Positions 1 through 64,000 of a stretch of DNA of 64,000 bases are shown here, in pieces. The position numbers and the translations under genes were made by a program. The notes under the pieces were generated by a model. The model was not told the origin of the DNA and made no database searches. It saw only the letters and a list, made by a program, of their open reading frames with translations. Source of the DNA: Pseudomonadota bacterium. Lineage in GTDB: Bacteria; Chloroflexota; UBA5177. How positions within the stretch are numbered: the first letter of the stretch is position 1; each line of letters starts with the position of its first letter. The stretch covers positions 1-64,000 of the forward strand of contig JAJPIP010000099.1 of assembly GCA_021324655.1 (NCBI GenBank), given 5' to 3'.

Positions 1-570
1 GATGTCGACCGGGACGGCTTTGTCATGGCGGAGGGCGCCGGTGTCCTGCTCCTGGAAGAGTACGAGCAGGCGCGAGCTCGGGGAGCGACCATCCTGGCCG
101 AAGTCGCCGGCTACGGCTCGACCGCCGATGCCACCCACATCACGGAGCCGGCTGAAGGGGGAGAAGGGGCGGCCCGCGCCATGCGGATGGCGCTGGAGGA
201 TGCCGAGATGGCCCCGAGCGACATCAGCTACATCAATGCCCACGGCACATCCACCCTGGTGGGAGACGTAGCGGAAACGCAGGCCATCAAGACCATCTTC
301 GGGGACGAGACGTCGGTGCCCGTCAGCTCGACGAAATCGATGACGGGACACATGGTGGGCGCCGCCGGAGCGGTCGAGGCCATCATCGCGGTCCAGACAC
401 TGACACACAACTTTGTGCCGCCGACGATCAATCTGGATCTTCCGGCGCCCGGCTGTGACCTTGACTACGTGCCGCACGTGGGCCGTTGCCGGCCGCTCGA
501 GGCCGTGATGAGCAACTCCTTCGGCTTCGGTGGCCACAACGTCAGCCTCATCTTCAAGAAGGCGGCGTAG
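1..570 (+). CDS. fabF: 3-oxoacyl-ACP synthase II, C-terminal part
   Basis: This is the C-terminal ~189 residues of a beta-ketoacyl-ACP synthase; the frame is open from the first base, so the gene starts before the window. FabF condenses malonyl-ACP with acyl-ACP in the cytosol during fatty acid elongation. Visible family motifs are NAHGTST with the first catalytic His, [14 protein letters not shown] with the catalytic Lys and second His, and the glycine-rich gating loop [10 protein letters not shown] close to the C-terminus. The active-site Cys lies outside the window. The gene ends in TAG with no strong hairpin after it. The family assignment is secure; FabF rather than a FabB-like paralogue is inferred from the whole C-terminal pattern. 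Confidence 0.93.
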
Positions 571-733
571 ACAGCGTTCCAGCCGGCCCCAGATCATTCC
601 GGCCGCAAGCCACGACGGGGCGGCCTCGATGCCGCGTCGCAGCCGGCCGCGGCTCAACATGACGTGACAATGACGGCAGGCCTGGAGCCGGCTCAGGGCC
701 GGCAGTCAGAGGGCGACGGTCAGTGGCGGCATG

Positions 734-1015
734 TCACGACAGCAGGCGCCGAAGCCAGGACGTCGGGGGTTGCTGCCTCGGGACAGCCGACTTCGCTTCG
801 GCAAGCGCGTCCTCGCGCATGGCGGCCAGAAGCTCTTCCGGGTCCCCGCCGGGCATGCGCTCCAGACGCCCGGAGGCGACCGGGTAGTCCGAGTCTCCCT
901 GCTTCCGGCGCACGCTCCACGTCACCACGTACTTCGGCCACTCGCGCGACTGCTGGAGATCAATCCACAGATCGTCTCCCAGATCCAGCGCTTCGACGTC
1001 CGGTTGCTCGTCCAT
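734..1015 (-). CDS. small hypothetical protein after pepF
   Basis: An acidic-to-neutral protein of about 93 residues that I do not recognise. Its ATG at 1015 overlaps the TGA stop of the upstream peptidase (TGATG), and a GTG one codon earlier would give a four-base overlap, so translational coupling is likely. There is no signal peptide, membrane segment or Cys motif. Trp and charged residues dominate the N-terminal half, and a Pro/Arg-rich tail ends in WLRRLLS. The operon position and coupled start are the main reasons to call it real. A role linked to the peptidase is only a guess. Confidence 0.5.
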   Translation of the reverse strand: MDEQPDVEALDLGDDLWIDLQQSREWPKYVVTWSVRRKQGDSDYPVASGRLERMPGGDPEELLAAMREDALAEAKSAVPRQQPPTSWLRRLLS

Positions 1016-2829
1016 CACCCGGCCACGCCGGCGTCGACCAGCTCCTCGAAGCGATCAATATCCCGCCGCACGATGTCGAGGCTTCTCGTCCAGAAGTCCC
1101 TGGACCGGATGTCGAACCCGAACTCCCCCGCCAGCGCCGCGGCGTTCGCCGTCCCGGTCGAGGAGAGAAGGCGGTCGTAGCGCTCCTGGAACCCCTCCGG
1201 ATCCTGCTGGTAGAGAGCGAAAAGACCGAGGCCGAAGAGCAGGCCAAACATATACGGGAAGTTGTAGAAGGGATATCCGGCGTTGTAGTAGTGCCCTTTG
1301 ACCGCCCACATATACGGATGCAGAGTGCTCTCATCCAGACCATCCCCGTAGGCGTTCTTCTCTGCCTCGAGCATCAACCCGTTCAATTCGTCGATCGACA
1401 GCTCCCGTTTGCGGCGCGCCTCGAAGACCGCTTTCTCGAACTCGAACCGACTCGTGATGTCCACCACGACCTGTGTCGCATTCTGCAAGGCGGCTTCAAG
1501 GATCATCAGTTGCTCGCCGGCGTCGGCATGCCGCAATGCGGCGGATTGCACGATCGTCTCGCAGAAAATGCTGGCTGTCTCCGCCAGGGTCATGGGCGCC
1601 TCGCGCTGAAAGACGCTGCGTGACGCCAGATTGAAGTTGTGGTACGCGTGGCCCAGTTCGTGTGCCAGGGTGCTCATGCTGTCGTACGACGGCGTGAAAT
1701 TGGTGAGCACGCGCGATTCTCCGGGACGAATGCCGATGCAGAAAGCGCCTCCCTGCTTGCCTTCTCGCGGCTCGGCATCAATCCACTGATCGGTGAGCGC
1801 ATGCTCCGCAAAGGAACGGAGTCGAGGCGAATACTGCCCGAACTGATCCAGCATGAAACCCACGGCGTCGTCCCACTCCCAGGCTCGCCGCGTCTCCCCC
1901 AGCGGCGCGAAGATGTCGTACCAGGCCAGCCGGTCCAACCCGAGAGCGCGGGCCTTGGCATGCAAGTACCGGCGGAAGTCGGGAAACGCGTCGCGGGCCG
2001 CGCCCAACATGGCGTCCAGTGTTTCGCGGTCCAGGTCGTTGTTAAACAGAGCGACGTCGAGCCCCGTCGCGAAGCGGCGCCGGCTGTCCAGGGTGTTGGT
2101 CTCGCCCTTGATGCTGTTGAGCGCGGCCGCCAGGGGCAGCGCGACCCGCTTCCAGGCGGCCAGTTCCGCCTCGTAGGCGGCGCGGCGCACGCCGCGGTCA
2201 GGATTCATCGCCAGGTTGCGCACCGCGCTCATGGGCAGGTTCCGGCTCTCGCCGCCGATCTCGATCGTCACCATCAGCTGCGACGTGATATTGCTGTGCA
2301 GACGCGACCACGCGGTTCCCCCGGTGAGGTCGAGCTCCGACGCCAGGTCCTCCTCGGACTGAGGCATGAGGTGCTCGGCGCCGGCGTGCGCGCGCCGCAG
2401 CATGTAGGCATGCTCGCGCGCGAGCGAGGACTGATTGATCAGGGCCTCGACGTCAAGTGAGCCGATCCATGCCGTGAAACGGGTCTGCAGTTGTCCGAAC
2501 CGCACCATGTTCTGCTGCAGCTCGCTCATCACGGCCTGCGCGGCGTCGTCCTTCGAGTTGGTGGCGACAAAGCAATAAATGTAGACAAACAGCGTCTCCA
2601 CACGCTCCAGAAGGTCCGCCATTTGCGACATCGCCGTCTCAAAGCCGTCCACGACGCCTTGATCCACGGTGACCCGGGAGATCCTCTCGATGCCGACACG
2701 ACCAAACAGGTCAGCGAGCTCGCCGATGCCTTCAATCACCGCCGCATATTCAGCGCGGAACTCCGGCGAGTCAAGAGACGGGAAAACGGTACTTACATCC
2801 CAACGCGGCAGTACCTGTACTGCACTCAC
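1015..2829 (-). CDS. pepF: M3 family oligoendopeptidase (PepF-like)
   Basis: A 604-residue M3 zinc metallopeptidase that should cleave short peptides in the cytosol. The zinc motif is HELGH at residues 390-394, followed by the downstream Glu ligand region MTLAETASIFCE. The N-terminal ~200 residues look like the helical lobe of PepF proteins, and the length is typical for the family. GTG at 2829 is chosen as start because GGAGG lies 7 nt upstream. The gene follows the endonuclease/exonuclease/phosphatase gene after 38 nt in the same direction and is coupled to the next small gene, so it probably belongs to a minus-strand operon. Substrate is unknown. Confidence 0.93.
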   Translation of the reverse strand: MSAVQVLPRWDVSTVFPSLDSPEFRAEYAAVIEGIGELADLFGRVGIERISRVTVDQGVVDGFETAMSQMADLLERVETLFVYIYCFVATNSKDDAAQAVMSELQQNMVRFGQLQTRFTAWIGSLDVEALINQSSLAREHAYMLRRAHAGAEHLMPQSEEDLASELDLTGGTAWSRLHSNITSQLMVTIEIGGESRNLPMSAVRNLAMNPDRGVRRAAYEAELAAWKRVALPLAAALNSIKGETNTLDSRRRFATGLDVALFNNDLDRETLDAMLGAARDAFPDFRRYLHAKARALGLDRLAWYDIFAPLGETRRAWEWDDAVGFMLDQFGQYSPRLRSFAEHALTDQWIDAEPREGKQGGAFCIGIRPGESRVLTNFTPSYDSMSTLAHELGHAYHNFNLASRSVFQREAPMTLAETASIFCETIVQSAALRHADAGEQLMILEAALQNATQVVVDITSRFEFEKAVFEARRKRELSIDELNGLMLEAEKNAYGDGLDESTLHPYMWAVKGHYYNAGYPFYNFPYMFGLLFGLGLFALYQQDPEGFQERYDRLLSSTGTANAAALAGEFGFDIRSRDFWTRSLDIVRRDIDRFEELVDAGVAG

Positions 2830-2867
2830 GTCGCATCCTCCATGTTCTGGTTCTTCAGAATATGAGA

Positions 2868-3644
2868 TCAGACCGGGAGGTCCACCACCACGGCGAGGTG
2901 ATCAGACGGATACACTCCGTCGCGCGGGTGGCAGCCGGCGAGCTGAGCCTGGATCGGACCGGGCCCGGCGTGGCGTGCCAGGATGTAGTCGATCCGGCGG
3001 ACCGGGCCGCTACTCGGGTAGGTGTAGCCCGGACCCTCCCCATGCGCCTCATGCCAGCAGTCGGTGAGACTGCCGCGCACCCCCTCGACGTCCTCGGCGC
3101 CGGTGAGGAAGCGTAACGGCAGGGAGGCGGGGAGATCATTCAGATCCCCCATCAAGACGGCGGGCTCCGGCCCGCTGACCTCATCGACAAATCGATGCGC
3201 CTCCTGGGCGTTTTGAAGGCGTGCCCGCGCCGAGAGGGAAAAGTGGGTATTGAACACGTGGATGGGCCGGCCGGCCGCCTCAACGACCGCTCCCAGGACG
3301 ATGCGGTGGTTCTCGTCGTGGCGCTCATGGGGCAGGAGGGTCAGCGGGCAGACCTTCACCTCGGACGGAGGGATCCGCGTCAACAGCGCCAGACCCTCGT
3401 CGACCCGGAAGAGGGGAACATAGACCTGAGCGACCGCGGACGTGGCGTGATAGCCGGTGAGGGCCGCGATCTGGTCGGCCTGGCTCACGCCTCCGGCCTG
3501 CCGAAAATCGCGGCGAGATTCCTGAATCGCCACCACATCGGGATCGTGCCGCGTGATGACATCGGCAATGAGCTGCCGGCGCAGGGGCCATGGTGGCGTG
3601 TAGTTCCAGATGTTGAAGGTCATCACCCGGAGACGTCCGGTCAT
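2868..3644 (-). CDS. endonuclease/exonuclease/phosphatase family protein
   Basis: A 258-residue protein of the EEP fold (DNase I, sphingomyelinase and phosphatase relatives). Motifs in order are TFNIW (metal-site Asn11), AIQE (Glu42), FNTHFS, MGDLND, RIDYI and the terminal SDHLAVVVD with the catalytic His. All expected catalytic residues appear present, so it should be an active Mg-dependent phosphodiesterase or phosphatase. There is no signal peptide, so it is probably cytosolic. Its ATG overlaps the NUDIX stop by four bases. Substrate (nucleic acid, lipid or small phosphoester) cannot be told from sequence. Confidence 0.88.
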   Translation of the reverse strand: MTGRLRVMTFNIWNYTPPWPLRRQLIADVITRHDPDVVAIQESRRDFRQAGGVSQADQIAALTGYHATSAVAQVYVPLFRVDEGLALLTRIPPSEVKVCPLTLLPHERHDENHRIVLGAVVEAAGRPIHVFNTHFSLSARARLQNAQEAHRFVDEVSGPEPAVLMGDLNDLPASLPLRFLTGAEDVEGVRGSLTDCWHEAHGEGPGYTYPSSGPVRRIDYILARHAGPGPIQAQLAGCHPRDGVYPSDHLAVVVDLPV

Positions 3645-4114
3645 CCCGGACGATTGACGATGGCAGACTGAACGATCGGCGCATCACGCGCGCCGGACGC
3701 GACGAGGTCACGCACCGGCATCCAGGTCGCACGGCCCTCGGCGGAGGACCGCAAGATTCCTGAGGTGATCGAGGCGGCAAAGATGACTCGCACGATCCCG
3801 TCCTCACCGGCCCACTCCGGACCGGCGAAGACCCCGATCAAGCGCTCGGGCTCAATCTCGTAGCCGGTCTCTTCCTTCACTTCCCGCACCACCGCCCGTT
3901 CCGGGCGCTCCGCCCACTTGAGATGTCCACCCGGGAGTACCGGTTCGTTCCGAATCGGATCAATCACGACGAGAACATCATCGCGCCGCAGGACCACCGC
4001 CGACGCCGACACAAACGGCGGCATGCGACCCAGGGTGAGAACCGCGGCGGAGCGGGCGAGGAAACGTCCCGCGAGGCGGGAGACCCGGAACTGCCAGGTA
4101 CGCCAGACTCGCAT
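3641..4114 (-). CDS. NUDIX hydrolase
   Basis: A 157-residue NUDIX protein. The Nudix box is complete: Gly63, Glu69, then REVKEETGY at 77-85, matching GX5EX7REUXEEXGU. Such enzymes hydrolyse nucleoside diphosphates linked to another moiety, with Mg bound by the box glutamates. An N-terminal extension of about 33 basic residues (RVWRTWQFRVSRLAGRF) precedes the domain and could be a short amphipathic helix or a misplaced start. The ATG shares its A with the stop of the upstream receiver-like gene (TGATG), and its own stop overlaps the EEP gene. Substrate is unknown. Confidence 0.87.
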   Translation of the reverse strand: MRVWRTWQFRVSRLAGRFLARSAAVLTLGRMPPFVSASAVVLRRDDVLVVIDPIRNEPVLPGGHLKWAERPERAVVREVKEETGYEIEPERLIGVFAGPEWAGEDGIVRVIFAASITSGILRSSAEGRATWMPVRDLVASGARDAPIVQSAIVNRPG

Positions 4115-4443
4115 CAGCCGGCCGACAGGAGGGTCGGAAGCTCCTGAACGAATTTGGATTTGGCCAGCACACGCGTCGCTCCGGCGGCGCGGGCCGCCTT
4201 GCGGCGCTCCGTGTCGAGATGCGGACCGAACGCCACGACGGGCGCCTGGGCGGCAAGGGCCCGGATCGCCTGCAGCACATCCACCCCGGCGTCGAGATCC
4301 ACCAATGCCAGACGGGGTCCCTCGTCGTCCGGGAGTTCGTCGAGGGAGGTGACGTATCGCACGTCTGCGCCGGTATGCCGGGCGACGGCTGCGATGCGCG
4401 ATTGGAAGATGAGATCAGTGACGACGGCTATGACGGCGGGCAC
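4114..4443 (-). CDS. receiver-like (CheY-fold) protein
   Basis: A 109-residue single-domain protein with a receiver-like pattern: alternating hydrophobic strands, an acidic strand end LALVDLDAG (Asp49/Asp51) where the phospho-acceptor would be, and LAKSKF with Lys95 at the usual lysine site. The acidic pair after strand 1 is reduced to Asp10, so phosphorylation is uncertain and it may be a pseudo-receiver. No output domain is attached. It heads the minus-strand operon and is coupled to the NUDIX gene. Divergent transcription from the aminotransferase at 4494 leaves only 50 bp for both promoters. Confidence 0.62.
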   Translation of the reverse strand: MPAVIAVVTDLIFQSRIAAVARHTGADVRYVTSLDELPDDEGPRLALVDLDAGVDVLQAIRALAAQAPVVAFGPHLDTERRKAARAAGATRVLAKSKFVQELPTLLSAG

Positions 4444-4493
4444 GCCATACTCTACCCCGGCGGGCTGATATCCTCCGGTCAGGAGGACGGAGC

Positions 4494-5666
4494 ATGACGG
4501 AAACCGCCACGGGACCGCTTTCGGATGCCGAGGCCGCGAAGTACCGGGACGAGTTCCCGATCTTCGACCACACCATCTACCTCAACAGTTGTTCGCTGGG
4601 ACCACCCAGCCGTCGCGTCCAGAATGCACTCCGCCAGTATGCCGAGGACTGGTCGCAGTACGGCGCGCCGGCCTGGTGGCTGCGGTGGTTGCCGCAGCTC
4701 GAGGCGGCGAAAGAGCGCTTCGCCCGCCTCATCGGCGCCGACGTCGATGAGGTGACCATCAGTCATTCTGTGTCGTCGGCCCTGTCGTCGGTGGCCAGCA
4801 CGTTCGACTACTCCGATCGCTCCGAGGTCGTGTGCGCTGACCTCGACTTTCCCACGATCCCGTACCAGTGGCTTGCCAAGCGACGTGACGGGGTGCGCGT
4901 TCGCTTTGTGTCATCGCCCGACCGTATTGCCGTGCCGGAGGCCGCCTATCAGCAGGCGGTGGGACGGAACACGGCAGCCATTGCCACATCCCACGTCTTC
5001 TACGCGACCGGAGCCATTCAGCCGGTCCGGAGGCTGGCGGAGATCGCGCATGACGCCGGCGCCCGGATCATCGTCGACGGCTATCACGCGGTCGGAGCGA
5101 TTCCCGTCAACGTCAAGGACCTGGATGTCGACTTCTACATCGGCGGCACTCTCAAGTGGCTGCTGGGCGGCCCCGGCCTGACGTTCATCTACGTCCGGCG
5201 TGAGCTGATCGCCGAGCTCCAACCGACCATCTCGGGCTGGTTCGCGTCCGCGGACCAGTTTGCCTTTGACGCGGAGCATCTTGAGTGGCCCGATACCGCC
5301 GATCGTCTCGAATTAGGCACGCCGGCCGTCGCGACCGCGTACGCGGGGGTCGCGGGCATGGACATGATTGTGGAGGCCGAGCCGGGACGGATCCAACAGC
5401 GCATTCAGGCGCTGACCGACGACGTGGTCCGTCGCGCGCAACGGGCGGGCTACGGTGTATTCTCTCCGCTTGACAGCACAGAGCGCGCCGGGATCGTCAT
5501 GCTCGAGGTGAGCCGCCCGCAAGAAACCGTGGCCGCACTCGGACAACGGGGTTTTACCGTCGATTATCGGCCGGGACTCGTCCGTGTGTCGCCGCACTTC
5601 TATAACACCGAATCCGACGTCGCGGCTCTTATGGACGCTCTCGACGACGTCCAGGCATCGCTATAG
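4494..5666 (+). CDS. class V aminotransferase (PLP enzyme)
   Basis: A 390-residue fold-type I PLP enzyme of the cysteine desulfurase, isopenicillin-N epimerase and kynureninase superfamily. The PLP-binding Asp is in IIVDGYHAVG (Asp195, with His198), and the Schiff-base Lys is Lys221 in GGTLKWLLGG. The N-terminal YLNSCSLGPP is typical of class V proteins. There is no obvious persulfide Cys loop near the C-terminus, so a SufS/IscS role is unlikely. An aminotransferase, lyase or epimerase role on a small amino acid is more plausible. The stop region overlaps the convergent gene at 5661 by six bases. Confidence 0.85.
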   Translation: MTETATGPLSDAEAAKYRDEFPIFDHTIYLNSCSLGPPSRRVQNALRQYAEDWSQYGAPAWWLRWLPQLEAAKERFARLIGADVDEVTISHSVSSALSSVASTFDYSDRSEVVCADLDFPTIPYQWLAKRRDGVRVRFVSSPDRIAVPEAAYQQAVGRNTAAIATSHVFYATGAIQPVRRLAEIAHDAGARIIVDGYHAVGAIPVNVKDLDVDFYIGGTLKWLLGGPGLTFIYVRRELIAELQPTISGWFASADQFAFDAEHLEWPDTADRLELGTPAVATAYAGVAGMDMIVEAEPGRIQQRIQALTDDVVRRAQRAGYGVFSPLDSTERAGIVMLEVSRPQETVAALGQRGFTVDYRPGLVRVSPHFYNTESDVAALMDALDDVQASL

Positions 5667-6050
5667 GTCTTCGTCGAGCACGGCGAGCAACCTCTGCAAG
5701 CGAGACAGCGCCGTCTCGGCCGTCTTGCGCCCCGCCTGACGTGTCACCGGGTCGGCACGGCGCGCCCATTCCTCGATGTCCTCCACGCTCACATCGCCCC
5801 ACCGCGCGTCGGCGGTAAGCCTCTGGCGGACACGCGCCGCCGGGCTCTTCTGCCGGCCCCGCGTTTCCTCCGCGGGCGCAGCCACGTCGCCGGCCAGCGC
5901 CAGCACATCGGCGCTGCGCAGGAACGGATTGGACGAGCGTCCACCGTAAGTGCGCAATTGACCGGTTCGCACCAGATCGAGGATGTCGTCAGGAGTGACG
6001 TGGAGAAGATCCGCGGCGTACGCCGCGTCGATGAAAACCGGTGTCGACAC
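5661..6050 (-). CDS. helix-turn-helix (MerR/excisionase-like) protein
   Basis: A 129-residue protein. Residues ~5-55 resemble a helix-turn-helix of the MerR or excisionase type (AAYAADLLHVTPDDILDLVR, then a Gly/Arg wing), and residues ~70-129 form a charged helical region. It is probably a small DNA-binding protein with a dimerisation or partner-binding helix. The gene is divergent from the XRE-family gene, whose -35 box begins two bases beyond this ATG, so the two could cross-regulate. It converges with the aminotransferase gene. The function is inferred from fold-like pattern only. Confidence 0.6.
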   Translation of the reverse strand: MSTPVFIDAAYAADLLHVTPDDILDLVRTGQLRTYGGRSSNPFLRSADVLALAGDVAAPAEETRGRQKSPAARVRQRLTADARWGDVSVEDIEEWARRADPVTRQAGRKTAETALSRLQRLLAVLDEDL

Positions 6051-6051
6051 G

Positions 6052-6080
6052 TTGACGTGCCCCTCGCGGCGACATAGGAT
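6052..6080 (+). promoter_or_regulatory. sigma70-type promoter of XRE-family gene
   Basis: TTGACG (6052-6057) and TAGGAT (6075-6080) are separated by exactly 17 bp, a good -35/-10 fit. Transcription would begin near 6087, giving a ~32-nt leader that contains a long GGAGGGAGG ribosome-binding site before the GTG at 6119. The promoter lies immediately upstream of the divergent gene's start codon. Confidence 0.55.
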
Positions 6081-6118
6081 ATGCGCAGAGCATCACATTA
6101 TAGGAGGGAGGTGCCGGC

Positions 6119-6571
6119 GTGACGGACGAGGACAGAGGGGGCGAGGCGTCGGGCGTTCTGCGCGTGTGGGGCGAAGTCATTCGCCGCTACCGGCAGTGGC
6201 TAGGACTGTCGCGTCGAGACCTCGCCCAGCGGGCGGGCATCTCCGCTGTGTTTCTCGGCGAGGTCGAGCGCGGCCAGAAGGAAGCATCGGTCCATACGCT
6301 CCAGGCCATTGCCTCCGGTCTCAGAATCCCCCTCTCCGAGCTCTACCTGCGGGTCGCAGCCCGTCTCGACGGAGGCATGAAGCCCGAACCCAATGAGCAG
6401 ACGTCTCTACCGCTGGGTGTCCGTGAGGGATCTCCGGACTATCTTGACGGCGTGCCGCGTGTTCTCGACGAGACCGCCTTCGACCTGTACAGGGCTGCCC
6501 GGACGCTCCGCAGCGACCATCAGGTCTCCCTGCTGGTCCTGGCGCAGTCGCTCGCCCGGAGTTCGCGTTAG
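6119..6571 (+). CDS. XRE-family transcriptional regulator
   Basis: A 150-residue protein with a Cro/CI-type helix-turn-helix at about residues 13-68 (LGLSRRDLAQRAGISAVFLG, then EVERGQ and SVHTLQAIASGL), the classic XRE pattern. The C-terminal half lacks a recognised sensor domain and is probably a dimerisation region. GTG at 6119 is used because the leader carries a purine-rich GGAGGGAGG site. The 3' end overlaps the convergent DksA/TraR-like gene by four bases. The regulated genes are unknown; autoregulation is possible. Confidence 0.82.
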   Translation: MTDEDRGGEASGVLRVWGEVIRRYRQWLGLSRRDLAQRAGISAVFLGEVERGQKEASVHTLQAIASGLRIPLSELYLRVAARLDGGMKPEPNEQTSLPLGVREGSPDYLDGVPRVLDETAFDLYRAARTLRSDHQVSLLVLAQSLARSSR

Positions 6572-6954
6572 CGCCGCGCGTTCTCTCGGTCCATCCGGCT
6601 CCGGCACTCGATGCAGTGAAGTGCTTCCGGCATCGCACGCAGGCGCTTCTCCGGGATTGGTTTGCCGCAGCTCTCGCAAACCCCGTATGTCCCGTCTTCG
6701 ATCTTGTGCAGAGCGCTGTTGACGTCCTGCAGTGACTGCTCAAGCGTGGCTTGAACGGTCATGTTCTTCTCACGCTCGAATAGCTCCGACGCCGCGTCGG
6801 CCGGGTGCTGATCGATCGCGTCCGACTCGTCGGCGAGAAACGTATCTCCTCGCACGCCGCCACTGACTATGTTGGCGATCTCCCGCTCCAGGCGCTGTCG
6901 CTCGACGAGGAGAGACTGCTTCATTTCGTCACGAATGTCTTGACTGACCACCAT
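6568..6954 (-). CDS. DksA/TraR family C4 zinc-finger protein
   Basis: A 128-residue protein with a long N-terminal helical region (about 1-80) and a C-terminal four-Cys zinc finger, CESCG...CIEC, typical of the DksA/TraR/YteA family. Such proteins act at the RNA polymerase secondary channel or as small stress regulators. The acidic tip residues of DksA are not clearly conserved, so I do not call it DksA. GGAGG lies 3 nt from the ATG; the GTG codons just after it (6951, 6948) would have better spacing, so the exact start may be 1-2 codons later. Confidence 0.85.
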   Translation of the reverse strand: MVVSQDIRDEMKQSLLVERQRLEREIANIVSGGVRGDTFLADESDAIDQHPADAASELFEREKNMTVQATLEQSLQDVNSALHKIEDGTYGVCESCGKPIPEKRLRAMPEALHCIECRSRMDRENARR

Positions 6955-6997
6955 GGTCCTCCCTCGCGAGCCGTTACCGCGGCGTCGCAGACATGAA

Positions 6998-7023
6998 GAG
7001 AGGCCGGCGTGTCCCGGCCTCTC
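6998..7023 (-). terminator. hairpin terminator after erpA-like gene
   Basis: A perfect 10-bp GC-rich stem (GAGAGGCCGG / CCGGCCTCTC) with a 6-nt loop lies 13 bp beyond the stop of the IscA/ErpA-like gene and 43 bp before the DksA/TraR-like start. The U-tract is weak, so it may be an inefficient terminator or an mRNA 3' stabiliser. Confidence 0.6.
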
Positions 7024-7035
7024 AGGTAAATAGCG

Positions 7036-7395
7036 CTAGTGTCCGCAAGGTCGGGCAGTGCCCGCGTCACTTGCCGACGTGAAAGACTGCCCGCATGCGC
7101 AGTTCGAAATGGCGTTTGGGTTGTGAATGGTGAAGCCGCCGTTCATGAGATCGTCGAGGTAGTCAATCTGGGCGCCCTCAAGGTACTGCGCGCTGAACTC
7201 GTCGATGTACAGCTGGATCCCGTCCTGTGCTTCCACCATGTCGCCGTCCAGCTGAGTGTCCTCAAAACGCATGCCGTACTGGAACCCGGAGCAGCCACCC
7301 GGCGCCACGAACACACGCAGGCCGAGATCGCTAAGCCCTTGCTGGTCCCGCAATGCTTTCAGCTGCACTCGCGCCTGATCCGACAGGCTGATCAT
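7036..7395 (-). CDS. erpA: iron-sulfur cluster insertion protein (ErpA/IscA type)
   Basis: A 119-residue HesB/IscA-fold protein that carries and delivers Fe-S clusters in the cytosol. The three cluster-binding cysteines are visible as GGCSG (Cys35) and the C-terminal CACGQSF pair. A short extension with one more Cys follows. GGAGG sits 7 nt before the ATG. A small palindrome (GCACA-TTT-TGTGC, 7428-7440) upstream might be an operator. The window contains 4Fe-4S clients (uracil-DNA glycosylase, MiaB, the aconitase-like dehydratase). No iscS or iscU is adjacent, so a carrier role is inferred. Confidence 0.88.
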   Translation of the reverse strand: MISLSDQARVQLKALRDQQGLSDLGLRVFVAPGGCSGFQYGMRFEDTQLDGDMVEAQDGIQLYIDEFSAQYLEGAQIDYLDDLMNGGFTIHNPNAISNCACGQSFTSASDAGTARPCGH

Positions 7396-7493
7396 ATGCT
7401 GTCCTCCGCTTTCTGTGGCTCAAATTAGCACATTTTGTGCCCAGCAGGCCACTCGGCCAGGACGATCTGTCAAGTGATGGGGGTGGTGGACCG

Positions 7494-8195
7494 TCACTCA
7501 GCGAATGGCAGTCGGTCAGAGGCGGCCAGTCCGCCGCGGCTACGGCGCGTCAAGAAAAGGGCCGTCGTCGTGGGCGTCGCCGTGGCGGTGCCGGCGGTCG
7601 CCGTGCCGGAGGTCGGCGTGGCGACGGGTGTACCGGTCGCGGTGGTGGTTGCGACCGCTGTTGTGGTGACGGTCGCGGTGGCCGGCGGAGCCGTGGGAAC
7701 AGCCGTTGGTTGTCCAGGGGCGGGGCCAATCGTGGCCGGAATGGTCACCTTGTAGCACGCACCGCCGTTGTTGTCGACGATACTTCCCGCCGCTGTGACC
7801 GTGACTGTCTCGAAGTAGTAGGTCACGCCGGGAAGGACACCGTTGTCCCCGACCGTGCCGGGCAGGTCGTTCTGCGTGACGGTCACGGTGTGCGAGGTTG
7901 TCCCCGGCGTGCTGTCCTCGGTGGCCAGCTCGACGAGACCGGCGCAGGACGTGCCGAAGTAGATCTCCCCCTGACCGGGGATCGTGCTGGTAAACGTCAC
8001 GACAAAGGCGCCGGTCGCAACACCCGGCGGCTCGTCAATCGCCTGGTACAGATATGCCGTGACGGCCGCGGGTCCGTTGCTGCCCGGCGTCCCGGTCGCG
8101 GGCGGTGTGCCCGCCGATGCACCGGCGTGGACCGGACCACGCAGAGCAAAAGACACAATCAGGCCGAATGCCGCCAGAGGGATCAACCACTTCAT
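7494..8195 (-). CDS. secreted Thr/Pro-rich protein
   Basis: A 234-residue exported protein when started at the ATG at 8195, which has GGAG 7 nt upstream. The N-terminus MKWLIPLAAFGLIVSF followed by a VHAGA cleavage-like site is a clear signal peptide. The central ~130 residues look beta-rich, with two Cys (GTSCAGL and GGACYKV) that could form a disulfide. The C-terminal ~60 residues are a mucin-like Ala/Thr/Pro linker. No sortase signal or membrane anchor is visible. I do not recognise the family. In-frame starts further upstream (to 8264) would put the signal peptide internally and were rejected. Confidence 0.65.
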   Translation of the reverse strand: MKWLIPLAAFGLIVSFALRGPVHAGASAGTPPATGTPGSNGPAAVTAYLYQAIDEPPGVATGAFVVTFTSTIPGQGEIYFGTSCAGLVELATEDSTPGTTSHTVTVTQNDLPGTVGDNGVLPGVTYYFETVTVTAAGSIVDNNGGACYKVTIPATIGPAPGQPTAVPTAPPATATVTTTAVATTTATGTPVATPTSGTATAGTATATPTTTALFLTRRSRGGLAASDRLPFAE

Positions 8196-8333
8196 TGCCA
8201 TGCTCCTCTTCACTGTGGGCCCGACAGGCGAGTTGATCGCTGCCTCATACGTTTTCCTCACCATATACCAGGTGACCGGAAAACTCGAGCGCGACGTCCG
8301 GCCCCGCCGGCCTGGACGTGCGGATCGCTAAGA

Positions 8334-10310
8334 TCAGCCCGCGCGCGCCGACTTCGAGGAGACATAGTCGACGAGGATGTAGTCTCCCAGACGTTCGGGC
8401 GTGGCGAAGAAGGCGCGCCCCCGATTGATGCGCGTCATCTGATTGACAAAGTCCGCGAGATAATGGCTGCGCTCAAGCATGAAGGTGTTGATGGTGATCC
8501 CCTCGTGCGTGCATCGCCGAACCTCGCGCAGCGTTTCCTGAAAGGTACGAAAGGTCGGCGGATACGCGAAGTGAATGCGCTCGCCCTCGAAGTGAGCCGT
8601 CGGCTCGCCGTCGGTAATGATGATGATCTGCCGCGTGCCCGAGCTGTGCCGGCCGAGTAAGCGGCGCGCCACCATGAAGCCGTGCTGCATGTTTGTGCCG
8701 TACACGTAGTCGCCCCATGTGATCCGGTGCAGGTCCTCGGGCTGCAGCTCGCGCGCGTAGTCGGAGAACCCCAGGATATAGAGCCGGTCGCGTGGATACT
8801 GCGTCCGAATCAATGTGTTAAGGGCCAGCGCGACCTTTTTCGCCGCGACAAAACAGCCGCGCAAAGGCATGGAACGGCTCATGTCGAGCATCAGGACGGT
8901 GGAGGATTCGACCGTCTGCTCGGTGCGAAAGACTTCGAAATCGGCGGTTGTCAGCGCGACCGGCGCCCCGCTACCGCGGCGCACGGCATTCATGAGCGTT
9001 TGCGACAGGTCCAGGTGGAAGGAGTCACCAAACTCGTACCGCTTGCTCTCGTCGCCCCGGTCGCCTCCGATCCCGGGAAGCACGGTGGGATGACGGCCGA
9101 AATCGCCGCGATCGAGATTGCGGAAGATGTCGTGCAGCGCTTTCTCCCCGATAACCCGCATTCCACGGGGCGTCAACTCGAATGCGCCCTCTTTGCTTTC
9201 CAGGTATCCGGCGGCTTCGAGAAGGCGTGTCGCCTGCTGCAGTCGTTCGACGTCCTGCCGCGCCTCGGGACCGAGCGATTCGCCGAGGAGCGCCGCATCG
9301 ACGCCGTCGGCGCTGCCCTCCTCCAGCGCTCTCTTCATCTCGCGTTCCAGGAGATCGAGATTCTGGAGGGACCGCATCATTTTCAGCGCGTCGCTCAACG
9401 GGAGCGACTCCTCGCCGCCAAACTGATACTCCGCCGGCTGCTGCCAGAGAGCGTTCAGTGAACCGAGCGTCTCGGCGAGGCGTGCCAGGCCCTCCGCGAT
9501 ACCCGGGTGGCGCAGGGAGGCCGCCATCAGGTCATCGACCTCGCGCCGCATGGCGGCAGGCAGACTCTGCAGGAGCGACTCCATCTGGGCTGCCTGCTGC
9601 TGCAAATCGCGGACGACCCCATCGAGTGAGGTGGCGCCCGGAAAGTAGCGGCCATGTTGTTCCATGAAGGACGAAAAGTCGGTGTCCTGACCGTCGAGAT
9701 GGCGGCGGAGGATTGCATCCAGATCCTCGAGCATGGCGGCAAGCCGCTCACGCTCGGCGTCGTCAATAGCATCGAGCGCGGATCGGATGCCCTCGAACCG
9801 CGCATTCAACGCCTGCCGCTGCAACTCATCTTTCAGCGCCCGAAATCGTTCGCGAGCGTCCTCGTCCAGGAACTCATAGTCCGACAACTGCTCCAGGGCC
9901 TGGGCGGTGTCGGGTCCGACCGCATCGAGGGCGGCGCGTTTGCGGCCGGCCACGGCTTCCATCGAGGCCCGCAAACCTTCGGCGTCCGCAGCCGCAAGCC
10001 GCCGGTCCAGCGCCTCCCGTTCCGCCGCGACGATGGAGGAGATTTCCTCTCGCACGCCGTCCAACAGCCCATCCAGACTGTAGCGATCGAGCATCTGCTG
10101 ACGCGCGGACCGCAACTGTTGCAGAAGTGACTGCATCCCCATGACATTGCGGCCGCCCTGGCCTTGCATCCCCCATCGAACGACGCGCTCCAGCGCGTTG
10201 CCCACGTCGCCGTCGCTCAACAGGTCGTCGGCGAGAGCCCGCATGAGATCGTCGGCTTCGACCTCGCCGGTCAGCTGCGTCCGATCCCACCGTGAGTAGG
10301 TATATCGCAT
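8334..10310 (-). CDS. VWA-domain protein (MoxR partner)
   Basis: A 658-residue protein with a long helical N-terminal region (about 1-430, rich in Leu, Glu and Arg) and a C-terminal von Willebrand factor A domain. The MIDAS motif DMSRS starts at Asp476, and the later acidic element is IITDGEPTAH. It starts two bases beyond the stop of the MoxR-type ATPase, the usual pairing in which ATPase and VWA proteins jointly remodel or insert metal into a client, as in NorQ/NorD, CoxD/CoxE or the Mg-chelatase I/D subunits. No client gene is adjacent, so the target is unknown. It is cytosolic, with no signal peptide. Confidence 0.87.
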   Translation of the reverse strand: MRYTYSRWDRTQLTGEVEADDLMRALADDLLSDGDVGNALERVVRWGMQGQGGRNVMGMQSLLQQLRSARQQMLDRYSLDGLLDGVREEISSIVAAEREALDRRLAAADAEGLRASMEAVAGRKRAALDAVGPDTAQALEQLSDYEFLDEDARERFRALKDELQRQALNARFEGIRSALDAIDDAERERLAAMLEDLDAILRRHLDGQDTDFSSFMEQHGRYFPGATSLDGVVRDLQQQAAQMESLLQSLPAAMRREVDDLMAASLRHPGIAEGLARLAETLGSLNALWQQPAEYQFGGEESLPLSDALKMMRSLQNLDLLEREMKRALEEGSADGVDAALLGESLGPEARQDVERLQQATRLLEAAGYLESKEGAFELTPRGMRVIGEKALHDIFRNLDRGDFGRHPTVLPGIGGDRGDESKRYEFGDSFHLDLSQTLMNAVRRGSGAPVALTTADFEVFRTEQTVESSTVLMLDMSRSMPLRGCFVAAKKVALALNTLIRTQYPRDRLYILGFSDYARELQPEDLHRITWGDYVYGTNMQHGFMVARRLLGRHSSGTRQIIIITDGEPTAHFEGERIHFAYPPTFRTFQETLREVRRCTHEGITINTFMLERSHYLADFVNQMTRINRGRAFFATPERLGDYILVDYVSSKSARAG

Positions 10311-10312
10311 GC

Positions 10313-11710
10313 CTACCGCCGGTAGCGCGCTTGTCCTTCCGATCGATCCTTATTCAGCTTCCGGTTGAGATGCAGCCCTTCCAGGATGAATTCGACCCCG
10401 GAGGCGATCAGGGCCGGATTCCCCTGCGCGCCCAACTTGGCCACCGCGCTCTTCAGTCCGTTGATTCGATAGGCTTGCTGTGCGTATTCCATCGACGGCA
10501 TGCGGTCCGACACGTCGAGCGTCATGCCGTTTTCGAAGCTTCGGAGCAGGTCGTCGAACTCCTGAACCAGGAAGTACCGATTGAAGACGTTGACCACGGC
10601 GCCCTGAACCAGCTTGTCGATGACCTTCTCTTCGCTGGCGTCGCCCAGCGTTTCCAGTTCAATCTTGCCCGCCGTCGAGGCGATGATCGCGGGGAGGTCG
10701 CTGACGCGCGGCACCACGGTCGACTCATGCAACCGGACGGTGCGTTTGAGCGCGTTGCTGACCACGTTCTCATAGTTGGCGATCGATACGCGCACCGACA
10801 CGCCGGAGCGCTGGGAAATATCGGGGCTCTTCCGGGCCAGATGGGTGATCTCGGCAATGATTTCCTTGATGAATTCCGGAACGATCGTCTCGTATGTTCC
10901 ATCCGGGGGCCGGCTCTCCGCCTCCATGATCTCGATTTCGTGCTCGATCGTGAGGGGATAGTGGGTGCGAATTTCGGACCCGCAACGATCCTTCAGCGGC
11001 GTGATGATGCGGCCGCGGTTGGTGTAGTCCTCGGGATTCGCACTGGCGACGACGAAGACGTCGAGCGGCAGCCGGACCTTGAAGCCGCGAATCTGTACGT
11101 CACGCTCCTCCATGATGTTGAGGAGTCCGACCTGAATGCGCTCCGCCAGGTCGGGCAGTTCGTTGATACAGAAGACGCCGCGGTTCGTGCGGGGAATGAG
11201 GCCGAAGTGGATGACCTCTTCGTCGGCCAGATACCGTCCTTCCGCGACCTTGATGGGGTCCACCTCGCCGATCAAATCGGCAATGGTCGTGTCGGGCGTT
11301 GCCAGCTTTTCGCCGTAGCGGCGATCGCGGGGGAGCCAGGCAATCTCGACAGCGTCCCCCTTGTCCGCGATTGCGGCGCGGCACGACGCGCAGATGGGCG
11401 CATACGGGTCATCATTTATCTCGCATCCGGCGACAACCGGAATCTCTTCGTCCAGCAACCCCGTGAGAGCACGCGCCAGCCGCGTCTTCGCCTGCCCTCG
11501 CTCTCCCAGCAGAATAACGTCCTGTCCCGAAAGGACTGCATTTTCGATCTGGGGTAAGACGGTGTCTTCGTAGCCGACGATACCGGGAAAGAGAGGCTCA
11601 TCACGCTCCAGGCGCTCGAGGAGGTTCTTCCGCATTTCATCTTTGACGGGAAGAACTTCGTATTCGCTCTGGCGCAACTCGCCGATCGTGCTGGGCCTCG
11701 TCATCCGCAT
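10313..11710 (-). CDS. MoxR/Mg-chelatase ChlI-type AAA+ ATPase
   Basis: A 465-residue AAA+ ATPase of the MoxR/ChlI group. Walker A is GERGQAKT (69-76), the Walker B region is VFCINELPDL, and sensor 1 is in VVASANPEDY. The region between Walker A and B holds Cys96, Cys107 and Cys110 (CEINDDPYAPICASC), a possible metal-binding finger. It precedes the VWA gene by two bases and should form a complex with it. An ATG at 11704 is an alternative start two codons later. The client cannot be named; a true chlorophyll or cobalamin chelatase is not supported because no chelatase H subunit is present. Confidence 0.88.
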   Translation of the reverse strand: MRMTRPSTIGELRQSEYEVLPVKDEMRKNLLERLERDEPLFPGIVGYEDTVLPQIENAVLSGQDVILLGERGQAKTRLARALTGLLDEEIPVVAGCEINDDPYAPICASCRAAIADKGDAVEIAWLPRDRRYGEKLATPDTTIADLIGEVDPIKVAEGRYLADEEVIHFGLIPRTNRGVFCINELPDLAERIQVGLLNIMEERDVQIRGFKVRLPLDVFVVASANPEDYTNRGRIITPLKDRCGSEIRTHYPLTIEHEIEIMEAESRPPDGTYETIVPEFIKEIIAEITHLARKSPDISQRSGVSVRVSIANYENVVSNALKRTVRLHESTVVPRVSDLPAIIASTAGKIELETLGDASEEKVIDKLVQGAVVNVFNRYFLVQEFDDLLRSFENGMTLDVSDRMPSMEYAQQAYRINGLKSAVAKLGAQGNPALIASGVEFILEGLHLNRKLNKDRSEGQARYRR

Positions 11711-11819
11711 TTCCCTCTAGGCACTGGTCCACTCCCCGGGCGTCTATTGGCGCGGCCGGGGACCATGGGGTTCATAGGTTTTGTTCATCCATTGTAGCGA
11801 TGGGCTCGCCTGCTGGGAG

Positions 11820-12608
11820 CTAGAAGAGGAATCTGGCGAGACCGCCGTCGATCAAGAGGGTCTGGCCGGTGATATACCCGGCGGCCGGCGAGGCGAGAAA
11901 GGCGATCGCGTTCCCCATGTCCTCCGGCGACCCGAAGCGCTTCATCGGGATGCCGGCGGCACGGCGTGCCCTGGCGTCTTCAAAGGTTGTCCCTTCCCGC
12001 TCTGCCTGCAGGCGCGTCAGGTCCATCTGACGCTGCGTCCAGATTTGACCCGGACCGACGGTGTTGAACCGGACGCCGTTCCCGGCACACTCATCCGCGA
12101 GCGCCTTGGAGAGCGCCACAACGGCAACCCGAAGCGAATCGGACAGCACCATGACAGGATCAGGCTGCTTGACGACCCACGACTGCACGTTAACGACACT
12201 CCCCTGGGTCCGTGAGAGATGAGGGAGTGCTGCCCTGATAAGCCGCACGGCGCTCATCAGTGTCAACTGAAATGCCTTCTCCCAGTCGGTATCGCTCAGA
12301 GCGTCGAACTTTCCGGCGGGAGGGCCACCGGCGTTCGTCACCAGGACGTCGACACCGTCAAAGCGTTCGACGGCACGCTGAATCAGCGAGGCGGGTCCGT
12401 TCGCATCCGCCATGTCGGCCACGACCTCCGCGACATCGGCTCCGGTCGAATCGCGGACTGCCTGCGCTGCCTCGTGCAGCGTCGCAGCGGTACGGCCATT
12501 CATGACGACCCTGGCGCCTTCTCGCGCAAACTGGGTTGCCGCGGCGCGGCCGATGCCGGCAGATGATGCGGCAACGACCGCGACCTTGCCTTCGAGACCG
12601 AGATTCAT
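11820..12608 (-). CDS. divergent SDR-family oxidoreductase
   Basis: A 262-residue Rossmann-fold protein of the short-chain dehydrogenase/reductase family. The nucleotide-binding loop is AASSAGIG (13-20), followed by NAGG (92-95) and the structural Ser143 region VVNVQSW. The canonical YxxxK site reads SDSLR (156-160), so both catalytic Tyr and Lys are replaced; this defines a divergent SDR subgroup of uncertain activity. The C-terminal PEDMGNAIAFLAS and TGQTLLIDGG match classical SDRs. Its start overlaps the SRPBCC gene by four bases, implying a two-gene operon. An NAD(P)-dependent reductase role is uncertain. Confidence 0.83.
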   Translation of the reverse strand: MNLGLEGKVAVVAASSAGIGRAAATQFAREGARVVMNGRTAATLHEAAQAVRDSTGADVAEVVADMADANGPASLIQRAVERFDGVDVLVTNAGGPPAGKFDALSDTDWEKAFQLTLMSAVRLIRAALPHLSRTQGSVVNVQSWVVKQPDPVMVLSDSLRVAVVALSKALADECAGNGVRFNTVGPGQIWTQRQMDLTRLQAEREGTTFEDARARRAAGIPMKRFGSPEDMGNAIAFLASPAAGYITGQTLLIDGGLARFLF

Positions 12609-13045
12609 GATGTCTCCCCTTCCAGTAGTTCACGTTGGAGGCGCATGGATCGTTCTATCTCGCGCTCGGCCATCAGTCTCGCCACAGGGCCGCCCACCAC
12701 GCCCAGGACACCTCCGGGCGGAGCGAAGTCCATTCCCTGGGTGACGCGCGTCCGGCCGCCCAGGTCCTCGCAGCGCGTCCAGATTCGAGCACGCTGGTCA
12801 CCGGTGACCTCCAGTTCTCCCTCTCGGGGCGGTGAATAGCGCGAGACGCGCACTTTCAGGTGTTGCAACCGGCCCGCCACCGCCACGGTTTGTCGCCACG
12901 TCGCCCCGACTTCGAGGGGTCCCGAGAAGTCCCGCACCTCTATGACGTTGGGATTCCACTCGGCCGCGCGCCGTGGATCCGTCAACGCGGCGAAGACGCG
13001 ATCGATCGGGGCATTGATCTCGATTGACCGCTCGACAACCGGCAT
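12605..13045 (-). CDS. SRPBCC-family (polyketide cyclase/START-like) protein
   Basis: A 146-residue helix-grip protein. The N-terminal SIEINAPIDRVFAALTDP followed by EWNP is the typical start of SRPBCC proteins, which bind hydrophobic ligands in a deep cavity. The C-terminal helix is long and charged (LMAEREIERSMRLQREL). No catalytic residue can be assigned. It is translationally coupled to the downstream SDR gene, so the pair may act on the same small molecule. It is cytosolic, with no signal peptide. Confidence 0.83.
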   Translation of the reverse strand: MPVVERSIEINAPIDRVFAALTDPRRAAEWNPNVIEVRDFSGPLEVGATWRQTVAVAGRLQHLKVRVSRYSPPREGELEVTGDQRARIWTRCEDLGGRTRVTQGMDFAPPGGVLGVVGGPVARLMAEREIERSMRLQRELLEGETS

Positions 13046-13066
13046 GTCAGTCCTTCTCGCTGCGTA

Positions 13067-13312
13067 TCAATGGGGCCCCTGGTACCCGTGGAGCGCCGCC
13101 TCTCGGGGATTCTCGAAGGGACGGTCGTATTCGACCCATGTCCCGTCCTCCGTCTCCCAGCCCACGACGTAGAGGTCATCACGGCGCTCCACCCGCGTGT
13201 GCATGCGGCGTCGATCCATAAAGACCACGTAGTCCGGGCCGGACTCCTGGAGCATCGCCCACAGGTCACGCACCGCCCCTTCCAGGCGCTGCTGCACGGT
13301 CTCCTCGGTCAT
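13067..13312 (-). CDS. small hypothetical protein
   Basis: A protein of about 81 residues starting at the ATG at 13312, which has GGAGGGG close upstream. The longer frame from 13537 adds Arg-rich sequence and is rejected. Visible features are an N-terminal helix (TVQQRLEGAVRDLWAMLQ) and a C-terminal half rich in Asp, Arg, Trp and Tyr. There are no Cys motifs or membrane segments. I do not recognise it. It lies 21 bp upstream of the SRPBCC gene in the same orientation and may be co-transcribed. Confidence 0.55.
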   Translation of the reverse strand: MTEETVQQRLEGAVRDLWAMLQESGPDYVVFMDRRRMHTRVERRDDLYVVGWETEDGTWVEYDRPFENPREAALHGYQGPH

Positions 13313-13584
13313 GCGACCCCTCCGGGCCCGCGTGATCCTGGGACGGTCACCCTGGGCGCCCCGATGCGCTCGGCGAGAGCCGGAACCCTCTCGTCCACCC
13401 CGCCGGCTCCCGACCCACAACCACCGGCGCCACCTGTTCGCGCCGGCGCACGGCATCCGGCTCGGGGATGAGGGTCCAGCCGGGCACCAAACGAGCATGT
13501 CCGGTGGGCGCGCCTCTCTATCTTGTGACGAGAGCACACCGACACGATAGTGTGAGGGGTGAGCACGGAGAGAGGGGTGTCACG

Positions 13585-13836
13585 ATGGAAGTGGACGTCT
13601 CGAAGGAGCCGGCGGAGGGCCAGGTGATGGTCTTCACCGCGGGCGGCGGATTTCTGGTCAACGGCAGCGTGCGCGACATCGCGGAGAAGCTGAACGCGGA
13701 CGACTGGGCGACGTTTCAGCTGGCGGAGTCGCAGGACAAGATCATGATTCGAAGCGCCCAGGTCGTGGCGCTGCGGGAGGGCCAGCGCGGCCGCCGGCAC
13801 GCCATCGGCTTTGTCCATGAGGCCGAAACCGGCTAA
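13585..13836 (+). CDS. small hypothetical protein
   Basis: An 83-residue protein with start ATG 13585 preceded by GAGGGG at about 8 nt. It looks like a small beta-rich domain (VMVFTAGGGFLVNGSV, then DDWATFQLAE and KIMIRSAQVVAL) with an Arg-rich segment near the C-terminus. I do not recognise the family; it could be a small regulatory or nucleic-acid-associated protein. Its last bases overlap the 3' end of the convergent RNase J gene by four. Confidence 0.55.
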   Translation: MEVDVSKEPAEGQVMVFTAGGGFLVNGSVRDIAEKLNADDWATFQLAESQDKIMIRSAQVVALREGQRGRRHAIGFVHEAETG

Positions 13837-15527
13837 ACCTCAACCACCAGACCAAGCACCATCGGTCGCCGCTTGGTCCGCTCGTACAGGAACCGCTGAA
13901 GGACATCCCGGGCCCGATTCTGAATGTACGAGGGCTCGGCTTGCGCGCTGGCGTGCATCTGCTGCAGATTCCGCTGCAGCTGCTTGCGCGCCCCTTCGAG
14001 AATCGGTTCGTCCTGATCGTCGACGAAGCCGCGGGAGATGATTTCGGGGGGGACAAGCGAGCGACCCGTCCGGCGATCGACGGTGATGACCGCGACCACC
14101 ACGCCGTCCTGTGACAGGTGGCGCCGGTCGCGAAGGACAACGTCGCCGATCTCGCCCACCCCGACGCCATCCACGAAGACGTTACTCGCCGGGACATGGC
14201 CGTTGAATCCCGCCGAGTTTTCCGTGAACTCCATCACGCGGCCAAGTTCCGGTATGAGGATGTTGGCGGCCGGCACGCCAATCGCTTCCGCCAGGCGCGC
14301 ATGGAGAATCAGGTGACGCGTTTCCCCATGGACCGGTACCAGGTACTTGGGACTGGTGATGCTGGTCAGCATCTTCAATTCCTCGCGCCCCGGATGGCCC
14401 GACACGTGGACGTGTGCCTCCGGACCGTAAATGACATTGGCTCCCAGCTTGAACAGGTTGTCGATATTGCGGGACACCAGCTCCTCATTGCCCGGAATCG
14501 GCGACGCGGAGAGAACGACGGTGTCGCCGCGGCGGATCTGGATCTGGCGGTGATCACGATTCGCCATTCGGCTGAGAGCCGACGTCGGTTCGCCCTGCGC
14601 GCCGGTCGTGATGATGCTGACGCGTTCGGGAGGCAGGTGCGCAACCTGCTCCCACGGAGTAATCGCGCGGCCAGGATCGGTCAGATACCCCAATTCCAGC
14701 GCCATCTTCACGTTTTGCTGCATGCTCCGCCCGATCACGGCAACTTTGCGGTCGTACTTGGCTGATACATTGACAATCTGCTGGATGCGGGCGATGAGAC
14801 TGGCGAACGTCGCCGTGATCACGCGGCCCGGAGCGTTTCGCACGATCTCGTCCAGAGCCCGGCCCACCGTGGATTCGGACGGCGTGTATCCCGGCCTCTC
14901 CACACCCGTGCTGTCCGCCAGCAGCACCTGCACGCCCTCGGTTCCCAGCCGCGCCAGGGCACTGATGTCGGTCGGTTTCGAGTCGACAGGCGTGAGGTCT
15001 ATTTTGAAGTCGCCGGTATGGACGACGGTGCCGATCGGGGTGCGGATGGCAAGGCCGGCGGCGTCCGGGACACTGTGCGCCACGCTGAAGAACTCAACGT
15101 CAAACGGCCCTGCCTGGATCCGGCGCCCAAACTCAGTCACCCGCAGATCGGACGATCGCAGAAGCTTGTGTTCCCTCAGCTTGACTTCGATCAGTCCCAT
15201 CGTGAGACGCGTGGCGTACACCGGGACTTCGAAGTTGGGCAGCACGTAGGGGAGGGCACCGATGTGGTCCTCGTGCCCATGCGTGATAAAGAACGCTTTG
15301 ACCTTGCGGGCGCGGTCCTGCAAGTACGCAATGTCCGGAATGACGAGGTCGATACCCGGCATGTTCTCTTCCGGAAACATGACGCCGCAGTCCACGACGA
15401 TGATGGAGTTTCCGTATTCAAGAACCGTCATGTTCTTGCCAATCTCGCCAACACCGCCGAGCGGGATGATGCGTAATTTCGGTTTCGCCACGTGTGTCCA
15501 GACCTCGTTTATTAATTCCGGTTTCAC
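13833..15527 (-). CDS. rnj: ribonuclease J
   Basis: A 564-residue RNase J, a metallo-beta-lactamase/beta-CASP nuclease with 5'-3' exonuclease and endonuclease activity in mRNA decay and rRNA maturation. The metal-binding motif HGHEDHIG begins at His83, with Asp87 and His88, and later metal ligands lie in VAHSVPDAAG and VVHTGDFKID. The beta-CASP insertion (ADSTGVERPG onward) and C-terminal domain are present, and length is normal. It lies downstream of PNPase and uracil-DNA glycosylase on the same strand, after a 193-bp gap that shows no convincing hairpin. Confidence 0.95.
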   Translation of the reverse strand: MKPELINEVWTHVAKPKLRIIPLGGVGEIGKNMTVLEYGNSIIVVDCGVMFPEENMPGIDLVIPDIAYLQDRARKVKAFFITHGHEDHIGALPYVLPNFEVPVYATRLTMGLIEVKLREHKLLRSSDLRVTEFGRRIQAGPFDVEFFSVAHSVPDAAGLAIRTPIGTVVHTGDFKIDLTPVDSKPTDISALARLGTEGVQVLLADSTGVERPGYTPSESTVGRALDEIVRNAPGRVITATFASLIARIQQIVNVSAKYDRKVAVIGRSMQQNVKMALELGYLTDPGRAITPWEQVAHLPPERVSIITTGAQGEPTSALSRMANRDHRQIQIRRGDTVVLSASPIPGNEELVSRNIDNLFKLGANVIYGPEAHVHVSGHPGREELKMLTSITSPKYLVPVHGETRHLILHARLAEAIGVPAANILIPELGRVMEFTENSAGFNGHVPASNVFVDGVGVGEIGDVVLRDRRHLSQDGVVVAVITVDRRTGRSLVPPEIISRGFVDDQDEPILEGARKQLQRNLQQMHASAQAEPSYIQNRARDVLQRFLYERTKRRPMVLGLVVEV

Positions 15528-15720
15528 CCGATTGTAGGGAAACAGCGCCAGGAGACCTGTTTACAGGCACACCCCGCGTCCCGGTGTGTCCCCCAGAGGC
15601 GTGACGAGCGCGAGGCCCCGGTCTCGTCCACAACCTTCTGCTGCCGCCGGATAGCGGCACCCGGCACGACTCGGAGACAATGCGGCACTGGTCGGCCGGG
15701 CACCACGGCCGCGGGGACGG

Positions 15721-16359
15721 TTACAACAGGCTCAGTTGCTCGGGCGGTGTGTCGCCGTCGTGGGGCGGTGCTTCGACTGCAGGGGGTTGATTCTCGCCCA
15801 GGATGCGCGGGAGTTCGGCACGGAGCTTCTGGGCGTCCGCCAGCAGGGTCTGGCGCAATCGCTCTTGATGGAGCGCCGCCGCCGGGTGGTACATGGCGTA
15901 GTAGTACCGGTCATCCTTCTGCCGCAGCTCACCGTGCACCTTCGAGATCATGGAACCGGGAAAGAAGGTCCCCAGGGAAAAACGCCCCAATGTGACAATG
16001 AGTCGCGGGTTGATGATTTCAATCTGGCGCCACAGGTAGGGGAGACAGGCGTCCAGTTCGTTGGGAAGCGGATCGCGATTGTTTGGTGGGCGATGCTTCA
16101 CCACATTGGTGATGTAGACATCGCCACGCTGCAGTCCAGCCTCACCCAGTAGCTCATCGAGAAAGCGGCCGGCCGCCCCCACAAAGGGGCGGCCGTACTT
16201 ATCTTCGTTGAATCCGGGAGCCTCACCAACCAGCATGACCCTGGCATCGACCGGTCCTTCGCCCGGGACACCGCGGTTGGCGGTGCGATGCAGATCGCAT
16301 CGCGTGCAGCCGCGGACCTCCTCGTCCAGGGTCTCCAGAGCAGCGGCGCGCTCGGCCAT
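15721..16359 (-). CDS. family 4 uracil-DNA glycosylase
   Basis: A 212-residue UDG of the iron-sulfur family 4/5 type that removes uracil from DNA to start base-excision repair. The first Cys pair is CTRC near residue 18, with further cluster Cys later in the chain (DACLPYL). The active-site motif is GEAPGFNED, followed by GRPFVG, and the C-terminal catalytic element is MYHPAAAL. ATG at 16359 is preferred over the preceding TTG. The C-terminal ~25 residues are Pro/Glu-rich, ending in EQLSLL, which resembles a beta-clamp-binding QLSLF motif. It starts six bases after the pnp stop, so it is probably in one operon. Confidence 0.9.
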   Translation of the reverse strand: MAERAAALETLDEEVRGCTRCDLHRTANRGVPGEGPVDARVMLVGEAPGFNEDKYGRPFVGAAGRFLDELLGEAGLQRGDVYITNVVKHRPPNNRDPLPNELDACLPYLWRQIEIINPRLIVTLGRFSLGTFFPGSMISKVHGELRQKDDRYYYAMYHPAAALHQERLRQTLLADAQKLRAELPRILGENQPPAVEAPPHDGDTPPEQLSLL

Positions 16360-16365
16360 CAATCG

Positions 16366-18642
16366 CTAGCGATTCTCCCCGTCATTGCGGTCGGGCCGAT
16401 CGCGCCGAAAGCCTCCGTCACGTCGACCCTCGTCGCGACGGCCCTCCGGCCGGCCATGGTCGCGTGGTCCGCGGCGGAACCCACCGTCGCGTCCTCCGTC
16501 GCGGAATCCTCCCGGGCGCGGCCCGCGAGACCCGGCTCCTGCCGGTTCTGCTTCACCCTCGGAGGGCTCGAGCAATGCGCGGTGGGAGAGGTTGATGCGG
16601 CCCATCGAGTCAATCCCGGTGACCTTGACTTCAAGATGATCGCCGACGTTGACGACGTCTTCCACTCGATTGACCCGATGGTTGGCGAGCTGCGAAATGT
16701 GAACCAGTCCCTCCTTGCCGGGAAGAACCTCGACAAAAGCGCCAAAGTCGAGGATGCGCTTCACGGTGCCGTTGTATGTCTGCCCGACTTCGACTTCCTG
16801 CGTCAACCCTTTGATCATGTCGATCGCCTTCTGAGCGGAGTCGGCATTGTTGGTGGCGATAAAGACGCTGCCGTCGTCCTCGATATCGACCTGCGCCTTG
16901 GTTTCTTCGATGATCTTCTTGATCATCTTGCCCTGGGGGCCGATGACGGTGCCGATCTTGTCGGGGTTGATCTTGATGCGGGTAATGCGCGGCGCAAACT
17001 CGGAGAGCTCGCTGCGCGGTTCCGGCATCACCTCATGGATCTTGTCGAGAATGACTAACCGCGCCTGACGGGCCTGCTCCAGCGCCTCCTGCATGATCTC
17101 CCGGGTCAGTCCGGAGACCTTGATGTCCATCTGGATGGCCGTCACGCCGTCGCGGGTTCCGGTGACTTTGAAGTCCATGTCGCCCAGCGCATCCTCAACG
17201 CCCTGGATGTCAGTCAGGATGGCGTAGTTGCCCGCGTCGTCGGTAATAAGCCCCATGGCGATGCCTGAGACGGGCGCCTTGATGGGCACGCCGGCGTCCA
17301 TCAAGGCGAGGGTGCTTCCGGTCGTCGCCGCCATCGAGGTCGAGCCGTTGGACGAGAGGATCTCGGACACCAGACGGATGGTGTAGGGGAAGCTCTCCTG
17401 GTCGGGGATCACCGCCTCGAGCGCCCGCTCCGCCAGCATGCCGTGCCCAATTTCGCGTCGCCCCGGGCCACGGACTGGCCTGGTCTCGCCGACGCTGAAC
17501 GGCGGGAAGTTGTAGTGATGCAAGTAACGCTTGGCCTCTTCCAGGCCGAGTCCGTCGATGATCTGCTCGTCGGAGCCGGATCCCAGCGTGGCGATGGTCA
17601 GCGCCTGAGTTTGCCCGCGGCTGAACAAGCCGCTTCCGTGGACCCGAGGCACCAGACCGACTTCGACCGAAAGCGGCCGGATCTCGGTTCGCGTCCGACC
17701 ATCCGGCCGGACGTTTTCCTTCAGGATCATGCCGCGGACCGTCTTCTTGAGAATGCTCTCGAAGACGGACGCGATGTCGCCGGCGTCCCAGGTCTCCTGG
17801 GCCTCGAAGTGGGCAACGACTTCGGCTTCCAGAGCGTCGACGGCTTCCTCGCGTGCCTGCTTGTCGGGATGCACGAGGTTGTCATGCAGACGCGTGCCGA
17901 TATAGTCGTTCATGGCCGCGACGAGGTCGTCCGGCACTTGCTTGAGTGGGAACTCGCGCTTCTCTTTGCCGGCGGCCTGCCGCAGGCGCTCTTGCATCTC
18001 GATGACCGGGAGAATCGCGTCGTGCCCCAGGCGCAGCGCTTCCAGGACGACATCCTCGGGCACTTCCTTGGCGCCCGCCTCCACCATGACGATGGCATCG
18101 CGCGTGGCGGCCATGACGAGGTCGAGCCGGCTGTTCTCGAGATCAGGAAGCTGCGGATTGATGACGATCTTGTCGTCGATGTACCCAACGCGAACGGCAC
18201 CGACCGGGCCGTTGAACGGAATGTCGGAGATCGTCAGCGCGGCAGACGCACCGATGACGGACAAAATCGCCGGGTCATTGACATGGTCAACCGAGAGCGG
18301 CGTCACCATGATCTGCACGTCATTCCGGAACCCCTTGGGGAAGAGGGGGCGGAGAGGACGGTCGGTCAGGCGGGAGGTGAGAATAGCCTCGGTGCTGGGA
18401 CGGCCCTCTCGTTTGATGTAGCCGCCCGGAATCTTGCCCGCGGCGTAAAGCTTCTCCTCGAAGTCCACCGTGAGCGGGAAGAAGTCGATATTTGGCCGCG
18501 GCGCTTTGGAGGCGACCGCCGTCGCGAGGACGATCGTGTCCCCGTAGCGAACGGTGACCGCGCCGTTCGCCTGCCAGGCGACTTTCCCCGTCTCAATCGT
18601 CAGGGAGCGGCCGGCAAAGTCAATGCTTTCGTCGTGAATCAT
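16366..18642 (-). CDS. pnp: polyribonucleotide nucleotidyltransferase (PNPase)
   Basis: A 758-residue PNPase, a phosphorolytic 3'-5' exoribonuclease that forms a trimeric ring in the RNA degradosome. Two RNase PH-like domains are separated by a helical linker, followed by a KH domain (IGPQGKMIKKI) and an S1 domain (GKEGLVHISQL). Beyond S1 there is an unusual ~55-residue tail rich in Arg, Gly and Asp (repeats such as GGFRDGGRDGGFRRG), which may bind RNA. The start has a GGAGG-like site. It is downstream of rpsO, the standard bacterial order, with an rpsO terminator between them. Confidence 0.97.
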   Translation of the reverse strand: MIHDESIDFAGRSLTIETGKVAWQANGAVTVRYGDTIVLATAVASKAPRPNIDFFPLTVDFEEKLYAAGKIPGGYIKREGRPSTEAILTSRLTDRPLRPLFPKGFRNDVQIMVTPLSVDHVNDPAILSVIGASAALTISDIPFNGPVGAVRVGYIDDKIVINPQLPDLENSRLDLVMAATRDAIVMVEAGAKEVPEDVVLEALRLGHDAILPVIEMQERLRQAAGKEKREFPLKQVPDDLVAAMNDYIGTRLHDNLVHPDKQAREEAVDALEAEVVAHFEAQETWDAGDIASVFESILKKTVRGMILKENVRPDGRTRTEIRPLSVEVGLVPRVHGSGLFSRGQTQALTIATLGSGSDEQIIDGLGLEEAKRYLHHYNFPPFSVGETRPVRGPGRREIGHGMLAERALEAVIPDQESFPYTIRLVSEILSSNGSTSMAATTGSTLALMDAGVPIKAPVSGIAMGLITDDAGNYAILTDIQGVEDALGDMDFKVTGTRDGVTAIQMDIKVSGLTREIMQEALEQARQARLVILDKIHEVMPEPRSELSEFAPRITRIKINPDKIGTVIGPQGKMIKKIIEETKAQVDIEDDGSVFIATNNADSAQKAIDMIKGLTQEVEVGQTYNGTVKRILDFGAFVEVLPGKEGLVHISQLANHRVNRVEDVVNVGDHLEVKVTGIDSMGRINLSHRALLEPSEGEAEPAGAGSRGPRPGGFRDGGRDGGFRRGPRDHGRPEGRRDEGRRDGGFRRDRPDRNDGENR

Positions 18643-18742
18643 AGGTCCTCCGGAAGCGATGAGTTACGTGTGGGCGGCCGTTCGCTTGCCGGTGTCGGTA
18701 ATCAAGCGAACAGCTCTCGGCCCACCCCTCAAAGCTGGCAAT

Positions 18743-18776
18743 AAAAAAACTCGGGCTGCTAGTGGCGCAGCCCGAG
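18743..18776 (-). terminator. rho-independent terminator of rpsO
   Basis: On the minus strand a perfect 10-bp stem (CTCGGGCTGC / GCAGCCCGAG) with a 7-nt loop is followed by seven Ts. The upstream arm is made from the last codons of rpsO and the stop codon lies in the loop, so termination and coding sequence overlap. In rpsO-pnp operons this position usually tunes read-through into pnp. Confidence 0.9.
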
Positions 18777-19028
18777 ACGGGTAATCAACTCGCGATATTG
18801 CTCCGGGGACTTTTTCGCCAGGTATGCCTGGAGGCGCCGGCGACGTCCCACGAGCTTCAACAAGCCACGTCGCGTATGGTAGTCGTGCTTGTTCGCGCGT
18901 AGATGCTCGGTCAACTGGGCAATCCGCTCCGTCAGCAGCGCGATCTGCACCTGAGCCGAGCCCACATCTCCCGGGTGGGTCTGGTAGTTCTCAATAATCT
19001 CTGACTTCTTTTCTGTCGATACGGGCAC
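18759..19028 (-). CDS. rpsO: 30S ribosomal protein S15
   Basis: S15 binds 16S rRNA early in small-subunit assembly. The sequence shows the family pattern from [12 protein letters not shown] through [18 protein letters not shown] to the C-terminal helix. The GTG at 19028 is chosen because GGAG lies 6 nt upstream and gives 89 residues, the usual S15 length; ATG codons at 19034 and 19040 lack suitable ribosome-binding spacing. Its last codons form one arm of the terminator. It is upstream of pnp. Confidence 0.95.
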
Positions 19029-19145
19029 ACACATCTCCATGTTGTCATCACGAATCGGTGCCTCGTGATTGGCGCGTGCCCGCGAACCCGGTTCGTAGGC
19101 AGGCGCCAACCACCGGGCACCACACTGTCACATTCAGTATACAAA

Positions 19146-19172
19146 GCGGGCCGGGGCGTTGCCCCGGCCCGC
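19146..19172 (-). terminator. GC-rich hairpin terminator
   Basis: A perfect 12-bp stem (GCGGGCCGGGGC / GCCCCGGCCCGC) with a GTT loop lies 18 bp after the stop of the zinc-ribbon gene and before rpsO. Only three Ts follow on the minus strand, so it is a weak-U-tract terminator that would separate the two genes. Confidence 0.65.
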
Positions 19173-19190
19173 CGACTGCTGCGATCGAAC

Positions 19191-19493
19191 CTAGTAGCTG
19201 CTCGCGGCTCGCACTCGGTCGAAGCACGAACTGCAGTACACCGGTCGGTCATTCCGCGGGATGAACGGCACGCGGGCCGGTCCACCACACTCGGCGCAGA
19301 CGGTATCGTGGTAGTCACGCACGGGGCGATCCGACATCATACCTCGGTCGCGCTTGTAGATCGCGCGGCACGCGGGACACCGGCCGGGCTCGTGCACGAG
19401 ACCCTTGCTCTGGAAAAACTGCTGTTCACCGATGGTGAACAGGAAATCCATCCCACAGTCCCGGCACGTGAGAGTCTTGTCCGCCAAGCTCAC
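19191..19493 (-). CDS. double zinc-ribbon protein
   Basis: A 100-residue protein from the GTG at 19493 (GGAGG about 9 nt upstream; TTG at 19487 is an alternative). It carries two CxxC...CxxC pairs: Cys10/13 with Cys39/42 (a zinc-ribbon like zinc_ribbon_4, with FFQSKGLV between the pairs) and Cys66/69 with Cys87/90 (CAECG, CSSC). The second finger resembles Cys-rich domains seen in transcription or translation accessory proteins. Its neighbours are ribosomal or RNA genes, so a nucleic-acid-binding role is plausible. No enzymatic motif is seen. Confidence 0.8.
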   Translation of the reverse strand: MSLADKTLTCRDCGMDFLFTIGEQQFFQSKGLVHEPGRCPACRAIYKRDRGMMSDRPVRDYHDTVCAECGGPARVPFIPRNDRPVYCSSCFDRVRAASSY

Positions 19494-19621
19494 TCCTGCC
19501 AACCTCCTTTCCAGTATTCGGCCTCCAGGTAGGTCAGCAGAGAGTGGCTGTCTCGACCTAAGCTGTCGCACCAAGAGAAGAGTATAGCGGCAAGTTGGGC
19601 AATCGGCAAGCAGACGCCAAA

Positions 19622-20473
19622 TTAAGCCTCGTCGAGAGTGCCTTCGTGGAACCCGAACTCGGTCGGGTCTTCCTCATCGTCGTCGGTATCCCCTTCGCCC
19701 TCGATCTCCAGCTCGTCCTCGTCCTCTTCGTCTCCCGCACGACGCACGAGCCCTTCTCGGAGGTAGGGACGCGGCATCGCTTCCGCGGAAACACGAGCCG
19801 GGAACGAGATACGGCCCATGTTCTGGGGCGCCTGCACGGTCTCACGAATGATGATGCGAACCGTGTTCCCATCGACGCCGACCACGCCGGCTTGATACTC
19901 GTTTCCCGTGGTCATGAGCCGCGTCAGGCGGGCCGCAAGCTGATCTTCGATGCGACCCAGGTACGTCCCGTCCATCGCCGTGGCGATGAGGTGCTGTTCC
20001 TGCTGCTCGAGTATGACCTGCTCACCGGCGGCGAGCGTCGCCAGGACATTGGGGGCGGCCGGGTGCTGCAGCGTCACGACGCCCGTCTTTCCGATCTCCT
20101 CCACGAAGAACTGGGGCTCGAGTTTCCGGGTCCCGGACCGCCGGGCCAGCTCGGCGGCCTCGGTGTCCGACACCCGGCTGAGGCGCTCCAGGTTGCGCTG
20201 TGCTATCAGATTGGCCGGGTCGGCCTGCAGCGCCCGCTCATACGACTCTCGTGCCGGAGCGATCTGTCCGGTCTCTGTATACGCTTTGCCGAGGCGGTTA
20301 TACGCCTCGGGATCATTCGGATTGAGCTCGACGATGCGCTGGTTGAGCTCGATGGCATCCTGCCAGCGGCTCTGGACCGCCAGTGCAATCGCCTGCTGTG
20401 TCAGGTGTCGGGCGCGCCCGCGGCGCGTTTCCTCCGACATGTCCTCGGCTGTAGCTACGTTATCAAAGTCCAT
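19622..20473 (-). CDS. TPR-repeat protein with acidic tail
   Basis: A 283-residue cytosolic protein. Residues ~20-100 form at least two tetratricopeptide repeats (AIELNQRIVELNPNDPEAYN, GKAYTETGQIAPARESYERA), which scaffold protein-protein contacts. The middle is a beta-rich region with no recognised domain. Residues ~245-275 are strongly acidic (EEDEDELEIEGEGDTDDDEE). It lies 110 bp downstream of miaB on the same strand. The start at 20473 is the first ATG; an internal ATG at codon 12 is possible. The function is unknown. Confidence 0.8.
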   Translation of the reverse strand: MDFDNVATAEDMSEETRRGRARHLTQQAIALAVQSRWQDAIELNQRIVELNPNDPEAYNRLGKAYTETGQIAPARESYERALQADPANLIAQRNLERLSRVSDTEAAELARRSGTRKLEPQFFVEEIGKTGVVTLQHPAAPNVLATLAAGEQVILEQQEQHLIATAMDGTYLGRIEDQLAARLTRLMTTGNEYQAGVVGVDGNTVRIIIRETVQAPQNMGRISFPARVSAEAMPRPYLREGLVRRAGDEEDEDELEIEGEGDTDDDEEDPTEFGFHEGTLDEA

Positions 20474-20583
20474 CTCTCACCCGGTCTCTCATATTGACAG
20501 AGATACACTACGCGATACGCGCGATTTCACCAAACAGAGCAACTCGCGGGCCACCAACCCCGCGGTGGGGGCCTGGCAGACGT

Positions 20584-21915
20584 CTAGGCGACGAGGACGC
20601 CCTGCATCGCCCAGGGACTGACCTTCTCAATCCGGACCGGCACCACCTGCCCCAGCAGGCTCTCGTCACCGCGCGGCAGGAATACGCGCCGATTTTGCCT
20701 GGTCCGTCCCTGCCACTGGGGCGTGTCGTGTCGCTCGGACTCTGTGCTCTCCACCAGAATCTCGACCCGTGAGCCGCGCAGCGCTTGATGCTGCTGCAGT
20801 GAGATACGCTCCTGCACCTCCCCGAGCCGGCGAAGGCGGTCCTTCTTGACGTCGGGTGGCACATCGTCCTCCCAGCGCGACGCCAGAGTGCCCGAGCGCA
20901 CCGAGTAGGCTGCGGAGTACACGGTCGTGAACCGAACCTCTTCGACCAGCGACAGCGTCTCCTGGAACTCCTCCTCCGTCTCGCCACAGAACCCCACAAT
21001 GATGTCGGTGGAGAGGACGATGTCCGGCGCTACCGCCCGGATGCGTTCGACCAGCCGGAGGTAATCGTCGCGTGTGTAGCCGCGGCGCATCCGCTGCAGA
21101 ACCGCGTCGTTCCCCGACTGCACCGGCAGGTGGAGATGCTCGCAGACCTTATCCAGTTCTGCAAAGCTCGCGATGAGTTTGTCGCTCATGTCCTTCGGAT
21201 ACGAGGTAAGGAAGCGTAAGCGCTCCAGGCCCGGAATGTCGTTGACAAGCCGCAGGAGGTCGGCCAGATCCGTGCCGTCCTTGAAGTCTTTGCCGTAGGC
21301 GTTGACGCGCTGGCCGAGCAGGGTAATCTCTCGGGCGCCGCGCTTCACCAGGTTCCCGCATTCGTCCACGATGTCGAGCATGGGCCGCGAGGTTTCCCGG
21401 CCGCGCCGATACGGGACGATGCAATAGGTACAGAACTTGTCGCAGCCGTTGCTGATCGGGACATAGGCAATCGGCCCCTTGTCCTCCGTTGCGGCCGGCT
21501 GCTCTTCCCAGCAGGCCATGACGCCTTCATCCGCGGGCGCCGGCCAGATGACGTCAAGCTGCTCGAGGAACTGATCGATGCGCGTGGGCTGGAAGTAGAG
21601 ATCGGCGCCGCGGAATCGCTTCCTGGTGGCCTCAAAGTCGGGGGAGACGGAGCATCCCGTCAGACCGAGCACGAGTTGCGGCTTTTCCTGCTTCAGTGCA
21701 ACCAGGTTTCCCAGCTTGCCGCTCACACGGCGCTCCGCGCTCTCTCGCACGGCGCAGGAGTTGAGGATGACGATGTCGGCGTCCTCCTCTCGCTGGGCCG
21801 GGAGGTAGCCACGCGCTTGCATGGTGTCCGCGACGCGGTCACTGTCCACCTTGTTCATCTGGCAGCCCACGGTCCAGATCCAATACCGCTTGGGTGCCTC
21901 GCTCTCCGCCATCAT
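20584..21915 (-). CDS. miaB: tRNA methylthiotransferase MiaB
   Basis: A radical-SAM enzyme that adds a methylthio group to i6A37 of tRNA using two 4Fe-4S clusters. The N-terminal UPF0004 domain has its three cluster Cys in TVGCQMNK, NSCAVRE and GLTGCSV. The radical-SAM motif is CDKFCTYC, followed by PYRRGRE. A C-terminal TRAM domain ends the protein. ATG 21915 (or 21912, the next codon) is preferred; extension to 21969 would add a non-conserved N-terminus. Motifs fit MiaB better than MtaB or RimO. It is divergent from hemG, sharing a ~120-bp spacer. Confidence 0.92.
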   Translation of the reverse strand: MMAESEAPKRYWIWTVGCQMNKVDSDRVADTMQARGYLPAQREEDADIVILNSCAVRESAERRVSGKLGNLVALKQEKPQLVLGLTGCSVSPDFEATRKRFRGADLYFQPTRIDQFLEQLDVIWPAPADEGVMACWEEQPAATEDKGPIAYVPISNGCDKFCTYCIVPYRRGRETSRPMLDIVDECGNLVKRGAREITLLGQRVNAYGKDFKDGTDLADLLRLVNDIPGLERLRFLTSYPKDMSDKLIASFAELDKVCEHLHLPVQSGNDAVLQRMRRGYTRDDYLRLVERIRAVAPDIVLSTDIIVGFCGETEEEFQETLSLVEEVRFTTVYSAAYSVRSGTLASRWEDDVPPDVKKDRLRRLGEVQERISLQQHQALRGSRVEILVESTESERHDTPQWQGRTRQNRRVFLPRGDESLLGQVVPVRIEKVSPWAMQGVLVA

Positions 21916-22038
21916 CCTGCCTTCTTGGTCGCGAGATTCGTGCGCCATTCTAGCGTGCCGATTCGACACCTCAACTCGCTCGTCGGGACCGCCTTCGGCC
22001 CAAGAATGCGTCCGGCGGCCGGAGAATTAGAGTGAACC

Positions 22039-23400
22039 GTGACATCCACGACAGACGCGCGGCGCATCGTCATCATTGGGGCCGGAATCAGCGGCCTGGC
22101 AGCGGGATACCGTCTAGCCCGCAGAGCTCCGCAGCACAGCATCCTACTGATTGATTCTCACGCCGAGGTCGGCGGGAAGATCCGCACCCGGCACCTGAAC
22201 GGCTACACCATCGAGGACGGTCCCGACTCCTTTCTCGGCACGAAGCCCCAAGCGGTGGAGTTGGCGCACGAGCTCGGCGTCCCATTGCAGGGAGTAAATC
22301 TGGACACCAGACGGACCTACGTCCTGGGCGACGGCGAGCTCCACGATCTGCCGGAGGGTTTGTCGGGGCTGGTCCCTGCAAAGCTGGGCCCGCTGTTGCG
22401 CTCCGCGCTGCTTTCTCCTGCGGGAAAGGCGCGGGTGGCCGCGGAGTGGTTTGTCCCGCGTGGCAGCAATGAAGAAACGACTCTCGGCGCATTCATGAGG
22501 CGCCGGATGGGACGCGAGGTCTACGAGAAGCTCGTCGAACCCTTGACGGCCGGTATCTACGGCGGGAACGGGGACGAGATCAGCCTGTCCGCAACGTTCC
22601 CTCAGTTGCTCCAACTGGAACAGGAACACGGCAGCTTGCTGCGCGGGCTCCGTCAACGCCCTCGCCCGCGCACGGCGACCTCGCCGTTTCTTACTCCGGT
22701 CGCCGGTACCGCGGCGCTCGCCGGCGCGGTGGCGGGCAGCCTGCCACGCCCGCCCTCCCTTACGACGTGCGCGACCGCGATCAGCCGCCGCGGCGGCGGG
22801 TGGATCGTCCACACCGACCGCGGCGAGATCCTAGCGGACGGGGTCATTCTGGCGGTACCTGCTCCCGTCGCCGGTCAACTGCTCGCCCCCGTCGACGCGG
22901 ATCTGGCCGCAGAGCTTCTGGCCGTTCGGTACGCACCCGCGGCTACCGCCTCCCTGGGCTTCCGGCTCGACAAGCTTCCCCCCCTTGGCCCCTTCCACGG
23001 CTACCTGGTCCCCCGCCGCGAGCGATCACCTGTCATGGCCGTCACCTGGTCCTCGGAGAAATTCGACCACCGCGCTCCGCCCGGCCAAACCCTTCTCCGG
23101 GTGTTTTTCGGCCGGGCCGATCAGAGCATCGCCGCCATGGAGTGGGAGGGCCTGGAAGAACTGGCACGGTCTGAGTTGCGCGAGCGCCTGGGCATCGCGG
23201 CCACCCCCGACATCGTCGCAACCCACGTCTGGAACGACGCCTTGCCGCAGTACGCGCTGGGCCACGCCGCGCGCGTGGCACGAATCCGCGCGCGTGTGGA
23301 AAACCTTCCACGCCTGTCCCTGGCCGGCGCCGCCTATCGAGGAGTCGGTATTCCCGACTGCATTCAGTCGGGATACGATGCGGCCGATCACGTGACATGA
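22039..23400 (+). CDS. hemG: protoporphyrinogen/coproporphyrinogen oxidase
   Basis: A 453-residue FAD-dependent amine-oxidase-fold enzyme of the HemY/CgoX type, acting in late haem biosynthesis. The dinucleotide-binding GxGxxG is GAGISGLAAG, followed by EVGGKIRT and the family signature EDGPDSF. The C-terminal FAD element is LSLAGAAYRGVGIPDCIQSG. Start is GTG at 22039. Whether the substrate is protoporphyrinogen IX or coproporphyrinogen III (the Gram-positive route) cannot be decided here; no other hem gene is nearby. Its stop codon overlaps the antisense tRNA terminator. Confidence 0.9.
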   Translation: MTSTTDARRIVIIGAGISGLAAGYRLARRAPQHSILLIDSHAEVGGKIRTRHLNGYTIEDGPDSFLGTKPQAVELAHELGVPLQGVNLDTRRTYVLGDGELHDLPEGLSGLVPAKLGPLLRSALLSPAGKARVAAEWFVPRGSNEETTLGAFMRRRMGREVYEKLVEPLTAGIYGGNGDEISLSATFPQLLQLEQEHGSLLRGLRQRPRPRTATSPFLTPVAGTAALAGAVAGSLPRPPSLTTCATAISRRGGGWIVHTDRGEILADGVILAVPAPVAGQLLAPVDADLAAELLAVRYAPAATASLGFRLDKLPPLGPFHGYLVPRRERSPVMAVTWSSEKFDHRAPPGQTLLRVFFGRADQSIAAMEWEGLEELARSELRERLGIAATPDIVATHVWNDALPQYALGHAARVARIRARVENLPRLSLAGAAYRGVGIPDCIQSGYDAADHVT

Positions 23401-23427
23401 AAAAACGCCTGCAGCGCAGGCGTTCTC
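23400..23427 (-). terminator. rho-independent terminator of tRNA-Asp
   Basis: On the minus strand a 9-bp stem (AACGCCTGC / GCAGGCGTT) with a 3-nt loop is followed by six Ts, starting 5 bp after the tRNA CCA. The U-tract reaches into the last base of the convergent hemG stop codon. Confidence 0.88.
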
Positions 23428-23431
23428 AAAG

Positions 23432-23510
23432 TGGCGGTCCCGACCGGATTTGAACCGGCGATCTCCACCTTGACAGGGTGGCATGTTGAACCAGACTACA
23501 CCACGGGACC
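23432..23510 (-). tRNA. tRNA-Asp (anticodon GTC)
   Basis: A complete cloverleaf reads on the minus strand: acceptor GGTCCCG/CGGGACC, a 4-bp D stem, anticodon stem CCACC/GGTGG around loop CTGTCAA with anticodon GTC, a 5-nt variable loop, a T arm with loop TTCAAAT, discriminator G and an encoded CCA at 23432-23434. The 11-nt D loop makes it 79 nt with CCA. It stands alone, with its own terminator. Confidence 0.96.
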
Positions 23511-23566
23511 ACGTGGCTCTGGAGTCTATCAGCCGGTGCGGCGGATCGTCAATGACAAATTGGGCC

Positions 23567-23595
23567 TTGACGTTGGAACACCTTTCCTTTATTGT
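23567..23595 (+). promoter_or_regulatory. sigma70-type promoter of small membrane protein
   Basis: TTGACG (23567-23572) and TATTGT (23590-23595) have a 17-bp spacer. Transcription would start near 23602, about 40 nt before the small membrane-protein gene, whose AGGAG site precedes the start. Confidence 0.5.
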
Positions 23596-23645
23596 TGGGA
23601 CAGACGACCTATAGAACAGCCGTACTAACGGCGCAGGAGTGGATG

Positions 23646-23795
23646 ATGTCCCAGGTCAACGTGCGTACTCTCGATCGTTCCCATCGCGCCGCGGCGGACA
23701 ATATCGGAGCGGCCGCGCGCGTGGCCGTCGGCCTGACTCTTCTCTGCGCCTTCTGGGGAACCATCCTCTTCCTGGCACTCGGCACGCTGCAGTAG
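23646..23795 (+). CDS. small single-span membrane protein
   Basis: A 49-residue peptide when started at ATG 23646 (AGGAG 6 nt upstream); the ATG at 23643 is only 3 nt from the site. Residues ~20-46 are hydrophobic (VAVGLTLLCAFWGTILFLAL), indicating one transmembrane helix with a charged N-terminus. A promoter-like pair lies upstream. I do not recognise the family. It ends three bases before the 3' end of the convergent proline dehydrogenase gene. Confidence 0.5.
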   Translation: MSQVNVRTLDRSHRAAADNIGAAARVAVGLTLLCAFWGTILFLALGTLQ

Positions 23796-23798
23796 CGA

Positions 23799-24734
23799 CT
23801 ACCGGGACGGGAGCGCTTCGCGCGCCACGTTCCCCAGCACGAACATCAGGTTCGCCGGCCGTTCCGCCATCCGCCTCATCAGGTACGGATACCACTCCGT
23901 TCCAAATGGAACGTAAATCCGGACGTTGTAGCCGGCCCGGACGAGTTCGGTTTGCAGATCGCGGCGGATGCCGTACAGCATCTGGAACTCATAGCGCGAC
24001 GCCTCGATACCCTGCTGGGCGGCGAAGTTCCGCGTGGCGTCGATCATGGCGGGATCATGCGTGGCGATCGCCGGATAGTTGCCGCGTGCCAGCAACATCT
24101 CCATCAGGACCACGAAGTTGCGATCGACGTCCGCCTTGTCCTGATACGCAACCGTGGCCGGCTCGAGATAGGCGCCCTTGACGAGCCGGACGCGGGCCCC
24201 GGCCTCGATCAGGCGCGCCACATCGGCCTCGCTGCGATAGAGGTACGACTGAATCACGACACCCAGGTTCCGGTGCGTCTCGAAGAGACGGTAGAAGATG
24301 GCGAGAGTGCGGTCGACGTACTCTGAGTTCTCCATGTCGATGCGAACGAAGTTATCGTCCTGTGCGGCGACGTCGACAACCCGTCGCAGATTCTCATAGG
24401 CGACGTCGTCCCCCAGATCGAGCCCCAGTTGCGTGAGCTTGAGAGACACATTCGAGGTGACGCCGGCCCGCGTGATCTCCGCCAACATCCCGCAATAGTC
24501 CTCGGCCGCGGCACGAGCCTGTGCCGCCGTCTGCACGTTCTCTCCCAGATGGTCAAGCGTGACGGTCATGTCCCGAGCGTTGGTAGCACGAACCACGTCA
24601 ATCGCTTCCTCGAGCGTCTCGCCGGCAACAAAGCGCCGGGCCATGGAGCGAAGAACAGGATTGTGGGATGCCAGCGTGCGGAGGCGCGACTCCTGCGAGA
24701 GCCGGATCAGGACGGGGCGCAGCATGACGTCCAC
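23799..24734 (-). CDS. proline dehydrogenase (monofunctional)
   Basis: A 311-residue FAD-dependent proline dehydrogenase with a (beta/alpha)8 fold, oxidising proline to pyrroline-5-carboxylate at the membrane. Visible motifs are NVSLKLTQLGL, VRIDMEN, VRLVKGAYLEP, ATHD and the C-terminal YVPFGTEWYPYLMRRMAERP, which binds FAD and substrate in this family. The length matches stand-alone bacterial enzymes such as Thermus PRODH. No pyrroline-5-carboxylate dehydrogenase gene is adjacent. The gene is followed upstream (5' side) by the mobile-like repeat at 24803. Confidence 0.92.
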   Translation of the reverse strand: MDVMLRPVLIRLSQESRLRTLASHNPVLRSMARRFVAGETLEEAIDVVRATNARDMTVTLDHLGENVQTAAQARAAAEDYCGMLAEITRAGVTSNVSLKLTQLGLDLGDDVAYENLRRVVDVAAQDDNFVRIDMENSEYVDRTLAIFYRLFETHRNLGVVIQSYLYRSEADVARLIEAGARVRLVKGAYLEPATVAYQDKADVDRNFVVLMEMLLARGNYPAIATHDPAMIDATRNFAAQQGIEASRYEFQMLYGIRRDLQTELVRAGYNVRIYVPFGTEWYPYLMRRMAERPANLMFVLGNVAREALPSR

Positions 24735-24802
24735 CTCAAGACGGGTTCACTTACCTGTATCACCTTACCGTGAGAGCGGCCACTCTGACTGTATGGCTTT
24801 GC

Positions 24803-24935
24803 TACGGCTCGTGGATTATCGGCATCGCCGGGTCGTAGTGGCCGGCCCGAGTGCCGGCCAGCCTGACGCCGGCGTAGACCACACCGGGCTGGTCGCCACG
24901 CGGGGCAACCACGACGGCATAATTCGTGAGCCCTG
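24803..24935 (-). mobile_element. MITE-like repeat, copy 1
   Basis: This 133-bp segment is the reverse complement of the element at 56183-56315 with about 11 differences by eye, the central ~75 bp being identical. It contains the same internal hairpins (TGGCCGGC / GCCGGCCA and an imperfect GGTCGCC stem). The terminal inverted repeats are decayed. Direct repeats GGCTTTGCTA occur at 24795-24804 and 24938-24947, shifted by two bases relative to the aligned ends, and probably mark a target duplication. It lies between the proline dehydrogenase and ribA genes and carries no transposase. Confidence 0.75.
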
Positions 24936-24975
24936 ACGGCTTTGCTAGACTGGCGCGGGGTTGCGCGGGTCAACA

Positions 24976-26004
24976 ATGAGAGCCACAATATCTGCGTCGC
25001 CGGTCGAGGCGGTGCTCGACGCTCTGCGGGCGGGGGACGCGATTACCCTCGTCGCGAACGGACGGGACGAGACGCTCTGCGCCGCCATCGAGTCACACTC
25101 GCCCGACACGATACTGGCGCGCCTCGGCGAGCCGCCCGACCTTCGACTGGCAGCACCCGCGGCATATCTCACCGCGTCCCGAGGCCGGAGCGCCACGATT
25201 CCAGCCATCGTCACGCACGAGCGTGGGGTTCTGCGAGAGCCGTCGGTGCCGGAGGCAGCGGTCGATCTGGCGCGTCTGGCCGGTCTGAGCGGGGCCGTCT
25301 ACCTGGGCCGCCCGCCCGGAGACGCGGCTGAAGGCGTCGTGGTGGACGTCGCGGAAGTGGTCAGTCACCGCCTGCGCCGGGAAGGCCTGGTGCGCCGCGT
25401 CACGGACCCGGTGACGCTGCCCACCCCTCACGGCGATTTCCAGGCCACCGGCTATCTGGACGTCAGTACCGACTCAGAGCACGTGGCAATCGTCAATGGG
25501 TATCCGTTCGACGAGTCGCCGACATTGGTACGCATCCACTCGGAGTGCCTGACAGGTGACGTATTCGGATCGCGCCGGTGCGACTGCGGGGAACAACTTC
25601 ATGCGGCGATGGAACGCATTCACGCGGAGGGCGGAGTCATCGTGTACCTGCGGGGGCACGAAGGTCGCGGCATCGGCCTGCACAACAAACTGCGTGCGTA
25701 TCGCCTCCAGGACTCAGGCCACGATACCGTGGATGCCAATCTCGAGCTGGGATTCCCGCCGGACTTGCGCGACTTCGGCGTGGCCGGCGAAATCCTGCGA
25801 GATCTCGGGCTGCGTTCCATTCGGCTGATGACCAACAATCCTGTTAAGCCGCGTGCCCTCGCCCTGCCGCGGCAGGCCCACGTCCATAACCTGGAAATCG
25901 AGGAAGTCGTCCCCATCCAGACGGAACCAAATGCGCACAACGTCCGCTACCTCGCCGCCAAAGCGGAGCGGATGGGGCACACGCTTCACATCCCCGAGAA
26001 ATAG
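24976..26004 (+). CDS. ribA: GTP cyclohydrolase II with degenerate RibB domain
   Basis: A 342-residue RibBA-like protein. Residues ~150-342 are a complete GTP cyclohydrolase II: zinc ligands Cys191, Cys202 and Cys204 (SECLTGDVFGSRRCDCGEQL) and the catalytic segment YLRGHEGRGIGLHNK, opening GTP for riboflavin synthesis. Residues 1-145 align with the DHBP synthase (RibB) half by its C-terminal EAAVDLARLAGL, but the acidic DDExREnEGD loop is replaced by NGRDETLCAA and the HTE catalytic triplet by VPE, so that domain is probably inactive. ATG 24976 is chosen over an upstream TTG. No riboswitch was recognised upstream. Confidence 0.9.
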   Translation: MRATISASPVEAVLDALRAGDAITLVANGRDETLCAAIESHSPDTILARLGEPPDLRLAAPAAYLTASRGRSATIPAIVTHERGVLREPSVPEAAVDLARLAGLSGAVYLGRPPGDAAEGVVVDVAEVVSHRLRREGLVRRVTDPVTLPTPHGDFQATGYLDVSTDSEHVAIVNGYPFDESPTLVRIHSECLTGDVFGSRRCDCGEQLHAAMERIHAEGGVIVYLRGHEGRGIGLHNKLRAYRLQDSGHDTVDANLELGFPPDLRDFGVAGEILRDLGLRSIRLMTNNPVKPRALALPRQAHVHNLEIEEVVPIQTEPNAHNVRYLAAKAERMGHTLHIPEK

Positions 26005-26007
26005 AAC

Positions 26008-26035
26008 AAGGGCCGCGGCGACTGCCGCGGCCCTT
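26008..26035. terminator. hairpin between convergent ribA and NlpC genes
   Basis: A perfect 12-bp stem (AAGGGCCGCGGC / GCCGCGGCCCTT) with a GACT loop sits 4 bp after the ribA stop and 16 bp beyond the 3' end of the convergent NlpC/P60 gene. U-tracts are short on both strands, so it may work in both directions with modest strength. Confidence 0.65.
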
Positions 26036-26050
26036 CTCCTCTAGCTTGAT

Positions 26051-27613
26051 CTACCTGACGTAGAGACCGAGAACCCAACCGGTCGTGCCGGTCGTCGCGT
26101 GAACGCGATCCCAGCTACCCGATCGGGTCCAGATCTGGACGCGGGTCCCGACGCCAATGAGGCCGACCACCCGGCTGCCCACGCCGGGACGAGCGTGGAC
26201 GCGCACGCCGGCGGTGATGGTGTGACCAAACCCGCGGCTTGCCTTGTGCCCGGTCGACGCGGGATGGTCGCCGTAGCTCGCACTACCGCCGCCTATGATG
26301 GCGCCGTCGACCCAGCCGACCGTCCCGTTCGGCAGCCGGACCTTCGCCCAGCCGTGGGACCAGCCGATGATCTGGTACGAGCCGCCGACCGGAATGCCGG
26401 CAATAACGCTGTACCTGGTCGAGGGGCCGCTGCGTACATTGACCGCCACAGACGCCGTGCGGCCGCGGCCCGACGTGGTGCGGCCGGTGGTCGATCCCGT
26501 GCGCGATGTTGTGCCCGAGCTCCCACCACGGATATACGCTCCGCTGACCCAGCCGACCTGCCCGTTCGGCAGGCGCACCTTGTACCAACCGTTGCTGTAG
26601 CCCAGCACCTGCAGTCGTTGGCCACGGTTGACGGAACCCACGACCGACGCGCCCGTCGAGGGCGCCGAATGCACGCGCAGACCCGACACCGTCGAGGTCA
26701 CGGTCCGCCCGCTCCGCGGCGTCCCGGTCGAGGTTGGCGCCACCGGGCTCTTCGTGCTGCTCGCTCCGGTATCGAGGGCCGCCGAGACGATGTAGCCGAT
26801 CGTGCCGTCCGGCAGCTCAACTTTCGTCCAGGCGCCCGCATGGCCGATGACATAGACGCTGGTGCCCTTGGCGAGCACCTCGATCACGCCCGCGCTCTTG
26901 GATGGGCTACGCCGCAGATTCACCCCACTTGGGGCAGTCACAATCGCGGTCGGCGCATTGGGCTTCACGGTCGGGTGCGTCGTGGTTGGCGCCGTGGGGC
27001 TCGTGGTCGGACCCGTATTGGTCGGAACCTGGACGGGGACGGCCGCGCCGGTCCACGGGCGGTTGGCGGTCATGTAGTGACCCGGCCAGTAGTTGTAGTC
27101 CACCGGATCGTTGTAGAACGAGGTAATGACCACGCCGCGGTTGTACCACTCGGCGTGAATCATCTTGCCGCCTCCGATGTAGATGGCGACGTGCGAGAGG
27201 CCGTTCCACACGGTGTTCTTGAAGAACAGAAGGTCACCGGGTTCCAGTTGGGAAAAGGACACCTGCGGAGCGAAGTTGAGAGCATCCTGCAGGTCACCGG
27301 GGAGCGGAATGCCGTTCTGTCGGTAGACAAACGACGCGAAGCCGATGCAACTGAAGCCGGTGCTGGGGCTGTTACCGGTGGCGGTGTACGGGTACCCGAG
27401 ATACTTCATCGCCGTGGCGACGATCTGAGCGCCGGATACGCCGTTGGATCTTGACGTTGAAGAGGCTGGAGCTGAGAGAGGATTGAGAGGGGGGGACGTT
27501 CGGGGGGCTGACTGGGGGGATGAGTTAGAGGGGGCAGCCAGGGTGCCTGCCGCCTGTACGACGCTGAGACTAGCTCCAACAGCCAGACTCAGAGCCACCA
27601 GCGGTTTCCTCAT
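26051..27613 (-). CDS. secreted NlpC/P60 peptidase with four SH3 repeats
   Basis: A 520-residue exported cell-wall hydrolase from the ATG at 27613 (GGAGG 6 nt upstream). It has a signal peptide (residues 1-27, MRKPLVALSLAVGASLSVVQ), an NlpC/P60 domain (~58-185) with catalytic Cys89 (GFSCIGF) and His141 (LSHVAIY), and a Thr/Pro linker. Four bacterial SH3 domains follow at about 228-280, 307-361, 388-440 and 467-520, each starting near VxLRxxPS and ending GW or GY. It should bind peptidoglycan through SH3 and cleave stem peptides. Here the catalytic domain precedes the binding repeats. Confidence 0.92.
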   Translation of the reverse strand: MRKPLVALSLAVGASLSVVQAAGTLAAPSNSSPQSAPRTSPPLNPLSAPASSTSRSNGVSGAQIVATAMKYLGYPYTATGNSPSTGFSCIGFASFVYRQNGIPLPGDLQDALNFAPQVSFSQLEPGDLLFFKNTVWNGLSHVAIYIGGGKMIHAEWYNRGVVITSFYNDPVDYNYWPGHYMTANRPWTGAAVPVQVPTNTGPTTSPTAPTTTHPTVKPNAPTAIVTAPSGVNLRRSPSKSAGVIEVLAKGTSVYVIGHAGAWTKVELPDGTIGYIVSAALDTGASSTKSPVAPTSTGTPRSGRTVTSTVSGLRVHSAPSTGASVVGSVNRGQRLQVLGYSNGWYKVRLPNGQVGWVSGAYIRGGSSGTTSRTGSTTGRTTSGRGRTASVAVNVRSGPSTRYSVIAGIPVGGSYQIIGWSHGWAKVRLPNGTVGWVDGAIIGGGSASYGDHPASTGHKASRGFGHTITAGVRVHARPGVGSRVVGLIGVGTRVQIWTRSGSWDRVHATTGTTGWVLGLYVR

Positions 27614-27821
27614 TCGCGACCTCCAATTGTCTTTTTGGTCGCACTGAGGCCCGGGGACCGCCACGCCAATGGCATGGCATGGGCTCAGCACGCAAACGCA
27701 AAGTCAACGTACCAGGATTTTTCTTCCCTGTCAAATCCGCAGCCGTGTCTGCGCCGTTTTTGGCGTCCCGGTGCCGTTCTTCTCACCGTGGTACGATAGA
27801 CCTAGCAGAGAAGGAGACACG

Positions 27822-29051
27822 ATGCAGGAGCCGTACGCGGAGATGGCGCCGGCCTCCGGGGGCGCTTCCCCTCGCGTTGCGTTCTTCGGCAGCTACCCGC
27901 CACGTGAGTGCGGAATCGGGACATTTACGTACGATCTGGTCAATGCGTACGACGCCATCGACCCGTCCCGGCTGTCCAGCGTTATCGCTATCAACGATTA
28001 CGGTCAGATGTACGACTATGACCTGCATGACTATCAGGGCCGTGTCCGCTGGCAGATCGACTCCGACGAGCTCCAGAGCTACCGGGACGTCGCCGACGAG
28101 ATCAACCGCTCGCGGGTGCAGGTCGTCAACATTCAGCACGAGTACGGTCTCTTCGGGGGACCGGACGGTGAGTATCTTATCGACTTCATGGATCGGCTTC
28201 AGAAGCCGATCGTCCTCACCATGCACACGGTCTTGCCGCGTCCCGAGGGGCATTTCCGGGAAGTAACACAGAAGCTTCTGGACCGCGCCGACGCCGTCGT
28301 GGTGCTGGCCCGGGCCGCCGTGCCTCTTATCCAGAACAATTACACGTTGCCCCCGGATCGGATCCACATGATCCCGCACGGCATCCCCAACTTCACGCGA
28401 AAGGAGGCAATCCGCCGCCGGACCAAGAAGATGCTGCGTCTCGGCAATCGGCGGCTGCTCTCCACATTCGGATTGATCGGACCGAGCAAGGCGATCGAGT
28501 ACGTGATCCGTGCCCTGCCGGATATCGTGGCACAGCACCCCGACGTGCTGTACCTGGTGATTGGTGAAACCCATCCCCACATTCGGCAACGCGAGGGCGA
28601 GAGCTACCGAAACATGCTGATCGACCTGGCACGCGAGCTCGGAGTGGGCGGCCACGTGCGGTTCAATAACCGGTTTCTCAGCAATTCCGAGCTCATCCGC
28701 TATCTGGCGGCGACCGACGTCTACCTCATGGCGTATCTCAATAAGGAGCAGATCGTCAGTGGGACTCTCGCCTACGCCGTCGGATGCGGCAAGGCGGTCG
28801 TCGCCACCCCTTTTGCCTACGCCGAGGAGATGCTGTCGGGCGGGCGGGGCATTATCGTGCCGTTTCGGGATTCTGCGGCCATCGCGGACGCCGTCAATGG
28901 ACTGCTGGGCAATCGCCGAGCGCTGCTGCAGATGGAAGAGAAGGCGTATCGGTTCAGCCGTCCCATGGTCTGGCCCAATGTGGCGCGCATGTATCTCGAG
29001 CTGTTCCGTTATGTCTCGTACTTTCGCGCCCCGATGCACGCCGCGCTCTAG
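27822..29051 (+). CDS. GT4-family glycosyltransferase
   Basis: A 409-residue GT-B glycosyltransferase. The N-terminal FFGSYPPRECGIGTFTYDL has the glycine-rich loop and is followed by NIQHEYGLFGG. The C-terminal domain has IPHGIPN, GLIGPSKAIEYVIRALP, and the donor-binding end EEMLSGGRGIIVPF with Glu residues. It probably transfers a sugar from a nucleotide donor in cell-surface or storage glycan synthesis. ATG 27822 is preceded by AAGGAG; longer upstream frames lack conservation. It is divergent from the NlpC/P60 gene and 33 bp before the oxoacid cluster. Confidence 0.85.
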   Translation: MQEPYAEMAPASGGASPRVAFFGSYPPRECGIGTFTYDLVNAYDAIDPSRLSSVIAINDYGQMYDYDLHDYQGRVRWQIDSDELQSYRDVADEINRSRVQVVNIQHEYGLFGGPDGEYLIDFMDRLQKPIVLTMHTVLPRPEGHFREVTQKLLDRADAVVVLARAAVPLIQNNYTLPPDRIHMIPHGIPNFTRKEAIRRRTKKMLRLGNRRLLSTFGLIGPSKAIEYVIRALPDIVAQHPDVLYLVIGETHPHIRQREGESYRNMLIDLARELGVGGHVRFNNRFLSNSELIRYLAATDVYLMAYLNKEQIVSGTLAYAVGCGKAVVATPFAYAEEMLSGGRGIIVPFRDSAAIADAVNGLLGNRRALLQMEEKAYRFSRPMVWPNVARMYLELFRYVSYFRAPMHAAL

Positions 29052-29084
29052 TGCCCGGCCCTATAATTCTGGCGGAGGCTCGGC

Positions 29085-30320
29085 ATGGATGAGCAGCCGC
29101 TGATCTACGACTGGAACGTCGAGGGCGACTACTCCGCGCCCATGCCACGCCGAACCGAACTGGACGACGAGACGCTCCGCGACGGGTTGCAGAGCCCCAG
29201 CGTCCGCTCCCCGTCGTTGCCGGACAAGCTGCGCATCCTGCACTACATGGCCGACCTGGGAATCCAGTCCGCCAATATCGGATTGCCGGGGGCGGGCGAC
29301 GCCGTCAAGCGCGATGTCATTGCCCTGGCGCGGGCCATCGCCGACGAGCGGCTGCGGATCTCGCCCAATTGTGCCGCGCGGACCCTTCAGGTGGACATCG
29401 ATCCCATCATCGAGGCGTCGGACGCCGCGGGCATCGCGATCGAGGCGGCGGTCTTCATCGGGTCCAGTCCCATCCGCCAGTACGCTGAAGGCTGGACGCT
29501 GGACCGCATGCTGCGCCACACCGTCGAGGCGGTGTCTTACGCGGTGGCCGCCGGCCTTCCTGTCATGTACGTGACCGAGGATACGACCCGCGCCCAGCCG
29601 GAAACGCTGCGCCAACTGTATACGGCCGCCATCGAGGCGGGCGCGCGCCGCGTCTGTCTGGCCGACACGGTCGGACACGCGACGCCGGACGGGGTCTGGA
29701 ATCTGGTGACTTTTATGCGGGGCGTGATAGCCGGCAGCGGCGAGACCGTCAAGCTCGACTGGCACGGCCACAACGACCGGGGCCTCGGGCTCATCAATTC
29801 GCTCACGGCGGCCTTCGCCGGGGCCGATCGCTTACACGGCACGGCGCTCGGCATCGGCGAGAGGGTGGGAAACACCGCTATCGACCAGATCCTCGTCAAT
29901 CTCACCCTCCTCGGCTGGATCGAATCCGACCTCTCCCAGCTCGGCGATTACTGCGATTTCGTGGCGCGGGTCACGGGCGTTGATATTCCTCCGACGTACC
30001 CGGTACTGGGTCGCGACGCGTTTCGAACGGCCACCGGCGTCCACGCCGCGGCCGTGATCAAGGCCCTTCGGAAGGGCGACGCCTGGCTGGCGAACCGGGT
30101 CTATTCCGGCGTGCCGGCGGAGTACTTCGGGCGCGCGCAGGTGATCGAGATCGGCCCCATGAGCGGCCAGTCCAACGTGGTTTACTGGCTGGAGACGCGG
30201 GGAATCGAGCCGGTGCCGGCAGTGATTGAGGCAATCGTTCGAAAGTGTAAGAGTGTCGATCACCTGCTGAGCGAGGACGAGGTCATGGATGTCGTCAGAG
30301 CTCAGGGTGTTCACGTGTAG
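29085..30320 (+). CDS. DRE-TIM synthase (isopropylmalate/homocitrate synthase family)
   Basis: A 411-residue HMGL-like TIM-barrel enzyme that should join acetyl-CoA to a 2-oxoacid. Active-site Arg32-Asp33 lies in DDETLRDGLQS, where the usual DGEQ glutamate is Leu35. Metal ligands are His227 and His229 in WHGHNDRG, followed by LGIGERVGNT. A C-terminal helical region (FRTATGVHAAAVIKALRKGD) is present, but the ~120-residue leucine-sensing regulatory domain of LeuA is absent, as in homocitrate or citramalate synthases. GGAGG precedes the ATG. It is the first gene of a four-gene cluster. The 2-oxoacid substrate is undecided. Confidence 0.85.
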   Translation: MDEQPLIYDWNVEGDYSAPMPRRTELDDETLRDGLQSPSVRSPSLPDKLRILHYMADLGIQSANIGLPGAGDAVKRDVIALARAIADERLRISPNCAARTLQVDIDPIIEASDAAGIAIEAAVFIGSSPIRQYAEGWTLDRMLRHTVEAVSYAVAAGLPVMYVTEDTTRAQPETLRQLYTAAIEAGARRVCLADTVGHATPDGVWNLVTFMRGVIAGSGETVKLDWHGHNDRGLGLINSLTAAFAGADRLHGTALGIGERVGNTAIDQILVNLTLLGWIESDLSQLGDYCDFVARVTGVDIPPTYPVLGRDAFRTATGVHAAAVIKALRKGDAWLANRVYSGVPAEYFGRAQVIEIGPMSGQSNVVYWLETRGIEPVPAVIEAIVRKCKSVDHLLSEDEVMDVVRAQGVHV

Positions 30321-30334
30321 AGGGGAGAGCCGAT

Positions 30335-31615
30335 ATGGGACTCACGATTTCCGAGAAAATACTGGCCAGGCACGCCGGACGAGACTCCGTCGAGCCGGGC
30401 GAGATCGTCATGGTTGACGTCGACGTGGTGCTGGCCAACGAGCTGTCGGCCGCCCTTGCCATCGACGAGTTCAAGAAGATCGAGGGGGCGGAAAACATTC
30501 TGCGCCCCGACTCGGCGGTCTTCGTTCCCGATCACTTCACGCCGAACAAAGACATCACGACGGCAAAGCTCGTGCAGCGCGTGCGGGAGTTCGCTCTGTC
30601 ACAGAACGCGCGGTGGTTCGAGGTTGGCCGCGCGGGCATCGAGCATTGTGTGCTCCCCCAGAACGGCATCGTCGGACCCGGCCAGGTCATCATCGGCGGT
30701 GACTCGCACACGACGACGTACGGCGCGCTGGGAGCTTTTTCCACCGGCGTCGGCTCGACGGATGTCGCCGTGGCGTGGGCAATCGGGAAGACGTGGCTGC
30801 GGGTTCCCCCGACCTTCAAAGTCACCTATCACGGCCAACTCCAGCCCTGGGTTGGCGGCAAGGACCTCATCCTCTACACCATCGGCCGGATCACGGTCGA
30901 CGGCGCCACCTATATGGCGATGGAGTTCCACGGGGAAGCGCTGGCGGGACTGCCCATGGCGGGACGCTTCACGATGGCCAACATGTCCATCGAGGCCGGC
31001 GCCAAGAACGGTATCTTCCACGTCGACGACGTCACGCGGGAGTACCTGGCCTCGGTCAGACACACCTCCTATACGGAATACAGCAGCGACCCGGATGCAC
31101 ACTACGAGCACGAAATCGAGATCGATGCCTCACAGATCGAGCCGCAGGTCGCCTTCCCGTCGATTCCCGAGAATGCGCGCCCCGTTTCACAGGCCGGCGA
31201 CGTCAAGGTGGATCAAGTGGTCATCGGCACCTGCACCAACGGCTGGATTGAAGACATGCGGGAAGCGGCACAGGTGCTGCGGGGTCACCACGTCGCGCCC
31301 CATATCCGTTGCATCGTGGTGCCCGGTAGCCAGGAAGTTCAGCGCCAGATGGTGAAAGAGGGCCTCATGGAGATCTTCATGGATGCCGACTGCATCGTCT
31401 CCACCTCGACGTGCGGTCCGTGCATCGGCGGCCACATGGGCGTCCTCGGCGAGTACGAAGTGTGCCTTTCCACCACGAACCGCAATTTCGTGGGGCGCAT
31501 GGGCGCCCGCACCGCCGAGATCTACCTGGCCAACCCGGCGGTAGCTGCCGCGACCGCGGTGGCCGGGCACATTGTGGGTCCGGATGAAGTCGTCGGGCGT
31601 CGCGCGGCGGCCTAG
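30335..31615 (+). CDS. 3-isopropylmalate/homoaconitate dehydratase large subunit
   Basis: A 426-residue aconitase-family large subunit (LeuC/HacA, archaeal-type length). Cluster ligands are in GTCTNGW and STCGPCIGGH, giving the three Cys of a 4Fe-4S centre. GGDSHTTTYGALGAF is the family signature. It forms a heterodimer with the next gene product and isomerises a hydroxy-tricarboxylate or isopropylmalate. It begins 14 nt after the synthase stop, with GGGGAGA upstream. Large-subunit sequence does not decide between leucine and AAA-lysine substrates. Confidence 0.9.
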   Translation: MGLTISEKILARHAGRDSVEPGEIVMVDVDVVLANELSAALAIDEFKKIEGAENILRPDSAVFVPDHFTPNKDITTAKLVQRVREFALSQNARWFEVGRAGIEHCVLPQNGIVGPGQVIIGGDSHTTTYGALGAFSTGVGSTDVAVAWAIGKTWLRVPPTFKVTYHGQLQPWVGGKDLILYTIGRITVDGATYMAMEFHGEALAGLPMAGRFTMANMSIEAGAKNGIFHVDDVTREYLASVRHTSYTEYSSDPDAHYEHEIEIDASQIEPQVAFPSIPENARPVSQAGDVKVDQVVIGTCTNGWIEDMREAAQVLRGHHVAPHIRCIVVPGSQEVQRQMVKEGLMEIFMDADCIVSTSTCGPCIGGHMGVLGEYEVCLSTTNRNFVGRMGARTAEIYLANPAVAAATAVAGHIVGPDEVVGRRAAA

Positions 31616-31630
31616 GAGAGAGAGGATTAC

Positions 31631-32140
31631 ATGGAGACGCTACGCGGGCGCGTCTGGAAGTACGGCGCCAACATCAACACCGACGTCATCATTCCCGGGC
31701 GCTACTGCCATCTCACCGATCCCCAGGAACTCGCGAAGTACTGCATGGCCGACCTCGACACGGAGTTCGTCGACAAGATCAAACCGGGCGACATCATCGT
31801 GGCCGGGCCCAACTTCGGATGCGGATCCTCGCGCGAAGTTGCGCCGGTGTCGATCAAGGCATCAGGGATCGGCGCCGTCGTCGCTCCCTCCTTCGCCCGC
31901 ATCTTCTACCGTAACGCCATCAACATCGGGTTCCCGATCTTCGAGTCGTCAGACGCCTACGACGAGATCAATGAGGGAGACGAAGTCGAGATCGACCCCG
32001 ACAGCGGGACCATCACCGACCTGACCACCGGCAAGCAGTATCAGGCCAAGGGCTTTCCCGAGTTTCTCCAGCAGATCATGGCTCGTGGCGGCCTGCGGGG
32101 CTACGCCGAGGAAGTGCTGGCGAGTCGGACGCAGGCGTGA
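31631..32140 (+). CDS. 3-isopropylmalate/homoaconitate dehydratase small subunit
   Basis: A 169-residue LeuD/HacB-type subunit that closes the active site of the large subunit. The N-terminal NTDVIIPGRY starts the substrate-recognition loop, which continues CHLT (residues 26-29). This differs from the YLRM/YLVY loops reported for isopropylmalate enzymes and the YLRT loop reported for homoaconitase. PNFGCGSSRE is the conserved serine loop. It lies 15 nt after the large subunit, and its stop overlaps the dehydrogenase GTG start. Confidence 0.9.
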   Translation: METLRGRVWKYGANINTDVIIPGRYCHLTDPQELAKYCMADLDTEFVDKIKPGDIIVAGPNFGCGSSREVAPVSIKASGIGAVVAPSFARIFYRNAINIGFPIFESSDAYDEINEGDEVEIDPDSGTITDLTTGKQYQAKGFPEFLQQIMARGGLRGYAEEVLASRTQA

Positions 32141-33213
32141 GGGAGCAGCCGTATCGCATCGGGGTCATTCCCGGAGATGGCATCGGTCCGGACGTCACGT
32201 CAGAAGCGCTGAAGGTTCTCGCTGCCGCCGCGCCGGTGGCCGGGATGCGGTACGAACTGATCGAGTATCCCTGGAGCAGCGCGCTCTATCTAGACGACGG
32301 GGTCCTCATGCCCGAGACGGCACTCGAGGAGTATCGCACGCTCGACGCCCTGTTCCTGGGCGCGCTGGGCGATCCGAGAGTCGAGCGCGGTGTGATCGAG
32401 CGCGCGGTGCTGATGACGATTCGGCTGGGGCTTGACCTCTATATTAACCTTCGGCCGGTGCAGCTGTACTCGGCGACTCTCACCCCGCTCAAGAACGTCG
32501 AGCCCTCCGACGTCGACATGGTCGTGGTGCGTGAGAACACGGAGGACGTGTACGTGGGATTGGGTGGGACGATGAGACGCGGCACGCCGGACGAGATCGC
32601 CGTCGCCGAGATGGTGTTCACGCGGCGGGGTGTCGAGCGCACATTGCGCTACGCCTTCGAGCTGGCGGCGTCACGGCGCCGTCATCTGACTCTCGTCGAC
32701 AAGGCGAATGCGATCCGCGCACAAGAAATTTGGCGCCGGACCCTGGAGGAGATCGCACCGGAGTATCCGGGCGTCGAGACCGACGCCATGTACGTCGACG
32801 CCGCGGCCATGTTTATGGTCACCGATCCGTCGCGGTTTGACGTCATCGTCACGACCAACCTCTTTGGCGACATCCTCACCGACCTGGGCGCGGCGATCCA
32901 GGGTGGGCTGGGGGGCGCCGCCTCCGGCAACCTGCATCCGGGGCAGGTCTCGCTCTTCGAGCCTATCCATGGGTCCGCTCCGGACATCGCGGGAAAGGGT
33001 GTCGCCTCGCCGGTGGGTGCCGTCAGCGCCATGTCGATGCTGCTCGACTACATCGGGGAACGAGAAGCGGCCGACATGATCGGCATTGCCGTCAAGGAGC
33101 TGTTGTCGAGCGGGCGTGTGCCGTCAGCTGACGCGCGAAGTGGTCTGACCACGGAGCAGGTGGGAACGATGATCGCCGACGAAGTGCGGCAGATGGCGGC
33201 GTCACCGGACTGA
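32137..33213 (+). CDS. isopropylmalate/homoisocitrate dehydrogenase-family enzyme
   Basis: A 358-residue metal-dependent beta-decarboxylating dehydrogenase. Motifs are GDGIGPDV near the N-terminus, YINLRPVQLY (arginine-bearing), VVRENTEDVYVGLGG in the specificity loop, KANAIRAQ, TNLFGDILTDLGA (metal-binding Asp) and the NAD site EPIHGSAPDIAG. The ENTE loop resembles homoisocitrate, tartrate and archaeal-type isopropylmalate dehydrogenases more than the ELTGG of classical LeuB. GTG at 32137 overlaps the preceding TGA (GTGA), so it is translationally coupled. It completes the synthase-dehydratase-dehydrogenase trio. Confidence 0.9.
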   Translation: MREQPYRIGVIPGDGIGPDVTSEALKVLAAAAPVAGMRYELIEYPWSSALYLDDGVLMPETALEEYRTLDALFLGALGDPRVERGVIERAVLMTIRLGLDLYINLRPVQLYSATLTPLKNVEPSDVDMVVVRENTEDVYVGLGGTMRRGTPDEIAVAEMVFTRRGVERTLRYAFELAASRRRHLTLVDKANAIRAQEIWRRTLEEIAPEYPGVETDAMYVDAAAMFMVTDPSRFDVIVTTNLFGDILTDLGAAIQGGLGGAASGNLHPGQVSLFEPIHGSAPDIAGKGVASPVGAVSAMSMLLDYIGEREAADMIGIAVKELLSSGRVPSADARSGLTTEQVGTMIADEVRQMAASPD

Positions 33214-33257
33214 AGCCTACGCACAGCGGATGCGGACGCGCGTCGTGGCGGAGCCCT

Positions 33258-33716
33258 TTAACCCGCGTCGCTTCGGCGCGGAGACATGGTCGTCCCTCCC
33301 CACTGCTCGGGCGCGACATCGGCACGGGTCTCCGAGAAGGTCCACTGATGGCCTGCCGGGTCCTCCGCCGTGTACTGGCGCTCGCCGAACTCAAAGTCCG
33401 TCGGAGGCATGAGGATTCGCGCGCCATGCGCTCTCGCTCGCTTGCAGTGTGCCGTGGCGTCCGCCACTCGCACCAGGACCGAGTGCGTGACCTCGCCGGG
33501 ACGCGGCGGCCGCCGGTCCCCGAGAACGTCTGCCACGATCACCGCGCCGTCACCGAAAGCGAGCTGCGACCGATGATCCTCACCGATCCGCACGGTCTCC
33601 ACGAACCCGAAAGCATCCGCCAGCCATTCGACAGCCGCCCGCACGTCGGGATAGGTCAGGACGGGAATCACCGTGGCGGACGGAACCGAGCGATTGGGTT
33701 TCAGGTTTGGAACCAC
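33258..33716 (-). CDS. VOC-family (glyoxalase/bleomycin-resistance-like) protein
   Basis: A 152-residue vicinal-oxygen-chelate protein made of paired beta-alpha-beta-beta-beta modules. The N-terminal VIPVLTYPDVRAAVEWLADA starts module 1 and the C-terminal RQYTAEDPAGHQWTFSE is the characteristic last strand. Metal ligands are not clear, so lyase, dioxygenase or binding roles remain open. GTG at 33716 has GGAGG 6 nt upstream. It is convergent with the dehydrogenase gene across 44 bp. Confidence 0.85.
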   Translation of the reverse strand: MVPNLKPNRSVPSATVIPVLTYPDVRAAVEWLADAFGFVETVRIGEDHRSQLAFGDGAVIVADVLGDRRPPRPGEVTHSVLVRVADATAHCKRARAHGARILMPPTDFEFGERQYTAEDPAGHQWTFSETRADVAPEQWGGTTMSPRRSDAG

Positions 33717-33886
33717 GTCTGACCTCCGATGACTCTCTGCTACTCGCGATGATCAGTGTAACGCCAGGATTCCGCTGACGGTCACGGCCGGCGCCGGCCC
33801 GCAGCACGGGACAATCCAGGAGACGGGCGGCCCGGCGCTCGGCGGCTGCCGAGTACGATGAGGTAGGTTGCAGCGAGGGAACCAAC

Positions 33887-35068
33887 ATGCACAAAGAAAT
33901 CTTCGTTCTTGACGGCGCCCGCACGCCGTTTGGCGCCTTCGGCGGCGCCTTCAAAGACGTTTCGGCGACCGATCTCGGAGTGGCCGCCGCGACGGGCGCT
34001 CTTGAGCGGTCCGGCGTCACTCCAGGTGAGGTGGATCAGGTCTTTTTCGGGAACGTCATTCAGACAAGCCCGGATGCCGTCTACCTGGCCCGCCACGTGG
34101 GACTGAAAGCCGGTCTCCCAACCGACGTGCCGGCGCTGACGCTCAATCGGCTCTGCGGGTCCGGCCTGCAGGCCATGATCAGTGGCAGTCAGGCGATGCT
34201 GCTGGACGAGGCCGACGTCGTGCTGGCGGGCGGGAGCGAGAACATGAGTCAGGCGCCATATCAGGTGTACGGCGCGCGCTGGGGTCTGCGGCTGGGCCCA
34301 ACCGAGTTCCAGGACTATCTCTGGGCCAGTCTCCTCGACTCCTACTGTGGCTGCACGATGTCGGACACGGCTGAGAACCTGGCCAAAAAGTACGGCATCA
34401 CCCGGCAGGACGTCGACGAGTACGCGCTGCGCAGCCAGCAGGCGACGAAAGCCGCGCAAGACGCCTGCTACCACACGGCGGAGATCGTGCCGGTGCCGGT
34501 GAAGGGCCGCAAGGGTCCGCTAGAAATTACAGCCGACGAGCACCCCCGCGAGACGAGTCTGGAGCAGCTGGCGAAACTGCGTCCCGCGTTTCACGACGAC
34601 GGTCTGGTGACCGCGGGCAACGCCAGTGGTATCGTGGACGGCGCCGCTGCCGTCGTGCTCGCCACCGGTGCCGCAGCGGGCGAGCGCAAACCGTTAGGCC
34701 GCATCATTTCCTGGGCGGTGGTGGGCGTCGAACCGCGCCTGATGGGCATTGGACCGGCCGAGGCCATCCCGGCCGCTCTCGCCAAGGCCGGATTGAGTCT
34801 TGAGGACATGGATCTCATCGAGATCAACGAGGCTTTTGCGGCGCAATATCTCGCCGTCGAGCACGAGCTGGAGCTCGATCGCGAGAAAGTCAACGTCAAC
34901 GGCGGCGCCATTGCCATCGGGCACCCCCTGGGGGCCAGCGGCGCGCGGATCGGCCTGACACTGCTGTACGAATTGCGCCGCCGCCATGGCAAGTACGGGG
35001 TCGCATCGGCCTGCATCGGTGGCGGCCAGGGCATCGCCGTGGTCTTCGAAGCCCTACCGGGCGCATAA
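33887..35068 (+). CDS. acetyl-CoA acetyltransferase (thiolase)
   Basis: A 393-residue thiolase catalysing acyl-CoA condensation or cleavage. The nucleophile is Cys90 (LNRLCGSGLQAM), with catalytic His in AIGHPLGASGAR and the second Cys in CIGGGQGIAVVF. Length and motifs fit a biosynthetic or degradative acetyl-CoA C-acetyltransferase. It stands alone with a GAGGGA site before the ATG and no adjacent beta-oxidation or PHB genes, so its direction in vivo is not known. Confidence 0.92.
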   Translation: MHKEIFVLDGARTPFGAFGGAFKDVSATDLGVAAATGALERSGVTPGEVDQVFFGNVIQTSPDAVYLARHVGLKAGLPTDVPALTLNRLCGSGLQAMISGSQAMLLDEADVVLAGGSENMSQAPYQVYGARWGLRLGPTEFQDYLWASLLDSYCGCTMSDTAENLAKKYGITRQDVDEYALRSQQATKAAQDACYHTAEIVPVPVKGRKGPLEITADEHPRETSLEQLAKLRPAFHDDGLVTAGNASGIVDGAAAVVLATGAAAGERKPLGRIISWAVVGVEPRLMGIGPAEAIPAALAKAGLSLEDMDLIEINEAFAAQYLAVEHELELDREKVNVNGGAIAIGHPLGASGARIGLTLLYELRRRHGKYGVASACIGGGQGIAVVFEALPGA

Positions 35069-35265
35069 GCCCGCCACCGATCCGTCCCCAGGCCGCTTTC
35101 CTCGTGGTTCGACTCGTCGACCCGCTGCGCCGACGCGCAGCTCTCGTCTAGCTCAGCGGGGGCGCGCGTCGTGGAGCGGGTATCGTGCGGGCAGCGGTAC
35201 GACCGGGTGGCCCGATGGGGGATGGAAAGCTTGGCCTCGGCCGAGCGGTGTGATGGGTTGAAGCC

Positions 35266-35862
35266 TCACGAGAGCCTCTGGTAGTCCTCCAGGGTGTCGA
35301 TATCCATGCCGGCCCGAACCTCATCGATGTGCACTTCGGCGACCTCGGTCTCATGGCGCTGCACCACGCTCCGGCCGCCCTTGTCGCCCTCGACGGCGCG
35401 TAGCTCCGGAAAGAATCGCCGGGCGAACAGCACGGGGTTGCCCCGCTGATCGCCATAAACCGGGACGACGATCGGCGCTCCTGTTGACTGCCACGCCTCG
35501 ACGATGCGCTCAATGATGGCGAGCGTGAGGAAGGGTTGATCGGCGACGCCGATCACCGCCGCCGGCGTCGCGGGAGGAAGGGCACCGACGCCTCGCACCA
35601 GGGAGCGACTCATGCCCAGCTCGTAGTCCGGGTTGGCGACACAATGCACGGGCAGGTCCGCCAGCGCGTCGGAGATCTCCCGCGCCTGGTGCCCCACGAC
35701 GGCCAGGACCGGTCGCAAGCCGGCATGCACGTATGCCCGCGCCACGAGACGAACGCACGCCTCTCCCGCCACCGGCACCAGTAGCTTGTTGCGCTCCCCG
35801 AAGCGGCGGGACAAACCGGAGGCGAGAATGACGCCGGCAGGTCTTGACAATAGCTGATTCAT
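35266..35862 (-). CDS. MobA/MocA-like nucleotidyltransferase
   Basis: A 198-residue protein of the NTP transferase fold used by molybdenum cofactor enzymes. The N-terminal GVILASGLSRRFGERNKLLV is the nucleotide-binding loop with the conserved Arg and Lys. GVADQPFL and the later RGNPVLF match the MocA/MobA group, which adds CMP or GMP to molybdopterin. ATG 35862 is chosen since the domain begins there; longer starts add Pro/Arg-rich residues. It is divergent from the basic zinc protein. A separate MobA is at 55548, so this one may be MocA-like (CTP), by inference. Confidence 0.83.
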   Translation of the reverse strand: MNQLLSRPAGVILASGLSRRFGERNKLLVPVAGEACVRLVARAYVHAGLRPVLAVVGHQAREISDALADLPVHCVANPDYELGMSRSLVRGVGALPPATPAAVIGVADQPFLTLAIIERIVEAWQSTGAPIVVPVYGDQRGNPVLFARRFFPELRAVEGDKGGRSVVQRHETEVAEVHIDEVRAGMDIDTLEDYQRLS

Positions 35863-35915
35863 GAGTATGCTGGACGCAATGGCCCCGCGTGGGGTGCCCA
35901 TGGAGGGAGTGGACA

Positions 35916-36245
35916 ATGGCCCTGTCCGACGAAGAGAAAAAGGCCCGCCAGCGCGAGTACAACCACCAGTATTACCTCGCGCACCGCGAGCGCAAGCTGG
36001 AGCAAAACACCCGCTCGGCCAAAACGTGGCGTGAGCGGCATCCCGATCGTTATCGCGCATCCCAGGAACGATGCCGCGCTCGCCTGCGTGCTCTGCGGCA
36101 GACCAAGCCGCGCAAGCCCGCGTTTCGCGAGTGCATCAGCTGTCAAGAGGTCAAGCGCCACAAGGCGCACGGCCTGTGCGTCAGCTGCTATGGCCGCTGG
36201 CGGTGGCAGCAGCGGAAGCTAGAGGCCCAGCAGGCAGCGGGGTAG
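35916..36245 (+). CDS. basic zinc-finger protein
   Basis: A 109-residue, very basic protein from the ATG at 35916 (GGAGGGAG upstream). The N-terminal two-thirds is Arg/Lys/Gln-rich helical sequence with repeats of the type YYLAHRERKLEQ and WRERHPDRYRA, which resemble the leader of phage HNH-type proteins. The C-terminus has one CxxC...CxxC zinc knuckle (CISCQEV...LCVSC). No nuclease His-Asn-His motif is present. It probably binds nucleic acid. Its last 65 bp overlap the 3' end of the convergent HPRT gene. The function is unknown. Confidence 0.68.
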   Translation: MALSDEEKKARQREYNHQYYLAHRERKLEQNTRSAKTWRERHPDRYRASQERCRARLRALRQTKPRKPAFRECISCQEVKRHKAHGLCVSCYGRWRWQQRKLEAQQAAG

Positions 36246-36789
36246 CCCGCGCCGGCACCTCTGCTTCTCCCTCCTCGTCACCCTGGACCGCCACGATGCG
36301 GGGAATGTTCGCCATCGTGTCGTCCAGCCCATCCAGGCCGTAGCCGGCAACGAAGACATTCGGGACGATGAACGCCGTGTAATTGATCGGCACCTCATGG
36401 ATCCGGCGGGAGGGCTTGTCGAGCAATGTGGCGACGCGCACCGAGCGCGGCTCCTTCAGTTCGAGGTACCGGAGCACCCAGGCCATGGTGAAGCCGGTGT
36501 CGACGATGTCATCGATGACCAGGACAGGTTGGTTGCGAATGTCGGTCTTGATGTCGCTGATGAGACTCACGGCTCCGGTGGACTCTGTGCCGCTGTAGCT
36601 GGTCACCCGAATGTAGTCTAGGCGGCACGGCATGGTCAGCCGCTTTGCCAGATCGATGCCGAAGAAGCACCCGCCGCGCAGGACGATGATGAGATTCAGA
36701 AGATCAACGCCGGCGTAGTCGGCGTTGATCTCCCCGGCAAGATCGTCCAGCCTCGATTCCAGCTCTCCCTGGGAAATCAGCTCCCGCAT
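36181..36789 (-). CDS. hpt: hypoxanthine phosphoribosyltransferase
   Basis: A 202-residue type I phosphoribosyltransferase for purine salvage. The PRPP-binding motif is VLVIDDIVDTGFT, preceded by IVLRGGCFF and VTSYSG. The C-terminal VAGYGLDG completes the active site. Residues beyond ~170 form an Ala/Pro/Glu-rich tail not usual for HPRT. This tail lies antisense to the end of the basic zinc-protein gene, overlapping it by 65 bp. It has an ATG start with no clear operon partner. Confidence 0.9.
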   Translation of the reverse strand: MRELISQGELESRLDDLAGEINADYAGVDLLNLIIVLRGGCFFGIDLAKRLTMPCRLDYIRVTSYSGTESTGAVSLISDIKTDIRNQPVLVIDDIVDTGFTMAWVLRYLELKEPRSVRVATLLDKPSRRIHEVPINYTAFIVPNVFVAGYGLDGLDDTMANIPRIVAVQGDEEGEAEVPARATPLPAGPLASAAATASGHSS

Positions 36790-37030
36790 GTCGTGGCCCT
36801 CCTACTGATATCCTAACGACCCCCCGAATGGCACGGAAGATGCTGCATTGGCCCGCGCCGACGAGCGGCCAATCCCGCTCCAACCGCCGCGATTCGCGGG
36901 ATCCCGCCGAGGGGTAGATCACTGACGGGAGGGAGTGCCGGCAAGCAAGGTTTAGTTCTCACGGTCCTGGACCGAGACCCGCAGCGCATGCTGTCAAATC
37001 ACGGAACTGCTCTTGAGGAGGCGATCTGCG

Positions 37031-37873
37031 ATGAGATCTCTGTTGCGCGCCATTACGGCGTGCTGTGTCGTCGTCATGACTCTGTTCGTTCTTCAGGCCG
37101 GACCCATTCGCGCCCAGGCGGCGTCGCCCGGTATCACCCTGACACCCAGCTCCGGACCGGCCGGGGCGACCGTCACGGTGGCAGGCACCGCCTTTACCGC
37201 CAGCACCACGTACTACGTGTGCTTCGGCGGAACGCTGTCCACGACAACACCGTCGACGCTGACCTCTGATACCAGCGGGAACTTCAGCGCCACGATCGTG
37301 GTTCCCATCACGGCACCGGGCACCTATCCGGTGACAATTCAGACCGCCAATACCAGCTGCGGCGCGTCGTCGGCGGTGGCCACCGCAAACTTCACGGTGA
37401 CGTCGCCGGCCACGAATCTGCTCATTTGCGGCCCCGTCACGGCGTTCACGGCCGCCACCACCTCCGCCGCAGGGTCGGTGACCATCAGCGGCCTCACCGT
37501 GCCGATCGCCGCCGGCACGACGGTAAGCGGGACACTGACCACCGGCGCGAGCGCATGCGTGCAGTTCACGTTGACCGGGGGGAATGCGACCGCCGTGCTG
37601 GCGGGCGCCAACCTGGCTTCGAGCACCGTCGCGTGCGGCGTCTACGCCGCTGGAACCACGGCGGGAACGATCACGTTGGGCTCGTTTACGATCAACCTCG
37701 GGACGGGCGCGAGCACCGCGAACCTGGTGGCCGGGACGTACTACTGTGCCACGCTCGATACAACCGGCGCCGCGACAGGCTTCCTGACCAACGTGCCGAC
37801 CGCGATTACGGCTCCCCCGCTGGACGTGCCGAACCCGTCCATGCGGATGGGACGCTGGGCGCTCGAGTACTGA
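37031..37873 (+). CDS. secreted IPT/TIG-like beta-domain protein
   Basis: A 280-residue exported protein. GGAGG precedes the ATG at 37031 by 9 nt. The N-terminus MRSLLRAITACCVVVMTLFV with a following IRAQAAS site is a signal peptide. Residues ~33-130 resemble an IPT/TIG immunoglobulin-like domain (ITLTPSSGPAGATVTVAGTA), common in surface proteins. The rest is Thr/Ala/Gly-rich beta sequence with several Cys. No anchor is seen. It is followed by a strong hairpin terminator that insulates the dcw cluster. The biological role is unknown. Confidence 0.72.
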   Translation: MRSLLRAITACCVVVMTLFVLQAGPIRAQAASPGITLTPSSGPAGATVTVAGTAFTASTTYYVCFGGTLSTTTPSTLTSDTSGNFSATIVVPITAPGTYPVTIQTANTSCGASSAVATANFTVTSPATNLLICGPVTAFTAATTSAAGSVTISGLTVPIAAGTTVSGTLTTGASACVQFTLTGGNATAVLAGANLASSTVACGVYAAGTTAGTITLGSFTINLGTGASTANLVAGTYYCATLDTTGAATGFLTNVPTAITAPPLDVPNPSMRMGRWALEY

Positions 37874-37902
37874 TGGAACGCTGACGCCCAGACGCGACAC
37901 AC

Positions 37903-37940
37903 GGCCCCCTGCCACAAGTCAGTGGTGGGGGGCCTCCTTT
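37903..37940 (+). terminator. hairpin terminator before the dcw cluster
   Basis: A 13-bp stem (GGCCCCCTGCCAC / GTGGTGGGGGGCC, two G-T wobbles) with loop AAGTCA is followed by TCCTTTC, 29 bp after the secreted-protein stop. Confidence 0.75.
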
Positions 37941-37960
37941 CGTCCCACGTGTGTCCCCGT

Positions 37961-37989
37961 CTGTCCACAAGTTTCCACTCTTATCCACA
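37961..37989 (+). promoter_or_regulatory. DnaA-box-like sites
   Basis: TTATCCACA at 37981-37989 is a perfect match to the consensus DnaA box, and CTGTCCACA at 37961-37969 matches 7 of 9 bases on the same strand, 20 bp apart centre to centre. They lie ~65-90 bp upstream of the mraZ promoter. They could couple dcw transcription to DnaA level; binding is not shown. Confidence 0.5.
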
Positions 37990-38052
37990 GACACCGACGT
38001 TTTTGGCTTCAGGAAGCCGAAAGGCTTCCTCGGCCGTTCAGCCGCGGCCCCC

Positions 38053-38081
38053 TTGCAATTTGGCCGGTTCGCGGACATAAT
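38053..38081 (+). promoter_or_regulatory. promoter of mraZ and the dcw cluster
   Basis: TTGCAA (38053-38058) and CATAAT (38076-38081) are 17 bp apart. The predicted start near 38088 falls at the edge of the GTGGG repeats, the right place for repression. Confidence 0.6.
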
Positions 38082-38088
38082 GGCCGCA

Positions 38089-38114
38089 GTGGGAGAAAGT
38101 GGGATCAAGTGGGG
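38089..38114 (+). promoter_or_regulatory. MraZ operator repeats
   Basis: Three direct repeats GTGGGA, GTGGGA and GTGGGG begin at 38089, 38099 and 38109, a strict 10-bp period with 4-nt spacers GAAA and TCAA. A degenerate fourth (ATGGAG) follows at 38119. This matches the known MraZ binding pattern of GTGGG repeats on one DNA face and sits at the predicted transcription start. Confidence 0.82.
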
Positions 38115-38189
38115 GCAAATGGAGGATTCGCCCCTCGGCACGACTCCCGCCCCGAGATCGACCACACGTGGGGAGTGAAAGGCGGATCG

Positions 38190-38618
38190 ATGTTGCTGGG
38201 CCAGTACGACCGGAGTCTCGACGAGAAGAGCAGGCTTGCGATTCCCGCAGAGCTACGCTCGGCTCTCGGTTCCGGTGCGGTGCTGACGCGGAGCTTCGAT
38301 CCCTGCCTCTGCATCTATCCGGCCGCGCGGTGGGAAGCGCTTGCTCAAGCATCCAGCGATCTTGAGGATCTTCGACCGGAGGCGCGTCTCGCAGCTCGCG
38401 CCCTGTTCAGCGGAGCCGTGACGTGCGAATTCGACCGTCAGGGGCGGCTTGTCGTGCCGGCCTACCTGCGCGAATACGCCGACATTCACGGTGACGTGAC
38501 GATTGCCGGGGTGGGTAACCGTGTCGAGATCTGGAATCGCCGGGCCTGGGCCGAGCAGTTGGCTTCGTTCGGGGCGGTAGCCGAGGACATGCGGACGCTT
38601 TCCATCAGCCGCGCGTGA
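38190..38618 (+). CDS. mraZ: transcriptional regulator MraZ
   Basis: A 142-residue protein with two SpoVT/AbrB-like half domains ([13 protein letters not shown] near the N-terminus and [15 protein letters not shown] in the second), the MraZ hallmark. MraZ forms a ring and represses its own dcw promoter. ATG 38190 aligns with other MraZ starts ([11 protein letters not shown]); frames that open at 38109 or 38175 add non-conserved residues. The gene overlaps rsmH by four bases. Confidence 0.93.
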
Positions 38619-39547
38619 CGCTCCAGTTTGCTCACACTCCTGTCCTTCTTCCCGAAACATTAGAAGCCCTGCAGCCACATCCCAGCGGCCGGTACATCGA
38701 TGCCACGCTGGGCGGAGGCGGGCATGCGGAGAGCGTGCTGGACATGTCAAGCCCGACCGGTAGACTACTCGGTATTGACGCCGACCCTCAGGCGCTGGAG
38801 GCCGCAAGCGCGCGCCTGGCACGCTTCGGGGACCGAGTGGTCGTCGCCGAGGCCTACTTCGACGTCCTTGAGGCGCTCGCGCAGGACGCCGGCTTCGCCG
38901 GTGCCGACGCCGTCTTTTTCGACCTCGGCGTCAGCTCACCGCAACTGGATACGCCGGAGCGCGGCTTCAGTTTCCAGTCTGACGCGCCTCTCGACATGCG
39001 GATGGGTCCCGGCGCCGGCACGACCGCTGCGGACCTGGTGAATGACCTTCCGGCCAACGAGCTGCAACGGATCTTTCGGGAATACGGCGAGGAGAGATAC
39101 GCAGGGCGCATCGCGAATGCAATAGTCCGGCGCCGGCCGATTGCGAGCACGCGTGAACTCGCCGATCTCGTCGTCCACGCGACGCCGCGGAGCCGCGAGC
39201 GTATCCACCCGGCCACTCGTGTCTTCCAGGCGCTGCGTATCGCCGTCAATGACGAGTTGGTCCGCCTGGGGCAGGCGTTGCCCCAGGCCGTCCATGTAGC
39301 GTGCACCGGCGGCCGGATCGCGGTCATCACCTTTCATTCGTTGGAGGACCGCATCGTCAAGCGGTTCTTCCGCCAGGAAGCACGGGGATGTATCTGCCCG
39401 CCCACGGTTCCGGTCTGCGTTTGCGGCCGCGTACCGACTCTTCGGACTCTCACCCCGCGTCCCATCACGGCATCAAGCGCCGAGATAGCGGCCAATCCTC
39501 GGGCCCGCAGCGCCAAGCTTCGCGTCGCCGAACGTCTCTCTTCATGA
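38615..39547 (+). CDS. rsmH: 16S rRNA m4C1402 methyltransferase RsmH
   Basis: A 310-residue SAM-dependent methyltransferase (MraW). The N-terminal [16 protein letters not shown] loop [21 protein letters not shown] and the C-terminal [15 protein letters not shown] are family signatures. Start GTG overlaps mraZ (GTGA). Four Cys occur in [14 protein letters not shown] near residue 265, as in many RsmH. It modifies 16S rRNA with RsmI. Confidence 0.95.
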
Positions 39548-39569
39548 TTTCTTTCTCAAGGATTACGGC

Positions 39570-40088
39570 ATGATCTCCGAACGACTTATCCCGCGGTCTC
39601 AACGACTTATCCCGCGGTCTCATGGTTCTCGCGCCCGCGGCTGGCGTGAGCGCGTCACCCTTCCCGCCGTCGCCGGGCGGCGACGTCTGGGCGAGGCGCT
39701 CGGCCGGTCGGTTGTCATCCAGCTCATGCTCGCCATGTCGTTCGTCGCACTTGCGGCGTTGCTCTACATGGTCCAGGCGAGCCAGATCACCGTCCAGCAA
39801 ATCAATATCGCCGTGTTGCGGTCCGACCGGCAGCAACTCGTGGCGCAAAACGCGCAATTCCGATCGCAGGCGGTCGCGCTGCAGTCCCTGCAGCGCATCG
39901 ATTCGCTTGCGACCGGCCGGCTCCATATGGCCACTCCGGATATCACGACGGCGATCTGGGTCAAGCCCGTATTTCGGCGTGTGACTCCACTTGCCTCACC
40001 CTCCGGCGATATCGTGGCCGCGCAACGCGCCTCCTCACCGCTCACCTGGCTGGAACACGCACTGACCACGGTCCACGATTCCCTGTAA
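39570..40088 (+). CDS. ftsL: FtsL-like divisome protein
   Basis: A 172-residue single-pass membrane protein: a basic N-terminal cytosolic region (1-46), a transmembrane helix at ~48-68 (VVIQLMLAMSFVALAALLYM), then an extracytoplasmic helical coiled-coil segment (~75-110) rich in Gln, Val and Leu. Position between rsmH and the class B PBP gene, plus topology, identify it as FtsL/FtsL-like despite low sequence conservation. The ATG at 39570 begins a 21-bp tandem duplication. Its stop overlaps the next gene as TAATG. Confidence 0.75.
   Translation: MISERLIPRSQRLIPRSHGSRARGWRERVTLPAVAGRRRLGEALGRSVVIQLMLAMSFVALAALLYMVQASQITVQQINIAVLRSDRQQLVAQNAQFRSQAVALQSLQRIDSLATGRLHMATPDITTAIWVKPVFRRVTPLASPSGDIVAAQRASSPLTWLEHALTTVHDSL
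39581..39622 (+). repeat. 21-bp tandem duplication in ftsL 5' end
   Basis: ACGACTTATCCCGCGGTCTC plus A is present twice without mismatch (39581-39601, 39602-39622). It is in frame and duplicates RLIPRS(Q/H) at residues 5-18. A perfect repeat in coding sequence indicates a recent slippage or duplication. Confidence 0.9.
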
Positions 40089-41851
40089 TGCTGAACACCC
40101 GCGCCGCTGCACCATCCAGAGCTCGCCCCGTGGCACCACGCCGGACCCGTCCCGCCGCGGCGACGGCGACGACGCGCCCGTTTATCGTCCTGGCCCTCAT
40201 GCTCGCTTGCGCGGCCGGTCTCGCCGCCCGACTCGTCTTCTGGCAAGTGCTGCAGCATCCTCACCTGTCGGCTCTGGCGGCCGCGCAGCACGCCGATCTC
40301 ACGGTCCAGGCGCCAATGCGGGGACAGATTTTTGATGCTCAGGGGAACCTGCTCGCCACTGACGTCACCGAGTATCTGGTCTATGCCGCACCGTGGCAGG
40401 TGAAAGATGCGTATCGCACGGCGTCTCTGATGGCCCCCGTTCTCCACGAGGATCAGCGGCAGGTGTATCAACTGCTCACGCAAAACGATTCCATTACGTT
40501 GCTGGCGCCGCCACTCAATGCGCAAAGCGGCCAGCAGGTTCGGAATCTGGCGCTGCCGGGAATCATTCTCGAACCCGTCATCCGGCGGGACTACCCGGAG
40601 GGGTCGACGGCCGCCCAGCTTCTCGGCTACGCGGACATCCATCTCCACGGTCAATACGGGCTCGAAGCGTCATACGATCGCCTCCTGTCGGGGACGGCCG
40701 GCCTCCGCAGCGTTCTGAAGGATACCGCCGGCAACACGATTCATGTCGGCAGCCTCGGTGACACCCCCGCTCAGAACGGGGCCGACCTACATCTGACTCT
40801 CGACGGAACGGTACAGGGGTTGGTGGAGGACGAGTTGCACAAGGCGGTACTTCAGCACCATGCCGACGGCGGCACGATCATCGTCATGGACCCACGCACG
40901 GGATCCGTGCTGGGAATGGCGAGCGAACCCGCGTTCAATCCCAATCGCTACTGGAAATATCCGTACGGGAATCTCGTCAATCCCGCCACCCAGTGGATCT
41001 ACGAGCCAGGCTCGACGATGAAAGTGCTCACGATGGCAGCCGGTCTTGACTCACACGTCATCACGCCGCAGAGCGCGCTCGACGATACGGGCGCCTTCCG
41101 CATCGCCGATGTGACCATCCGCAACTGGTGCTTATGTGCGTTCGGCATGGAGACGATGACACAGGTGCTGCAGCACTCCGCGAACGTGGGGGCGTCCTGG
41201 GTTGCCCAGCGGCTCGGCGTGCAGCGCTTCTATCACTACATGCGCCTCTTCCACGTAGGACAACCTACCGGTATCGATCTCCCCAACGAGAGCCCGGGAC
41301 TCCTGCCCCTGCCCGGCGACAAGTCGTGGTCCATTGTGAACCTCTACACGAACTCCTTCGGTCAAGGCGTCGCGATAACACCGATGCGGCTCATAACCTC
41401 GATTGGTGCGATCGCCAATCACGGAGTGATGATGAAGCCGCAGATCGTTCACCAGATCGTGTACGGCGGGCGGATTATCACACGCCGGCCGGTCATCGCC
41501 GGCCGCGTGGTGTCGGCCGCCACCGCGCATACTCTCACCAACATGCTGGTCCACTCCGCCGTCGATGGCGAGGCGCAAATGGCCCTTGTCCCGGGCTACA
41601 ACATTGCCGCCAAGACCGGCACATCGAATGTGCCGGACGGACACGGCGGCTATCTAAAAAACGTCACCATCGGCAGCACCGTGGCGTACGCGCCCGCGTT
41701 TCACCCACGCTTCATTGCCCTGGTCATCATCAATCACCCGCGGGACACCATCTGGGGATCGATGTCGGCAGCTCCGGTCATTCATAACCTCTTTCAAGAG
41801 CTGTTCATGTACTATCACATCGCTCCGAATCCCAGCGCGCTGCACCCATGA
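40088..41851 (+). CDS. ftsI: class B penicillin-binding protein (FtsI-like)
   Basis: A 587-residue transpeptidase for septal peptidoglycan cross-linking. A basic N-tail (1-30) precedes one transmembrane helix (~32-52), then the dimerisation domain starting APMRGQIFDAQGN. Catalytic motifs are Ser309-Lys312 (GSTMK), SAN at 364-366 and KTG at 509-511. No PASTA domains follow. The ATG overlaps the ftsL stop, and the stop overlaps murF (ATGA). It pairs with FtsW at the divisome. Confidence 0.95.
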   Translation: MLNTRAAAPSRARPVAPRRTRPAAATATTRPFIVLALMLACAAGLAARLVFWQVLQHPHLSALAAAQHADLTVQAPMRGQIFDAQGNLLATDVTEYLVYAAPWQVKDAYRTASLMAPVLHEDQRQVYQLLTQNDSITLLAPPLNAQSGQQVRNLALPGIILEPVIRRDYPEGSTAAQLLGYADIHLHGQYGLEASYDRLLSGTAGLRSVLKDTAGNTIHVGSLGDTPAQNGADLHLTLDGTVQGLVEDELHKAVLQHHADGGTIIVMDPRTGSVLGMASEPAFNPNRYWKYPYGNLVNPATQWIYEPGSTMKVLTMAAGLDSHVITPQSALDDTGAFRIADVTIRNWCLCAFGMETMTQVLQHSANVGASWVAQRLGVQRFYHYMRLFHVGQPTGIDLPNESPGLLPLPGDKSWSIVNLYTNSFGQGVAITPMRLITSIGAIANHGVMMKPQIVHQIVYGGRIITRRPVIAGRVVSAATAHTLTNMLVHSAVDGEAQMALVPGYNIAAKTGTSNVPDGHGGYLKNVTIGSTVAYAPAFHPRFIALVIINHPRDTIWGSMSAAPVIHNLFQELFMYYHIAPNPSALHP

Positions 41852-43269
41852 CCCTCGACGTCGCCGCCATTCTCTCCGCCACCGGCGCTCGCGCCATTCG
41901 GCTGTCCGCGGGACACCGATTCGACGAGTTGAGCGTGGCAGATCTCGAGACCGGCTTTCGAGAGGCACGCGTCGATTCCCGACAGGTAGAGCAGGGCGAT
42001 CTCTTCGTCGCCCTTCCCGGCGAACAGACCGACGGTCATCGGTTCATCGGGCAAGCGCTGCGGCGCGGCGCTCTCGGTGCTATGGTGCAGCGGGTGCCGG
42101 ATGACCTGCCGGACGTCCCCGGCCATCGCTACCTCTTCGTCACCCCCAACCCCCTGCAGGCCTTGCAGTCCACGGCAACGCTGTGGCGCCGCCGCCACGC
42201 GGCGGAAGTTATCGGGATCACGGGAAGCATCGGGAAGACGACCACCAAGGAGATCATTGCCGGCGTGCTGTCGTCGGCGATGCCGACCCTCCGCAGCGAA
42301 GCGAATCTGAACACCGAAATCGGCGTCCCCATGATGCTCCTGCGGCTGGGACCAGAACACCGAGCGGCGGTCCTCGAGATGGGAATGTATGTGCCGGGCG
42401 ACATTGGTCTCCTGGCACGGATTGCGGAACCCAGGATTGGCATCGTGACGAATGTCCATCCGATCCACCTGGAACGAGCCGGGAGCCTGGAACGCATCGC
42501 CCGTGGGAAGAGTGAACTCATCCAGGCTCTTCCTCCCGGCGGCCTGGCGATTCTGAATGCCGACGACGCGTGGACACGCGCCATGGCAGTCTCCAGCGGT
42601 ATCGCTCGCGTGGTTCTCGTCGGGACTGCTCCCGATGCCGCGTATCGAGCCGAGGACATCACGTCGCACGGTCTGGACGGGTATGAGCTGACCGTGCGGG
42701 CCGAGGGCGGTGCGCACAGGCTGCGCGTCGGAGTGGCCGGAACCCATACGGTTCATGCCGTCCTGGCCGCGATCGCCACCGGCCGTGAGATGGACCTGAG
42801 TTGGACGGAGATCGCAACGGCCCTGGAGGCATTGCGCCTCGATTCGCGGCAACGCATCACCCGAAGGGATGATTTTCTGCTGATTGACGATAGTTATAAT
42901 GCCGCGCCGATGTCCGTAAAGGCCGCGCTCGACCTTCTTCGAGCTGCCCCTGGCCGTAAGATCGCCGTCCTGGGCGACATGCTGGAGCTTGGGGAGGGAG
43001 AAGAGACCGCGCATCGCGAGGTGGGAGAGTATGCCGCCGCCGTTGCCGACTGGCTGGTGGCCCGCGGTCCCCGCAGCGCGGGTACGGCGGAAGCAGCGGC
43101 GCGGCGGGGTATGGACGCCGGCCGCATTGTTCATGTCGACGACAACCAACACGCGCTGGAGGCAGTTCAGACGATCCTGAGTAGCGACCCGGGAAAATGG
43201 TCGGTGCTGGTCAAGGGATCGCGCGGCATGAGGATGGAAGAGATCGTGCACGGATTGGAGAACTTGTAA
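41848..43269 (+). CDS. murF: UDP-MurNAc-tripeptide--D-Ala-D-Ala ligase
   Basis: A 473-residue Mur ligase. The ATP loop is GITGSIGKTTTKEI, and the family motifs NTEIGVP, EMGMYVPG and NADDAW follow. MurF adds D-Ala-D-Ala to UDP-MurNAc-tripeptide. It directly follows ftsI, where murE would normally come first; no murE is in the window. Start overlaps ftsI; stop and mraY start share an A (TAATG). Confidence 0.95.
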   Translation: MTLDVAAILSATGARAIRLSAGHRFDELSVADLETGFREARVDSRQVEQGDLFVALPGEQTDGHRFIGQALRRGALGAMVQRVPDDLPDVPGHRYLFVTPNPLQALQSTATLWRRRHAAEVIGITGSIGKTTTKEIIAGVLSSAMPTLRSEANLNTEIGVPMMLLRLGPEHRAAVLEMGMYVPGDIGLLARIAEPRIGIVTNVHPIHLERAGSLERIARGKSELIQALPPGGLAILNADDAWTRAMAVSSGIARVVLVGTAPDAAYRAEDITSHGLDGYELTVRAEGGAHRLRVGVAGTHTVHAVLAAIATGREMDLSWTEIATALEALRLDSRQRITRRDDFLLIDDSYNAAPMSVKAALDLLRAAPGRKIAVLGDMLELGEGEETAHREVGEYAAAVADWLVARGPRSAGTAEAAARRGMDAGRIVHVDDNQHALEAVQTILSSDPGKWSVLVKGSRGMRMEEIVHGLENL

Positions 43270-44261
43270 TGGCGCATTCGTTCCTCACCTTGCTGCTGCC
43301 GGCCGCCATATTCGGTGTCGCCAGCTTCACCCTCTGCATGTTCGCCGGGCCCTATGTGATCCGTTTCCTGCGGCGCATGAAGGCCGGGACCATGGTGCGT
43401 GTGGATGGGCCGCAAACGCACCTCATCAAGGTCGGAACTCCGGTCATGGGCGGGCTGCTCTTCTCCGGCGTCACCACGCTTCTGACGATTGCCTTCAATC
43501 TGTTCGGCCATTACTCGCAGCTCTTGAACCTGGGCGCACTTGTCAGCTGTAGTGCTCTCGGCGCGGTCGACGACCTCATGAAAACACTCCGGGTCGGCAG
43601 CGCGGGGCTGCGGGCCCGCTTCAAATTGGCCTGGACGGTCGTGATCGCCGTCGTCATCGTCCTGGCGCTGCATGTTCCCCGGCTGCTTGCCCACCCCAAC
43701 GACGTGTGGGTGCCGTGGGTGGGCTTCGTCGACTTCGGCTGGGCGTACTGGCCGCTGGCGATTTTTGCCATCGTCGCCACCGCCCATGCGGTCAATCTGA
43801 CGGATGGACTCGATGGTTTGGCGGCGGGCACCGGAGCGGTCGCCTTCGCGACCTTCGGCGCCATCGCCCTCTTGACGCGTGACTACGGCTACACGGCAGA
43901 TTTCTGCTCCACGGTGGTGGGGGCGCTCCTCGCCTTCCTCTGGTTCAACATCTATCCGGCCAAGATTTTCATGGGGGATTCAGGGTCCCTGGCTTTGGGA
44001 GCGTCCCTGGCCACGGTCGCGCTCCTCCTCAATCAGTTGTTGGTCCTTCCCGTCATTGGTTTCGTCTTTGTCATCATGGTCGTGTCCGACATCCTCCAGG
44101 TGTCGTACTTCAAGTACACGGGGGGCCGCCGTCTGCTGCGCATGGCTCCGCTGCACCATCATCTGGAGCTGATCGGCTGGCACGAGAATCAGATCACCCA
44201 GCGCTTCTGGATCGTCAGCATGGTGGCGGGCGTCGCCGGCCTGGCCCTGGCCTTCAGTTGA
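43269..44261 (+). CDS. mraY: phospho-N-acetylmuramoyl-pentapeptide transferase
   Basis: A 330-residue polytopic membrane enzyme (about 10 helices) that makes lipid I from UDP-MurNAc-pentapeptide and undecaprenyl phosphate. Key motifs are GTPVMGG, GAVDDLMK (Asp pair), VNLTDGLDGL, FMGDSGSLALG and APLHHHLE. ATG 43269 overlaps the murF stop; the earlier in-frame sequence from 43197 belongs to murF coding DNA. Confidence 0.95.
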   Translation: MAHSFLTLLLPAAIFGVASFTLCMFAGPYVIRFLRRMKAGTMVRVDGPQTHLIKVGTPVMGGLLFSGVTTLLTIAFNLFGHYSQLLNLGALVSCSALGAVDDLMKTLRVGSAGLRARFKLAWTVVIAVVIVLALHVPRLLAHPNDVWVPWVGFVDFGWAYWPLAIFAIVATAHAVNLTDGLDGLAAGTGAVAFATFGAIALLTRDYGYTADFCSTVVGALLAFLWFNIYPAKIFMGDSGSLALGASLATVALLLNQLLVLPVIGFVFVIMVVSDILQVSYFKYTGGRRLLRMAPLHHHLELIGWHENQITQRFWIVSMVAGVAGLALAFS

Positions 44262-45581
44262 TGTCGTACGCCGGCCGCCGCGTCCTCATCCTCGGTCTCG
44301 CCCGGGAAGGCATCTCACTCGCCGGATGGTTGTCCCGAGAGGGCGCCGAGGTGACGGCGACGGACGAATCAGCCGACCTCGGCGGCCGCGGGAAAGCGCT
44401 GGCGGCACTGCCCATCCGTCTTTGTCTGGGCCGTGACTATCCGGAGTTGATCGCTGAAACCGATGTCCTCTTCGTCAGCCCCGGTGTCCCGGAGACCAAC
44501 CCGGTGTATCGCGCCGCGCGCGACCAGGGGGTGCCGGTCGAGAGCATGACGACGCTGTTCTTCGAGCGCTGTCCCGGCCGCATCATCGGGGTCACGGGCA
44601 GCAGTGGCAAGACCACGACGACGGGGCTCATCGGCCACATCCTGCGCGAGGCCGGACGCGACGTCCGTGTGGGAGGCAATATCGGTGAACCGATGCTGGA
44701 CCTCCTTCCGACGGTGACGTCCACGACGGATGTCGTCCTAGAGTTGAGCAGTTTTCAGCTGGATATCTTGCGCCGCAGTCCATCGGTCGCCGTCGTGACC
44801 AACATCTCGCCCAATCACCTGGACCGCCACGGAACCATGGAGGCGTACATCCAGGCCAAGCTCAATATCGTTCGCCATCAGTCGCCGAACGATCATGCCG
44901 TCCTCAACGCGGATGATCCGACAGCCGAACGTTTCGCTGCCGAGACTAAAGCGGAGGTGCTCCACTTCGGCGGAAGGCTCGTCGAAGGGAACGAGCTCTT
45001 GCTCCCGCCGGGCCGCCGTCTCACGGCGGCGGTGGATGTGCCCCTCCTCGGCCGGCACAATCTCGAGAACGTATCAGCGGCTGCGGTGACGGCCGACCTG
45101 CTCGGCGTGCCGACACCGGTCATCGCCTCGGCTATTCGGACGTTTCGGCCGGCGCCGCACCGTCTGCAGACGGTCGCGGAGCGCGGGGGGGTCCGCTACA
45201 TCGACGACTCGATTGCCACCTCACCGGCCCGCGCGTCAGTCGCGCTGCAGGCCATCGACGCGCCCGTCCTGCTCATCGCCGGCGGACGGGACAAGAGGCT
45301 TCCCTGGGATGACTTTGCCCGGCTGGCCGTGCGCAAGGTCCGCAGTCTCTATCTGATCGGGGAAGCGGCGCCGTTGATCGAGGACGCCGTGCGGCGTCAG
45401 GAGGGTGGAATCCTGGAACACATCGCGCGGTGCCGGACGTTGACAGAGGCGGTCAAGGCGGCCGGCAGCGCCGCCAGACCGGGGGACGTTGTCCTGCTGT
45501 CGCCCGGCTGCGCCAGTTACGACATGTTCAAAGACTTCGAGGAGCGCGGACGGCTGTTCGCGCAGAGTGTGGAGGCGCTGA

Positions 45582-45592
<11 letters not shown>
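44261..45592 (+). CDS. murD: UDP-MurNAc-L-alanine--D-glutamate ligase
   Basis: A 443-residue Mur ligase. The N-terminal RVLILGLAREGISLAGWL binds UDP, and the ATP loop is GVTGSSGKTTTTGLI. NISPNHLDRHGTMEAY is the MurD-specific region. The ATG is coupled to the mraY stop (TGATG). MurD adds D-Glu to UDP-MurNAc-L-Ala. The 3' end overlaps ftsW by 11 bp. Confidence 0.94.
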
Positions 45593-47816
<2,224 letters not shown>

Positions 47817-47820
<4 letters not shown>

Positions 47821-49160
47821 TCGGGCAACACGTGCACATGGTCGGCATCGGTGGCATCGGCATGAGCGCGCTGGCGCGACATCTCCTCTCACGCGGCATA
47901 GCCGTTTCCGGCTCCGACCGCCAACCGGGCGAGCAGGGCGAGGCACTGCGAGCGCTCGGCGCCACGGTGTACTCCGGCCACGAGGCATCGCATATCGCCG
48001 GCGCCGATCTGGTCGTTATCACCTCCGCGGTCGCCGCCGACAACCCGGAGATCATCGCCGCAAAGTCGGCCGGCATCCCTGTCATGAAGCGGGCCGAGCT
48101 ACTCGCGGAGATAGCGAACCCGGCATTCGGTATCGCCGTTGCCGGGACTCATGGAAAGACCACGACCAGCGCCCTGATCGCCCATATTTTGACGGAAGCG
48201 GGACGGGATCCGACGGTCTTGATCGGCGGTATCAGCAAGAATCTGGGGTCCAACGCACGCGTCGGGGGTGAGATCACCGTTATTGAGGCGGACGAGTATG
48301 ATGCGTCGTTTCTGCGCCTTCGTCCCCGCCTGGCGGTGATCACGAATGTCGAGCCGGACCATCTCGATTTCTACGGCTCAGCGGAGAACGTCCATAAGGC
48401 TTTCCGCCAATTTGCCGGCCAGGTGAGAGACACGCTCGTGGTCTGCGCCGATGATGTCGGCGCGTGCGACGCCGCGCGGGCGTCCACCGCTCGTGTCATG
48501 ACGTACGGTCTCCGCCCGAGTGACGTGCAAGCAGAATCTCTCGCTCCCGCACCGAACAGAACGTCGTTCACCGTCAAATCCACGCATGGTGATCAGGCCT
48601 ACACTATTCCCCTGGCCGGTCTCCACAACGTGCGCAATGCGCTGGCGGCCATTGCGGTCGCCGGCCGGCTGGACGTCCCCCCGGCACAGATTGCGGCCGC
48701 GCTCACCTCTTTCCAGGGGGTCGGGAGACGTCTGGAAGTGATTGGCGAGGCGAGCAACATCCAGGTTGTCGATTCGTACGGACATCACCCCACGGAGATC
48801 CGGCATGACCTGGCAGCGCTCGGTCAATCGGGCCGTCCGATCCGGCTCATCTTCCAACCGCACACGTACAGCCGAACCAAAAGTTTCCTGAAAGACTTCG
48901 CGACCTCGTTCGAGCGTGCCGAGAGCGTGTATCTGCTCGACATTTACGCGGCGCGGGAAACCGACACCCTCGGTATCTCGGGCTCCGACCTGGCGGCGGA
49001 AGCCGCGCTGCACCATCCACGCGTTGCGTATACCGCGTCGATGGGCGCGACCTTGCGTCGGGTGCTCGACGATGTTCGGCCCGGCGACCTGGTCGTGACG
49101 ATGGGGGCCGGAGACGTCAATCGACTGGGTCCGCAAGTGCTGGAAAGGCTGCGCGCATGA
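47817..49160 (+). CDS. murC: UDP-MurNAc--L-alanine ligase
   Basis: A 447-residue Mur ligase. HMVGIGGIGMSALARHL is the UDP-binding Rossmann loop, AGTHGKTTTSALI the ATP loop, and EADEYDASFL and VEPDHLDFYG follow. The C-terminal domain contains YGHHPTEI and QPHTYSRT. It adds L-Ala to UDP-MurNAc. It overlaps murG and murB by four bases each, so it is strongly coupled. Confidence 0.95.
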
Positions 49161-50110
49161 GCGAGGTGACAGAGGAACTCCGAGCCGCCGGCTTGCGGCG
49201 CGTGGCCGAGGCCGAGCCGATGTCTCGGCACACCAGCTGGCGCATTGGCGGGCCGGCCGACTACTTCGCCGTCGCGGAGACCGAGCAAGAGCTGCTGGCC
49301 GCCGCGCGCATCGCACGGGAGCACAGACTGCCATGGCTGGTGTTAGGCGGCGGCAATAACGTGCTCGTGGCCGACGCCGGCATCGAGGGATTGGTCATCT
49401 TGAATCGCTTACGCCACATCTCCGTCGAGCCGGATGTGCCGCAGCTCGTCTGCGGTGCCGGCGTTTTCTTCGCCCGCGCCGCCCAATTTTCAGCACGGGC
49501 CGGTTATACCGGGATGGAGTGGGGTATCGCGATTCCGGGAACGGTCGGCGGCGGGGTCGTGAACAATGCGGGCGCTCATTGGTCCGACGTCGGTCGCTCT
49601 CTGCTCTCCGCCGACATCGTGGACGCCGACGGCAAGCTGGGGCGCGTTGCACCCGAGGATCTGGCCTATCGCTACCGCCAGAGCACCCTGAAGACACCGC
49701 ACACGGCGCAGACCCATCTCATGGTGACTTCGGCGCGCTTCCGCATCGAACCTGATGAGGCCGCCGCCGCGCTGGCCCGCGTCGAGGATCTGCGCCGACA
49801 TCGCCTCGCCACGCAGCCGGTCAAAGAAGCGTCGGCCGGCTCGACGTTCAAGAACCCGCCTGGAGATCACGCGGGCGCTTTGATCGACCGCGTGGGATTG
49901 AAGGGAACGCGCCTCGGCGGCGCCTGCATCAGTCCGCTGCACGCCAACTTCATCTTGAATGAGGGAACGGCAACCGCGGCGGATGTTTATGCGCTCATCA
50001 AGCTGGCCCGGGAGCGGGTGGCGGCAGTCACCGGCGTCACGCTGGAGCCGGAGGTGCAGTTCGTCGGACGTTGGACACGAGAGGATCTCGCCGCGGTGGA
50101 GGCAGCATGA
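49157..50110 (+). CDS. murB: UDP-N-acetylenolpyruvoylglucosamine reductase
   Basis: A 317-residue FAD protein making UDP-MurNAc with NADPH. TSWRIGGPADYF, GGGNNVLVADAG, GIPGTVGGGVVNNAGA-like (here AIPGTVGG) and the catalytic Ser segment SAGSTFKNPPGDHAG are visible. The layout fits the short type II MurB. The start overlaps murC (ATGA) and the stop overlaps ftsQ. Confidence 0.94.
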   Translation: MSEVTEELRAAGLRRVAEAEPMSRHTSWRIGGPADYFAVAETEQELLAAARIAREHRLPWLVLGGGNNVLVADAGIEGLVILNRLRHISVEPDVPQLVCGAGVFFARAAQFSARAGYTGMEWGIAIPGTVGGGVVNNAGAHWSDVGRSLLSADIVDADGKLGRVAPEDLAYRYRQSTLKTPHTAQTHLMVTSARFRIEPDEAAAALARVEDLRRHRLATQPVKEASAGSTFKNPPGDHAGALIDRVGLKGTRLGGACISPLHANFILNEGTATAADVYALIKLARERVAAVTGVTLEPEVQFVGRWTREDLAAVEAA

Positions 50111-50844
50111 GCACCGCACAGGCCCGCCGCAAGCACCGGGGAGCGCGGCGGTGGCAGGCCGTCCCCCATCTCACGCTAACCCCGCCTCTCTATTCCGCTC
50201 TGGCGCTCGTGCTCTGCCTCGGTGCATTGGTGGCTGTCTTCGGAGGCGCGTTCACGGTGAATCAGGTTGTGATTCAGGGTAAGGGTCTCCCCGCCTCTGC
50301 CGTGGCGCGAGCAGCGGTCGTGCAGGGCTCCAACATCTTTATGGTTGATTCCAGCGCCGTGGTCACGCGTGTCTCCGCGCTTCCCCAGGTCGCCGTGCAG
50401 CGGGTCGAGACGAGCTTTCCCAATCGCGTGACGATTGTGGCGCGCCTTCGTCCGGCGATGGTCGCATGGCGCGACGGCACGGCCCTCTATCTCGTCGATC
50501 CGGCCGGTCGGGTCATCGGCCGGGCCAGTGCCACGACTCTCCCGGTCATCACCAGTACCGGCCCCGCTCGTGCCCTCGATCCCGGCACCATCATCGCGGT
50601 GCGTGAGGCCGTCCGGATCCTACCGGCGGGAACGGTTGCAGAGTTTCGCTACGGAACAAATCGAGGTCTCAGCATTGTGGGGCGCGCCGGTTGGACGGCA
50701 ATCGTCGGCACGGGCAGCAGTCAGACTCTTGCCAACCGGATCGCCACGCTCGCCGCATTTCTCGCCGCGACACGCAGCCGCCCGCAGCAACTCCTCCTGG
50801 TCGATCTGAGGTACCGCTCCCCCTACGCGCGCTATGCGCCGTGA
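50107..50844 (+). CDS. ftsQ: FtsQ/DivIB-like divisome protein
   Basis: A 245-residue bitopic protein: a basic cytosolic N-tail (1-25), a transmembrane helix at ~28-48, then a POTRA domain beginning FTVNQVVIQGKGLPASAV and ending near VTIVARLRPAMVAW, followed by the FtsQ beta domain. It links FtsB/L to the divisome. ATG 50107 overlaps the murB stop. A 44-bp gap follows before ftsA. Confidence 0.88.
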   Translation: MSTAQARRKHRGARRWQAVPHLTLTPPLYSALALVLCLGALVAVFGGAFTVNQVVIQGKGLPASAVARAAVVQGSNIFMVDSSAVVTRVSALPQVAVQRVETSFPNRVTIVARLRPAMVAWRDGTALYLVDPAGRVIGRASATTLPVITSTGPARALDPGTIIAVREAVRILPAGTVAEFRYGTNRGLSIVGRAGWTAIVGTGSSQTLANRIATLAAFLAATRSRPQQLLLVDLRYRSPYARYAP

Positions 50845-50888
50845 CCCAAATAGTGCCTATACTTTGAACAATTTGTCAGAGACCACCC

Positions 50889-52121
50889 ATGCCTCGTGAA
50901 CATGTAATCGCCGCCCTCGACATCGGCACGACGAAGATATGTGCCCTGGTCGCGGAAGTCGACGCGCAGCGGCGTGTCAACGTGGTGGGCGTGGGTACCG
51001 CCGTGTCGCGCGGCATGCGCCGCGGTGTCGTGGTCGACATCGACGAAGCGGCCCGTGCCATCGCGGAGGCAGTGGACAAGTGCGAGCGACTCGCCGGTAT
51101 GCGGGTGGACTCCGTCTACGTCGGTGTCACGGGAACTCACATCGCTGGAGTGAATCGCCGCGGCGTGGTGGCGGTTTCCCCGAACGCCGTCGAGATCACG
51201 GAGATGGATGTGGAGCGGGCGAAAGAGGCCGCCCGCGTTCAGGCGATCGCGAATGACCGCGAGATCTTGCATGTCCTGCCCAGGGGTTACACGCTGGACG
51301 GGCAGGACGGTGTCCGCGATCCCGTCGGGATGGCCGGCCGGCGGCTCGAGGCGGAGATACATATCGTCACGGCCGGCACGACATCGGTCCACAACGTCGT
51401 GCGCTGCGTGGACCGCGCCGGCCTACAGATCGAGGACTTAATCCTGCAGCCGCTCGCCTCGAGTCAGGCCGTTCTGAGCCAACCGGAGAAGGACATCGGA
51501 GTTGCCCTCGCCGATATCGGCGGCGGGACGACGGATGTCGCCGTCTTCGCCGACGGCGGAGTGCTCTATAGCAGTGCCATTGGCGTGGCCGGCAACCATA
51601 TCACCAACGACCTCGCGCTCGGTCTACGTGCCCCGTTTGAGACAGCGGAACAGATCAAGCTGCAGTACGGCAACGCCGTCGCCGAGGATGTCGATCCGGA
51701 CGAGACCCTCGAAGTCCGTACCTATGACTATGACGAAGGGGAATTGATCTCGCAGCGCCTGGTCGCCGAGATCATCGAATCACGTGTGCAGGAAATCCTG
51801 TCACTGATTAGAGGCGAACTCAACAAAGCCGGCGTGGACGGGCGTTTACCGGCGGGGGTGGTTCTGGTGGGCGGGACCGGCGAGCTGAAGAATCTCCGCC
51901 AGGTGGCGCGTGACGTCCTGGGTGTCCCCGCGCGGATCGGTATCCCGACCGGCGCCATCGGGCTGACCGATTCGATCATGCGGCCCGCCTACGCGACAAC
52001 CATTGGACTTTTGCAATGGGCTGCATATCATACTGAGGACATTGAGGCGCCGCTCGGCGCCCTGCCCGAATGGAAAGGCGTGGGCCGGTTGAAGAGCTGG
52101 TTCCGCGAGCTGCTGCCATGA
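50889..52121 (+). CDS. ftsA: cell division protein FtsA
   Basis: A 410-residue actin-like ATPase that tethers FtsZ to the membrane. The phosphate-1 loop is ALDIGTTKICALVAE, the phosphate-2 loop ALADIGGGTTDVAVF, and the adenosine loop VVLVGGTGELKNL. The short C-terminal helix KSWFRELLP fits the membrane-targeting sequence. The preceding 44 bp contain TATACT, a possible -10 without a clear -35, so a secondary promoter for ftsA-ftsZ is possible. Confidence 0.94.
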   Translation: MPREHVIAALDIGTTKICALVAEVDAQRRVNVVGVGTAVSRGMRRGVVVDIDEAARAIAEAVDKCERLAGMRVDSVYVGVTGTHIAGVNRRGVVAVSPNAVEITEMDVERAKEAARVQAIANDREILHVLPRGYTLDGQDGVRDPVGMAGRRLEAEIHIVTAGTTSVHNVVRCVDRAGLQIEDLILQPLASSQAVLSQPEKDIGVALADIGGGTTDVAVFADGGVLYSSAIGVAGNHITNDLALGLRAPFETAEQIKLQYGNAVAEDVDPDETLEVRTYDYDEGELISQRLVAEIIESRVQEILSLIRGELNKAGVDGRLPAGVVLVGGTGELKNLRQVARDVLGVPARIGIPTGAIGLTDSIMRPAYATTIGLLQWAAYHTEDIEAPLGALPEWKGVGRLKSWFRELLP

Positions 52122-52140
52122 CGGTGCAAGGAGATAGAGA

Positions 52141-53355
52141 GTGGACAACATGCGACCATTCCGGGATCCGGAGCGAAGAGGAGGGAGCCTGATGGGGCCA
52201 GACGGTATGCCACAGGCAGCGATCAAGGTGGTCGGCGTGGGCGGCGGTGGCACAAACGCCGTCAACCGCATGATCAAGGGCCAGGTGTCGGGCGTTGAGT
52301 TTATCAGCGTCAACACCGACGCGCAGGCGCTGCAGAATGCGCAGGCGCCCACACGCATTCAGATCGGCGAGAAATTGACGCGCGGCCTCGGGGCAGGCGG
52401 CAATCCGTCGACGGGGCAGAAGGCTGCGGAGGAAAGCACCGAAGAACTCTATGACGCGCTCCGCAATGCCGACATGGTCTTCATTACCGCCGGCATGGGC
52501 GGCGGGACCGGCACGGGCGCCGCACCGATCATCGCCCAGATCGCGCAGGATCTCGGGGCGCTCACCGTGGGCGTCGTCACCAAGCCGTTTTCTTTCGAGG
52601 GCAGCCGGCGGCGCACCTCGGCGGAGGAAGGTGTGGCCGCGCTCAAGGACCGGGTGGACGCGCTCATCACCATCCCGAACGATCGGTTGCTCAACATCAC
52701 GGATCAGAAGACATCCATGACCGATGCCTTCGCACTGGCCGACGAGGTCCTGCACCAGGGCATACAGGGAATTTCCGATATCATCACGCGCCCCGGCATG
52801 ATCAACGTGGACTTCGCCGACGTCAAGGCGATCATGTCGAACGCCGGGTCAGCCTTGATGGCCATCGGACGCGCCAAGAGTGAGAACCGCGCGGTCGAAG
52901 CAGCGCAGGCTGCTATCTCCAGCCCGCTGCTCGAAGTGTCGATTTCCGGCGCCAAGGGCGTGCTGTTCAACGTGGCCGGTAGCGACTTCACACTGCATGA
53001 GGTCGATCAGGCCGCCAAGGTTATCCAGGATGCCGCCGATCCCGACGCCAACATCATCTTCGGTGCCGTCATCGACGAGCGTCTGCAAGACGAGATTCAG
53101 ATCACGGTTATCGCCACCGGCTTTGACGGACGCGCGGCGACCCACCGGCAACGTCAGACGACGATGGAGGTTCCACGGCCTCGCCCGTCTTTCCTCGAGC
53201 GCCCCACCCCGACCGAGCGTCCACCAGAGCGCGAGCCGGGTCCGGAGTACAATCCGCGGCCCGCACCGCGCACTGAGCCCGCGTCGTATCGTCCCAGCGC
53301 CTCGGACGATGGGGACGACGAGTACGAGATTCCGGCGTTTATCCGGCGACGCTGA
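52141..53355 (+). CDS. ftsZ: cell division GTPase FtsZ
   Basis: A 404-residue tubulin-like GTPase. [16 protein letters not shown] starts the nucleotide fold, the tubulin signature is [10 protein letters not shown], and the T7 loop region [11 protein letters not shown] completes the active site. A Pro/Arg-rich linker (~340-390) leads to the conserved C-terminal peptide [11 protein letters not shown], which binds FtsA. GTG 52141 has AGGAG 7 nt upstream and is coupled closely after ftsA. It is the last gene of the dcw cluster, followed by a strong terminator. Confidence 0.97.
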
Positions 53356-53369
53356 TATTTCCACAGTCG

Positions 53370-53399
53370 GGCCGGCACCTCAGGGTGCCGGCCTTTTTT
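53370..53399 (+). terminator. rho-independent terminator of the dcw cluster
   Basis: A perfect 10-bp stem (GGCCGGCACC / GGTGCCGGCC) with loop TCAG and six Ts, 14 bp after the ftsZ stop. Confidence 0.95.
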
Positions 53400-53512
53400 G
53401 TCGCTCAATCGGCATACCCTTCGACCGCGACTTTGTCAATCCCGGCCCGCGCTACACTGGGCCGTGGTTCGCGAGACATGTGTCCGGGTGCCCTGACTAG
53501 CGAGGAGAACGC

Positions 53513-54598
53513 ATGCTTTTCAAGAAGGAACGACAGGAAACGGTGACGGAAGAGGCCGTCCTCCAGGCCTTGCGTCAGATCATCGATCCCGACCTGCATC
53601 GTGACATCGTCTCGTTAGGGATGATCAAGGACCTCTCGATCGAGCCACACGGCGATGGATCGGCGGTCAACTTCACCTTTGAGCTGACAACCCCGGCATG
53701 CCCGGTGCGGGACCGCTTCCAGCGCCAGGCCGAAGAGGTTGTCTCCGCCATCCCCGGCGTCACGGCGGTCACCGTGACCATGTCGGCCAATGTGCGCACA
53801 GCCGCGCCCCATCGCAATCAGGGACAGGTCGAGCTGCCGAGCGTCAAGAACGTCATCGCCATTGCCAGCGGCAAGGGGGGTGTCGGAAAGTCGACAGTCG
53901 CGTCGAATCTGGCCGTGGCGCTCGCCGGTTCGGGCGCGAGCATCGGCCTTGTCGATGCGGATATCTACGGACCGAGCGTGCCGATGATGATGGGCGTCAC
54001 CAAGGGCGTCCAGGCCGAGAACGGCCGTCTTATCCCGAACGAGGCGTACGGCGTGCGGCTTATGTCGCTCGGCTTCATGACGGAGGCAGGACGCCCGGTC
54101 GTCTGGCGGGGGCCGATGGTAGGGCAGGCGGTACGCCAGATGCTGGCTGATGTGAACTGGGGCGAGCTGGATTACCTCCTGGTCGATCTGCCCCCCGGCA
54201 CGGGCGACGCATCGCTCACCCTGGCGCAATCGATCCCCCTCTCGGGGGTAGTCGTGGTGACGACGCCACAGGATGTCGCCCTCGGCATTGCGACCAAAGC
54301 ATTGACCATGTTCCGCAACCTGCAGGTCCCGATCCTCGGCATCATCGAGAACATGAGCTACTTTGAGTGTCCGAACTGTCACGAGCAGCACCATATCTTC
54401 AGTCACGGCGGCGGACAGGAGGCGGGAACGGCTCTGCACGTGCCCTTCCTGGGCGAGGTCCCGCTCGACATCGGGATACGCGAGCGGGGTGATGCAGGTC
54501 GGCCGGAACCGGGTCCCATCTTCGAGAGCATCGCCCGGAAATTGGCAGCGCAGGTGAGCATTCGAAACAGCCTGTCCATCCCTCTCGCCGTGCGATGA
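53513..54598 (+). CDS. apbC: Mrp/ApbC iron-sulfur carrier ATPase
   Basis: A 361-residue P-loop protein for Fe-S cluster delivery. A MIP18/DUF59 domain (residues ~12-95) precedes the ATPase. The P-loop ASGKGGVGKST lies at ~118-128, followed by DADIYGPSVP and LPPGTGD. The CxxC cluster site is CPNCHE near residue 287. GAGGAG precedes the ATG. It overlaps the dehydratase gene by four bases (ATGA). It could serve the Fe-S enzymes elsewhere in the window. Confidence 0.93.
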   Translation: MLFKKERQETVTEEAVLQALRQIIDPDLHRDIVSLGMIKDLSIEPHGDGSAVNFTFELTTPACPVRDRFQRQAEEVVSAIPGVTAVTVTMSANVRTAAPHRNQGQVELPSVKNVIAIASGKGGVGKSTVASNLAVALAGSGASIGLVDADIYGPSVPMMMGVTKGVQAENGRLIPNEAYGVRLMSLGFMTEAGRPVVWRGPMVGQAVRQMLADVNWGELDYLLVDLPPGTGDASLTLAQSIPLSGVVVVTTPQDVALGIATKALTMFRNLQVPILGIIENMSYFECPNCHEQHHIFSHGGGQEAGTALHVPFLGEVPLDIGIRERGDAGRPEPGPIFESIARKLAAQVSIRNSLSIPLAVR

Positions 54599-55551
54599 CC
54601 GTCACGCTCGACGACATTTGCCGGGCGGCCGAGCGCATCCGCGGCGTGGCGGAGCGCACGCCGCTCCAGCCGGCGTGGGGACTCGTGCCCGCGGACACGC
54701 TATGGCTGAAGTGCGAGAACTTGCAGCGGACCGGCTCGTTCAAGCTCCGCGGCGCCTACAACGCCGTTGCCTCCCTCTCCGCCGATGAGCGGCAGCGGGG
54801 CGTGATCACGTATTCCTCGGGAAACCATGGGCAGGCTGTCGCCGCGGCGGCGCACTTGCTTGACGCGCCGGCGGTGATCGTTATGCCGGAAGACGCGATC
54901 CCGGTCAAGGTCGAGAACACGCGAGCGTGGGGAGCTGAGGTGGTCTTTGCGGGCCACACCTCACTCGACCGCCAGGAGCGAGCGGAGCAGCTGGCCGCGG
55001 CGCACGGTTACAGCGTCATTCCTCCCTTTGACGATCCCCGCATTATCGCCGGGCAGGGAACGGTCGGACTGGAGATCGTGGACCAGCTCCCGAACGTGGA
55101 GGTCGTGGTCGTGCAGGTCGGCGGTGGCGGACTGATTTCCGGCGTCGCCACCGCGGTCAAGGCCCTGCGACCGCAGGTCGAAGTCATCGGCGTCGAGCCT
55201 GCCGGCGCCGCCGACGCGCAGCAATCGCTGCACGAAGGGCGCGTTGTGACGCTGGAGCGAATCCAGACCGTCGCCGATGGGCTGCGAACCAGCCGCGTGG
55301 GAACGCTCAACTTCGAGACCATCCGGCAGCACGTGGACCGGATCGTGACGGTGGAGGAGCAGGCCATCCTCGACGCCGTCGCGCTCCTCGCGCTGCGCTC
55401 CCATCTTGTCGCCGAGCCCTCCGGCGCCGTCGCGCCGGCCGCCGTGCTGTCCGGGGCGGTGCAGGTGGGAGAGCGCAAGGTAGCGGCGGTTATCAGCGGC
55501 GGAAATATCGCCCCCGATCGCCTGGAGGCATGCATCGCCGCCGCGAGATGA
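54595..55551 (+). CDS. threonine/serine dehydratase (PLP)
   Basis: A 318-residue fold-type II PLP enzyme. The Schiff-base Lys50 is in RTGSFKLRGA, followed by SSGNHGQ, the phosphate loop VGGGGLISG and ISGGN near the end. There is no C-terminal ACT regulatory domain, so it resembles catabolic threonine dehydratase or serine racemase-like enzymes, not anabolic IlvA. It deaminates Thr to 2-oxobutyrate or Ser to pyruvate. Its start and stop overlap the flanking genes by four bases. Confidence 0.88.
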   Translation: MTVTLDDICRAAERIRGVAERTPLQPAWGLVPADTLWLKCENLQRTGSFKLRGAYNAVASLSADERQRGVITYSSGNHGQAVAAAAHLLDAPAVIVMPEDAIPVKVENTRAWGAEVVFAGHTSLDRQERAEQLAAAHGYSVIPPFDDPRIIAGQGTVGLEIVDQLPNVEVVVVQVGGGGLISGVATAVKALRPQVEVIGVEPAGAADAQQSLHEGRVVTLERIQTVADGLRTSRVGTLNFETIRQHVDRIVTVEEQAILDAVALLALRSHLVAEPSGAVAPAAVLSGAVQVGERKVAAVISGGNIAPDRLEACIAAAR

Positions 55552-56135
55552 ACGATCACCTCTCGGCCATCGTGCTGGCCGGCGGGACGAGCCGGCGCAT
55601 GGGCACCGACAAGGCGGATCTGTTGCTGGACGGCGAATCCCTGCTGGCGCGGACCGTTCGAGAGCTGCGCCGGATCAGTGACGACGTTATCGTGGCGGGC
55701 CGAGGGGAAGTTCGTATCGCAGGAGTCCGCGCCGTATCGGACGATCCGCCGCGAATAGGTCCATTGGGAGGACTCGCAGCGAGTCTTCGCATCGTGCGCG
55801 GGAGCCACGCTGTGGTGGCTGCGGTCGACCACCCCCGACTTGACGCCGCCGTCCTGCGCGGCCTGGCCGACCTCATTGCGGACTATGACGCCGTCGTTCC
55901 GCGCGTTGGCGGTCACACCCATCCCTTGCACGCGGTCTACACTGCGTCGGTCTCAGCCGTCGCCCGCACCCAGATTGACGCCGGCCAGGGCGCCCTCCAC
56001 ACTCTGCTCGATCACCTGCATGTGCGCTGGGTCGATGAGGACGAAATGCGCCGCCTCGATCCCAACCTGCGATCCCTGCGCGATGTCGACTCGCCCGACG
56101 ACTGGGAAAAGGAATCGCATTCCGCGGAACCGTAA
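55548..56135 (+). CDS. mobA: molybdenum cofactor guanylyltransferase MobA
   Basis: A 195-residue nucleotidyltransferase. The N-terminal IVLAGGTSRRMGTDKADLLL is the GTP-binding signature with the conserved Lys, followed by SDDPPRIGPLGGL. It should attach GMP to molybdopterin. The ATG overlaps the dehydratase TGA. No other moa/moe genes are in the window. The short C-terminus matches MobA proteins. Confidence 0.87.
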   Translation: MNDHLSAIVLAGGTSRRMGTDKADLLLDGESLLARTVRELRRISDDVIVAGRGEVRIAGVRAVSDDPPRIGPLGGLAASLRIVRGSHAVVAAVDHPRLDAAVLRGLADLIADYDAVVPRVGGHTHPLHAVYTASVSAVARTQIDAGQGALHTLLDHLHVRWVDEDEMRRLDPNLRSLRDVDSPDDWEKESHSAEP

Positions 56136-56182
56136 TGGCAGAGCTCCGCTCTGCCCTGCGATGCGGGACGCCGGCAATTCAC

Positions 56183-56315
56183 CAGGGCTCGTGCATTATC
56201 CCGTGGTGGTCGCCCCGCGTGGCGACCAGCCCGGTTTGGTCTACGCCGGCGTCAGGCTGGCCGGCACTCGGGCCGGCCACTACGACCCGGCGATGCCGAT
56301 AATGCACGGGCCCTG
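56183..56315 (+). mobile_element. MITE-like repeat, copy 2
   Basis: A 133-bp element with 18-bp terminal inverted repeats (CAGGGCTCGTGCATTATC on the left; the right end reversed has CC instead of TC, one mismatch). It is flanked by a perfect 9-bp direct repeat GCAATTCAC (56174-56182, 56316-56324), a target-site duplication. Internally there are two hairpins: GGTCGCC / GGCGACC around CCGCGT, and TGGCCGGC / GCCGGCCA. There is no transposase, so it would move in trans. A second, inverted copy is at 24803-24935. Confidence 0.85.
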
Positions 56316-56426
56316 GCAATTCACTGCGGCGGCTTGATGAAATCAAGCTACAACAGGCACATTGCAAGGCAGAACACAAAGACAGTGGCGCGGAACGATC
56401 TCGCGTTCGTGGAGCTCACGGGCCGC

Positions 56427-56945
56427 CTACAAACCCTCCTCTCGGTACCGCCGGGCCAGCTCGACGTAGTGCGCGGAGGCCGTTTCGATCCACCGGGCCG
56501 CTTCCCCTGCAAGCTCCTTCTTGACCTCCGCCGGAGACCCTGCCGCCACGCTGTTGGGCGGAATCTCGGTACCAACGAGCACGGTGCTGTTTGCTGCGAC
56601 CAGCGATCGAGATCCCACGCGGGCATGATCCAGGACGACCGCATTCATACCGATCAAGGCACCATCCTCGACCGTGCACCCCTCGAGGATGGCCCCATGA
56701 CCGACCGTCACGTCGTCCCCGATGAACGTTCCCAGATCCGTTGCCACGTGGATGACACAGTTGTCTTGCACGTTGCTCCGGGCGCCGACCACGATGGGCG
56801 GCTCTCCCTGGTCGCCGCGCAACACGGCGCCATACCACACGCTCGCGCCGGCATGGACCGTCACATTGCCGATGAGAACCGCGGTTGGGGCAATAAATGC
56901 GTCACGCGCCACATGGGGCCGATATCCGCCGAATTCGACGATCAT
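56427..56945 (-). CDS. gamma-carbonic anhydrase-like hexapeptide protein
   Basis: A 172-residue left-handed beta-helix protein. RGDQ at 43-46, NVQDNCVIH with His66 and VGHGAIL with His83 match gamma-carbonic anhydrases, but the third zinc His is Glu88 (ILEGC for ILHGC). The C-terminal helix WIETASAHYVELARRY is typical. It may be an inactive or altered-metal relative (PaaY/CaiE-like). It starts ~60 bp from the divergent MBL-like gene. Confidence 0.85.
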   Translation of the reverse strand: MIVEFGGYRPHVARDAFIAPTAVLIGNVTVHAGASVWYGAVLRGDQGEPPIVVGARSNVQDNCVIHVATDLGTFIGDDVTVGHGAILEGCTVEDGALIGMNAVVLDHARVGSRSLVAANSTVLVGTEIPPNSVAAGSPAEVKKELAGEAARWIETASAHYVELARRYREEGL

Positions 56946-57004
56946 GACACCGTTCCCTCTTGTTCTTATTAGAACATCCGTACTACAATGAGCCGGAGGC
57001 TCAT

Positions 57005-57529
57005 ATGGACATTACTTATGCGGGCGACGCCTCCTTCCTGTTGCGTGGGGAAGGCACGGTCGCCATCAATCCTACGGCAAAGTCCGACGCGGCGATCCGC
57101 CTCTTTTCGAGCAGACAGCGCGGCAAGAAGCTCATCATCAACGGTCCCGGCGAGTATGAGATCGGCGATGTCTTGATCACGACCGTGCCGGCAGGCAACG
57201 GCAAGCTCGCCCATGCGGTCGATCTGGATGGCATCCGTGTGCTCCACTTGCCGGATGCCGGGACGTCATTCGACGACCAGACTCTGCGGGACATCGGACG
57301 CGTGGACATTCTGATCCTGCATGCCGACGATGTGGCAGCGGTCGGCCGCGCCATCAACGACCTGGTTCCCCGTACCGTCGTGCCGTACGGCGCCTACGCC
57401 TCGCAGGTCTGTGTCCTGACCGGCGTGAAGGACGCCGAATCCCTCACCCGCTTCACCTGGAACGGCATGACGTCGCCGCCCAAGGCCGTCCTGCTGCGCG
57501 TCCCCGGCAGCCGCCGCCGCGCCGCCTGA
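57005..57529 (+). CDS. MBL-fold-like protein lacking metal ligands
   Basis: A 174-residue protein from the ATG at 57005 (GGAGG 5 nt upstream). The segments GPGEYEIGDVLIT, VDLDGIRVLHLPDAG and LRDIGRVDILIL match the later part of the UlaG-like metallo-beta-lactamase group found beside similar genes in other bacteria. The HxHxDH metal motif is absent, its region being deleted, and the later His sites are replaced (LPDAG, VVPYGAY). It is probably a pseudoenzyme or binding protein. The C-terminus is Arg-rich (PGSRRRAA). Confidence 0.7.
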   Translation: MDITYAGDASFLLRGEGTVAINPTAKSDAAIRLFSSRQRGKKLIINGPGEYEIGDVLITTVPAGNGKLAHAVDLDGIRVLHLPDAGTSFDDQTLRDIGRVDILILHADDVAAVGRAINDLVPRTVVPYGAYASQVCVLTGVKDAESLTRFTWNGMTSPPKAVLLRVPGSRRRAA

Positions 57530-57593
57530 TCTGGGTTCTCCGGTACGCGCGCGCTACCAACGTGCCACGCCCGGGCAAGCGCGTCGGGCGCGG

Positions 57594-57621
57594 GAGTTGC
57601 ACAGGGCTCAACTCCTGTGCA
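57594..57621 (+). other. overlapping stem-loops before groES
   Basis: TGCACAGG (57598-57605) pairs with CCTGTGCA (57614-57621), and GAGTTG (57594-57599) pairs with CAACTC (57609-57614); the two stems share bases and are mutually exclusive. There is no U-tract. The rest of 57530-57803 shows no gene or further signal. Confidence 0.35.
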
Positions 57622-57803
57622 TCAAGCGCGGCCGATCGCATAGTAGGGCGTCTCATGTAGGGAGGGACGGCGCACCGCCCCTCCGCCTTCGTCCGCGTTT
57701 GCCGACTGACAGGAGATCACGCGGCTCGGGGGCACGGCAGGCCGCCCAACACAGCTGAGACAGCGGCACCTGGAAGAATTTCCGTGATCTTTTGCCCTCC
57801 CCC

Positions 57804-57832
57804 TTGCCTTACCTCGGCTTGGTTCGTACAAT
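57804..57832 (+). promoter_or_regulatory. groESL promoter
   Basis: TTGCCT (57804-57809) and TACAAT (57827-57832) with a 17-bp spacer place the start near 57839, just before the CIRCE element. Confidence 0.7.
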
Positions 57833-57842
57833 CGTGGTGGGA

Positions 57843-57869
57843 TTAGCACTCGTAGGTTGAGAGTGCTAA
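57843..57869 (+). promoter_or_regulatory. CIRCE operator (HrcA site)
   Basis: TTAGCACTC and GAGTGCTAA are separated by 9 nt, a perfect match to the CIRCE inverted repeat. It lies in the groES leader, immediately downstream of the predicted start, so HrcA should repress groESL and heat shock should relieve it. Confidence 0.97.
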
Positions 57870-57897
57870 AACAACTCACCACACAGGAGGGATGCAG

Positions 57898-58209
57898 TTG
57901 GCGACGGAGACGCAGACAAAGGTCTCAATTCAGCCGCTGGCCGATCGCGTTGTGATCAAGCCCAGCGAGCAAGAAGCACAGCGCCCGAGCGGCATTTATG
58001 TGGCCGAAACGGCCAAGGAGAAGCCGCAGAAGGGGACGGTTCTGGCCGTTGGCCCGGGCAAATGGGAGAACGGACAGCTCGAGCCGATGACGGTTGAGGT
58101 TGGCGATACGGTGCTGTTCGCGAAGTATGCCGGCACGGAAATCAAGGTTGATGGCGACGAAGTCCTGATCCTGAGCCAGAAGGACGTTCTGGCCAAGGTT
58201 CAGGAATAA
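57898..58209 (+). CDS. groES: co-chaperonin GroES
   Basis: A 103-residue Hsp10 that caps the GroEL ring. It shows IQPLADRVVIKP, the mobile loop region (AQRPSGIYVAETA), and the GDTVLFAKYAGTEIKVDGDE end typical of GroES. The TTG at 57898 is preferred because GGAGG is 7 nt upstream; the ATG at 57892 is only one base from that site. It lies 18 bp before groEL, under CIRCE control. Confidence 0.95.
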   Translation: MATETQTKVSIQPLADRVVIKPSEQEAQRPSGIYVAETAKEKPQKGTVLAVGPGKWENGQLEPMTVEVGDTVLFAKYAGTEIKVDGDEVLILSQKDVLAKVQE

Positions 58210-59832
<1,623 letters not shown>

Positions 59833-59855
59833 ACCGAGACCGGTACCTAGCGAAG

Positions 59856-59880
59856 GGGCCCCGAGTGATCGGGGCCCTTT
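59856..59880 (+). terminator. hairpin terminator after groEL
   Basis: A 9-bp stem (GGGCCCCGA / TCGGGGCCC) with loop GTGA is followed by TTTCCC, 23 bp beyond the groEL stop. Confidence 0.75.
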
Positions 59881-59958
59881 CCCTATCTCGGGCCAGGGCT
59901 CTTTCACATTCGGCGCGATCTCAGCAGATGCGCGAGGCGGACCAGGAGACCGCGTCGG

Positions 59959-60393
59959 CTACCGGATCGTCAGTGCCAGCGACCCTGTGCCGGTTCCGGG
60001 CAGCGTCTTGGGCAGAGTCAGAGTCCGATCGACGACCAGTTTGTAGTGCCGGGATGCGGCACAGTTCGGCGTGCAGGTGTTGTACAGGATCGCCACTCCG
60101 ACCAGGCCCATGGGACTGCTTGGAGTAAACGGATGGCCGTAGAACCTGAGGAGGTAGCTGCCCTGGTCGCCGGCCGGAATCCAATCGCCCCGGACGGGGA
60201 ACGACTGCCGCGCCGAACGGAATCTGCCCTGCAGGCTGTGTGTCCAGTTGCCCTCGGGGAAGGTGAGAGTCAGGGTCCAGCCGGACCCGGTCCAGGTACC
60301 GGTCGCGCGGGTTCGGGCATCACCCGCCGCGGCAGGCAGAGAGACGACGAGGAGCAGCAACAGAGCAAGTGGTAACGAGCGCGCGATTCTCAT
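59959..60393 (-). CDS. secreted hypothetical protein
   Basis: A 144-residue exported protein. The N-terminus has a long hydrophobic core (LPLALLLLLVVSLPAAAG), a clear signal peptide. The mature part is beta-rich with Trp/Gly motifs (GTWTGSGWTLTLTFPEGNW) and two Cys (NTCTPNC) that may pair. GGAGG is 6 nt upstream of the ATG. It converges with groEL. The family is not recognised. Confidence 0.7.
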   Translation of the reverse strand: MRIARSLPLALLLLLVVSLPAAAGDARTRATGTWTGSGWTLTLTFPEGNWTHSLQGRFRSARQSFPVRGDWIPAGDQGSYLLRFYGHPFTPSSPMGLVGVAILYNTCTPNCAASRHYKLVVDRTLTLPKTLPGTGTGSLALTIR

Positions 60394-60586
60394 GGCGGAC
60401 CTCCGTTCAGGTCGTTAAACGGCCTGCAGACTGCGGAAGCAACACGTCAGGAACGAAACCGGCTATTGTTACCGATAGGAGACCCCTCCCGATGATCCCT
60501 CGCGTAACGCGCAGGTAACGACGCACCCGGCATCATGTCGACGGTGAGATGCCGTCAGGCAGGCAGACCGTGAGGAGGACACCGTG

Positions 60587-62215
60587 ATGGCGGACGCAGC
60601 ATCGGATCGGGCGGAGGGGACTGCCGTTATCTCCCGGCGGGTGTTCGTCGAGGGGCTAGTCGCCACGGGGATGGGCCTGGCGGCCGGCAGTGCGCCGTCT
60701 CTGCCCGCGCTCGCGTCGCCGTCCGCGACGCCTCGCTACTTTGCCCTGATCGTCGCCGATGGTTTCCGGCCCGACTATATGACGCTGGCGCCGATGCCGA
60801 ACCTCAGGGCACTCATGACATCGGGAATGGCATACGTCCGGGCCTGGGTCGGGCAGCTGGAAAGCATGACGCCCACCGGACATGCCACCCTCAGCACCGG
60901 GTCCATGCCCAACCGCGACGGCGTCATCGGTTTCGAGTGGATCGATCCGAAGACGCGCCAGGAAGCGCGGGACGGCTGGCCCCCCGGCGTGCTCGCCGGC
61001 CTTCTCGAGCGCGACATGCATGCCTCCGGGGCTTCCTCGATTCCCGCCGCTGTCAAGGCTGCCAACCCGTCGGCCAGGGTCGCCGCCCTCTCGTCGGAAA
61101 AGGTCTACGCCGCCGATGCACTCGGCGCGGCAGCCGCCGATTACGTCCTCTTCCATCACGCGGCCGGGCCGAAGGGAAGCCTCCTGGTCCCGACGGCCGT
61201 GCGCCATCACACGCCGCCGCGGGAGTTTCTCACCCTGCCGGGCCTGCGCGGCCATCTACCGCTCCGGCGCTTTTCTGACTGGGATTCCCTGTCCGCCATC
61301 CTGGCCGTGGCCGTTCTGGAGAGCTTCCGCCCCGACGTCCTGATGGTGAATCTCCCGGGCGCCGACATCTACGGGCACAAGTACGGCGGTCCGATCAATC
61401 CGCGCGTCTTCCGGGAAGTTGTCGCCGGAGTCGACCAGAACATCGGACGCATCGTCACCGCCTACCAGCGTGCCGGGATCTTCGACCAGACCTTGTTTGT
61501 CGTGACGGCCGATCACGGGATGGTGCCCAACGACCGCATCGTGTCGCCGGACGCCGTACGGGCGGCGGTTCGTGAGGCGGGCGGTGAGTACATCTTCCAC
61601 ACGGGAGGGACCGCCGCCGACATCTATATTCACAACCCGTGGCACAGCCGTGGCGTCGCCGCGCGCATGGCGCACGTCCCGGGCGTGAGCGGCGCCTACT
61701 ACCGGGTGCGCGGCCAGGATGGTATCACCTATGAGCCCGCGCCCGGCTTGAAGATTGATCCGAATCTCGACGACGCGTTCCGCTACCTGCTCTCGACGTT
61801 CGCCGGCCCCACGTCGCCCCATGTCACCGTTCCCTTCCGCGAGAACACCATGTATCAGCCGCATCCCGCCGCGCACGGCGACCATGGCGGGCTGAACTGG
61901 GGCGCTCAGCACATCCCGCTCGTCATCAGCGGTCCCGGCGTGCGCCACGGAGTCTCGCACTTTCCCGCGCGCCTCATGGATGTCGCCCCCACCGTCCTGC
62001 GCCTGCTGGGTCTGCCGGTCCCGCCGCAGATGGACGGAATCGTTCTAGCGGATGCCCTGGTGACACCGTCGGATGCCGAAACTGCTCGGCAAGTCCCCCT
62101 GGCGCCGGCGCTGACCAAGTATCAGGACGCGCTGATCCAGCAGGCGCTGGACAACATCTCCGAGGACCGAGCCAGGGGCTATCATCCCCCGCCGCCGTTA
62201 CCGCTTCAGCCGTGA
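60587..62215 (+). CDS. Tat-exported alkaline-phosphatase-superfamily phosphodiesterase
   Basis: A 542-residue protein with a twin-arginine signal (SRRVFVEGLVATG) and a hydrophobic core, so it is exported folded. The domain belongs to the type I phosphodiesterase/nucleotide pyrophosphatase group. Asp58 is in IVADGFRPD, and the nucleophile is probably Thr95 in MTPTGHATLSTG. ADHG (VTADHGMVPN) and the later HGDHGG supply metal ligands. ATG 60587 follows GGAGG; a GTG at 60584 is an alternative. Substrate is unknown. Confidence 0.85.
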   Translation: MADAASDRAEGTAVISRRVFVEGLVATGMGLAAGSAPSLPALASPSATPRYFALIVADGFRPDYMTLAPMPNLRALMTSGMAYVRAWVGQLESMTPTGHATLSTGSMPNRDGVIGFEWIDPKTRQEARDGWPPGVLAGLLERDMHASGASSIPAAVKAANPSARVAALSSEKVYAADALGAAAADYVLFHHAAGPKGSLLVPTAVRHHTPPREFLTLPGLRGHLPLRRFSDWDSLSAILAVAVLESFRPDVLMVNLPGADIYGHKYGGPINPRVFREVVAGVDQNIGRIVTAYQRAGIFDQTLFVVTADHGMVPNDRIVSPDAVRAAVREAGGEYIFHTGGTAADIYIHNPWHSRGVAARMAHVPGVSGAYYRVRGQDGITYEPAPGLKIDPNLDDAFRYLLSTFAGPTSPHVTVPFRENTMYQPHPAAHGDHGGLNWGAQHIPLVISGPGVRHGVSHFPARLMDVAPTVLRLLGLPVPPQMDGIVLADALVTPSDAETARQVPLAPALTKYQDALIQQALDNISEDRARGYHPPPPLPLQP

Positions 62216-62340
62216 GAGTCGGCGCGCTCTGCATCGAGACCAGGTGGTAGAGCGGCCCTGGCCGCGGCTCGCCGCTGCCCGAGGTGGAGACCGCTGCCCC
62301 GCGTGGCGGACATGGCACGGCGTGTCCATCCGGGGAGACG

Positions 62341-63741
62341 CTATGACGCCTGGCTCACCGTGGACATGTTGAAGTCGGGGATGCGCAGGGGAGGCATGGC
62401 GGTGCGGGCGATCGGGCCGAAGTCGCGCCCCAACGTGTGTTGGGTGGCACCGATCTCGGAGACGCGGCCCAACAGACTGACCGGACTCTCGTTAAAGCGG
62501 AAGTTGTTGACTGCGCCGGCGACTTCGCCGCCATCGATGAGAAAGACACCGTCGCGGGTCAGTCCCGTAAGCAGAAGGGTCTGCGGATCAACCTGCCGGA
62601 TGTAAAAGAGGGACGTCAACAGCAGCCCGCGTCCGGTCGTGCCGACCATCTCCGGCAGTGACGGTAACGATCCCTGTCCTTCCAGAATCAGGTTATTGAT
62701 CCGCGGCGTCACGTCCAGCCCCGTCATCTCCGCCGACCGCCGCGTCTGGACGAGGGAGCGCAGCGTCCCGTTTTCGATCCACGCCGTGGGTTCCAGCGGC
62801 AGGCCATTGTCGAAGACGGACGTCGCGGGTCCCGAAGAGCGGGCGATCACGAAAGGCGTGACGGCCAGGCCCGGCGCACTCGGGTCGCTGCGCAGTGTCA
62901 TCGGCCTGTCGCTGAGACGCTCACCGACCCGCGTGCCGCCTCCCGGTTTGCTGAACACCGTGCGCCCTTCCTGTGCGTCACGCGCCGAGGCAACCCAGGA
63001 CATATAGAGCATGAAGTCGGCAACGGCGGACGGGGGAAGCAGGGTCTCGTAGCGGCCGGCAGGCAGGTCGAGACGACGCTGTGACCACGAGAGCCGCTGC
63101 GTCACGTCCGCTTCAAGGGCGTTAAGGTCGATCTCGGAGAAGTCTGACCCAGCGGCCGCCGCCCACACGGAGGCGGGATACGAGCTGGACTTGGCATTGA
63201 TCTCAACATGGCCGGTCGGCTGGTCGTGTCGGCGACGAAGCCCGGTGGACGAGGCCAGGTACGTCGACACCACGTTGTGCTCGGCGTAGCCATAGAGGAC
63301 ACGATCCTCATGCCGAGCGCGGGCGAACGCGTCGCCGAGCGCCGGGGCGAAATCGGCAAACGCTGCCATGGACGTCCGGGCGGGCGGATCTCCCCAGTTC
63401 GGTGATGCCGACGTTCCCGTGACCAGCGGCGCGGCATCGTCGGCGGGCGTGCCGGCACGTGCCGCGTCTTCGGCCGCGCGCACCAGGTCCTCTACCGACG
63501 CCGTGGTGACGCCCTCTCGCGAGACGACACCGGCGGCCGTTCCCTGGGCGCCGCCAACAGTGGCGATGACTGTCAGCCGCCGGCCATGGGTGGTCCCGTT
63601 GGTGGTGAGAGTATTGTTCGCCCAGCGCAGGTTGGCCGTTGTGATCTCGTCGGCAATGGCAATGCATCCGTCGGCGCGGCTGATCGCCAGCGCTCTCTCC
63701 ACCATCTCTTGCGGTGCGACTGACTTCCGCAGCTCCGTCAT
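62341..63741 (-). CDS. TldE/PmbA-family protein
   Basis: A 466-residue protein of the TldD/PmbA family. It shows the family's C-terminal region (LILEGQGSLPSLPEMVGTTGRGLLLTS, with LTGLTRDGVFLIDGGEV). It lacks the HExxxH zinc motif of TldD, fitting the non-catalytic TldE/PmbA subunit that forms a heterodimer with TldD and digests unfolded peptides. It overlaps the TldD-like gene by four bases (ATGA). Confidence 0.88.
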   Translation of the reverse strand: MTELRKSVAPQEMVERALAISRADGCIAIADEITTANLRWANNTLTTNGTTHGRRLTVIATVGGAQGTAAGVVSREGVTTASVEDLVRAAEDAARAGTPADDAAPLVTGTSASPNWGDPPARTSMAAFADFAPALGDAFARARHEDRVLYGYAEHNVVSTYLASSTGLRRRHDQPTGHVEINAKSSSYPASVWAAAAGSDFSEIDLNALEADVTQRLSWSQRRLDLPAGRYETLLPPSAVADFMLYMSWVASARDAQEGRTVFSKPGGGTRVGERLSDRPMTLRSDPSAPGLAVTPFVIARSSGPATSVFDNGLPLEPTAWIENGTLRSLVQTRRSAEMTGLDVTPRINNLILEGQGSLPSLPEMVGTTGRGLLLTSLFYIRQVDPQTLLLTGLTRDGVFLIDGGEVAGAVNNFRFNESPVSLLGRVSEIGATQHTLGRDFGPIARTAMPPLRIPDFNMSTVSQAS

Positions 63742-64000
63742 CGCCCCGCCTCCTGCCGCGTATTCAGAATGCGGATGCCGCGAAACAGAGCAGAGGGCGC
63801 GCCATGACCGACGGCGGCGATCTGGGCGGGCTGCGCCTTACCGCACATGAATGACCCACCCAGCACGTACGTTTGGGGCCCACCCACCGCTTCCATGGCG
63901 CCCCAGAAGTCGGTGGTCGTGGCCTGGTAGGCCACGTCGTTCAGCTGCCCGGCGAGGCGCCCGTTTTCGATCTTGTAAAAGCGCTGGCCGGTGAACTGGA
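63738..64000 (-). CDS. TldD-family protease, C-terminal part
   Basis: About 87 codons of the C-terminus of a TldD-like subunit, cut by the window end. FTGQRFYKIENGRLAGQLND followed by YQATTTDFW, and TYVLGGSFMCGKAQPAQI match the end of TldD proteins. It is upstream of and coupled to the TldE-like gene, the usual order. The catalytic HExxxH would lie beyond the window. Confidence 0.8.
   Translation of the reverse strand, partial: QFTGQRFYKIENGRLAGQLNDVAYQATTTDFWGAMEAVGGPQTYVLGGSFMCGKAQPAQIAAVGHGAPSALFRGIRILNTRQEAGR

Follow-up and report, generated by a model that had tools for sequence, protein, structure and literature searches.

ISAs1-type transposons and miniature elements of one clade lie at a fixed distance upstream of sigma70-type promoters

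The 133-bp repeat of the 64,000-nucleotide stretch of DNA analysed here (the window) can be placed, by its termini and its 9-10-bp target duplication, as a non-autonomous MITE of ISAs1 type. About half of its copies in the genome, and many ISAs1 elements of related genomes, lie at a fixed distance upstream of sigma70-type promoters, and promoter-adjacent insertion is a trait of one supported ISAs1 clade, not of the whole family. We consider it very likely that the observations are explained as a whole by an ISAs1-type MITE moved in trans, within a clade that targets the upstream edge of such promoters.

A dispersed MITE family

The element occupies 56183-56315 on the forward strand and holds no transposase gene. 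Its left terminal inverted repeat (CAGGGCTCGTGCATTATC, 18 nt, 56183-56200, forward strand) and its right one (CAGGGCCCGTGCATTATC, 18 nt, 56298-56315, reverse strand) differ by one mismatch. A perfect 9-bp direct repeat, GCAATTCAC, which can also be read as the 10-bp GGCAATTCAC, flanks the element as the target-site duplication, with its left copy at 56174-56182 and its right copy at 56316-56324 (both forward strand). Two internal hairpins are present on the forward strand, the first at 56207-56228 (TGGTCGCC-CCGCGT-GGCGACCA) and the second at 56258-56279 (TGGCCGGC-ACTCGG-GCCGGCCA). The inverted repeats, the two hairpins and the 9-bp repeat had been described in the original prediction and were confirmed here. 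The second copy that it had noted 31 kb away was located at 24803-24935 on the reverse strand; it is inverted and 92% identical. The neighbours of the first copy are a mobA-like gene (end 56135) and a convergent hexapeptide-repeat gene, and those of the second are divergent genes for proline dehydrogenase and GTP cyclohydrolase II.

A search of the whole genome with the 133-bp core, proposed together with the prediction, returned at least 40 long matches of 84-96% identity (best E value 3.8e-74), so that the lack of further copies that would have spoken against it was not what we found. When 3 or fewer mismatches are allowed, the genome contains 83 occurrences of the terminal 18-mer vs 6 of its reversed control. 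The consensus termini of the family are YAGGGCTCGTGCATTATC, with the start YAGGG (YAGGGCTC...). Target duplications of 8-10 bp, mostly 9-10 bp, accompany most copies; some of these contain one mismatch and a few are undetectable. The copies differ from the consensus by a mean of 7.6 substitutions and from each other by 13.4, a divergence close to a star, as is expected after a burst. That the family inserted as a mobile element is settled by its copy number, inverted repeats, target duplications and near-star divergence. It has the properties of a MITE: the element is short, has terminal inverted repeats, lacks a transposase gene and is present as dispersed copies with target duplications. No match to it was found in 150 related genomes, and among these it is private to this lineage.

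Several further observations concern the interior and the variants of the element. Across 37 copies the core is less variable than the termini, and in the same columns the hairpin stems (window positions 56207-56279) are variable at 2.6%, vs 8.7% at unpaired positions. One copy (L069, C57:18870-19012) is longer and more diverged, with 143 bp, 84% identity and no detected duplication. At another locus (L080, C11:28905-28922) an ISAs1-like end, CACGGCTCGTGCATTATG, is not followed by the MITE core, and this is possibly another ISAs1-ended element. A second multi-copy element, unassembled, with ends GATACTGCTGGCGAATG and a duplication of about 5 bp, occupies the ACTCGG loop of hairpin 2 in several copies other than that at 56183-56315, in both orientations, and the contigs stop inside it. 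Its loci are L072 (C38), L074 and L075 (C43), L076 (C73), L077 (C76), L078 (C92), L079 (C94), L086 (C45), L087 (C52) and L092 (C108). At the C52 and C108 insertions the flank matches nothing but the hairpin arm, and for this reason the hairpin itself may be the target of this element.

The original prediction had also allowed the conserved hairpin core an RNA or regulatory role, and the repeat could accordingly be thought a structured RNA or regulatory hairpin in place of a transposon. The strong folding of the 133-bp element (z = -7.9 vs shuffled sequence) and its conserved stems fit such a reading, but target duplications at most copies, ISAs1-type ends and the occurrence of both orientations do not, and we regard it as very improbable. 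The RNA role found no support, and an RNA element was rejected given the absence of any Rfam match and of compensatory base changes.

The resident ISAs1 transposase

The ends of the MITE begin with C(A)GGG and its duplications span 8-10 bp, as in elements of ISAs1 type; the family, unfamiliar at the time of the original prediction, can thus be named from its termini and 9-10-bp duplications. Exactly one ISAs1 transposase match exists in the genome, an intact protein of 390 amino acids on contig C3. It scores 225 bits against NF033564 (cut-off 70) and is composed of the domains PF13808 and PF01609; no Mutator-family match was obtained for it in Pfam or NCBIfam. The protein keeps the acidic residues that are conserved in DDE enzymes. 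A contig scan with this transposase gave a single distant relative. The corresponding element (C3:351-1636, 1286 bp) has ends CACGGCCCGTGAATTATT and a 10-bp duplication ATGCGCTCAG.

The 40 copies, their duplications and this intact transposase with related termini support the earlier view of a non-autonomous MITE whose transposase is elsewhere in the genome. As to a full-length element with the same termini, an intact ISAs1 element is present whose left end, by direct comparison, agrees with that of the MITE at 15 of 18 positions; the assembly (114 contigs, with breaks at repeats) yielded no element or transposase whose termini match exactly. A closer parent of the MITE may have been lost or may be unassembled. 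A genome of the same phylum (G123) holds 133-bp MITEs together with a resident ISAs1 element whose 18-nt ends are identical to theirs; therefore ISAs1/MITE pairs of such a kind exist.

Promoters at a fixed distance from the MITE copies

The flanks of 39 MITE copies of this genome were aligned and offsets were counted outward from the element end. Promoters are throughout matches to the sigma70-type (E. coli-type) consensus, as distinct from mapped start sites. TTGAC is found at offsets 19-23 in 21 flanks, with just 3 more matches at other offsets up to 59, and in 9 of the 21 a -10 box (TANNNT) follows 17 nt further. We scored a two-box promoter where a -35 and a -10 box, each with at most 2 mismatches, were separated by a spacer of 16-18 and the -35 box started 17-22 nt outside one end. 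By this measure a promoter pointing away from the element is present at 19 of the 39 copies, with its -35 box typically starting at 19-21 nt, vs 0.61 +/- 0.72 in shuffled flanks, and promoters of the opposite orientation number 3 in all. The promoter side is the right one in 11 cases and the left one in 9, that is, about equally. The full-length element on C3 has the same arrangement, with TTGACA-N17-GATAAT at offset 20. No strong consensus was seen at the duplicated positions of the set from this genome. A crude test for open reading frames behind the promoters gave no informative contrast, with 4 of 13 promoter sides vs 5 of 13 and 15 of 26 others.

In about half of the copies, both window copies included, a clear two-box promoter is missing at the expected distance; these may represent degraded promoters, non-consensus promoters or off-target insertions. 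Outside the copy at 56183-56315 a weak -35-like TTGATG starts at 19 nt (56334-56339, forward strand) with no convincing -10 box, and a promoter beside this copy is doubtful.

The -35 box lies at a nearly constant distance from the element end (sd 0.9 in the set from this genome), as would be expected if the transposase read the promoter hexamers directly, with no part for RNA polymerase. This alternative concerns the recognition step only and leaves the MITE and the targeting unaffected. The -10 box, which lies some 43 nt off with variable spacers of 16-18, is enriched too, however, which would be a better fit to recognition of a whole functional promoter than of one short motif, and we hold direct reading of the hexamers to be possible though unlikely.

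The same geometry in other genomes and at empty sites

The geometry is not confined to one genome. We picked 58 ISAs1 elements or ISAs1-ended MITEs from other genomes of the same phylum by their inverted repeats and duplication; 34 of them have a promoter at 17-22 (shuffled, 3.84 +/- 1.86), and the -35 offsets peak sharply at 18-20.

Many insertion sequences supply outward promoters, and the element might likewise carry or create the promoter, which would then be a consequence of insertion. Both boxes are located in host DNA outside the duplication, however. Empty orthologous sites were also sought in sister species with the joined flanks and were found for four insertions; each of these sites carries the target just once. 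TTGACA and the -10 box are retained at 3 of the 4 empty sites (91-98% identity), in the case of L195 in two species; the fourth site, about 75% identical, is too diverged for its promoter to be judged. The promoters predate insertion, since the three closely matching empty sites retain them, and their supply by the element, contradicted at these three sites, is scarcely credible.

For the copy at 56183-56315, presence of the same 9-mer at an empty orthologous site would have counted against the original prediction. The syntenic mobA/hexapeptide junction of a genome of the same family (G003) lacks the element as well as the 9-mer, in intergenic DNA that is too diverged for alignment of the target.

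Confinement to one transposase clade

When 38 transposases were placed on a tree, every promoter-associated type from the host phylum grouped in a single clade (support 96/92). A promoter accompanies 22 of 37 copies inside this clade and 3 of 39 copies beyond it (two-sided Fisher p = 1.5e-6, an optimistic value since the copies are partly dependent). The labels were also shuffled 500 times, and each shuffle required more changes on the tree than the observed trait. L132, L134 and L135, three ISAs1 elements of this phylum that lie outside the clade, lack the promoter, and therefore the host phylum alone fails to explain the signal. The signal is also mostly absent from ISAs1 elements on plasmids of Actinomycetota and Pseudomonadota, collected by an identical procedure and scored with an E. 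coli-type consensus that may fit Streptomyces and alphaproteobacterial promoters less well. This sample of other phyla was taken without the M. ulcerans virulence plasmids, which hold many ISAs1 elements. TTG is found at 18-20 beside several alphaproteobacterial copies (L233, L234, L251, L254 and L278), and a weaker promoter habit may exist in the ISAs1 elements of that group.

Random insertion in non-coding DNA, followed by survival of only those copies that lie upstream of a promoter and serve there as a regulatory part, would give a similar picture. The lower variability of the stems (2.6% vs 8.7%) and of the core is in its favour, and the interior may be under some constraint. But the distance is precise to one or two bases, it is equal for full-length insertion sequences of different sequence in other genera, and ISAs1 elements of other clades are without the geometry. 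We judge survival of this kind improbable as the source of the pattern, and targeted insertion is preferred.

Discussion

A mechanism of targeted insertion has to accommodate the fixed geometry, which the statistics establish, the promoters that already existed at empty sites and the restriction to a clade. In the scheme that we propose, a DDE transposase of the ISAs1 clade, supplied in trans, would bind the YAGGGCTCGTGCATTATC ends and insert the element through a staggered cut of 9-10 bp, as the termini and duplications suggest. The integration complex of the clade would pick the upstream edge of sigma70-type promoters, so that the -35 box comes to start 18-21 nt outside one end. With a -35 start at offset 19-20, the element would end close to -55 and the duplication would cover roughly -55 to -46, a stretch immediately upstream of sigma region 4 in which the alpha subunits of RNA polymerase make their contacts. 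The likely guide would be a contact of the integration complex with promoter-bound RNA polymerase, through sigma region 4 or the alpha C-terminal domains, and not a motif at the cut site. Polymerase-guided integration would be the simplest account, as has been proposed for TnGBS (PMC3942029).

Insertion at the upstream edge leaves coding region and core promoter untouched. MITEs of this kind thus modify the upstream regions of numerous promoters together and do not destroy them. On balance we favour the view that the ISAs1 clade evolved homing on promoter-bound RNA polymerase independently of the Mutator-type TnGBS, ISLre2 and ISKra4 elements, and that MITEs using it have settled beside dozens of promoters in a single genome, at one fixed position of the upstream (UP/activator) region. 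With related non-homing clades beside it, the homing clade lends itself to a natural comparison that could show which residues, and which surface of RNA polymerase, take part; the system might also serve to map active promoters or to place DNA beside them.

No report of promoter targeting by ISAs1 was found in a literature search of incomplete coverage, and as far as could be found promoter homing is new for this family. Among bacterial DDE transposons, homing on promoters at a fixed distance has so far been reported, again as far as we found, only for parts of the Mutator superfamily. The elements described here share with the ISAs1 family and its MITEs the CAGGG termini, the duplications of 8-10 bp and a single DDE transposase of PF13808 and PF01609; they differ in their promoter-adjacent insertion, which is confined to one clade and mostly missing from the ISAs1 elements of Streptomyces, Aeromonas, Azospirillum and others. 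Ty3, which inserts upstream of Pol III genes, likewise targets transcription starts via the initiation machinery (cited in PMC3942029), but it does so with the integrase of a eukaryotic retrotransposon and at a different polymerase. A close parallel is with TnGBS/ISLre2 and the ISKra4 group of the Mutator superfamily, for which the insertion site lies 15-17 bases upstream of the -35 region in sigmaA promoters; those with nearly symmetric ends insert in either orientation (PMC3942029). A fixed distance upstream of -35 and the use of either orientation (11 right, 9 left) are found here as well, whereas the distance between element end and -35 box is slightly larger, at about 18-20 bases, and the transposase is of ISAs1 type (PF01609). 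The ISAs1 clade would work like the Mutator promoter targeters and, judged by the sequence of its transposase, is not one of them.
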